From NCBI GenBank assembly GCA_031271785.1, contig JAISUZ010000072.1, positions 1 to 34,841 on the forward strand: a stretch of 34,841 nucleotides of DNA. The letters run 5' to 3'. Below the pieces are notes generated by a model. It made no database searches. It had not been told where the DNA came from and worked only from the letters and a program-made list of their open reading frames with translations. Source of the DNA: Fibrobacter sp. (GTDB lineage: Bacteria > Fibrobacterota > Fibrobacteria > Fibrobacterales > Fibrobacteraceae). Position numbers and translations under genes: made by a program. Numbering within the stretch: position 1 is the stretch's first letter; every line of letters starts with the position of its first letter. Below, piece by piece: positions 1 to 34,841 of this stretch.

Positions 1-1377
<1,377 letters not shown>

Positions 1378-1385
1378 AAGATACG

Positions 1386-1430
1386 TTTTTGCTGCGGAGG
1401 GGGGAATTCTCTGCGCTTCCGCAGCAAAAA
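1386..1430. other. Long inverted repeat between leuB and the RCC1 gene
   Basis: TTTTTGCTGCGGA (1386-1398) is exactly complementary to TCCGCAGCAAAAA (1418-1430), around a 19-base loop. The T-run comes before the stem and the A-run after it on both strands, so it is not a standard intrinsic terminator. It could act as a 3' stabilising hairpin for leuB mRNA. Confidence 0.6.
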
Positions 1431-1450
1431 ACATTTTGCACCGACCGACA

Positions 1451-1456
1451 TATATT
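1451..1456 (+). promoter_or_regulatory. TATATT -10 box of the RCC1-like gene
   Basis: TATATTTG stands 16 bases before the ATG at 1473, with GGAG (1464-1467) as ribosome site between them. The same TATATT hexamer precedes five other genes of this window. No convincing -35 box is visible. Confidence 0.5.
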
Positions 1457-1472
1457 TGTTCATGGAGTTTTT

Positions 1473-2849
1473 ATGCGTTTTGGGTTGTTTAGCCTTATTT
1501 TAATTTGTTCGCTCGCCTTTGCCCAAGTAAAATACACTACAAGCGGTTTTTATTATACCATTGCCGTTCGGGAAGATAATTCGCTTTGGTTATTTGGTCG
1601 CAATAATTTTTATTCTCCGGACACTATTCCTATAGTTGACTCGCCAATACCGTTGGAATTCGGTTCCAACTATACAAGTATAGCTGCTGGAGCTTCAATG
1701 GCGATAGGCATTCAACAAAACGGTTCCTTATGGGGTTGGGGGTTTTATTCTATTTATGCTGATGATTACGACGAAACACCCGATATGGTACGACTAGGAT
1801 TAAAACCAACGCAAATAGGTACCGATACCGATTGGGCGAGTGTGTCGGTTGGTTGCTATCATGTTCTCGCCATTAAAAAAGACAGTTCCTTGTGGGGTTT
1901 CGGTAACGATAGCGATGGAGAACTGGGTACAGGTCGGTTGACTGGCACCAGGGATTTCGTTCCGATAGGTATCGATAAAAACTGGAAACGAATCGCTACC
2001 GCCTGCAGTCGTTCCGTGGCTTTAAAAAGTGATGGCTCTTTGTGGACGTGGGGGAGTAATGGTTATGCGTCATTTCCAATAGAATCTCCCATTCAAATTA
2101 TGGAAAGTTCCGACTGGATCAATGTACAGGTCAATGATCATCTCATTATAGCTCAAAAAAGTGATGGGACTTTATGGTCCTGGGAAAGAAACACGATGTT
2201 TCTTGATTCGTTATCCAATAAGGCTAAAGATACCATTTTCATAAAGCAAATCAGTGCCGATACCGATTGGGCCAGTTTTGTTACGGAACGCAATAGGTTG
2301 ATTATTGCCATTAAAAATAACGGAACTTTATGGGTTTTGGGAAGAAGCAATTTGCCTGTTCTTGGGCTTGGGGAAGAAATTACGGAAGTAACCGCTTTTA
2401 CTCAAATCGGTACGGATACCGATTGGGCAAGCGTTTCGGTGAACTACGGACATTCGGTCGGCGTAAAAAAAGACGGTTCCTTATGGGTATGGGGAAATGT
2501 TCCCACTAAAGGCGATACCGAAAGTTATGAATATTCCGATAAGGGTATTTTCATCGCAATACCAACCTTTGACACCAAATATATTCCAACACGGGTGGAG
2601 TTTCCGGCCACCGCCGCCCTAACCGCTAAAACTTCTTTTGTGCGCAATACGATCCATGCGCAGGTAAACGGCAATCACATTCAAATTAAAAACTTACCGG
2701 CAAATACCGAAGTAGAAGTTTTTGATATTCACGGCAAAAAAATTTATTTTTCCAACACGGTAAACACCGGTTTAAGCGTAAAAGTTTCGGCGAAAGGAAT
2801 TTATGTTATTCGTGCCGGCGGGCAAATATTGCGAGTAGCAGTAAAGTAA
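1473..2849 (+). CDS. Secreted RCC1-repeat protein with C-terminal sorting-like domain
   Basis: This 458-residue exported protein has unknown function. A signal peptide covers residues 1-17 (MRFGLFSLILICSLAFA|Q). Six or seven RCC1-type blades follow, each with the pattern K-DGSLW-WG (for example KKDGSLWVWGN); TDTDWASVSV recurs between blades. RCC1 blades build beta-propellers. The last ~70 residues (QVNGNHIQIKNL, VFDIHGKKIY, KGIYVIRAGG) resemble the Por/type IX secretion C-terminal domain common in FCB bacteria, pointing to the surface or exterior. I chose the ATG at 1473 because it begins the signal peptide and follows GGAG; an upstream in-frame ATG at 1389 lies inside the leuB hairpin. Base composition is visibly more AT-rich than leuB or dnaX, compatible with transfer or relaxed codon use. 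Confidence 0.85.
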   Translation: MRFGLFSLILICSLAFAQVKYTTSGFYYTIAVREDNSLWLFGRNNFYSPDTIPIVDSPIPLEFGSNYTSIAAGASMAIGIQQNGSLWGWGFYSIYADDYDETPDMVRLGLKPTQIGTDTDWASVSVGCYHVLAIKKDSSLWGFGNDSDGELGTGRLTGTRDFVPIGIDKNWKRIATACSRSVALKSDGSLWTWGSNGYASFPIESPIQIMESSDWINVQVNDHLIIAQKSDGTLWSWERNTMFLDSLSNKAKDTIFIKQISADTDWASFVTERNRLIIAIKNNGTLWVLGRSNLPVLGLGEEITEVTAFTQIGTDTDWASVSVNYGHSVGVKKDGSLWVWGNVPTKGDTESYEYSDKGIFIAIPTFDTKYIPTRVEFPATAALTAKTSFVRNTIHAQVNGNHIQIKNLPANTEVEVFDIHGKKIYFSNTVNTGLSVKVSAKGIYVIRAGGQILRVAVK

Positions 2850-2910
2850 CCGGGGCTGCGGAAAACACCGTCGTTCCCGCCGCTTATCATTCCTTTTACT
2901 GAAAATTTTG

Positions 2911-2922
2911 TATTATTGGCGT
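2911..2922 (+). promoter_or_regulatory. Probable leaderless promoter of dnaX
   Basis: TATTAT (2911-2916) is followed by six bases (TGGCGT) and then the ATG at 2923. Transcription would begin at or within one base of the start codon. No Shine-Dalgarno sequence is present. thiG and scpB have the same spacing. Confidence 0.5.
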
Positions 2923-4653
2923 ATGGCATATATTGCAATGGCTCGAAAATGGCGCCCCGAATCTTTCCAGGACATGGTTGGACAAGATCATATCGCCAAA
3001 ACAATTGAAAATGCGATTCAAGGGGGCCGGCTTCACCACGCCTTTTTGTTTACCGGTACCCGCGGGGTGGGTAAAACCTCTTCGGCGCGGATTCTTGCAA
3101 GAACTTTGAATTGTTCCGGCGGAAACCCGCTCTCGCCTTGCGGAAAATGTCCGAGCTGCAAAGATATTTCCGGCGGCACACCGATGGATGTGATTGAAAT
3201 CGATGCCGCAAGCAATACCGGCGTGGACAACATGCGCGATATTCTCGAAAAAACGCAATACACCCCGATGATCGGGAAATACAAGATTTTCGTGATCGAC
3301 GAAGTTCACATGCTTTCCAAAGGCGCTTTCAACGCTCTTTTAAAAACGCTCGAAGAACCGCCGCCGCACGTGATTTTCATTTTCGCCACAACCGAAGTCA
3401 ATAAAGTTCCGCAAACGATTCTTTCCCGCGTGCAGCGCTTTGATTTTAAACGCCTGAGCCCCGAACAAATTTCGGGAAGGCTTCGCTTTATTTGCGAGCA
3501 GGAAGGAATCCAGGCCGACCGCGAAACTCTCGCGCTTTTCGCCGAAAAAGCCGACGGATCCATGCGCGACGCCCTCACCTACTTCGATCAGGTTTACGCT
3601 TTCACCGGGAAAACGATGGACGAAGCTTCCGTGCGGCAGATTCTCGGAATCCCGCCGAACGATCTTTATTTTGAACTGATTCAAGCCATTGCCGACCACC
3701 AGGTAAAAGGCTGTTTCGCCGTCATTGAAAAATCCTATCAAATGGGGCTTGAACTTTCTCCGCTCCTGGACGGGTTTGCAAAATTCTTGCGGAATCTGCT
3801 TTATATTCGCGTCGGCGATGTGGACGCGGAATCCTTAAATATCTCCCCAACCCTTTTCGGTAAACTGCAAAACGCCGTACCCGAAATTTCAAACGGCGAT
3901 ATTCTCCGCATTGCAAAAATGCTCACCGATCTTCAAGGGAGCCTCCGTTACGCAAGCCACCCGCGGCTTCTCGTGGAAACCACACTCGCCCGTATGGCTT
4001 GGCTCGACCGCATAACGGACTTAAAAAAGGCGCTCGCCGCCATGAACTCCCCCACGAACACAGCGGCAAACGCGGATAAAAAAAAAATAACCCCGGCGCC
4101 TAAAGCGCCGCCCGGACCGCCGTCCGCGCCGGAAATGATTCCCGAACCGGAATTTGACCCGGGCGATTTTAAGATTGAATTCGATGAACCGTTCACACCG
4201 GCGGTAGAAGCCGATTCCCGCTACGAGATTTGCGGCAAGTGGCCCCAGATTGTGAAAAACCTTTACCACGATTCCGACAACGGATTTTTCGCTTCAAACC
4301 TCGAGCACACGACTCTCGAACACGGAGATTTTGCGGTCACGCCGTTTCCGCTTACCCTTCGCTTTCCCGCAAAAGCCGCTTTCGGCCACAAAGAAATCAC
4401 CTCGCGGAAAGATTATCAGGAACGTCTCATCCGCATACTGGAAGACCGCCTTCAAACCGTCGTCACCATTCAAATGGAAATCGACTCGGAAACGTCCGGC
4501 GGAAAAACGCCGCGCTCCCCCTGGGAAAAAGACCTCGCCGGCGATCCGGTATTGAAATCGTTTGCCGAAATATTCGAACTCGAACTTTTTGAAACCAAAA
4601 GGCGCTCCCGCGCCGCGGAACCGAGTGAAATCTCCTGTTCCGAAAACGACTAA
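2923..4653 (+). CDS. dnaX: DNA polymerase III subunits gamma and tau
   Basis: This is the clamp-loader ATPase of the replicative polymerase. The 576 residues include Walker A GTRGVGKT (45-52), the zinc-binding Cys set C64, C73, C76 and C79, Walker B VIDEVHML (124-131), and the sensor/arginine region TTEVNKVPQTILSRVQRF. The C-terminal part beyond residue ~385 is Pro- and charge-rich and then forms the tau-specific domains. At codons 386-388 a run of ten A followed by a hairpin may produce a shorter gamma form (separate entry). The start at 2923 gives MAYIAMARKWRP, as in other DnaX proteins; an ATG five codons earlier would precede the likely transcription start. ybaB follows after 17 bases, the common dnaX-ybaB pairing. 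recR, often next, is absent. Confidence 0.97.
   Translation: MAYIAMARKWRPESFQDMVGQDHIAKTIENAIQGGRLHHAFLFTGTRGVGKTSSARILARTLNCSGGNPLSPCGKCPSCKDISGGTPMDVIEIDAASNTGVDNMRDILEKTQYTPMIGKYKIFVIDEVHMLSKGAFNALLKTLEEPPPHVIFIFATTEVNKVPQTILSRVQRFDFKRLSPEQISGRLRFICEQEGIQADRETLALFAEKADGSMRDALTYFDQVYAFTGKTMDEASVRQILGIPPNDLYFELIQAIADHQVKGCFAVIEKSYQMGLELSPLLDGFAKFLRNLLYIRVGDVDAESLNISPTLFGKLQNAVPEISNGDILRIAKMLTDLQGSLRYASHPRLLVETTLARMAWLDRITDLKKALAAMNSPTNTAANADKKKITPAPKAPPGPPSAPEMIPEPEFDPGDFKIEFDEPFTPAVEADSRYEICGKWPQIVKNLYHDSDNGFFASNLEHTTLEHGDFAVTPFPLTLRFPAKAAFGHKEITSRKDYQERLIRILEDRLQTVVTIQMEIDSETSGGKTPRSPWEKDLAGDPVLKSFAEIFELELFETKRRSRAAEPSEISCSEND
4078..4110 (+). promoter_or_regulatory. Candidate dnaX slippage/frameshift site (A10 plus hairpin)
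   Basis: Ten consecutive A (4078-4087) cover codons K386-K388. Six bases later CGGCGC (4094-4099) pairs with GCGCCG (4105-4110) around a five-base loop. A -1 shift leads to a TAA at 4101-4103 and a protein of about 393 residues. A +1 shift meets TAA at 4088 and gives about 388 residues. Known dnaX genes make gamma by ribosomal frameshifting (E. coli) or by RNA polymerase slippage on an A-run (Thermus). Position, spacing and stops fit either. Confidence 0.7.
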
Positions 4654-4670
4654 AATCAAAGGAACCGCTT

Positions 4671-4979
4671 ATGAACATGCAGAAAATGCTGAAAGATTTG
4701 CAAAAAATGCAATCCAAAATGAATAAAGCTCAAACCGAGCTCAAAGCCCAAACTTACGAAGCGGAAGCCGGCGGCGGCATGGTAAAAGTGGTCCTCAACG
4801 GACAAGGAATCATGACCTCCATCAAAATCAACCCCGATGCCGTGGACAAAGACGATGTGGAAGCGCTCGAAGACCTCGTGATGGCAGCCGTCAACGCCGC
4901 CATGAAGAAAAAAGAAGAAGCCGCCGAAGACAGCATGAACGAACTCACGCAAGGCTTCAAAATGCCGGGTCTCATGTAA
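4671..4979 (+). CDS. YbaB/EbfC family nucleoid-associated protein
   Basis: This small DNA-binding protein of 102 residues is a typical length for the YbaB/EbfC family, whose dimers bind DNA and affect nucleoid structure. The N-terminal 20 residues are rich in Met, Lys and Gln (MNMQKMLKDLQKMQSKMNKA), forming the long helix of the family. The middle holds the family pattern GGGMVKVVLNGQG followed by KINPDAV, then a charged helix. It lies 17 bases after dnaX and is probably co-transcribed. Ribosome site AAAGGA (4658-4663) is 8 bases before the ATG. Confidence 0.93.
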   Translation: MNMQKMLKDLQKMQSKMNKAQTELKAQTYEAEAGGGMVKVVLNGQGIMTSIKINPDAVDKDDVEALEDLVMAAVNAAMKKKEEAAEDSMNELTQGFKMPGLM

Positions 4980-5004
4980 ACCGCACAACGTTCCTTATTT
5001 TTTT

Positions 5005-5120
5005 GGGGGCTCCCTCCATTGTATTCCGGGACCGGGCTTGCATTTTTGGGGCGCTAAAGCACCTCCAAAAACGGAGCCGCGAAAGCGTCTCCGCAGTTTC
5101 TGTCGCATCCCTGCCCCAAA
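5005..5120 (+). repeat. Family B structured repeat, copy B1
   Basis: This element fills the gap between the converging ends of ybaB and thiH. It consists of ordered hairpins. H0 is GG-C-TCCC/GGGA-CC. H1 is TTTTTGG plus GGCGCT against AGCACC plus CCAAAAA, with one bulged T. H2 is CGGAG-CGC-GAAA-GCG-CTCCG (5072-5093), closing on a GNRA-type GAAA loop. H3 is CAG-TTT-CTG (5094-5102). Copies B2 and B3 keep the same hairpins with different but complementary bases. It probably serves as a shared 3'-end structure. Confidence 0.75.
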
Positions 5121-6242
5121 TCAAAGCGCGTCTAAGGAAGGATCCCAGTCTTTCCAAACTACTTCGTAACCGTTTTCCCGAACCACTTTGCAAACTTCTT
5201 CGGGAGTGCGGTCGTCGTTAATCACAAACTGCGGTAATTCCGTTTTAGACAAACTATAACCTCCGGGATCGGTTCTCGAACCCGCCGAAATAGAAGTAAT
5301 TCCAAGGCGGATCGCGTGATCCCGGAACCGGGGAGATTCCCGCGTACTCAACGAAAGTTCCACATCCGGATCGAATAAGCGGTAAGCACAAATTAACTGA
5401 ATCAATTCGCGGTCGGTTTGAATGTTTTTCTGATCTTCAAGGCCGGCGTGAGGGCGAAGCCTCGGGAACGAAATGGAAAACCGGGTTTTCCAATATTTTT
5501 TTTCAAGATAGCGCAAATGGAGAGCCGTAAAAAACGAATCCGTTCTCCAGTCTTCAAGCCCGATCAGGCAGCCGATACCGCATTTGCGGATTCCCGCTTC
5601 ACAAATGCGGTCCGGCGTATCCATGCGGTAAGAAAAAATGCTCTTTTTCCCGGCAAGATGATACTTCCGGTAATTTTCCCGGTGATAGGTTTCCTGATAA
5701 ACCAGCACGGCGGAAACGCCTTCACTTGCAAGAACCGAATATTCCTCAACGCCCATGGGCTGCACTTCGATAGAAAGGTGTTTAAAATAAGGTTTGCACA
5801 AACGAACGGCATGGCGCAAATACTCAAACCCGCTTGTCCGCGCGTCTTCGCCGGTCACGAGCAGCAAATGCTCAAAAGGGGTTTCCTTAATGACTTTAAT
5901 TTCGGAAAGGATTTCAAGATCGCTCAGCGTGCGGCGTTCCAACTCTTTGTTCAAATGACTGAATCCGCAATAAGTGCAGCAGTTGGAACACTCATTGGAA
6001 AGATAAAGCGGGATATACATTTGCATGGTATTCCCAAACCGTTTGAGCGTAAGGGCGCGGCTTTTCTGCGCCATTTCCTCTAACCGCGGGAGCGCGGCTT
6101 CGGAAATCAGCGCCATAAAATCTTCCAAATCAAGCGGTGATTTTTTCGAGAGAGCGCGATCCACGTCGGAAAGCGTTTTGGAATAAATCCGCTGCTGAAT
6201 TTCATCCCAGTCAAACCGGGCATGATATTCGTTAAAAGTCAT
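5121..6242 (-). CDS. thiH: 2-iminoacetate synthase (tyrosine lyase), radical SAM
   Basis: Cytoplasmic radical SAM enzyme that cleaves tyrosine to dehydroglycine (2-iminoacetate) and p-cresol, supplying the glycine-derived part of the thiamine thiazole. It has 373 residues, as usual for ThiH. The [4Fe-4S] motif CxxxCxxC is C85, C89 and C92 (ECSNCCTYCGF). Other signatures are LLLVTGEDARTS, SIEVQPM, YQETYHRENYRKYH, IGCLIGLEDWRTD, SISFPRLRPH and LSTRESPRFRD. Oxygen-using bacteria often use ThiO instead, so ThiH fits an anaerobe. The start is one base after the thiG stop, so the pair is translationally linked. The 3' end abuts repeat B1. The enzyme works with ThiG and sulfur carrier ThiS; thiS is not in the window. 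Confidence 0.96.
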   Translation of the reverse strand: MTFNEYHARFDWDEIQQRIYSKTLSDVDRALSKKSPLDLEDFMALISEAALPRLEEMAQKSRALTLKRFGNTMQMYIPLYLSNECSNCCTYCGFSHLNKELERRTLSDLEILSEIKVIKETPFEHLLLVTGEDARTSGFEYLRHAVRLCKPYFKHLSIEVQPMGVEEYSVLASEGVSAVLVYQETYHRENYRKYHLAGKKSIFSYRMDTPDRICEAGIRKCGIGCLIGLEDWRTDSFFTALHLRYLEKKYWKTRFSISFPRLRPHAGLEDQKNIQTDRELIQLICAYRLFDPDVELSLSTRESPRFRDHAIRLGITSISAGSRTDPGGYSLSKTELPQFVINDDRTPEEVCKVVRENGYEVVWKDWDPSLDAL

Positions 6243-6243
6243 G

Positions 6244-7011
6244 TTACAAATCCAAAAAAGAAGTCAAAGGACTCGAAGCCGCCGCGCGTGACGCCGTCGG
6301 AAGCCCCGTTTCATACGCGCGGCGGCCGGCCGCCACCGCGTCTCGAAAACATTCCCCCATCGCTTCCGGGTTCCCGGCAACGGCGATCGCCGTATTCACA
6401 AGGCAGGCGTCCGCGCCCATCTCCATCGCGGCACACGCGTGCGAGGGCGCGCCGAGCCCCGCGTCGATCACCACGGGAACATTACTTTGTTCGATAATAA
6501 TTTCAAGCATGGAACGCGTTTGAAGCCCGGAATTACTCCCGATCGGAGCGGCAAGCGGCATGACCGCCGCCGTTCCCGCCTCTTCAAGCCGCTTGCATAA
6601 AACAGGATCTGCCTGAATGTAAGGAAGCACCACAAAACCATCTTTCACAAGAATCTCCGCCGCCTTTAACGTTTCCACGGGATCGGGAAGCAAATAACGC
6701 GGGTCCGGGTGAATCTCCAGCTTCAGCCAGGAGGTACCGAGAGCCTCGCGCGCCATGTGAGCGGCAAATACCGCTTCTTTGGCATCGCGCGCGCCGGAAG
6801 TATTCGGGAGTAAAATGCCTTTAAAACCGCGAAGCGCACTTAAAATCGAGTCTTCTTTTTTTTGAAGATCCATCCGTTTCAGCGCAACAGTCACCATCTC
6901 TGTTTCCGAAGAAGCGACCGCTTTCATCATCATTTCCGGAGAACCGAATTTTCCGGTACCTAAAAAGAGCCTCGATTGAAACTGCCTGCCGCCGATTTCC
7001 AAATTTTTCAT
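6244..7011 (-). CDS. thiG: Thiazole synthase
   Basis: Condenses deoxyxylulose 5-phosphate, 2-iminoacetate and sulfur from ThiS thiocarboxylate into the thiazole phosphate of thiamine. The 255-residue TIM-barrel enzyme has the expected length. The Schiff-base lysine is probably K97 in WLKLEIHPD. Further family motifs are [76 protein letters not shown] and AGRRAYETG. It is the first gene of thiG-thiH. The start codon lies six bases after a TATATT box, so there is no room for a TPP riboswitch in a 5' leader; regulation, if any, must act elsewhere. Normal thiazole loci also hold thiS and thiF, which are not seen here. Confidence 0.96.
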
Positions 7012-7023
7012 GACCCAAATATA
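7012..7023 (-). promoter_or_regulatory. Probable leaderless promoter of thiG
   Basis: Read on the minus strand, TATATT (7023-7018) is followed by TGGGTC and then the ATG at 7011. A start of transcription six or seven bases after the box falls on the start codon. No Shine-Dalgarno sequence is present. Confidence 0.5.
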
Positions 7024-7291
7024 GTAACAGCGGATTCTCCCGGCTTTATGAAAAAAGTTTGATCGTTCGATGCAATTACGGAATTACGAGATAAACTCAA
7101 GCATTGCATTCCATTTTCCGGTGAGAAATAATACAGATGAGATCCGGATAACCGTGAGCGATACTCTCGCTGTGACAGAAGCGGGTTTTTCCGCCCTAAA
7201 ACCGGGTCACCCCTACTGTCGTTATTGTTATGTTCAAATCAAAATCGTATCACCAAATCTGTCATGCTGATCCTGAAATAAATTCAGGATG
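7024..7291. other. Intergenic stretch without recognisable gene
   Basis: I see no supported gene in these 268 bases. Short ORFs exist in several frames, but none has a ribosome site or recognisable family. A small inverted repeat, ATCCTGAA/TTCAGGAT (7270-7290), preceded by GTCATGCTG, looks like a REP-type palindrome. Confidence 0.5.
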
Positions 7292-7292
7292 T
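7260..7292 (+). repeat. REP-like palindrome
   Basis: GTCATGCTG precedes ATCCTGAA-ATAAA-TTCAGGAT, a near-perfect hairpin. Similar GTCATGCTGA-headed palindromes are widespread extragenic repeats in bacteria (general knowledge). Only this copy is obvious in the window; a GGATGAC-type palindrome occurs inside repeat A3. Confidence 0.45.
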
Positions 7293-7475
7293 TTTGCACA
7301 TCTATTAAGTTCGCACTTGCATGTAAGATTTTCCAAATGTGTGCCGCTACCTAGTTGCGCATCAATGAAGTTGTACTTTCATGTAAAACTTTCCAAATCT
7401 GCGCCGCTGCTTAGTTGCACATCTATTAAGTTCGCACTTGCATGTAAGATTTTCCAAATGTGTGCCGCCACTTGG
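7292..7475 (+). repeat. Three tandem copies of a ~60-base unit
   Basis: The unit contains CATCTATTAAGTTCGCACTT, then GCATGTAAGATTTTCCAAAT and GTGTGCCGC. Copies begin near 7292, 7353 and 7413, with periods of 61 and 60 bases. Copies 1 and 3 are almost identical while copy 2 differs at about ten positions. The odd period shifts the frame between copies, so it is unlikely to encode a repeat protein. Part of the unit (GTACTTGCATGAAAG) recurs at 15049-15063 beside a family C element. Confidence 0.8.
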
Positions 7476-7501
7476 TGAGACAAATTTTCAGGCTGGAAGC
7501 T

Positions 7502-7669
7502 GCTCCAATTTGTCCCAAAGCGTTGGAATCGCGCGAACATTGCGTGAGGCAGGCGGAGGGTGCGCGCGAAGCGCGCAGTGCGCAGCACCGACCGGAGGGC
7601 AGCCCGGAGACACGCCGACCCGGCGCGGTTTTCATGCCGGTAAGTGTATGGACGCGCCGGGGCACGCCC
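7502..7669 (+). repeat. Family A modular hairpin repeat, copy A2
   Basis: This complete copy has a 5' extension (GCTCCAATTTGTCCC up to GCGAACATT, 7502-7540) that is shared with A4 but absent from A3. It has the TGCGCGC-GAA-GCGCGCA hairpin, the compact GTGC-GCA-GCAC hairpin, GGG-CAG-CCC, and the terminal stem CCGGCGCG/CGCGCCGG with an unpaired ~25-base loop. It lies between the start of thiG and the end of phoR. ORFs drawn across it encode Arg/Ala-rich peptides and are not credible genes. Confidence 0.85.
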
Positions 7670-7712
7670 TTCCCTATTCATTCGGATTTGAAATTTTTGA
7701 TACGATTATACA

Positions 7713-7740
7713 GAAAATCCCGGAGCACCTCCGGGATAAC
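7713..7740 (-). terminator. Intrinsic terminator of the pst-pho operon
   Basis: On the minus strand a perfect nine-base stem, ATCCCGGAG/CTCCGGGAT (7737-7717), with loop GTG is followed by TTTTC. It lies 23 bases beyond the phoR stop codon. Confidence 0.8.
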
Positions 7741-7763
7741 AGTCCTTCGGACAAAGGATGAGA

Positions 7764-9428
7764 TCACATAAACCGGACGTTGATTTCGGTGCCGGAGCCC
7801 AGTTCGGATTTTAATGTGATTTTGGCGTGGTGTTTTTCGGCGATATGTTTGACGATAGCGAGCCCGAGCCCTGTGCCGCCGGTTTCTTTGGAACGGCTTT
7901 TGTCCACGCGGTAAAAGCGTTCAAAGATGCGGGAGCGGTTTTCTTCCGGTATTCCGATTCCCGAATCCCGGACGGTAATGCCGCCGTTTCCCACGAGAAT
8001 TACGACTTCGCCGTTTTCCTTGTTGTAGCGAATGGCGTTATCGGTGAGGTTATAAATCATTTCATGAATCATCAGGTAATTCCCGCGCACTACCGTGTCG
8101 GGGCTTTCGATCCGGAAGCGTACGCCTTTTTTCTCGGCCGAGGGGAGCAACAGCATTTTCACTTCTTCGGCGACTTGCCGCAAATTCACATTTTCCGATT
8201 CAAGTAAAAATCCCGAACTTTCATCGAGTTCCGATAATTTGATAATATCTTCGCTGAGGCGGATCAAGCGCGCGCATTCTCTCCGGATGCGCGAAGCAAA
8301 CAGCGGGAGGTCTTCTTTGTCGGCCATGTTATTCTCAATGATTTCCGCATAGCCGGATATAACCGTGAGCGGCGTTTTCAATTCATGAGAGACATTGGCC
8401 GTAAATTCGATTTTCATTTGTTCCAAACGGTGCTTTTCCGTGTTGTCTATCAAAAGACAAAGCACACCCGAAATCTCGCCCGATTCGGTAACGGGGCTTA
8501 CGATCAACTGAAAATACTTTCCTTGAATTTCCAATTCGTCAAGCGCTTTTTCTCCGCGAAGTCCTTGCTGAATGCTGTGAAAAAACGCGGGATGGCGCGT
8601 GTAATGAAAAATGTTTTCCCCGGGCCTGTCTTCGGTGATCGACAATATCCGTTTTGCTTCGTCGTTGATTAAAGAAATATGTTTTCTCGAATCCAAAAGG
8701 AAAAATCCTTCGGCAATATTTTGTATGAGTACGGAGAGCCGTTCATGTTCCAAGTTCAAATTCCGGATGTGTTTTTGTATGCGGCGGTTTTGTTTCCGGA
8801 TTTTGGTGAGGAACGGGAGTAATTCCGAGTAACGCACAACTTCTTTGTTTAACGGGACATTTTCTTCGACATTTTCTGCGATGCGTTCGATCGGTTTTAA
8901 GAAACGCCGCGTTAAAATAAAGGCGATCAAAACGGAAATCAGGAAAATAGCGATCACCAAAGGAAGCAGATAAATGATCATGCCGGGGTAAAGCCCCCAA
9001 ACGCTTTCCTCCCGGATCGAAAGCCGGATAATAGAATTGTCTTTATTTTTTAATGCGTAATAATAAACTTTGGTTCGTAAGGTTTCCGATTTACGGAAAC
9101 TTTCTCCCTCTCCGGATTTGATTGCATTTAAAATTTCGGTACGGTCTCCGTGATGCGTCATATCACGTTCATTGATATCGGTATCAACCAGTACTTTTCC
9201 TTCCGGGGAAATAAACGTCATGCGGAGCTGTAAAAACAAAGGATCGTTTTTATCGGGCAGTGCCTTTGAAGAATCATAGCGCTGCGAAAGGTTGTGAGTA
9301 AGCGCTTTCAAATCCTTCCGGAGTTTATCTTCACGATGTTTGAAAAGTGCGGAAGAAGTTAAAACAAGCGAAAATATCGCCGCAAAAAAACCTATAAAAA
9401 AGAGATAAAAGCCGATTCGTTTTTTCAT
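7764..9428 (-). CDS. phoR: Phosphate regulon sensor histidine kinase PhoR
   Basis: Inner-membrane sensor kinase of 554 residues that phosphorylates PhoB when phosphate is scarce. Transmembrane segments lie at about 7-27 and 149-173, enclosing a ~120-residue extracytoplasmic region. A linker is followed by a PAS domain (~230-330). The DHp helix has FTANVSHELKTPLT with phosphoacceptor H348. The ATPase domain has N-box NLTDNAIRYN (460-469), G1 DSGIGIP and G2 GTGLGLAIVKH. E. coli PhoR has a minimal periplasmic part; the larger loop here resembles PhoR/PnpS of Gram-positives and FCB bacteria. It starts one base after the phoB stop and is the last gene of the operon, before a clear terminator. Context with PhoU and Pst makes the assignment firm. 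Confidence 0.94.
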   Translation of the reverse strand: MKKRIGFYLFFIGFFAAIFSLVLTSSALFKHREDKLRKDLKALTHNLSQRYDSSKALPDKNDPLFLQLRMTFISPEGKVLVDTDINERDMTHHGDRTEILNAIKSGEGESFRKSETLRTKVYYYALKNKDNSIIRLSIREESVWGLYPGMIIYLLPLVIAIFLISVLIAFILTRRFLKPIERIAENVEENVPLNKEVVRYSELLPFLTKIRKQNRRIQKHIRNLNLEHERLSVLIQNIAEGFFLLDSRKHISLINDEAKRILSITEDRPGENIFHYTRHPAFFHSIQQGLRGEKALDELEIQGKYFQLIVSPVTESGEISGVLCLLIDNTEKHRLEQMKIEFTANVSHELKTPLTVISGYAEIIENNMADKEDLPLFASRIRRECARLIRLSEDIIKLSELDESSGFLLESENVNLRQVAEEVKMLLLPSAEKKGVRFRIESPDTVVRGNYLMIHEMIYNLTDNAIRYNKENGEVVILVGNGGITVRDSGIGIPEENRSRIFERFYRVDKSRSKETGGTGLGLAIVKHIAEKHHAKITLKSELGSGTEINVRFM

Positions 9429-9429
9429 T

Positions 9430-10107
9430 TTACTTACTCTCTATTTTGTAGCCCACATTCCGCACGGTTTTAATATAACGCCCGGCGGTCCCTAACTTTT
9501 GCCGCAGCGTTTTGATATGCATGTCCACCGTTCTCGACTCTATTACGTTATCCACATCCCAAACGGCGCCCATAATGCGGTCGCGGGTAAAAACCATTCC
9601 CGCTTTGGATAGCAAGAGATGCAGGAGTTCATATTCTTTGTAAGTCAATTCGACTTCGTTACCGTCAACGGTCACTTTCCGCTCCAGCAAATCCATCCGG
9701 ATTTCACCGAGAGAAAGAGCGGCCGGCTGTTCTGTTTTTTGAGGCGCCGAGCGGCGAAGCAAGGCTTTTACGCGCGATAAAAATTCCATCACGCCGAAAG
9801 GTTTCACCAGATAATCGTCCGCGCCGGAATCAAGTCCTTTCACGCGGTCGATCTCCGAAGATTTCGCCGTTACCATAATCACCGGAATTGATTTTGTCTT
9901 TTGATGACTTCTCAGACGGTTTAAGATATGAAGCCCGTCATCACCCGGGAGCATCACATCCAAAATCACGAGTTCGGGAAGTTCCCGCTCAATAAAAGAG
10001 TAGAAAGCCCGCGCTTCCGGAAACGCCGTAACAGAATAACCGGCGCTCTGAAGCGCGTAAACTTCAAGTTCCCGAATGCCCGAATCGTCTTCTACAATAC
10101 AAATCAT
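9430..10107 (-). CDS. phoB: Phosphate regulon response regulator PhoB
   Basis: OmpR/PhoB-class transcription factor of 225 residues. The receiver domain has acidic pocket IVEDD, phosphoacceptor D50 in LVILDVMLPGDDG, the conserved Thr in MVTAKS, and Lys in YLVKPF. The winged-helix DNA-binding domain includes LTYKEYELLHLLL, RDRIMGAVWD, RTVDMHIKTLRQKL and YIKTVRNVGYKI. The annotated ATG at 10107 follows GGAGAAAGTCGG; upstream in-frame starts overlap phoU and add an unrelated extension, so I rejected them. It lies 14 bases after phoU. The likely target is the 11-base-spaced repeat upstream of pstS, making the operon self-regulated. Confidence 0.95.
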   Translation of the reverse strand: MICIVEDDSGIRELEVYALQSAGYSVTAFPEARAFYSFIERELPELVILDVMLPGDDGLHILNRLRSHQKTKSIPVIMVTAKSSEIDRVKGLDSGADDYLVKPFGVMEFLSRVKALLRRSAPQKTEQPAALSLGEIRMDLLERKVTVDGNEVELTYKEYELLHLLLSKAGMVFTRDRIMGAVWDVDNVIESRTVDMHIKTLRQKLGTAGRYIKTVRNVGYKIESK

Positions 10108-10121
10108 CCGACTTTCTCCAA

Positions 10122-10796
10122 TCAATCCGGAAATTCGGATGATAAATACCGGGAACCGTTCCGGTTGCCGGTGATTGAAAAAATGACCCACTTTGCCACA
10201 TTGACGGCATGATCGCCGATGCGTTCAAAGTATTTGATCACCATCAGAAGGTCCACAATCATTTCACCCATATCATGACCGGATCGAACCGTATCCACTA
10301 ACTTTTGACGAATCACCTTAAAAAGATAATCCACCGTATCATCATCATCGATCACTTTTTGAGCGAGATGAATATCGCAGCGCACAAAAGCATCTACGCT
10401 TTCGGTGACCATTTTTTTCACCGCCATCGCCATATCCGGAATTTCCTTCAAAGAATCCCAATCGATTCCCTCGGGAATCATGGTGACGATTTCGGAAATG
10501 TCGGCGCATTGATCACCGATACGTTCCAGATCCGAAACCATTTTAAGCGCGGAAGAAATGAGACGCAAATCGCGGGCGACCGGTTGCTGGCTTAAAAGAA
10601 GTTTCAAACAAAGATTTTCGAGTTCTTTCATCTTTTGATCGATTTCTTTATCGAAATCAATGTTTTGTTCGGCTTTTTCCGTATCGTGCCTCATGAGAGC
10701 GTCAATCGCACGCTCCACGGATTGTTCCACGAGAGAACCCATTTCGATCAAACCGTTATTCAAATGTTCAAGCTGTAAATCAAACCGGTTGCGCAT
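10122..10796 (-). CDS. phoU: Phosphate signalling protein PhoU
   Basis: Peripheral, all-helical, 224-residue protein that links Pst transporter activity to PhoR inhibition. It has the two PhoU repeats, with metal-binding signatures ERIGDQCADI in the first and ERIGDHAVNVAKW in the second, plus DFDKEID and DLRLISSALKMVSDLERIG. The ATG shares its A with the final base of the pstB stop codon (TAATG), a typical translational coupling. Standard place in the pst cluster. Confidence 0.96.
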   Translation of the reverse strand: MRNRFDLQLEHLNNGLIEMGSLVEQSVERAIDALMRHDTEKAEQNIDFDKEIDQKMKELENLCLKLLLSQQPVARDLRLISSALKMVSDLERIGDQCADISEIVTMIPEGIDWDSLKEIPDMAMAVKKMVTESVDAFVRCDIHLAQKVIDDDDTVDYLFKVIRQKLVDTVRSGHDMGEMIVDLLMVIKYFERIGDHAVNVAKWVIFSITGNRNGSRYLSSEFPD

Positions 10797-11551
10797 TAGC
10801 CGAACCTCCCTGTAATATAATCTTCCGTTTTTTTATTCTTAGGCATGGAAAACAAAGTTTCCGTTTCGTCATATTCAATAATTTCTCCCAAAAGGAAAAA
10901 TGCGGTTTTATCCGAGATACGCGTGGCTTGCTGCATATTATGCGTGACAATCACAATCGTATAATTTTCTTTGAGTTCCACCACGAGGTCTTCGATTTTT
11001 GCCGTCGAAATCGGGTCGAGCGCGCTGGTGGGTTCATCCATCAAAAGTACTTCCGGCTCTACCGCAAGCGCTCTTGCAATGCAAAGCCGCTGCTGTTGTC
11101 CGCCGGAAAGCCCGAGCGCATTTTTCTTCAAGCGGTCTTTTACTTCATCCCAAATCGCCGCGCGTTTCAAGGAAGTTTCCACAATCTCGTCCAAATCATC
11201 TTTCGAATGGATACCATGTGTTTTCGGACCAAAAGTAATATTATCGTAAATACTCATCGGAAAAGGATTCGGTTTTTGAAAAACCATGCCCACGCGTTTG
11301 CGAAGGTCATTGACATCCAAATCCCGGTAAGCGTTGATATTATCCAAAAGAACCGTTCCTTCGATACGGCAGTTTTCGATCAAATCGTTCATGCGGTTGA
11401 GCGTTTTTAAAAGCGTCGATTTCCCGCAACCGGAAGGTCCGATAAAAGCGGTAATTTTACTGCTCGGAATACCGATATTGACATTTTTAAGCGCTTGGAA
11501 TGTGCCGTAAAATAAATCCAAATCCCGAACTTCTATTTTATTTTCCATCAT
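10796..11551 (-). CDS. pstB: Phosphate ABC transporter ATP-binding protein PstB
   Basis: Cytoplasmic ATPase of the high-affinity phosphate importer, 251 residues. Walker A is GPSGCGKST, the Q-loop is [17 protein letters not shown] (the PNPFP motif is typical of PstB), the signature is [15 protein letters not shown], Walker B is [13 protein letters not shown] and the switch His is in [10 protein letters not shown]. Two adjacent ATG codons occur (11551 and 11548), after AAGGAAAA; either may serve. It overlaps the end of pstA by 14 bases and phoU by one base. Confidence 0.97.
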
Positions 11552-12401
11552 TTTTCCTTACTTTTTTAGCGAGCGCGTTTGAAGCGGCGTTAATCATCAA
11601 AACCAAAAAGAGAAGCACTACGGCTGTTGCATAGGCTTGATCGGTATGGAGCCCCTCTTTGGAGAGGGCATACATGTGAACGGAAAGCGTTCTTCCGGAA
11701 GAAAAAATATCCTTCGGAAAATCCGCTACGGTTCCCGCCGTATAAATTAATGCGGCCGTTTCACCGACAATTCGCCCGATCGAAAGAATCACGCCGGCAA
11801 GAATTCCGGGGATAGCAACCGGCAGGATCACGGACACAACGGTTCTGAGTTTTCCGGCGCCGAGCCCGAAACTTCCTTCACGATAAGTATCGGGAACCAT
11901 TTTAAGCGCCTCTTCCGTAGTGCGCATCATAAGCGGAAGAATCATCAGGGCGATCGTAAAAATACCTGCAAGAAGCGAGTAACCGAGGTGAAGAGCCGTC
12001 ACGAAAAAAAGCATCCCGAAAAGACCGTAAACAATCGAGGGAATGCCGGAAAGGGTTTCGGAAGTGAGGCGAATGATCCCCACCAGACGATTCCCGCGCC
12101 GTGCATACTCCACAAGATAAACCGCCGAAAAAATTCCGAGAGGAACAGCGATCAAAAGCGCGCCGAAAACCATTATGAGCGTATTAAAAACGGAAGGCAG
12201 GAGCGAAACGTTTTCCGAAGTATATTTGGTTGCAAAAAGAGAAGGCGTAATGTGAGGAATCCCTTTTATGAAAATATAACCGACCATAAAAACAATCGTG
12301 GCAAGCGTAACGAAAGCAGCGGCATACACCAAAAGAAAAAGAAACAAAGAAAAGGGATGTTTGCGGTAAGACTTGAATTTTAGCCTAAAATTCATATTCA
12401 T
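11538..12401 (-). CDS. pstA: Phosphate ABC transporter permease PstA
   Basis: Inner-membrane permease of 287 residues with about six transmembrane helices. The cytoplasmic coupling loop has [22 protein letters not shown], the EAA-type motif that contacts Pst[14 protein letters not shown] and [15 protein letters not shown] are PstA/PstC family signatures. Start ATG at 12401 overlaps the pstC stop as ATGA; a second ATG lies two codons on. It forms a heterodimer with PstC. Confidence 0.96.
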
Positions 12402-13231
12402 GAGAACGCTCTTCTTTTGAAGTAAGAGAAAGTAAAGTTAATCATGAGGATAAACACAAAAAGCACCACGCCTGTGGCAATAAGCGCCCCGCGGTGAAGT
12501 TCGGCGGCATAACCCATTTCCAAAACGATTCCCGAAGTGAGCGTACGCGCCCCCTGGAAAAGTCCCGTTGGAATCCGCGCCTGGTTACCGGCCACGAGAA
12601 TCACCGCCATGGTTTCCCCGATCGCACGCCCGATGCCGAGCACCACGCCGGCAACCACACCGGAAGAAGCGGCGGGAAGTTCCGCAAAAAAAACACTCCG
12701 TTCGTGCGTTGCTCCGAGAGCGAGCGCCCCTTCATAATATTGCGGCGGAACCGCCCGGATCGAAGCTTCCACCACGCCGATAATCGTCGGGAGAATCATC
12801 ACCCCGAGAAGGAGCGAGGCGGTAAAAATACTGCTTCCGGAGCCGCCGAAAACATTGCGGACAAACGGAACAAGAACGACAAGCCCGAAAAAGCCGTAAA
12901 CCACGGAGGGTACCCCCGCGAGCACTTCGATAAAAGGCTTAAACCATTGATAAATTTTACGCGGACAAAACCGGGCGAGGAAAACCGCGGTAAATAAACC
13001 TACGGAAACTCCGATCAGAATCGCGCCGGCGGTAATATAAAGACTTCCCAGAATCATCGGCAAAATACCGAATGCCGGAGGTATATCGGTCGGAGCCCAG
13101 GTTTTCCCGAGCAGGAACTTGAAAACTCCGATTTCCGCCATAGCGGGAATCCCGTTCACAAACAAGAAAAGACAAATGAGAATCACGGCAAAGACAGAAG
13201 TCAATGCCGCGATGAAAAAGACGATCTCCAT
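12398..13231 (-). CDS. pstC: Phosphate ABC transporter permease PstC
   Basis: Inner-membrane permease, 277 residues from the ATG at 13231. Family motifs are LAGVPSVVYGFFGLVVLVP, PTIIGVVEASIRAVP, YYEGALALGATHERSVFF (EAA loop) and GRAIGETMAVILVAGN. The longer frame starting at 13336 runs 80 bases into pstS and adds a charged, non-membrane leader, so I prefer 13231, where the first transmembrane helix (EIVFFIAALTSVFAVILI) begins. A strong AGGAG lies about 21 bases upstream, further than ideal, so the start is somewhat uncertain. The gap from pstS is 25 bases. Confidence 0.93.
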   Translation of the reverse strand: MEIVFFIAALTSVFAVILICLFLFVNGIPAMAEIGVFKFLLGKTWAPTDIPPAFGILPMILGSLYITAGAILIGVSVGLFTAVFLARFCPRKIYQWFKPFIEVLAGVPSVVYGFFGLVVLVPFVRNVFGGSGSSIFTASLLLGVMILPTIIGVVEASIRAVPPQYYEGALALGATHERSVFFAELPAASSGVVAGVVLGIGRAIGETMAVILVAGNQARIPTGLFQGARTLTSGIVLEMGYAAELHRGALIATGVVLFVFILMINFTFSYFKRRAFS

Positions 13232-13256
13232 GATCTTTTCTTTTATCTTTCTCCTG

Positions 13257-14153
13257 TTATTTTTCAAGAACAGCACCCCAGTTCTTAATGGCGCCGGAAT
13301 AAATGCCGCGAAGCTGTTCGAGCGTGATGTTATCAACCGGATTCTTGTGATTGATAATCACAGCGATACCGTCTTTAGCAATCGTCAGCCCTTTCACTTC
13401 GGCAAGTTCGCTTTCTTTCAAGTCACGGGAAGCAAGTCCGATATCGGATGTACCTTCTTTCGCGGAAAGAATACCGGCGGAAGAATCATTGATTTGAAGT
13501 TCGATTTCGACATGCGGGTTGATTTGAATGTACGCTTCTTTCAATTTTTCAGCAAGCGGAGCCACCGAAGAAGAACCGGCAATCACGATTTTTCCGGAAA
13601 TCTTGGAAGGCGTGTAAGCTTCCCCTTCGGTAATTGCGATATAACCGTTTGTCTGCGCGATTTTTTGTCCGTCGGCGCTCATCACAAAGCCGATAAAATC
13701 AAGCACGAGCGGAGATTCTTTCCCTTTCGTAACAAAGTTGAACGGGCGGGAAATGCGGTAACCTCCGTCTTTCACCGTTTCCGAAGAAACCGGTACGCCT
13801 TCGATCTTGAGAGCTTTGGTGCTTGAATTTAAAGAACCGAGAGAAATGTAACCGATCGCGTATTCGTTCCCGCTTACGTTGCTCATCACGGCTTGAGTTC
13901 CGTCAATCGTGATCGCGTCTTGGGTTGTCAAATCGCGTTTGCTTGTTTCCGTTTTTTCCAAGAGTCCCGCGATTTCAATAAAGGCATCGCGCGTGCCGCT
14001 ACCCGCTTCGCGAGTAATCACCGAAATTTCGCGGTTCATATTGAACGCGGCAACCGGCTTTTCGTTTGATTTTCCTTTTTCTTCCTCTTTATCGCAGCCC
14101 ATGAAGAGTGCAGAGAAAGCGATCAGACCTATTCCAAGATATTTGATATTCAT
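13257..14153 (-). CDS. pstS: Circularly permuted phosphate-binding lipoprotein PstS
   Basis: Phosphate-binding protein of the Pst importer, 298 residues. Signal peptide with lipobox LFMGC (C20), followed by Asp. The order of family motifs is reversed. Residues ~41-176 hold what is normally the C-terminal half: ISVITREAGSGTRDAFIEI with ligand residues R48, S52, G53 and T54, then AIGYISLGSL, RISRPFNFVTKG, FIGFVMSADGQKI and TNGYIAI. Residues ~187-298 hold what is normally the N-terminal half: IVIAGSSSVAPLAEKL, NDSSAGI, GTSDIGLASRDL (D237), DGIAVIIN, LEQLRGIYSGAIKNWGAV. A short linker (EGEAYTPSKISGK) joins the old C-terminus to the old N-terminus. All anion-binding motifs survive, so a working fold is likely. 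It is first in the operon; GGAG precedes the ATG and a Pho box lies upstream. Confidence 0.93.
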   Translation of the reverse strand: MNIKYLGIGLIAFSALFMGCDKEEEKGKSNEKPVAAFNMNREISVITREAGSGTRDAFIEIAGLLEKTETSKRDLTTQDAITIDGTQAVMSNVSGNEYAIGYISLGSLNSSTKALKIEGVPVSSETVKDGGYRISRPFNFVTKGKESPLVLDFIGFVMSADGQKIAQTNGYIAITEGEAYTPSKISGKIVIAGSSSVAPLAEKLKEAYIQINPHVEIELQINDSSAGILSAKEGTSDIGLASRDLKESELAEVKGLTIAKDGIAVIINHKNPVDNITLEQLRGIYSGAIKNWGAVLEK

Positions 14154-14183
14154 ATGAATCTCCGTTGAGAATTTTGTACTGGG

Positions 14184-14237
14184 AATATAGAGAACTGAAG
14201 TAAAAACTAGAAAGGACTAATGTAAAATTCATGTAAA
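14184..14237 (-). promoter_or_regulatory. Pho box and -10 box of the pst-pho operon
   Basis: On the minus strand, TTTACA (14237-14232), TTTACA (14226-14221), a degenerate CCTTTC (14215-14210) and TTTACT (14204-14199) follow each other at exact 11-base steps. Nine bases later comes TATATT (14189-14184). Direct repeats at 11-base spacing, replacing the -35 box, are the hallmark of PhoB/PhoP-activated promoters. The pstS ATG is 30 bases beyond the -10 box. Confidence 0.8.
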
Positions 14238-14243
14238 GTAAGA

Positions 14244-14957
14244 TCACGGGAACCGGATTTTATAGATTTCCGGCCAGTTTTTCCCTGTAATCCACAGGTT
14301 TTTCCCGTCAAAACCAATCCCGTTCAGCACTTCTGCCTTCGGATTTCTTTTCCGCACGGCCCGCGCTTTTTCCGAAAAATCAAGCCAGGCCCGCACCCGC
14401 CCGGAGGGAAGCTCAATCACCGCAATCGAATCGGTGAGCCACACATTAGCGTAAAGCAAGTCCCCAACCGCTTCCAACTCGTTCAAATTCTTTACGGGAT
14501 TTTTACCGTCTAAAACCTTAACGGTAGAAACCACCGTGCGGGACCGCGGATCCAAAATCAAAAGTTCGGCGCTCCCGTTACTCATGAGCAAATGCGAATT
14601 CCACACCGTAAGCCCCCACCCTTCCGTAGGGATAAAGAAAGAATCCTTGAGGCGAAACGTACCGGCATCAAGCACAAACGCTTTTCCTTCTTTCCAGGTG
14701 AGCCAAAAAATCTCATGCCCGAGCTGCACGGAACCTTCTCCGAAATAACGTGAATCCAGTGCAAACGAATCGAGCGTGTTCCCCTGAAAATCAAGTTTGA
14801 AAATTTTGGATTTGCCGTAACCGCCCGTGGACTCAATCCAACCCGCGCTCGTATAAGAAAGTCCTTGCAGGTACCGGTCGGAAGAATGCGGAATCGAATC
14901 CGTAACGGAAAACGATTGCAGGAGAGTCGCCAAAAGAAATACGGAAACCGCACTCAT
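14244..14957 (-). CDS. Glutaminyl-peptide cyclotransferase (plant-type) homologue
   Basis: Probable exported enzyme of the glutamine cyclotransferase family (Pfam Glu_cyclase_2 type), 237 residues, which converts N-terminal Gln of proteins to pyroglutamate. A signal peptide is likely at residues 1-18. Beta-propeller motifs include YLQGLSY, EGWGLTVWNSHLLMSNGS, PVKNLNELEAVGDLLYANVW, DSIAVIELPSGRVRAWLDF and NGIGFDGKNLWITGKNWPEIYKI; the NELE and WLTD-IA elements are typical of the family. The start at 14957 lies in TATATATATATG, so promoter and start overlap. It is divergent from the DUF4416 gene. Many secreted proteins of this group begin with Gln after signal cleavage (two do in this window), giving a plausible substrate. 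Confidence 0.85.
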   Translation of the reverse strand: MSAVSVFLLATLLQSFSVTDSIPHSSDRYLQGLSYTSAGWIESTGGYGKSKIFKLDFQGNTLDSFALDSRYFGEGSVQLGHEIFWLTWKEGKAFVLDAGTFRLKDSFFIPTEGWGLTVWNSHLLMSNGSAELLILDPRSRTVVSTVKVLDGKNPVKNLNELEAVGDLLYANVWLTDSIAVIELPSGRVRAWLDFSEKARAVRKRNPKAEVLNGIGFDGKNLWITGKNWPEIYKIRFP

Positions 14958-15060
14958 ATATATATAAACTTAGAAAATGCCGGATTATATTTCAAAACCG
15001 AGCGGAAGCAGAAATGAAAATCGACTGATATCGGTAATATACACCTTTCGTACTTGCATG

Positions 15061-15121
15061 AAAGTCAGGGATAAGGGACAGGGGACATGATTGAGTTTTC
15101 TTATCCCGCATCCCTTTTCCC
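15061..15121 (+). repeat. Family C hairpin element, free-standing copy
   Basis: Arms CAGGGATAAGGGACA (15066-15080) and CCCGCATCCCTTTTCCC (15105-15121) match those of the copy nested in A1 in the same direction, whereas the loop CATGATTGAG is in the opposite direction. It lies directly upstream of the -10 box of the DUF4416 gene. Confidence 0.7.
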
Positions 15122-15128
15122 ATTTCCC

Positions 15129-15134
15129 TATATT
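15129..15134 (+). promoter_or_regulatory. TATATT -10 box of the DUF4416 gene
   Basis: TATATTTC occurs 47 bases before the ATG; AGAGGAG (15170-15176) is the ribosome site. The family C element ends eight bases upstream and would occupy the -35 region. Confidence 0.45.
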
Positions 15135-15181
15135 TCATATCTGAAAGCTGCAACAGGAAATGAATATTCAGAGGAGCCCTT

Positions 15182-15739
15182 ATGGGTCAAATCAAAAAAC
15201 CGGAAAACGTATGTCTCGTCTTAGGGATTCTCGCAAAATCACGAGCCGAAGTCGAAAGCGTACGCCCCGCGCTCGCCCGGAAATTCGGTACGGAAGAACT
15301 TGCGCTCGCGCCGTTTGCGTTTGAATTTACGAATTACTACCGGGAAGAAATCGGAAATACGCCGGTACGCGCCTTTTTCAGTTATGAAACGCCGATCCCG
15401 AGAGAAGAAATCGTAGAAATTAAATTGTGGACAAACGAATTGGAACTCGAAATCGCCGCCGCTCACGGCACTCCCGGTTTGCGCCCCGTCAATTTGGACC
15501 CGGGCTACATGACTCTCGGACAATTTTTCCTCGCCACCACAAAAGACCAGCGCCAACGGGTTTACATTCGCGACGGCATTTTTGTAGAACCCACCCTTTA
15601 CTTTCAAAACGGACACTTTCACGCATTTGAGTGGACCTACCGCGATTACGCAAGCCCGCGCTATATCGAATACCTGGAAGAAGTCCGGCGCCGCCTCGCC
15701 TACCGGCACACCACCGGAAAACCATACCGGCTGCGTTAA
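15182..15739 (+). CDS. DUF4416 family protein
   Basis: The protein has 185 residues and appears to belong to DUF4416, a family of unknown function found in anaerobes and thermophiles. It has no signal peptide or membrane segment, so it is cytoplasmic. Characteristic stretches are KPVxLVLGIL-like ENVCLVLGILAKS at the N-terminus, FEFTNYYREEIG, LWTNELELEIA, RPVNLDPGYMTLGQFFLATTKD, QRVYIRDGIFVEPTLYF and FEWTYRDYASPRYIEYLEEVR. The NLDPGY motif and conserved Arg/Tyr residues suggest an enzyme or nucleotide-binding role, but this is not established. A strong AGAGGAG site sets the start. It converges on pflB with repeat B2 between them. Confidence 0.88.
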   Translation: MGQIKKPENVCLVLGILAKSRAEVESVRPALARKFGTEELALAPFAFEFTNYYREEIGNTPVRAFFSYETPIPREEIVEIKLWTNELELEIAAAHGTPGLRPVNLDPGYMTLGQFFLATTKDQRQRVYIRDGIFVEPTLYFQNGHFHAFEWTYRDYASPRYIEYLEEVRRRLAYRHTTGKPYRLR

Positions 15740-15742
15740 TCA

Positions 15743-15974
15743 GGGCGGCTTCCTCCGGAACCGGGCTCGCATTTCAGCGGCGGTGAACCGCCTGCCGAAA
15801 CGGAGCCGCGCAGAATTTCTCTCAAATCAGAAATTGCAATTATGAAAGCATGGGAATTGGGAATAGATGACTCAGGAACTTGAATGTTCCATTCCCCATT
15901 CCCATGCTTTCCATGCCCGAAGAACAGAGATTCCCCGCGTCTCCGCCCGTTCGGGTCGCATCCCTGCCGCAACC
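15743..15974 (+). repeat. Family B structured repeat, copy B2 (with nested palindromes)
   Basis: It fills the gap between the converging DUF4416 and pflB genes. H0 is GG-C-TTCC/GGAA-CC. H1 is GC-GGCGGT/ACCGCC-bulged T-GC. H2 is CGGAG-CCGCG/CGCG-CTCCG. H3 is CCCG-TT-CGGG (15946-15955). The H2 loop is replaced by ~130 bases that contain further nested hairpins: GAAAGCATGGGAATTGGGAAT-type arms (15844-15864 with 15891-15911; 20 of 21 positions pair) and, inside, GGAAC/GTTCC (15875-15890). No ORF of note is present. Confidence 0.75.
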
Positions 15975-15978
15975 GCTT

Positions 15979-18216
15979 TTACACAAGACTCGTATGATAA
16001 GTGCGGTTCAGCACATCCAACTGCTGTTCCCGCGAGAGCTTAATAAAGTTTACCGCATAACCGGAAACGCGGATCGTGAGCGTCGGATACTTTTCCGGAT
16101 GCTCCATAGCGTCTAAAAGCGTATCACGGTGAAGAATATTCACATTCACATGGAACCCGCCGGCAAGCATATAGCCGTCGAGACAGGTGGATAAATTTTC
16201 AATGCGCGCTTCAAGCGTGTTCCCAAGCGATTCCGGCGTTACCGTCGCCGTCCAGGAAATACCGTCGAGAGAATCGCTGTAAGGAAGTTTCGCCACCGAA
16301 GCGCCCGCCGCGATAAAACCCGTGCGATCCCGCCCGTTCATAGGGTTTGCTCCCGGAGCAAACGGCTCTCCGGCGCGGCGGCCGTCCGGAGTATTTCCGG
16401 TTTTTTGACCGTAAACCACATTGGAAGTAATCGTGAGCACGGACTGCGTCGGAATGCTCCCCCGGTAAGTATTCTGCTCTTTGATTTTTTCCATGAAAGT
16501 GCGGACAAGCATCACGGCAATGGAATCAACGCGATCATCGTTATTTCCGAACGCCGGGTATTCTCCCTCAATTTTAAAATCGACCGCGAGCCCTTTTTCA
16601 TTCCGGACCGGAGTCACTTTGGCATAACGAATTGCCGAAAGCGAATCCGCCGCCACCGAAAGCCCCGCAATCCCGCACGCCATGGTCCGCACCACATCGC
16701 GGTCATGAAGCGCCATTTCAATGCGTTCGTAATGATACTTGTCGTGCATATAGTGAATCGCGTTGAGCGCTTTCACGTAAGTCCGCGCAAGCCATTCCAT
16801 CATAAGTTCATAGTGTTCCCACACTTTATCGTAATCAAGCACCTCATCGGTCACCGGCGAAAACCCGGGCACCACAAGTTCCATGGATTTTTCATCGACA
16901 CCGCCGTTAATCGCGTAAAGAAGCGTCTTGGCAAGGTTCGCGCGCGCGCCGAAAAACTGCATTTGCTTTCCGATTCTCATCGCGGAAACGCAACAGGCGA
17001 TAGCGTAATCATCGCCCCAATATTCGCGCATCAAATCATCGGATTCATATTGAATCGAAGACGTTTCAATGGAAACCTGGGAACAGAATTTTTTAAAACC
17101 TTCAGGGAGCCTGACCGACCAAAGCACCGTTAAATTCGGTTCCGGAGCGGAACCTAAAGTGTACAAAGTATTTAAAAACCGGAAACTGCTTTTTGTGACA
17201 AGCGTGCGCCCGTCTTCCGCCATGCCGCCGATCGATTCCGTAACCCAGGTCGGATCGCCGGAAAATAAAGTATTGTAGTCGTCCGTTCTTAAAAAACGAA
17301 CGAGACGAAGTTTAATCACGAGATCGTCAATAAGTTCCTGCGCTTCGGATTCCGTGAGAGTTCCCTCTCTAAAATCGCGTTCCACATAAATATCCAAGAA
17401 CGTGGAAATCCGCCCAATGGACATCGCCGCGCCGTTTTGTTCTTTCACCGCCGCCAGATAACCGAAGTAAATCCACTGTACCGCTTCTCTCGCGTTCTCC
17501 GCCGGGCCCGAAATATCGCAACCGTAAGTCAAAGCCATCGAAGAAAGTTCCTTGAGCGCAAGGATTTGCTCCGCCAGCTCTTCACGCAGGCGAAGTACAT
17601 CTTCCGTAAATTCCCTGTTATCGAGCGCCGCCTTTTCCTGTTTTTTATTTTTAATTAAAGCGCTCACACCATACAAAGCCACCCGGCGGTAATCTCCGAT
17701 AATCCGCCCGCGGCCGTAAGCATCGGGAAGCCCGGTAATAATTCCGGATTTGCGGCAAGCGCGGATATCGGGACTGTAAACATCAAAAACACCCTGATTG
17801 TGACTCTTCCGGTACTTCGTGTAAATCTCGCTGATTTTCGGATCCATTTGGTATCCGTAATCTTCAAGCGATTCTTCCACCATGCGGATACCGCCGTTCG
17901 GAACAATCGCCCGTTTGAGCGGCGCATCCGTTTGGAGCCCCACAATAATTTCATTTTCCCTGTCAATATAACCCGGCGCATAAGCCGTAATGGAAGCTCC
18001 CACATCGGTAGCAATATCCAAAACACCTTTTTTCTCGCGTTCCTTTCGGAGCAAATCCTGAACGCGTTCCATCAATTTCTGAGTCCGCGGAGTCGCCTTT
18101 GCAAGAAAAGAATCATCTCCCGTGTAAGGAGTGTAATTCTTCAGGATAAAATCCCGGACATTAATTTCGTTTTTCCAAAGGGAGCCTCTCCATTCACGCC
18201 GGTTTTCATTAGTCAT
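15979..18216 (-). CDS. pflB: Pyruvate formate-lyase (formate C-acetyltransferase)
   Basis: Oxygen-sensitive glycyl-radical enzyme converting pyruvate and CoA to acetyl-CoA and formate in anaerobic metabolism. The 745 residues compare with 759 in E. coli PflB. Adjacent active-site cysteines are C408-C409 in [14 protein letters not shown], and the glycyl radical is G719 in RVSGYAVNF near the C-terminus. Other motifs are [62 protein letters not shown] and [20 protein letters not shown]. It appears to be true PFL rather than a diol dehydratase relative. The ATG overlaps the purT stop (ATGA), so it is translated after purT. The activating enzyme gene pflA is not within the window. Confidence 0.97.
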
Positions 18217-19394
18217 AATTCTACCCTCAACGCTTCATTCATTTGAAATACTTTATCCATGGATTCTTCTACGGAATTACCGCGCGCGAGGAGCACGCCC
18301 AAACGGCGATGCCCCTTGAGTTCGGGTTTTCCGAACAAACGAAGATTCGTATCCGGCATCCGGAGTACACTCTCAAGATTCGAAAATTTAACGCTCGATG
18401 AAAAACCGTCAGCGACAATCGCTTTGGAAGCGGCAGGACCGTGAAAACGAATATTCGGTACCGGCAAATTAAGGATCGCTCTCGCATGGAGCGCAAACTC
18501 CGACAAGTCTTGAGAAATCAGCGTTACAAGCCCGGTATCATGCGGGCGCGGACTCACTTCGCTGAAAATCACATCGTCTTTCGTGACAAAAATTTCCACA
18601 CCGAAAATTCCGCGGCCGCCGAGGGCTTCCGTAATTTTTGACGCCATTTCCTGCGCTTTGGAAAGTAAAGCCGGCGGCATCGCTTGAGGCTGCCAGGATT
18701 CCTGATAATCGCCGTTTTCCTGGCGATGCCCGATCGGTTCCAAAAAAGAAACGCCGTCCCGGTGCCGTACCGTCAAAAGCGTAATCTCGTAATCGAAAGA
18801 AACGAAACCTTCCACAATCACACGCCCCGCTCCGCTCCGCCCCTCGTTCTGCGAAACATCCCAAGCGCGGTCAATCTCTTCTTCCGAACGGATTGTGCTT
18901 TGCCCGTGCCCCGAAGAACTCATGACCGGCTTCACCACGCAAGGAATCCCGACGGTTCTCACCGCATTTAAAAACTCTTCGTAAGAGGAAGCAAACCGGT
19001 AAGGAGAGGTTTTCAGCCCGAGCGTTTCCGCCGCAAGCCGGCGAATACCCTCGCGGTTCATAGTGAGCTGCGCCGCCCGCGCCGTAGGAATCACGGTATA
19101 ACCTTCGGCTTCCATCTCCGCCAAAGTATCGGTTGCAATCGCTTCTACCTCCGGCACAATATAATCGGGTTTCTCAAGTTCAATCACGCGCCGCAATTCG
19201 GCAGGGTTCAGCATATCAATCACATGAGAACGGTGTGCCGTTTGCATTCCGGGAGCATTCGGATAACGATCCACCGCAATCACCTCAACCCCGAGGCGCA
19301 TCATCTCAATAATCACTTCTTTACCCAATTCTCCGGCGCCGCAAAAAAGGACGCGGGTGGCCGACTCGCTTAAAGGGGTACCAATTGTTGTCAT
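18213..19394 (-). CDS. purT: Formate-dependent GAR transformylase
   Basis: ATP-grasp enzyme that adds formate to glycinamide ribonucleotide in purine synthesis without folate. From the ATG at 19394 it has 393 residues, matching E. coli PurT (392), and begins [16 protein letters not shown] like its relatives. Motifs are [76 protein letters not shown] and [19 protein letters not shown] lies four bases before this ATG, whereas the ATG at 19406 is itself part of that ribosome site, so I chose 19394. It is upstream of, and overlaps, pflB, whose product formate is its substrate. A TATAGT -10 box on the minus strand lies at 19447-19442. Confidence 0.96.
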
Positions 19395-19417
19395 ACTTCC
19401 TTCCATGACACTACATC

Positions 19418-19446
19418 TTGTGCCTTTTAATTTCCGTTACTACTAT
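19418..19446 (+). promoter_or_regulatory. Candidate plus-strand promoter in the purT upstream region
   Basis: TTGTGC (19418-19423), 17 bases, then TACTAT (19441-19446). The -10 region overlaps the minus-strand TATAGT that probably serves purT, so the region may be bidirectional. It would feed the short transcript ending at the terminator 19477-19505. Confidence 0.35.
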
Positions 19447-19452
19447 ATGTGG

Positions 19453-19505
19453 ATAAAGATAATTACATATCGACTCCGCCGGAATGGCTTTCGGCGAATT
19501 TTTTT
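19453..19505 (+). ncRNA. Candidate very short RNA upstream of purT
   Basis: No protein gene on the plus strand explains the strong plus-strand terminator here. With a start about seven bases after TACTAT, a transcript of around 50-55 bases would result. No coding frame of note is present. This is inference from promoter and terminator spacing only. Confidence 0.3.
19477..19505 (+). terminator. Strong intrinsic terminator on the plus strand
   Basis: CGCCGGAA (19477-19484), loop TGGC, TTTCGGCG (19489-19496), then AATTTTTTT. The stem has eight pairs including one G-T. The T-run follows only on the plus strand, while both neighbouring genes are on the minus strand. Confidence 0.7.
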
Positions 19506-19611
19506 CATGTTTTAGAGACATAAAATCTATCTCTATGACTATCAATGAGTTAAAACAAGTTTACCGGAGCGCTGCACTCGAATTTCGATGCGTTTTCCGT
19601 CATGAAACGCT

Positions 19612-21723
19612 TTAGAATTCCAAAACCTCGCGCACGGTCTCAAGAACTTTCCGCATTTCAAGCGGTTTTTCAAGGTAACCGTTCATACCGGCATCCAAAT
19701 AACGTTCCACATCCGGTTTGAACACATTCGCAGTCATGGCGATGATCGGCATCACTTCCCCGCGGGCGCGCAGTTCGCGCGCCACATCCGGACCGTTCAT
19801 TTCGGGCATTTGAACATCCATGAGAATCAAATGGTATTTTCCCGGGTGATCCTCCACAAACCGGAGCGCTTCGGAACCGCTTACGGCGGAATCAATAGAA
19901 ACTCCCGTTTTTTCAAAGTAGGACAAAATAATTTCGTGATTGAGCGCCACATCATCGACAACCAAAATCCGGTACCCGTCAAAATCACTTTCCGTAACGG
20001 AATCTTCCAAGCTTAAAACTTTTTCGTATCCCATTCCGCGGCTCGCTTTGAATTTCAAAGTAAATGCGGAACCGGTTCCGGCGGCGGAACGAACGCTGAT
20101 ACTGCCATCAAGCATTCCGGCAAGATGTTTCGAAATAGGGAGCCCAAGTCCGGCGCCGCTGCAGTACTCGCCGGCCGCCTGTTCAAATACCTGGAAAATC
20201 TTCTTTTGCTGTTCGGGAGAAATTCCGATCCCCGTATCCGTCACCTCCATAGACACTTGGTAAAAACCATCCTTTTCTTTCACGGCGGAAACATTCAGCG
20301 TGATTTTCCCGCCGCGTTCGGTAAACTTTGTGGCGTTCGAAATCAGACTCAAAAGAATTTGCATCAAACATTTTTCATCGGTCACCAAATATTCGGGAAC
20401 TTCGGAATCCACCGTCATTTCAAATACCTGATTTTTCAAATGCGCTTGAGCCTGCGCCATGTTTTCAAGACGCTCCAGCATTTTCCGGAAACAAAATTCG
20501 CTTTTGGCGATGCTGAACTTTCCCGATTCGATCTTCGATATATCCACCATTTGAGCCACCACTTCCGACAAATGGCGGGAAAAGTCCTCGATTTTTTCGA
20601 AACAAAAATTTTTACGGGAAGATTCTTCCGATGATTTTCCAATAGAACTCATGCCGAGAATACTGTTAATGGGAACACGGACTTCCCGGCTCATGTTCGC
20701 AAGAAACAAATCTTTCCGCCGGTTTTCATAATCCGATTGAGTGCGCGCCCGGTGAAGCCGTTTCAAAAACCAATTGGATAAAATCAGCACAAACGCGAGA
20801 ACCAACATCATACAAAAGAAAAGGAGCGTCATCTCCGTTGCATAATCGGCAATACTGTCATGAAGAATCGCCACAGAATACCAACCGAGAAGCGGAAGAG
20901 CCTTGATTCCCATTTTCCCACGGGGGATGTCAATCAAAAGAATTTCTCCGGGTTTTAACGAAAGCGCTCTCTCAAAAACTTTTACTCCGGTATTTTCAAG
21001 TTCGGTATCAATATTTCTTTTGGAATGCACGAGAGCGATACTTTTAGCGCCCGTAATTTCTCCGGCGGCATTAAATAAAAACAGTTCGGCGCGCCCGAAA
21101 TCCTTATTAAAAACAGTATTTACAAAACCCGAAAGTTCAATCCCCGCACCCAAAATCCCGAGAGCTTTTTTATTTTTATCAAAAACCGGCGCATTGATCC
21201 ACAAATTCGTGACTTTCAATTCGGGATTGTAATTGATATTGAAGTTATAATCTTCGGTTCTATTCAGCGTAAGCGGATACCAATAATTCGTCGGTTTTTT
21301 AATATCGACAAAATAAGGCGCCGCGCCGTCCGTATGAAACATTCGATCCTTATCATTAACCCAAAAAACAGAACGGCCGGCTAAAGCCTTGCGGTAACTT
21401 TCAATTTCCGCATGCGCATACTTATTTAAAGCGGCATCGTCCGGGTTTGCGAAAAAGGCGGTGATCAACGGAGAATTCGCAAGTTTTAACACCAGCGCAA
21501 TTTCCGCGTTTACGGAATTTTCCAGCTTCATTTGTTCGGTTTCGAGTAACTGCGATAACGTTTCTCCGTTGTTTTTCCGGATTGTGGAACGCATAGTAAG
21601 AAAAAAGGCGGTTCCTCCAACCAAAAATATCACAAGAAAAAGGATGGCGGAAAAAGAGGAAAACCGCTGAACAAAAGAGGATTCTCTTTTTTGATCCTTA
21701 TCTGCTTTTACAATAATACTCAT
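19612..21723 (-). CDS. Membrane hybrid sensor kinase with degenerate phosphoacceptor (H to R)
   Basis: The 703-residue protein has transmembrane helices at ~24-44 and ~299-319 flanking a periplasmic dCache-like sensor (~45-298). The DHp helix reads LFLANMSREVRVPIN: the phosphoacceptor His is Arg (R346, codon CGG). The ATP-binding domain is intact, with N-box SLISNATKFT (N463), G1 DTGIGIS and G2 SGAGLGLPISKH. A receiver domain follows (~584-703) with ILVVDD, phosphoacceptor D636 in LILMDVQMP, the Thr in AMTAN and K687. No HPt domain. It may act through its receiver, as a partner of another kinase, or as a phosphatase; inference. CAC/CAT to CGG needs two base changes, so a single sequencing error does not explain it. 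TATATT (21756-21751) and AGGGA precede the ATG. Apparently a single gene. Confidence 0.9.
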   Translation of the reverse strand: MSIIVKADKDQKRESSFVQRFSSFSAILFLVIFLVGGTAFFLTMRSTIRKNNGETLSQLLETEQMKLENSVNAEIALVLKLANSPLITAFFANPDDAALNKYAHAEIESYRKALAGRSVFWVNDKDRMFHTDGAAPYFVDIKKPTNYWYPLTLNRTEDYNFNINYNPELKVTNLWINAPVFDKNKKALGILGAGIELSGFVNTVFNKDFGRAELFLFNAAGEITGAKSIALVHSKRNIDTELENTGVKVFERALSLKPGEILLIDIPRGKMGIKALPLLGWYSVAILHDSIADYATEMTLLFFCMMLVLAFVLILSNWFLKRLHRARTQSDYENRRKDLFLANMSREVRVPINSILGMSSIGKSSEESSRKNFCFEKIEDFSRHLSEVVAQMVDISKIESGKFSIAKSEFCFRKMLERLENMAQAQAHLKNQVFEMTVDSEVPEYLVTDEKCLMQILLSLISNATKFTERGGKITLNVSAVKEKDGFYQVSMEVTDTGIGISPEQQKKIFQVFEQAAGEYCSGAGLGLPISKHLAGMLDGSISVRSAAGTGSAFTLKFKASRGMGYEKVLSLEDSVTESDFDGYRILVVDDVALNHEIILSYFEKTGVSIDSAVSGSEALRFVEDHPGKYHLILMDVQMPEMNGPDVARELRARGEVMPIIAMTANVFKPDVERYLDAGMNGYLEKPLEMRKVLETVREVLEF

Positions 21724-21750
21724 AAATCCCTGACGCTAAAGAATTCAAAG

Positions 21751-21756
21751 AATATA
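21751..21756 (-). promoter_or_regulatory. TATATT -10 box of the hybrid kinase gene
   Basis: TATATTCTTTG on the minus strand lies 27 bases before the ATG, with AGGGA immediately before the start as ribosome site. It sits in the 77-base gap after rluA. Confidence 0.45.
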
Positions 21757-21800
21757 AATCATTTTAGATTCCCTCACCCCCAAAATGGAGGGAAATGTGA

Positions 21801-22769
21801 TTACGGTATCAAAATATTCTTCATTTCCGGCGAAAATTCGCGGCTTTCAAACAAACGCGCCTCTTTCCAGTACGGAAGTCGAATCAAAAAACGGTGGGCA
21901 TGAAGCATTTGAACGGCGCTCCCGAGATTCCGAATATCCGTTTCCGTTAAAGGTGCTTCGAGCATTTTTAAATAATAAACGCCGTCATGACTGTAAAGCC
22001 TGTCGCCGACAATCGGAAAACCGAGAGCGGCCAGGTGGGCGCGGATCTGATGTTTGCGCCCGGTAATGAGTTCGGCTTCCACCAAAGAGAAGGTACCGTA
22101 TAAATTCCCCAATTCACCTTCAAAAAGATGCTTTCGGCGGAACAAGGTGAGGCAAGGTTTCCCGGTTTCGGACGGATACATTTTCAGTTTAATCGCGCTT
22201 TCGTGTTTTTCGGCAAGGGGGATTTCGCAGCGGACTTCTTCGGGAAACGCCCCGGGGACAACAGCCAGATACACTTTTTTAAGCAGAATGCGATCCAAAT
22301 GTTTTTGAAACCGGGAAGCAGTATCGCGGTTTTGGGCAAACAGCAAAAGTCCGCTCGTGTCACGGTCAATGCGGTGAAGCGGCATCAGTTCTTCGTTATG
22401 GAATGCCCGGCGGGCAATCGCCGTAAATGTATTGTAAAAAATCCTCCCGGTATGGTGCACCGGAACGCCCGCCGGTTTACCGAGCAGTAAAAAATCGTCA
22501 TCTTCAAAAACGGTTTCAAAATGAGTAGGCACTTCGGGTTCGCTGTAATTTTCCACGCGGTAAGTCACCTTATCTCCGCGGGAAACAACACTTTCCGGAG
22601 AAGCAGTCAAGCCGTTCAGAGACACAAACCCGCCTTCGATTTTTGAAATCCATTCCTCGCGGCTATGATAAGTAAAGCGCGCCGAAAGACTCTCCAAAAG
22701 AAATTTTCCGTGATGTTCCGGCTGCACTACGCTTTCAAAAAGCATTTCCCTGTTCACTTTAATTTCCAT
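21801..22769 (-). CDS. RluA-family RNA pseudouridine synthase
   Basis: Converts uridine to pseudouridine in rRNA or tRNA. From the ATG at 22769 it has 322 residues; an in-frame TTG three codons earlier is less likely. An S4-like RNA-binding region covers ~20-75 (SREEWISKIEGGFVSLNG). The catalytic motif HRIDRDTSGLLLFA contains the essential Asp, preceded by LLLGKPAGVPVHHTG. TGRKHQIRAHLAALGFPIVGDRLY is the second family signature. I cannot say which of RluA, RluC or RluD it corresponds to. It overlaps the DUF2914 gene by 16 bases and is last in its operon. Confidence 0.92.
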   Translation of the reverse strand: MEIKVNREMLFESVVQPEHHGKFLLESLSARFTYHSREEWISKIEGGFVSLNGLTASPESVVSRGDKVTYRVENYSEPEVPTHFETVFEDDDFLLLGKPAGVPVHHTGRIFYNTFTAIARRAFHNEELMPLHRIDRDTSGLLLFAQNRDTASRFQKHLDRILLKKVYLAVVPGAFPEEVRCEIPLAEKHESAIKLKMYPSETGKPCLTLFRRKHLFEGELGNLYGTFSLVEAELITGRKHQIRAHLAALGFPIVGDRLYSHDGVYYLKMLEAPLTETDIRNLGSAVQMLHAHRFLIRLPYWKEARLFESREFSPEMKNILIP

Positions 22770-23845
22770 ACTTGCCAATTATTTTCATCGGCAACGCCTT
22801 CGATAACATTAAAATCCTTTTTCCCTATAACGGCGCCGCCTTTAAGCGCTGTTTCCACACGCCATTTTCCCGGAGCGAGACTTCTTTTTTTCGTATATAT
22901 TCTAAAACCTTCCTCGCGCCCGCCCCGAACGCGCATTCTGCTTGAAGAGATTCTATCCCTCTCTTCAAAAACGCCGGTCGCCGGATTTTTATAAAACCAG
23001 CGATGCTCCAAATCGGCTTGCACCTTAGACGGCGCGAACACGGAACTCACAAAATAAACTTCATTTTTTTGCACGGGATCCCAGTGTAAACTCGGCAGAG
23101 AAATTCCGCGGCGCACCCAAAACGACGGTTTTTCAATCAAACACTCATAAGTTTTAGAACTGAATTGCACGCACGCTTCCTGTTGCTTTAATACCAGAGG
23201 CACCGGGGCAATCCAATTCAGAAAATAAGCCGTCGCCAAAAAAACACTAATGATACCGGGAACAATTAATACACGCCGGGATTGTCTGGAAAAATACCAA
23301 ATCCCATAGCAAAGCAATAGAGACAGTATGGTACTCAGTAAAAACCAAAACGCTCCCAAACGGTGAACCAAATGAGGCACGGCAAAATTTAAAAACATGG
23401 TACCGAGTAAACAGAAAAGCGCAATATTAAAACCAAACCGGGAATAAAATTTTTGAAAAAATTCATTGCCCACTAAAAAACCAACCAACAGCAATACAAA
23501 CAACAGCGAAGCCGTCGAACCGCTGCTTTTGAAATAACAAATCACAAGCGCGCTGAATAAGTTTCCAAAACAAAATTGAATAACCCAGGTAAAACGAACC
23601 ACCCATCGATCATCACAAAATTTGGAAATGAAAGGCGCAGAAGCTCGTTCATCAGGCGTTTCGGCAACATTGATTTGCTTTATCTTAGCAAGCAGTAAAA
23701 TCAAACCGAGGCTCAGTATAAAATAAACCGACAAAAGCAGCAAATCGCTCGAAGAGACCACGCGCCCGATGGTAAGAGAATCCCAAATAAAACCGCCGAA
23801 AAACGCAGTTGCCGGAATAAATGGCTTAATACGATTAAACATCAT
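22754..23845 (-). CDS. Multi-pass membrane protein with C-terminal DUF2914 domain
   Basis: About 363 residues from ATG 23845 (a second ATG follows at once at 23842). The first ~240 residues form about seven hydrophobic helices. The last ~90 are soluble and match DUF2914: LEHRWFYKNPATGVFEERD, MRVRGGREEGFRIYTKK and LAPGKWRVETALKGGAVIGKKDF, a beta-sandwich-like domain of unknown role. The frame extends upstream to 23899, but that would put 65 bases inside nadD and add an unlikely leader. Overlaps nadD by about ten bases and rluA by 16, so it is translated within one operon. Function unknown; surface or envelope sensing is a guess from topology. Confidence 0.82.
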   Translation of the reverse strand: MMFNRIKPFIPATAFFGGFIWDSLTIGRVVSSSDLLLLSVYFILSLGLILLLAKIKQINVAETPDERASAPFISKFCDDRWVVRFTWVIQFCFGNLFSALVICYFKSSGSTASLLFVLLLVGFLVGNEFFQKFYSRFGFNIALFCLLGTMFLNFAVPHLVHRLGAFWFLLSTILSLLLCYGIWYFSRQSRRVLIVPGIISVFLATAYFLNWIAPVPLVLKQQEACVQFSSKTYECLIEKPSFWVRRGISLPSLHWDPVQKNEVYFVSSVFAPSKVQADLEHRWFYKNPATGVFEERDRISSSRMRVRGGREEGFRIYTKKRSLAPGKWRVETALKGGAVIGKKDFNVIEGVADENNWQVWKLK

Positions 23846-24473
23846 AACGATATAACTTATGGTCGCAAATATAATGAAACACCGGGCTCGAAATCCCACG
23901 CGGTTTCAAGCCTGTCTTCAAAAGCTTTTTCCTGATATCCGTACTGGAAATATCGCCGAAAAAACCTTCGCCCGATTCAATCAGGTGCAAAGGCGCATAA
24001 CCTTTTTTCCGGTGCTCAAGCACACTCGGAAGCGCATACCCGTCGCGGCGGAAAACAATCAACTCAAACTCGCGAAGCAGCAAATGCCCGTTATACTCGC
24101 TGCCGAAAAAATGAAGCGGATCTCTCCAGTGCGGAATTTGATGATAACTGTCCGCGCCGGCAATCAGGCGAAAACGAATATCCGGAAATTTCTCACGAAG
24201 CTGCGTCATAAAAACGTAAGAACCCCGGTAATCCCCCATTTGAATTTCAAGATCGCTCACCACCATGCGGGAATCCGGCGCCGTCGCAAGCCGCAGCATT
24301 TCCAAACGGTCTTCCGCCGAAGCTTCGAGTTTCTTATCCCAGCGGTCGGGAGAAGGCATAAACCAAACTTCATCGGCGAACGCATTTTTAAGACAAAGGG
24401 CGGCAAGAGCAACATGATCGCGGTGCACCGGATCGAAAGCCCCTCCGAAAAGCGCCACCGTTTTAGTAAACAT
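23835..24473 (-). CDS. nadD: Nicotinate-nucleotide adenylyltransferase
   Basis: Makes deamido-NAD from nicotinate mononucleotide and ATP. The 212 residues match the family. The N-terminal nucleotidyltransferase motif is LFGGAFDPVHRDH (8-20). The usual HxGH reads HRDH (H17, H20), so the conserved Gly is Asp. The second motif ISSTDIRKKL is intact near residue 175. LIAGADSYHQIPHWRDP and LIVFRRDGY are also typical of NadD. It overlaps the upstream outer-membrane gene by 11 bases and the downstream DUF2914 gene, giving a packed operon. Confidence 0.93.
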   Translation of the reverse strand: MFTKTVALFGGAFDPVHRDHVALAALCLKNAFADEVWFMPSPDRWDKKLEASAEDRLEMLRLATAPDSRMVVSDLEIQMGDYRGSYVFMTQLREKFPDIRFRLIAGADSYHQIPHWRDPLHFFGSEYNGHLLLREFELIVFRRDGYALPSVLEHRKKGYAPLHLIESGEGFFGDISSTDIRKKLLKTGLKPRGISSPVFHYICDHKLYRYDV

Positions 24474-25002
24474 AAAAGAGAAATCCGAGATTCATTTGAA
24501 GGCGCGTCCCCGAAACATCCTTATCGTGAAGCGGATCGTAATATTCCGTAATCCAACGGTATTCCATTTCGCTCACGAGAGCAACCATCGGAATCATTTG
24601 AAATTTCACGCCGATACCAACGCCCCACTCGTTCCAGGAAGCGTCCCCAAAAGAAGAAAGCGACCGCGCTCGCGTATAACTCAAAAGAAGCGACGGAGCA
24701 AGCCCGGCCGAAATCCCAAGCTGAGCGGTAAAATCGCGCTGTTCCACCGTCTGTTTTTTAGCGCCCTCGGGGCGCTCCGTATAATTAAAAAGCCCGTAAC
24801 CGACACGGAGAGAACCGAGCCCCTGAAGCAAAACGCCCACAAAAGGAGTCATGCGAATCACGCCGCTCCCGTGACTGTGATCGTTCAAATGCCCGGTACC
24901 GATTTCCGTAACGCCGCCGACCACCACCGGTATTTTTTGCGCACAAACGAAAGACGGGATTCCGAAACACAGGAACAAAACAAAAAGAAACTTGAACTTC
25001 AT
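24463..25002 (-). CDS. Small outer-membrane beta-barrel protein
   Basis: The 179-residue protein has a signal peptide (residues 1-21, cut near VCA|Q). The rest alternates hydrophobic and polar residues in strand-like segments (VGVLLQGLGSLRVGYGLF, AQLGISAGLAPSLLLSYT, EWGVGIGVKFQMIPMVALVS, GTRLQMNLGFLFYVY) and ends in an aromatic residue, as outer-membrane barrels do. An eight-stranded barrel is plausible. No closer family recognised. It is the first gene of the four-gene nadD operon, and its ATG follows a TATATT box by seven bases, suggesting a leaderless mRNA. Confidence 0.75.
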   Translation of the reverse strand: MKFKFLFVLFLCFGIPSFVCAQKIPVVVGGVTEIGTGHLNDHSHGSGVIRMTPFVGVLLQGLGSLRVGYGLFNYTERPEGAKKQTVEQRDFTAQLGISAGLAPSLLLSYTRARSLSSFGDASWNEWGVGIGVKFQMIPMVALVSEMEYRWITEYYDPLHDKDVSGTRLQMNLGFLFYVY

Positions 25003-25015
25003 ACTTAAAAATATA
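25003..25015 (-). promoter_or_regulatory. Probable leaderless promoter of the OMP-nadD operon
   Basis: On the minus strand TATATT (25015-25010), seven bases (TTTAAGT), then the ATG at 25002. There is no Shine-Dalgarno site in the short spacer. Confidence 0.45.
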
Positions 25016-25035
25016 GTTCATTCGATATGTTCTTT

Positions 25036-25078
25036 TTGGGAAAAGAGACGTGAGATAAGGGATATGAATTTAAGGAAC
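25036..25078 (+). repeat. Possible degenerate family C half-element
   Basis: GGGAAAAGAGACGTGAGATA and the following AAGGGATATGAATTTAAG align, with several changes, to the reverse complement of the family C arm in A1. The partner arm is missing. Weak similarity. Confidence 0.3.
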
Positions 25079-25128
25079 AGAAAAAGCGCGAATATTTTTC
25101 CGGTTTGAACGCCGCCCTTTACAGTATT

Positions 25129-25320
25129 GGCGTGCCCCGGCGCGTTCCTGTACCGCATGCATAAAAACCGCGCCGGGCCGGGCTGTATTTCGGGGGCGCT
25201 AAAGCGCCTCCCAAAACGGAGCCTCGCTTACCGATTACTTCAGTCAAGCAACTCGCGCGTCTCCGCCCTTCGGGTCACCATCCCTGCCCGAAATCGGGTC
25301 GAAAATATTCGACCCCTGCC
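25129..25320 (+). repeat. Composite repeat: A-type terminal hairpin fused to family B copy B3
   Basis: It begins with the A-type terminal hairpin in reverse direction, GGCGTGCCCCGGCGCG to CGCGCCGGG (25129-25177), in the place of H0. H1 follows as GGG-GGCGCT-AA-AGCGCC-bulged T-CCC. H2 is CGGAG (25217-25221) with CTCCG (25261-25265) and a ~40-base loop; H3 is CCC-TTC-GGG. It closes with CCCGA-AA-TCGGG and then a perfect GGGTCGAA/TTCGACCC hairpin (25296-25315). It lies in the divergent region between the OMP gene and scpB. No gene is visible. Confidence 0.7.
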
Positions 25321-25410
25321 ATCGTTCTTGTCCTGTTTAAATTGTGAATCGAAATCCGGAATAACATTTCCATATCCGATTCCCTAATTTTCATGCCTGA
25401 ATAACTCAGT

Positions 25411-25589
25411 CGCGTGAGGCAGGCGGAGGGTGCGCGCTGGCGCGCTGTGCGCAGCACCGACCGGCGGGTAGCCCGCAGCCACGCCGACCCGGCGCTTTAT
25501 AGTGGATATTTATTTGGATCCCGGCTCGGAGGCCTGGATGACAGGGTGGTGAGTAACCGGAATGACTGTAGTGGCGCCGGGGCACGCCC
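25411..25589 (+). repeat. Family A modular hairpin repeat, copy A3
   Basis: It shares the core of A1, A2 and A4 but lacks the 5' extension. Differences are paired: GCGGG-TAG-CCCGC replaces GAGGG-TAG-CCCGG. The terminal stem is CCCGGCGC/GCGCCGGGG, and its loop is enlarged to ~80 bases that include GGATCCCGG, GGCCTGGATGAC and CCGGAATGAC, themselves REP-like. It is 99 bases upstream of scpB in the same direction. Confidence 0.8.
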
Positions 25590-25676
25590 GAACTGTTGCT
25601 CAAGTTTCCGCCGGAGTTCGGTTCCTTTATCCTGATCCGTTTTTGTCCGGGTTTCATGTTTCGTATTCCATTTTAT

Positions 25677-25688
25677 TAAATTATCGCC
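25677..25688 (+). promoter_or_regulatory. Probable leaderless promoter of scpB
   Basis: TAAATT (25677-25682), six bases (ATCGCC), then the ATG at 25689. Same spacing as in dnaX and thiG. No Shine-Dalgarno site. Confidence 0.45.
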
Positions 25689-26399
25689 ATGGAAGATGAT
25701 TTGCCGAAAGAGGTTCTTTCCGAAGAACCGGATGATATTTCCGAAGAATTACCGCAGGTGGATAACGGGGATGACCTCGCCCGCATTATTCAGGCGCTTG
25801 TGTTTGCTTCTCCCGATGTGGTGACGCTTAAAAAACTCCGGGAGATTTTGGGAGATTTTCTGAACGCGCGTCTCGTGTCCGACGCTTTGATTCAAATTAA
25901 CGATGAACTGAACCGGATTCAGTCGCCGTTTGAGCTTGTGGAGCATGCGGGCGGGTATCGTTTTCGTACGCGGGCGAAATATTATCCCTGGGTGCGCAAG
26001 CTGTTTCCGGAGATCAATGCGCGCCGCCTGTCCCAGGCGGCTCTCGAGACGCTTGCGGTGATTGCATACCAGCAGCCGATTACCCGGGCTTCTATCGAAC
26101 TCGTTCGCGGTGTTTCCTGCGATGCGCCTATCCGGAGTTTGCTTGAGAAAAAACTGATTGCGCTCGGCGCGCGCGCCGAGACGGTGGGGAACCCTTATAC
26201 TTACATTACCACAGCGGATTTTTTGAAGTATTTCGGTATTAACCGCATTCCCGAAGATTTGCCGCGCCTCCGTGAGTTTGACGATTTGATTCAGGCGGGC
26301 GCGCTCGTGCCGCAGTATTTGAGGAAAAACGTTTCGGAGAGTGAGCCTGAGGCAAATTCCGAGTCCGATCAGTTTGAACTTTCGATGGGGGAACCTTAA
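25689..26399 (+). CDS. scpB: Segregation and condensation protein B
   Basis: Regulatory subunit of the SMC-ScpA-ScpB condensin that compacts and segregates chromosomes. The 236 residues include two winged-helix domains. Recognisable stretches are RIIQALVFASPDVVTLKKLREIL, FELVEHAGGYRFRTRAKY, RRLSQAALETLAVIAYQQPITRASIELVRGVSCDAPIRSL (partly) and GNPYTYITTADFLKYFGI. The N-terminal ~25 residues are acidic, and the C-terminal ~30 are acidic and probably disordered. It is the first gene of a five-gene operon; mutS begins three bases after its stop. scpA and smc are outside the window. Confidence 0.95.
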   Translation: MEDDLPKEVLSEEPDDISEELPQVDNGDDLARIIQALVFASPDVVTLKKLREILGDFLNARLVSDALIQINDELNRIQSPFELVEHAGGYRFRTRAKYYPWVRKLFPEINARRLSQAALETLAVIAYQQPITRASIELVRGVSCDAPIRSLLEKKLIALGARAETVGNPYTYITTADFLKYFGINRIPEDLPRLREFDDLIQAGALVPQYLRKNVSESEPEANSESDQFELSMGEP

Positions 26400-26402
26400 T
26401 TT

Positions 26403-28997
26403 ATGACTCCCTTGATGCGTCAGTATTACGACATCAAAGAAGAAAATCCGGGGTGCATTCTTTTTTTCCGCATGGGAGATTTTTTTGAGCTTTTCGATGA
26501 AGATGCTAAAACGGCGGCGCGGATTCTAGGGATTACGCTTACTTCGAGAAACAACGGCGCTTCGGGCGCGACTCCTCTTTGCGGGTTTCCGCACCATTCG
26601 GCAGACCGTTATGTGCCGAAAATGGTGGCGGCCGGCTATCGCGTGGCTATTTGCGAGCAGGTGGAAGATCCGAAACTCGCCAAAGGAATTGTGAAGCGTT
26701 CCGTGGTGGAGGTGATCAGCGCGGGGACGGCGATGGATGCGGCGAACCTGAACGCTAAAGAGCCGAATTATTTGTGCGCGATTCATCCGAAAGGGGATAC
26801 GATTTATTTTGCATTTGCAGATGTGACGACCGGTTTTTTTGCGGTGTCGTCGTCTTCGGCGCAAGTGCTTGAGAGCGAGCTTTTCCGGCGGATGCCGCGA
26901 GAGATTCTGGTTGAAGAAGGTTTGGAACTTCCGCCGTTTATCCGCGATTTTGTGCAGGGAGAATCGGTTTTGGTAACGCCGCTTTCGAAAGAATTTTTTG
27001 ATTATGCGCGGGCGGAAGGTCTTTTACTTTCGCATTTTGCCGTGGATTCGGCGGAGTCTCTCGGGCTCGATTACCGGATTTCCGAGGCGGAAGTCGCAGG
27101 TGCTGCGCTTCGTTACCTGACCGAACAGAAAAAGTCGGAACTGAGTCACATTACGCAATTGGAGTTTTTGGATTTAAACGATTACATGACGCTTGATCCG
27201 GCGACGCTTCGTAATTTGGAATTGATCCGCCCGTTGAACAGCGAAGATTTGTTCAGTACGCTTTATTCGGTTCTCGATTATACCGTTACGGCTATGGGCG
27301 GGCGGCTTTTGCGGGAATGGATTTCTCACCCGCTTGTTTCTTTTCCGAAAATCCGGGAACGTCAGGCGGCGGTGGCGGAACTTACCGGGCAGCAGATTGT
27401 TTTGGATGATTTGAAGGTTGCTCTCCGGGAAATTTTAGATATGGAACGCCTGATGGGGCGTATCGGCAGCGGGCGCGCGAATGCGCGCGATCTGATCGGG
27501 ATGGGGCGTTCTCTCGTGAAAGCGGCCGGCGTTTCACTGGCGCTTTCGGAGCTTTCTTCTCCCGTTTTTCAAAGATTGCGGGATACGCTTTCTTCGATGG
27601 ACGGGCGCGGGGAAGAAATTCTCGCTTACTTGAAACCCGATGCGCCGCTCACGATCCGCGAGGGCGGTATGATTTGCGAAGGCGCCGATGCGGAACTGGA
27701 CCGGATGAACGCCGATATTCGGGATCGCCGCGAGTGGATGAGTTCTCTCGAAGGCCGCGAACGCGAACGCCTCGGTATTAACTCTCTCCGGGTGAGTTAC
27801 AATAAGGTGTTCGGTTATTACATTGAAGTTTCCAAAACGCATTCGGAAAAAATCCCGCCGGAATATATCCGCAAGCAAACCACGGTGAACGCCGAGCGTT
27901 ATATTACGCCGGAAATGAAAGAATGCGAGACCGTGATTTCTTCGGCGGAATTTAAGATCAACGCTCTTGAATACAAAATTTTCTCGAACCTCCGCGACCG
28001 CGTGAATTCGTGGCGGGCGGAACTGCAGCGGATCGCGGAAGCCGTTGCCGAAACCGATTCTTTTTACAGCCTTTCCAAAGCGGCGCGCAAGCGGGGTTAT
28101 GTCCGGCCTGAGATTCTCGAGACACCGGGTATTTCGATTCAAGGCGGGTTCCATCCGGTGATTGCCGCGGTGAATCCGGAACTTTCTTTTGTGCCGAATG
28201 ATACGGAATTACAGATAAACGAAGATAGAATGATGCTCATTACGGGGCCGAACATGGCGGGTAAATCCACTTACCTCCGGCAGACGGGGCTCATTGTTTT
28301 GATGGCGCAGGTGGGTTCTTTTGTGCCCGCGGCGTCGGCAAAAATCGGGATTGTGGACCGGATCTTCACCCGCGTCGGCGCTTCCGACCGCTTGTCCCGC
28401 GGGCTTTCGACCTTCATGGTGGAGATGATTGAAACCGCAAACATTTTGCGGAATGCTTCTCCGAAAAGTCTTGTGCTTCTCGATGAAATCGGACGCGGTA
28501 CGAGTACTTTCGACGGGCTTTCCATTGCCTGGGCGATTGTGGAAGCGCTTCACGGCGACTCAAACCGCCAGGCGTTTACGCTTTTTGCAACGCATTATCA
28601 CGAGCTCACGGCGCTTATCGATACGCTCTCTCACGCAGGGAACTATCAAGTATCCGTAAAAGAAGACGGCGACCGGTTGATATTCCTGCATAAGATTATC
28701 AAAGGCGCCTGCGATTCGAGTTACGGTATTCATGTGGCGGAAATGGCCGGGCTCCCTGCCGATGTGGTGCGCCGCGCCCGGCGTATTCTGCACCGCCTTG
28801 AGAAGCAGCAGATTGACCCGAGCGATGGGCAGGCGGCCAAGAAGCTGAAAGAGAAACCGCAGATGGATGTTTTTTCGCCGCCCGATGAAAATACTCAGCT
28901 TTTAATGAATGAGATCCGGCGCATCAAGCCCGAAGAAATGACGCCTCTTGCCGCCCTTCAGTTTCTTACGGAATTGAAAGAGCATTATGCCAAATGA
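26403..28997 (+). CDS. mutS: DNA mismatch repair protein MutS
   Basis: Mismatch-recognising ATPase, 864 residues, typical MutS1 length. The mismatch-binding Phe-x-Glu motif is in FFRMGDFFELF near residue 25. The connector, lever and clamp domains fill the middle. The ATPase domain has Walker A ITGPNMAGKSTYLRQ (~residue 614), Walker B LVLLDEIGRGTSTFDGLS and the switch THYHEL. The C-terminal region from ~800 (PPDENTQLLMNEIRRIKPEEMTP) matches the tetramerisation tail. mutL is not in the window. The stop overlaps the next ATG (ATGA), so translation is coupled to the HD-domain gene. Confidence 0.98.
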   Translation: MTPLMRQYYDIKEENPGCILFFRMGDFFELFDEDAKTAARILGITLTSRNNGASGATPLCGFPHHSADRYVPKMVAAGYRVAICEQVEDPKLAKGIVKRSVVEVISAGTAMDAANLNAKEPNYLCAIHPKGDTIYFAFADVTTGFFAVSSSSAQVLESELFRRMPREILVEEGLELPPFIRDFVQGESVLVTPLSKEFFDYARAEGLLLSHFAVDSAESLGLDYRISEAEVAGAALRYLTEQKKSELSHITQLEFLDLNDYMTLDPATLRNLELIRPLNSEDLFSTLYSVLDYTVTAMGGRLLREWISHPLVSFPKIRERQAAVAELTGQQIVLDDLKVALREILDMERLMGRIGSGRANARDLIGMGRSLVKAAGVSLALSELSSPVFQRLRDTLSSMDGRGEEILAYLKPDAPLTIREGGMICEGADAELDRMNADIRDRREWMSSLEGRERERLGINSLRVSYNKVFGYYIEVSKTHSEKIPPEYIRKQTTVNAERYITPEMKECETVISSAEFKINALEYKIFSNLRDRVNSWRAELQRIAEAVAETDSFYSLSKAARKRGYVRPEILETPGISIQGGFHPVIAAVNPELSFVPNDTELQINEDRMMLITGPNMAGKSTYLRQTGLIVLMAQVGSFVPAASAKIGIVDRIFTRVGASDRLSRGLSTFMVEMIETANILRNASPKSLVLLDEIGRGTSTFDGLSIAWAIVEALHGDSNRQAFTLFATHYHELTALIDTLSHAGNYQVSVKEDGDRLIFLHKIIKGACDSSYGIHVAEMAGLPADVVRRARRILHRLEKQQIDPSDGQAAKKLKEKPQMDVFSPPDENTQLLMNEIRRIKPEEMTPLAALQFLTELKEHYAK

Positions 28998-29503
28998 TTG
29001 ATTTCGCTTTTTTGAAAAGTAAAATCAAAGAGCAGTGGCGTTTAAGCGCGCATTCCGTTCACGGTGAGGATCACTGGCATCAGGTAATGCGTAACGGACT
29101 TTTCCTCTCTAAAAAAACAGGCGCCGATGAAACGGTTGTGAAACTTTTCGCTTTGTTTCACGATTCCTGCCGCTTGGACGATCTTTATGACGGCGAACAC
29201 GGCAGCCGTAGCGCAGATCTTGCCGAAAAATGGCGCGGCGTGTATTACGAACTTGACGACGGGCGTTTTCGAAAACTTTATCACGCTTGCCGTTACCATA
29301 CCCACGAACATTCCGCAGGGGATGCAACCATCGACACTTGTTACGATGCCGACCGGCTCGATTTGGGGCGCGTGGGTTTTATTTTGGATCCGGAGCGGTT
29401 TGCGACCCCTTACGGCAAAAAACTCGCCGTACTTTCGCATCAGGTATCCCCGGATCAGGTGAGAGATTTTCTATTAGAATATTTTCGGGAAAAAGATTTT
29501 TAA
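28994..29503 (+). CDS. HD-domain phosphohydrolase-like protein
   Basis: The cytoplasmic protein has 169 residues. The metal-binding HD pattern is visible: HGEDHWHQV near residue 23, FALFHDSCRLDD near 53, HACRYHTHEH, then TCYDADRLDLGRVG. This resembles small HD proteins that hydrolyse nucleotides or phosphate esters; substrate unknown. Full HD ligand set appears present, so it is probably active. It overlaps the mutS stop by four bases. Confidence 0.88.
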   Translation: MIDFAFLKSKIKEQWRLSAHSVHGEDHWHQVMRNGLFLSKKTGADETVVKLFALFHDSCRLDDLYDGEHGSRSADLAEKWRGVYYELDDGRFRKLYHACRYHTHEHSAGDATIDTCYDADRLDLGRVGFILDPERFATPYGKKLAVLSHQVSPDQVRDFLLEYFREKDF

Positions 29504-29512
29504 TTTTTTTTC

Positions 29513-30187
29513 GTGGAAATAGAAAAAAACGAGAGCGTTCCCAAAAAAGAAACTTTATTCGGATTTGATTTTCAAGTGCCGCGCTGGATTCTTTTTTTGG
29601 AAAGAAAGTGGGGGCGGTTTTCGATTCCCTATGCCGGAATGCTGTTGGTTCTTTTTCAAATTATTGGGTTTATCATTGCCAAAGTGCATCCGGAGTGGCT
29701 TCGGCGCTTTACTTTAGACCCGGATGCGGTGCTCCACGGTGAGTTTTACCGGTTGTTTTCCTTTCTTTTTATTCCCGTAATGGATAACTTTCTCATGCTT
29801 TTTGTGACGTGGTTCTTTTATTACACGCTTTTTCTTCTCCGCAGGGAGTGGGGCGATTTTAAGCTCTCGCTTTACTTTGTTATTTCGTGGGCCGGGACCA
29901 TCGCCGGCGCGTTTCTTTTTCATGAAGTCATCAGCAGTTTTATCCTTATTGAAATGACATTCTTTTTTGCCGTGGGTACCTTGAAGCCGCGTTACCGGTT
30001 TGACTTCTTTTTTATATTACCGATTAGAATGAAATGGATCGCTTTGATTTCAATGCTTTTGTTGCTCGTACAGCTTTTGTTTTTCAGTGCGTGGTCCATG
30101 ACGCTTTGTTTGTTTCTTTCCTGTATGAATTATTTTTTGTTTTTCATTCCCGGATTCTACCGTTCCATTCGTTTGCGCACTCATTAA
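29513..30187 (+). CDS. Rhomboid-like membrane protein without catalytic residues
   Basis: The 224-residue protein has about six transmembrane helices. The segment DAVLHGEFYRLFSFLFIPVMDN, followed by FYYTLFLLRREWGDFKLSLYFVISWAGTIAGAF (partly), resembles the first half of rhomboid intramembrane proteases, where a GExWRL-like motif leads into the L1 region. The catalytic GxSG serine motif and the later His are missing; that region reads ISSFILIEMTFFFAVG. I therefore call it a rhomboid-fold pseudoprotease or unrelated look-alike. Start is GTG at 29513, nine bases after the HD-gene stop, with no clear ribosome site, so the start is uncertain. Followed by the PP2C gene after 14 bases. Confidence 0.7.
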   Translation: MEIEKNESVPKKETLFGFDFQVPRWILFLERKWGRFSIPYAGMLLVLFQIIGFIIAKVHPEWLRRFTLDPDAVLHGEFYRLFSFLFIPVMDNFLMLFVTWFFYYTLFLLRREWGDFKLSLYFVISWAGTIAGAFLFHEVISSFILIEMTFFFAVGTLKPRYRFDFFFILPIRMKWIALISMLLLLVQLLFFSAWSMTLCLFLSCMNYFLFFIPGFYRSIRLRTH

Positions 30188-30201
30188 ATTAAGGATGGGT
30201 T

Positions 30202-32091
30202 ATGGTTATTGAAATTTTATATTCGTTTTTTCCCATCATCGCTATACTTCCTTTGATGTTTTTGCTCCTCTCCTATGGCGAGGAAAAGAAAAGCGAACTT
30301 TCCTTTTACGGTTTTATAGCCGTATCCGTTCTTTATTTTTTCTGGGAAGGGTTCGGTCCTATTTTACTCAAAGCTTTTGCCGATGATTCCCTTTGGATTC
30401 GTATCGGCGATGCGTTCTTCCTTTTCGGCTTTTTATCTTGGGCCTATAAAATGGAGAATAAGGATTCGAAGACTTTTCTTTGGTCGGCGTTTCCGATGTT
30501 TCTGCTTTCTTCGGCTTTTCAGATTTATTTTCTCAAGCGATCGGAACCGATTTTCTTTGGCAGTATCTTGAGTGCGGTGTTTCTCGGAGTTTATTACGAC
30601 CGGCTGTATGTGCGGTATTCCTACTACCCTCAGGTCCGCACGAGACTAGCCTTTTTCGCCTGGATTCTGGCGGTGCTTTTGGTGCTCCCCGTATTTCGTT
30701 TTATTTTTCTTTTTCAAATTACTTACAGTTTTTACCGTTATCACCGGTCGGTTATTATCGCCAAAAACAACCGGATCAAGCAATACGATCTTGAACATGC
30801 TAAAAATCATGAAATCATTGAAAATATGATGGTGGCTCTCCATGATTTTTCCGATTTGAAAATTGCTGTCGGCCGTTTTTTGAAAAGTTTGTGCGAAGGT
30901 ATTGAAGCAAAATCGGCGGCGCTTTATATTTGGGATGAAAAAAGCAAGAGCTACCGCTGTATTGAGACTTACGGTTATTTTTTCCCGCTGTTGTCCGGAG
31001 CCGAGCAGAATTTTGTGCATAAGGAATCTTTGCATGAAATCGCGCTGTCACAGAAGATTTCGGAGCCGGATAATTTGATTTGGGAATGCGGTGCAAGCCG
31101 TCAGGGGGTTTTTATCCCTTATGCCGCGCAGGATGAGCGCGTTTCTTCTCTCGGAGGCCGGGCTTCGAATATTAAAACGCTTTTACTGGAGCCGCTGGTT
31201 TTCGGTAAAGAGTTACTCGGCGTGGTGGTATTGGAAAATAAACTCCAGGAACGTTATTTTTCGCAGACCGATGTTTATTTGCTGAGGAACTCTTCTCACT
31301 ATTGTTCCATTATTATCGAAGCCAACCGTTCCGCCGCCGAAAAGGAACATCAGGTGATGGCGCAAATGGAACTTCAGCTCGCGTACAAAATACAGTCCGG
31401 GTTATTGCCGGCGCAAATTCCGGAATTTCCGGGCTTGGAACTTTCGGCATCCATGTCTCCGGCAAAAGATGTGGGCGGAGATTACTACGATTTCATTCCT
31501 CTCGGCAAGGAGCAGCTCGGAATTGTGATCGGCGATGTTTCCGGAAGCGGCGTACCGGCGGGAATGGTAATGGTTTACCTCCAGGCGTTGCTGCACGCCG
31601 AATGCCTCCATTATGTGGATTCTTACCGTACGCTCGTGAACATCAATCCTCAGTTGTCGGCGCGAATTTCCCGTGAAGCGATGTTTGTGACACTTCTCTT
31701 TTTCGAGTGGAATGCGGAACGCCGCGAACTCAGTTACACGAGTTGCGGGCATGAACATATTTTGCATTATAAAGCAAACGAGAACCGTTTGGATGTGATT
31801 CGCAGCGGCGGTATTGCGCTTGCGATTGTGGAAGATAATTCAAGTTTGATCCGCAGAGAAATCCTTTCCGTTTCTCCGGGCGATACCGTTCTTTTATATA
31901 CGGACGGCGTGACGGAAGCGCAGAATATCAATAATGAAATGTTCGGGCTTGAAAGGCTTAAAAGTTTCCTGAATCAGCATCAGGGAAATTCGGCTAAAGT
32001 GATTCACGACGAACTTCTGGAAAAGTTGCAGACGTTCCGCGCCGGCGCGCTTCAAACGGATGACATCACTGTTGTGGTGATGCGGTTTTAG
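30202..32091 (+). CDS. Membrane-bound GAF-SpoIIE (PP2C-type) phosphatase
   Basis: This RsbU/SpoIIE-class serine phosphatase has 629 residues. The first ~180 form about six or seven transmembrane helices, then a short coil leads to a GAF-like domain (~205-375). The PP2C domain covers ~400-629 with metal-binding motifs MSPAKDVGGDYYDF, GIVIGDVSGSGVPAGMVM, LLYTDGVTEAQN and the final TDDITVVVM. Such enzymes commonly dephosphorylate anti-anti-sigma factors in partner-switching pathways; no such partner is encoded here. AAGGAT precedes the ATG. It is the last gene of scpB-mutS-HD-rhomboid-PP2C; a T-rich stretch (32107-32114) follows. Confidence 0.92.
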   Translation: MVIEILYSFFPIIAILPLMFLLLSYGEEKKSELSFYGFIAVSVLYFFWEGFGPILLKAFADDSLWIRIGDAFFLFGFLSWAYKMENKDSKTFLWSAFPMFLLSSAFQIYFLKRSEPIFFGSILSAVFLGVYYDRLYVRYSYYPQVRTRLAFFAWILAVLLVLPVFRFIFLFQITYSFYRYHRSVIIAKNNRIKQYDLEHAKNHEIIENMMVALHDFSDLKIAVGRFLKSLCEGIEAKSAALYIWDEKSKSYRCIETYGYFFPLLSGAEQNFVHKESLHEIALSQKISEPDNLIWECGASRQGVFIPYAAQDERVSSLGGRASNIKTLLLEPLVFGKELLGVVVLENKLQERYFSQTDVYLLRNSSHYCSIIIEANRSAAEKEHQVMAQMELQLAYKIQSGLLPAQIPEFPGLELSASMSPAKDVGGDYYDFIPLGKEQLGIVIGDVSGSGVPAGMVMVYLQALLHAECLHYVDSYRTLVNINPQLSARISREAMFVTLLFFEWNAERRELSYTSCGHEHILHYKANENRLDVIRSGGIALAIVEDNSSLIRREILSVSPGDTVLLYTDGVTEAQNINNEMFGLERLKSFLNQHQGNSAKVIHDELLEKLQTFRAGALQTDDITVVVMRF

Positions 32092-32346
32092 GTTTAAGTT
32101 CGAAAGTTTTTTTTGTTCCCGGTTTTTGAAAACGGATAGGGATGGTGACCCGTACCAATTTGTTCTTTTTACTTGGAAACTTTGGGACAAAGCGGCGATG
32201 AACCTGTCATGACAAGGGCATAGCCCGTAGCCATCCGGACCCTGCCGCTCCGTTGCACTTGGCTGGTTAGCCTTAGTGCAATACAGCCCGTCCGCCTTAC
32301 GGCGGACCCGCCAAGAAAAAGGCGACCTGCGGCCGCCTGGAGTTTA
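32092..32346. other. Convergent intergenic region with hairpin cluster (element E)
   Basis: No gene. From 32184 on it is packed with hairpins. AGCGGC (32192) pairs with GCCGCT near 32249 around inner palindromes TGTCATGACA and GGGC-ATA-GCCC. TTGCACT-GGCT/AGCC-AGTGCAA lies at 32253-32281, GTCCGCC-TTAC-GGCGGAC at 32290-32307, and the terminator of the lipoprotein gene at 32315-32338. It is unlike families A and B in sequence but similar in style and position. Confidence 0.6.
32315..32338 (-). terminator. Intrinsic terminator of the ADH-lipoprotein pair
   Basis: On the minus strand AGGCG (32338-32334) and CGCCT (32324-32320) form a five-base GC stem around a nine-base loop, followed by TTTTC. 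It starts nine bases after the lipoprotein stop codon. Confidence 0.6.
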
Positions 32347-33381
32347 TTAAAATAACGGGGATCGTTTGCGTTCTTTCGTTTTGCCGGATATTTTCTTGGC
32401 TAATACTTTAGCGTAGCTGTCGGATTCATCTTCTTCATCGGAAAAAAAATCCATGGGGAATCCTTTATTTACCATACATTCCAATACACTTTCTTCTCGT
32501 TTTTCATTAATGGAATTCATTATATCCCCATATTCTTGATTTGTTTCGGCGGCCGTTTTACAAGCGGCTGTTCGATCGGCAACAGTCGTCATCTCATTAA
32601 AAGTACAGGATTTACCGTTATATTTGTAGGTGAAGGCTTGATTTTTGAGATCAAGTGTCACTGTTATCTTTTTGTTATTTTTGGTTATTGACGCTGTATT
32701 GCAATCCACGATATTGGGTTTCCAACCATTATTCTCATTGATATTTATGTTTCCATCATCAAGTAGACAAATATTTTGGGTAACGGTTAATGTGTTTTGT
32801 GTAAAAACCGCTTTGATTGTTTCCCAACCATAATTACAATACATATAATACTCGCCATCGTACTCATCGTATTCCAGTTTACAATCGATATCTTTATTTT
32901 TGGATCTTGTCCAGGAACCTGTGAGAGACTCGGAACTGCCGTTAAAATGAAGAAGGGTGGAATCGTATTTATCCCATAACAGAGATAAAACGCCGTTGCT
33001 GATAGAATAAGGGGTAGAAGTCGAATATGTTTCAAGTTCTTCGGTGAGTTCTCCCGTTTTTTCATCACAGCGATAATAAATATCTTCTTCAATGCGAACA
33101 AAGGACGAATCGGTTATATTCTGTATCTTATAAGTATCCATTATATTTATGGAGCCGGTAAGTTTGTAATCGGGTGCGCTGATACATTTACCGTCCGTAT
33201 AGGTAAAGCCGTCCTGGCATTCGTTATTTTCATTGGGTTCCGCCACGCATTGCGCTTCGGTGAGTTCCGAACCTGCCGGGCAAGTCATAGCGGCTCCCGG
33301 GTTGCTTCCGGAATTGGAACAGGCGGAAAGAAGTGCTGCCGTGAAACCGGCAGTCAGTAAAGCAGATAATTTATAGGTCAT
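32347..33381 (-). CDS. Cys-rich lipoprotein of unknown function
   Basis: The 344-residue protein has a lipoprotein signal (lipobox LLSAC, C21). Two short Cys repeats follow, CPAGSELTEAQC and CQDGFTYTDGKC, a pattern seen in many FCB lipoproteins (family knowledge, approximate). The rest is polar and Asn/Tyr/Glu-rich with further cysteines, including C-x-YNGKSCTF, probably disulfide-bonded in the periplasm or at the surface. The C-terminus is highly charged (KKISGKTKERKR). AGGAG lies before the ATG. The gene is only 13 bases after the dehydrogenase stop, so the two are probably co-transcribed. Its base composition is more AT-rich than the neighbours. Confidence 0.8.
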   Translation of the reverse strand: MTYKLSALLTAGFTAALLSACSNSGSNPGAAMTCPAGSELTEAQCVAEPNENNECQDGFTYTDGKCISAPDYKLTGSINIMDTYKIQNITDSSFVRIEEDIYYRCDEKTGELTEELETYSTSTPYSISNGVLSLLWDKYDSTLLHFNGSSESLTGSWTRSKNKDIDCKLEYDEYDGEYYMYCNYGWETIKAVFTQNTLTVTQNICLLDDGNININENNGWKPNIVDCNTASITKNNKKITVTLDLKNQAFTYKYNGKSCTFNEMTTVADRTAACKTAAETNQEYGDIMNSINEKREESVLECMVNKGFPMDFFSDEEDESDSYAKVLAKKISGKTKERKRSPLF

Positions 33382-33394
33382 ATGATGTCTCCTC

Positions 33395-34573
33395 TTAAAG
33401 TGCCATTTTGTAAATCGCGAGTACGTCTTGCCAGCCGAGGCGTTTCATGCCGCCGAGTTTGTGTTCGTTTCCGGAAATCTCGCCGGTGGCTTTTTTTGCC
33501 ATCAGTTCCAGCTGATCGTTTCCGATAAAGAGTTCGCCGAGAGTTTGCGGTAACCCGAGTTTGCGGTAGAATTCGCTTAAAAGGCGAATGCCTTCCGTCA
33601 CGATATATTCCGGATCGCGGAAACTGGCATTTACGCCCATCACGTTTACGGCAAACTGAACAAACATATTCATGTTTTCTTTATAGACGTATTTCATCCA
33701 TGCCGGAGTTAAAACAGCGAGTCCGGCGCCGTGGGCAACGTCGTAAAGCGCGCTTAATTCGTGTTCCATGCCGTGGCAAGCCCAGTCCTGAGCGCGCCCG
33801 AGCCCAAGCATATCGTTGTGAGCGACGTTTCCGGAGAACCCGACTTCACACCAGGCATCATAATTCGCGGGGTCGTTCATGAGAATCAGCGCGTTCCGCA
33901 TAATGGTGCGGAGAGTCGCTTCGCATAAAGCGTCGGTCAAGTCGGTGTGGAGTGTGCGGGTAAAGTATCTCTCGAAAATATGGCTCATCATATCGGAGAC
34001 ACCGTTTGCGATCTGATTTTTCGGGAGGCTGAAGAAAAGTTCGGGATTGATCACGCTGAGGAGCGGTCGGGTAATATTATTGGTATAACCTTTTTTCAGC
34101 TTTACTTCGTCGTTGCTGATCACCGAGGAAGGACTCGATTCGCTGCCCGCCGCCGGGATTGTCAAAATGGTGGCGACCGGAATATTTTTGGAAACGGGAA
34201 GATGCTTGGCGTAAATATCCCAGACATCGCCTTCGTAAAAAATGCCCATGGAAATCGCTTTGGCTGAATCAATCACGCTGCCGCCGCCCACGGCAAGAAT
34301 CAGATCCACCTTATTTTCTTTGCAAAGTTGAATTCCTTCGCGCACGAGCGTCACGCGCGGGTTCGGCACCACGCCGTCGAGTTCTACAAAATCAACGCCG
34401 GCATTGCGGAGAGAAGCGACTACCTGATCGAAAACACCGCTTTTCTTGACGCTTTGTCCGCCGTAATGAAGCAATACTTTTTTGGCGTGAGGCTTCAGCA
34501 AATTACCGATTTCCAGGTGTGTATTTTTCCCAAAAATGATGCGGGTCGGGTTATAAAAGTCAAAATTTTCCAT
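33395..34573 (-). CDS. Iron-containing alcohol dehydrogenase (YqhD/butanol dehydrogenase type)
   Basis: Group III NAD(P)H-dependent alcohol dehydrogenase that reduces aldehydes to alcohols in the cytoplasm. The 392 residues start MENFDFYNPTRIIFGK, as in YqhD and BdhA. LHYGGQSVKKSGVFDQV and LILAVGGGSVIDSAKAI form the nucleotide site, and PAAGSESSPSSVISN is a further family motif. Metal ligands are likely in NGVSDMMSHIFERY (Asp, His), WACHGMEHELSALYDVAHGAGLAVL (His, His). The GGQS rather than GGGS at the first motif suggests a small deviation. I chose ATG 34573, preceded by AAAGGA. The longer frame to 34780 runs through repeat A4 and is spurious. Substrate not predictable; aldehyde detoxification or fermentation are options. 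Confidence 0.93.
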   Translation of the reverse strand: MENFDFYNPTRIIFGKNTHLEIGNLLKPHAKKVLLHYGGQSVKKSGVFDQVVASLRNAGVDFVELDGVVPNPRVTLVREGIQLCKENKVDLILAVGGGSVIDSAKAISMGIFYEGDVWDIYAKHLPVSKNIPVATILTIPAAGSESSPSSVISNDEVKLKKGYTNNITRPLLSVINPELFFSLPKNQIANGVSDMMSHIFERYFTRTLHTDLTDALCEATLRTIMRNALILMNDPANYDAWCEVGFSGNVAHNDMLGLGRAQDWACHGMEHELSALYDVAHGAGLAVLTPAWMKYVYKENMNMFVQFAVNVMGVNASFRDPEYIVTEGIRLLSEFYRKLGLPQTLGELFIGNDQLELMAKKATGEISGNEHKLGGMKRLGWQDVLAIYKMAL

Positions 34574-34594
34574 AATGAATCCTTTGGTTGGCGT

Positions 34595-34600
34595 ATCATA
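34595..34600 (-). promoter_or_regulatory. Probable -10 box of the alcohol dehydrogenase gene
   Basis: TATGAT on the minus strand lies 21 bases before the ATG, in an AT-rich stretch, with AAAGGA as ribosome site between. No clear -35 box. Confidence 0.35.
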
Positions 34601-34669
34601 AAATTTATAAAGAAAATCGGAATCGGAACGAACCCTCCGCCGTTTTCCGATTGCAAACGATAGAATTTT

Positions 34670-34841
34670 GGCGTGCCCCGGCGCGTCCGTGCATCGTTTG
34701 TATGAAAACCGCCGCGCCGGGGCGGCGTGTCTCCGGGCTACCCTCCGGTCGGTGCTGCGCACTGCGCGCTTCGCGCGCACCCTCCGCCTGCCTCACGCAA
34801 TGTTCGCACGGTTCCAACGCTTCGGGACAAATTGGAGCGGC
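34670..34841 (-). repeat. Family A modular hairpin repeat, copy A4 (runs to window end)
   Basis: Reverse-strand copy with the same 5' extension as A2 and an identical compact GTGC-GCA-GCAC hairpin. The terminal stem is CCCCGGCGCG/CGCGCCGGGG with a different loop from A2. It may continue beyond the window. It ends 97 bases upstream of the alcohol dehydrogenase start, in the same direction. Confidence 0.85.

Follow-up and report, generated by a model that had tools for sequence, protein, structure and literature searches.

The window analysed here is a 34,841-nucleotide stretch of contig JAISUZ010000072.1 from a Fibrobacter sp. assembly (GCA_031271785.1), which carries dnaX, the gene for the gamma and tau subunits of DNA polymerase III. 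The dnaX product matches NCBIfam TIGR02397 with 434 bits (cut-off 250) and PRK05563.1 with 464 bits (cut-off 400). Its start was placed at the ATG at 2923, with a TTG at 2908 and an ATG at 2938 as alternatives. Directly after dnaX, at positions 4671-4979, lies a gene that we assigned by eye to a YbaB-like nucleoid-associated protein. The features of dnaX discussed below are collected in Table 1.

Table 1. Features of the dnaX gene in the window (positions are those of the whole stretch).
Feature	Position	Strand	Remarks
dnaX, DNA polymerase III gamma/tau	2923..4653	+	full-length product tau, 576 aa
Weak 3-bp stem GCG-GCAAA-CGC	4063..4073	+	z -0.49, not significant; site of the relatives' 5' stem-loop
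A10 slippery run AAAAAAAAAA	4078..4087	+	direct reading; Lys386-388 and first base of Ile389
TAA, first codon of the +1 frame	4088..4090	+	would end a 388-aa product
Tau-specific C-terminal part	4088..4650	+	188 aa; conserved motif SPWEKDLAGDPVLKSFAEIFELELFETK near its end
6-bp GC stem CGGCGC / GCGCCG, loop CTAAA	4094..4110	+	arms 4094-4099 and 4105-4110; 6 nt past the run
TAA in the -1 frame	4101..4103	+	would end a 393-aa product, ..KKKNNPGA

The dnaX frame passes through the run as AAA AAA AAA, and the next codon is ATA. Direct reading agrees with the initial annotation, which had placed ten A's over Lys codons 386-388 and stops soon after them in both shifted frames; these stops lie 3 and 16 nt past the run. 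The break was said to fall just behind the clamp-loader core, and indeed the Pfam domain III of DnaX ends at residue 371. Likewise, the lengths given there for the short products, about 388 and 393 residues, agree with a start at ATG 2923. An mRNA shorter by one A is predicted to yield a gamma of 388 aa (389 aa if the mRNA is longer by two A's), while an mRNA longer by one A would yield the 393-aa form, and a ribosomal -1 shift would give a similar product. Two stops this close are matched by only 2% of the control positions in the window's dnaX. The genome to which the window belongs (G000, 2.28 Mb) contains three A10 runs in all: besides the one in dnaX, a dsbD-like gene has one, and the third lies in no long sense-strand open reading frame. 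In another genome of 5.4 Mb (G056), the sole A10 is that of dnaX, and between one and three A10 runs were counted in each of several further genomes of 2-7 Mb.

The initial annotation had named conservation of the run in relatives as a check. We read 138 dnaX loci from the phylum Fibrobacterota and found a run of A8-A12 just behind domain III in 132 of them, spread over 35 genera. The run is A10 in 102 of these loci, A9 in 15, A11 in ten, A12 in four and A8 in one; most of the relatives have draft assemblies, where homopolymer lengths may be wrong, although many independent genomes show the same length. Such a run might merely encode an incidental poly-lysine linker without any recoding, with gamma either not made at all or produced by proteolysis, as it is in Caulobacter. 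The site does fall in the linker after domain III, and AAA is the usual lysine codon of the window's dnaX (31 AAA versus 4 AAG), which is why the argument from codon bias rests on the relatives. There, the pure-A run is kept even where AAG dominates, as in genus g12, with a GC content of 0.68 and AAA at 10% of lysine codons, and in genera g2 (21%) and g15 (23%); GC-rich genera with AAA at 10-30% of lysine codons retain the run. Ten A's kept against the codon bias elsewhere in the phylum argue against a mere linker, as does the conservation of both out-of-frame stops.

In 116 of the 132 loci, both frames other than that of tau meet a stop within 30 nt; the figure is 116 of 121 when g6 and g8, which hold most of the exceptions, are set aside. 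Within the window's family, probably Fibrobacteraceae, the sequence is most often A10-GTAACTGA or A10-TTAACTGA, with TAA or TAG ending the +1 frame and TGA ending the -1 frame. When set against codon positions elsewhere in these genes, the proximity of the stops gave a combined p of ~7e-14 over 19 genera, a value that is overstated because the genera are related. Judged from these comparisons of sequence, the A-run is functional.

Among the 138 loci, the run is absent altogether from families f4 (L051 and L053) and f7 (L061, L062, L056 and L110), whose loci thereby form natural negatives for the need for gamma. The DnaX proteins of f4 are short, at 441-445 aa, yet end in a motif resembling that of the tau tail. 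In L061 and L062 we considered a heptamer like that of E. coli, but rejected it: the AAAAAAG present there is out of phase (T_AAA_AAA and G_AAA_AAA), so that ribosomal shifting is no simple replacement for the run.

We then followed the frame of the tau tail across the 132 loci with a run. It is frame 0 in 107, -1 in ten and +1 in 15, and on a quick LG tree of the N-terminal domain at least ten switches of frame are required, several of them common to whole clades. A tail profile built solely from frame-0 lineages detected the shifted tail in g2, g10, g12, g22, g23, g25, g29, g31, g32 and g33, with E-values from 1e-42 to 2e-4. The values were 4e-4 for g8 and 0.001 to 0.13 for four loci of g6, and no frame left unassigned scored E<0.01. 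At least ten genera thus have their tau tail in a shifted frame, so that full-length tau in those species would need a frame transition, which makes an incidental linker very improbable. An A9 run with tau in the +1 frame is seen at L027, L029, L030, L036, L037, L039, L040, L041, L045 and L100 of g6 and at L031 of g8; these loci have no immediate frame-0 stop, and their short product is predicted to carry about 5 to 51 extra residues.

Frame changes of this kind might also arise at the level of DNA, with replication slippage altering the length of the run and cells switching between tau and gamma by phase variation. Two genomes of the set would fit, namely G009 (L023) and G129 (L137), each a single genome with an A11 run and an out-of-frame tau among near relatives that have A10; this A11 could be an assembly error or a tolerated change of length. 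Against phase variation, the run is exactly A10 in 102 of the 132 loci, whole clades share several of the frame switches, and every cell needs a clamp loader, and we regard it as scarcely credible.

Taken together, the A10 of the window is likely a programmed transcriptional slippage site that gives both tau and gamma. When RNA polymerase copies the ten A's, the hybrid, made of A:T pairs throughout, would slip, and a share of the dnaX mRNAs would gain or lose A's. Messages with A10 or A10+3n would be translated into tau, while those with one A fewer or one more would end after 388 or 393 residues, respectively, both of these being gamma, that is, the clamp-loader core minus the tau tail. We infer that the slippage takes place at transcription, how efficient it is and that both proteins accumulate. 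Among the orthologues, the frame shifts go both ways, a pattern by which Antonov et al. 2013 (PMC3711429) recognized transcriptional slippage and which argues for it here.

The initial annotation had offered two mechanisms, transcriptional slippage and a ribosomal -1 shift, and it is the former that fits far better. In the ribosomal alternative, which would follow the manner of E. coli dnaX, tRNA-Lys would slip on A_AAA_AAA under the stimulation of the downstream hairpin, and translation would end at the TAA at 4101 with a gamma of ~393 residues. Ribosomes can also slide on A-runs (PMC4363877), and the locus offers a heptamer, a suitable spacing and a near stop in the -1 frame; several relatives have a purine-rich GAGG before the run, like the SD-like stimulator of E. 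coli. However, a ribosomal shift needs only one stop, yet the +1 stop is kept equally close, and 6-7 A's would be enough, against the 9-12 of the run. In several lineages, moreover, tau could be made only by a +1 shift. Finally, A_AAA_AAA is reported in PMC5009743 to be far less shifty than A_AAA_AAG in E. coli, and the TA that follows the run in the window leaves only A_AAA_AAA available.

The downstream stem bears on the same alternative. The initial annotation had joined the slippery run and a hairpin as the device for making gamma. The stem is present, and both the run and gamma are supported, but the hairpin has no counterpart in the relatives. In favor of a stimulator, the stretch that holds the stem ranks among the best 1-2% within its own gene. 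Perfect 6-bp stems with loops of 3-8 nt occur about three times per kb in the window, and comparison of the window's stem with synonymous variants gave p = 0.09. Across genera, neither the in-gene percentile nor synonymous recoding nor a positional scan showed a signal of structure on the 3' side: downstream folding in the relatives was level with the rest of the gene (combined p 0.41, z near 0). With no signal across genera, a conserved role of the 3' hairpin as a ribosomal stimulator was rejected, and a ribosomal shift is unlikely to be the mechanism here. The stem may be a species-specific addition or due to chance, and is probably incidental to transcriptional slippage, the reading we prefer.

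On the 5' side of the run, a different structure was found in the relatives. In family f1, the 24 nt immediately next to the run fold more stably than expected, with a mean z of -2.22 across 11 genera (-2.23 when the large genus g2 is left out), while the folding is weaker in f3 (mean z -0.87) and in other families (-0.63). This signal in f1 is gone 6 nt or more further upstream, where z is near or above 0. Against synonymous variants, the 5' stem gave a combined p of 1e-4 in a first set, the same data from which the hypothesis had come; held-out new genera did not confirm it by the synonymous test (p = 0.20), and we therefore treat the 5' stem-loop as a feature of the family and not of the phylum. 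Covariation in g2, g3 and g5 is modest, with 82.6% of cells paired and four cells changed on both sides. In many relatives, the GAGG 5' of the run forms one arm of this hairpin; it is absent in the species of the window.

A second candidate for the same device is the dsbD-like gene P0002, whose A10 lies at G000:C22:1683-1692 (locus L033, run at 1501-1510, with the gene on the minus strand of the locus). This run separates the N-terminal domain from the transmembrane domain (..PPVS-KKK-SESF..), and runs of A8-A11 are found there in at least 11 loci of family f1. A stop in the -1 frame follows 4-9 nt past the run and, in most of these loci, one in the +1 frame 14-47 nt past it. The dsbD-like gene is thus a candidate for a second slippage gene, which would yield a free N-terminal domain.

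Whether cells need gamma besides tau has long been debated. A site that almost every species retains, that two families have lost and whose frame has flipped at least ten times amounts to a natural experiment on this need. The findings also matter for annotation, as gene finders will call an essential gene broken or truncated when its parts lie in different frames of the DNA. Should the abutting stem-loop act as in Roseiflexus, it would be a case of hairpin-driven slippage of RNA polymerase in a cellular gene. We tentatively propose, as a picture that may well prove wrong in some part, that poly-A slippage has operated in the dnaX of Fibrobacterota since early in the phylum, leaving the frame of the tau tail nearly free to drift; that in Fibrobacteraceae a stem-loop of the nascent RNA tunes the slippage, as a cellular counterpart of the Roseiflexus insertion sequence; and that the dsbD-like gene uses the same device. 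A literature search turned up no paper about Fibrobacter slippage other than the 2013 survey of Antonov et al. Slippage is known from Thermus dnaX and, as far as this search shows, its wide distribution in Fibrobacterota was previously unreported.

Several known systems can be compared with the site. The -1 ribosomal frameshifting of E. coli dnaX concerns the same gene, the same place and the same outcome of gamma and tau, and the species of the window has a 3' stem as well. The window differs in having no A_AAA_AAG, a 3' stem that is not conserved, a long homopolymer and stops in both frames. The survey of Antonov et al. 2013 (PMC3711429) comprised 17 two-ORF dnaX genes from 12 genera, with 7-10 A's and a -1 shift predicted at the DNA level. 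The relatives g12, g22, g23, g29 and g33, in which recoding would be needed for tau, resemble these genes, and the A10 is shared; in contrast, the species of the window keeps tau in frame, and g6, g8, g25, g31 and g32 have it in the +1 frame. The IS630 element of Roseiflexus is described as slipping at transcription by means of a stem-loop (Penno et al. 2015, as cited in PMC5009743), and relatives in the Fibrobacteraceae likewise have a stem-loop directly 5' of the slippery run. The element slips on a T5C5 run, whereas in the window the run is A10, slippage would go both ways and the 5' stem is weak.

The closest likeness is to dnaX of Thermus thermophilus, for which transcriptional slippage on an A9 run with stops in both frames was shown (Larsen et al. 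2000, as given in PMC1088944 and PMC5009743). In both genes, nine or more A's follow the clamp-loader core, tau occupies a single long frame and the other two frames stop close by, the truncated product being gamma, and in Fibrobacterota a run of this kind after domain III, with stops in both frames, is conserved beyond what codon usage explains. From a site of this type, dnaX mRNAs differing in their number of A's would be expected, along with tau and gamma in a ratio of about 1:1. The window has A10 instead of A9, and slippage there is predicted from the sequence; unlike in Thermus, the tau frame of Fibrobacterota moves between 0, -1 and +1, and relatives in the family carry the abutting 5' stem-loop. 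With these differences, the site in the window is very probably a dnaX slippage site of the Thermus type.
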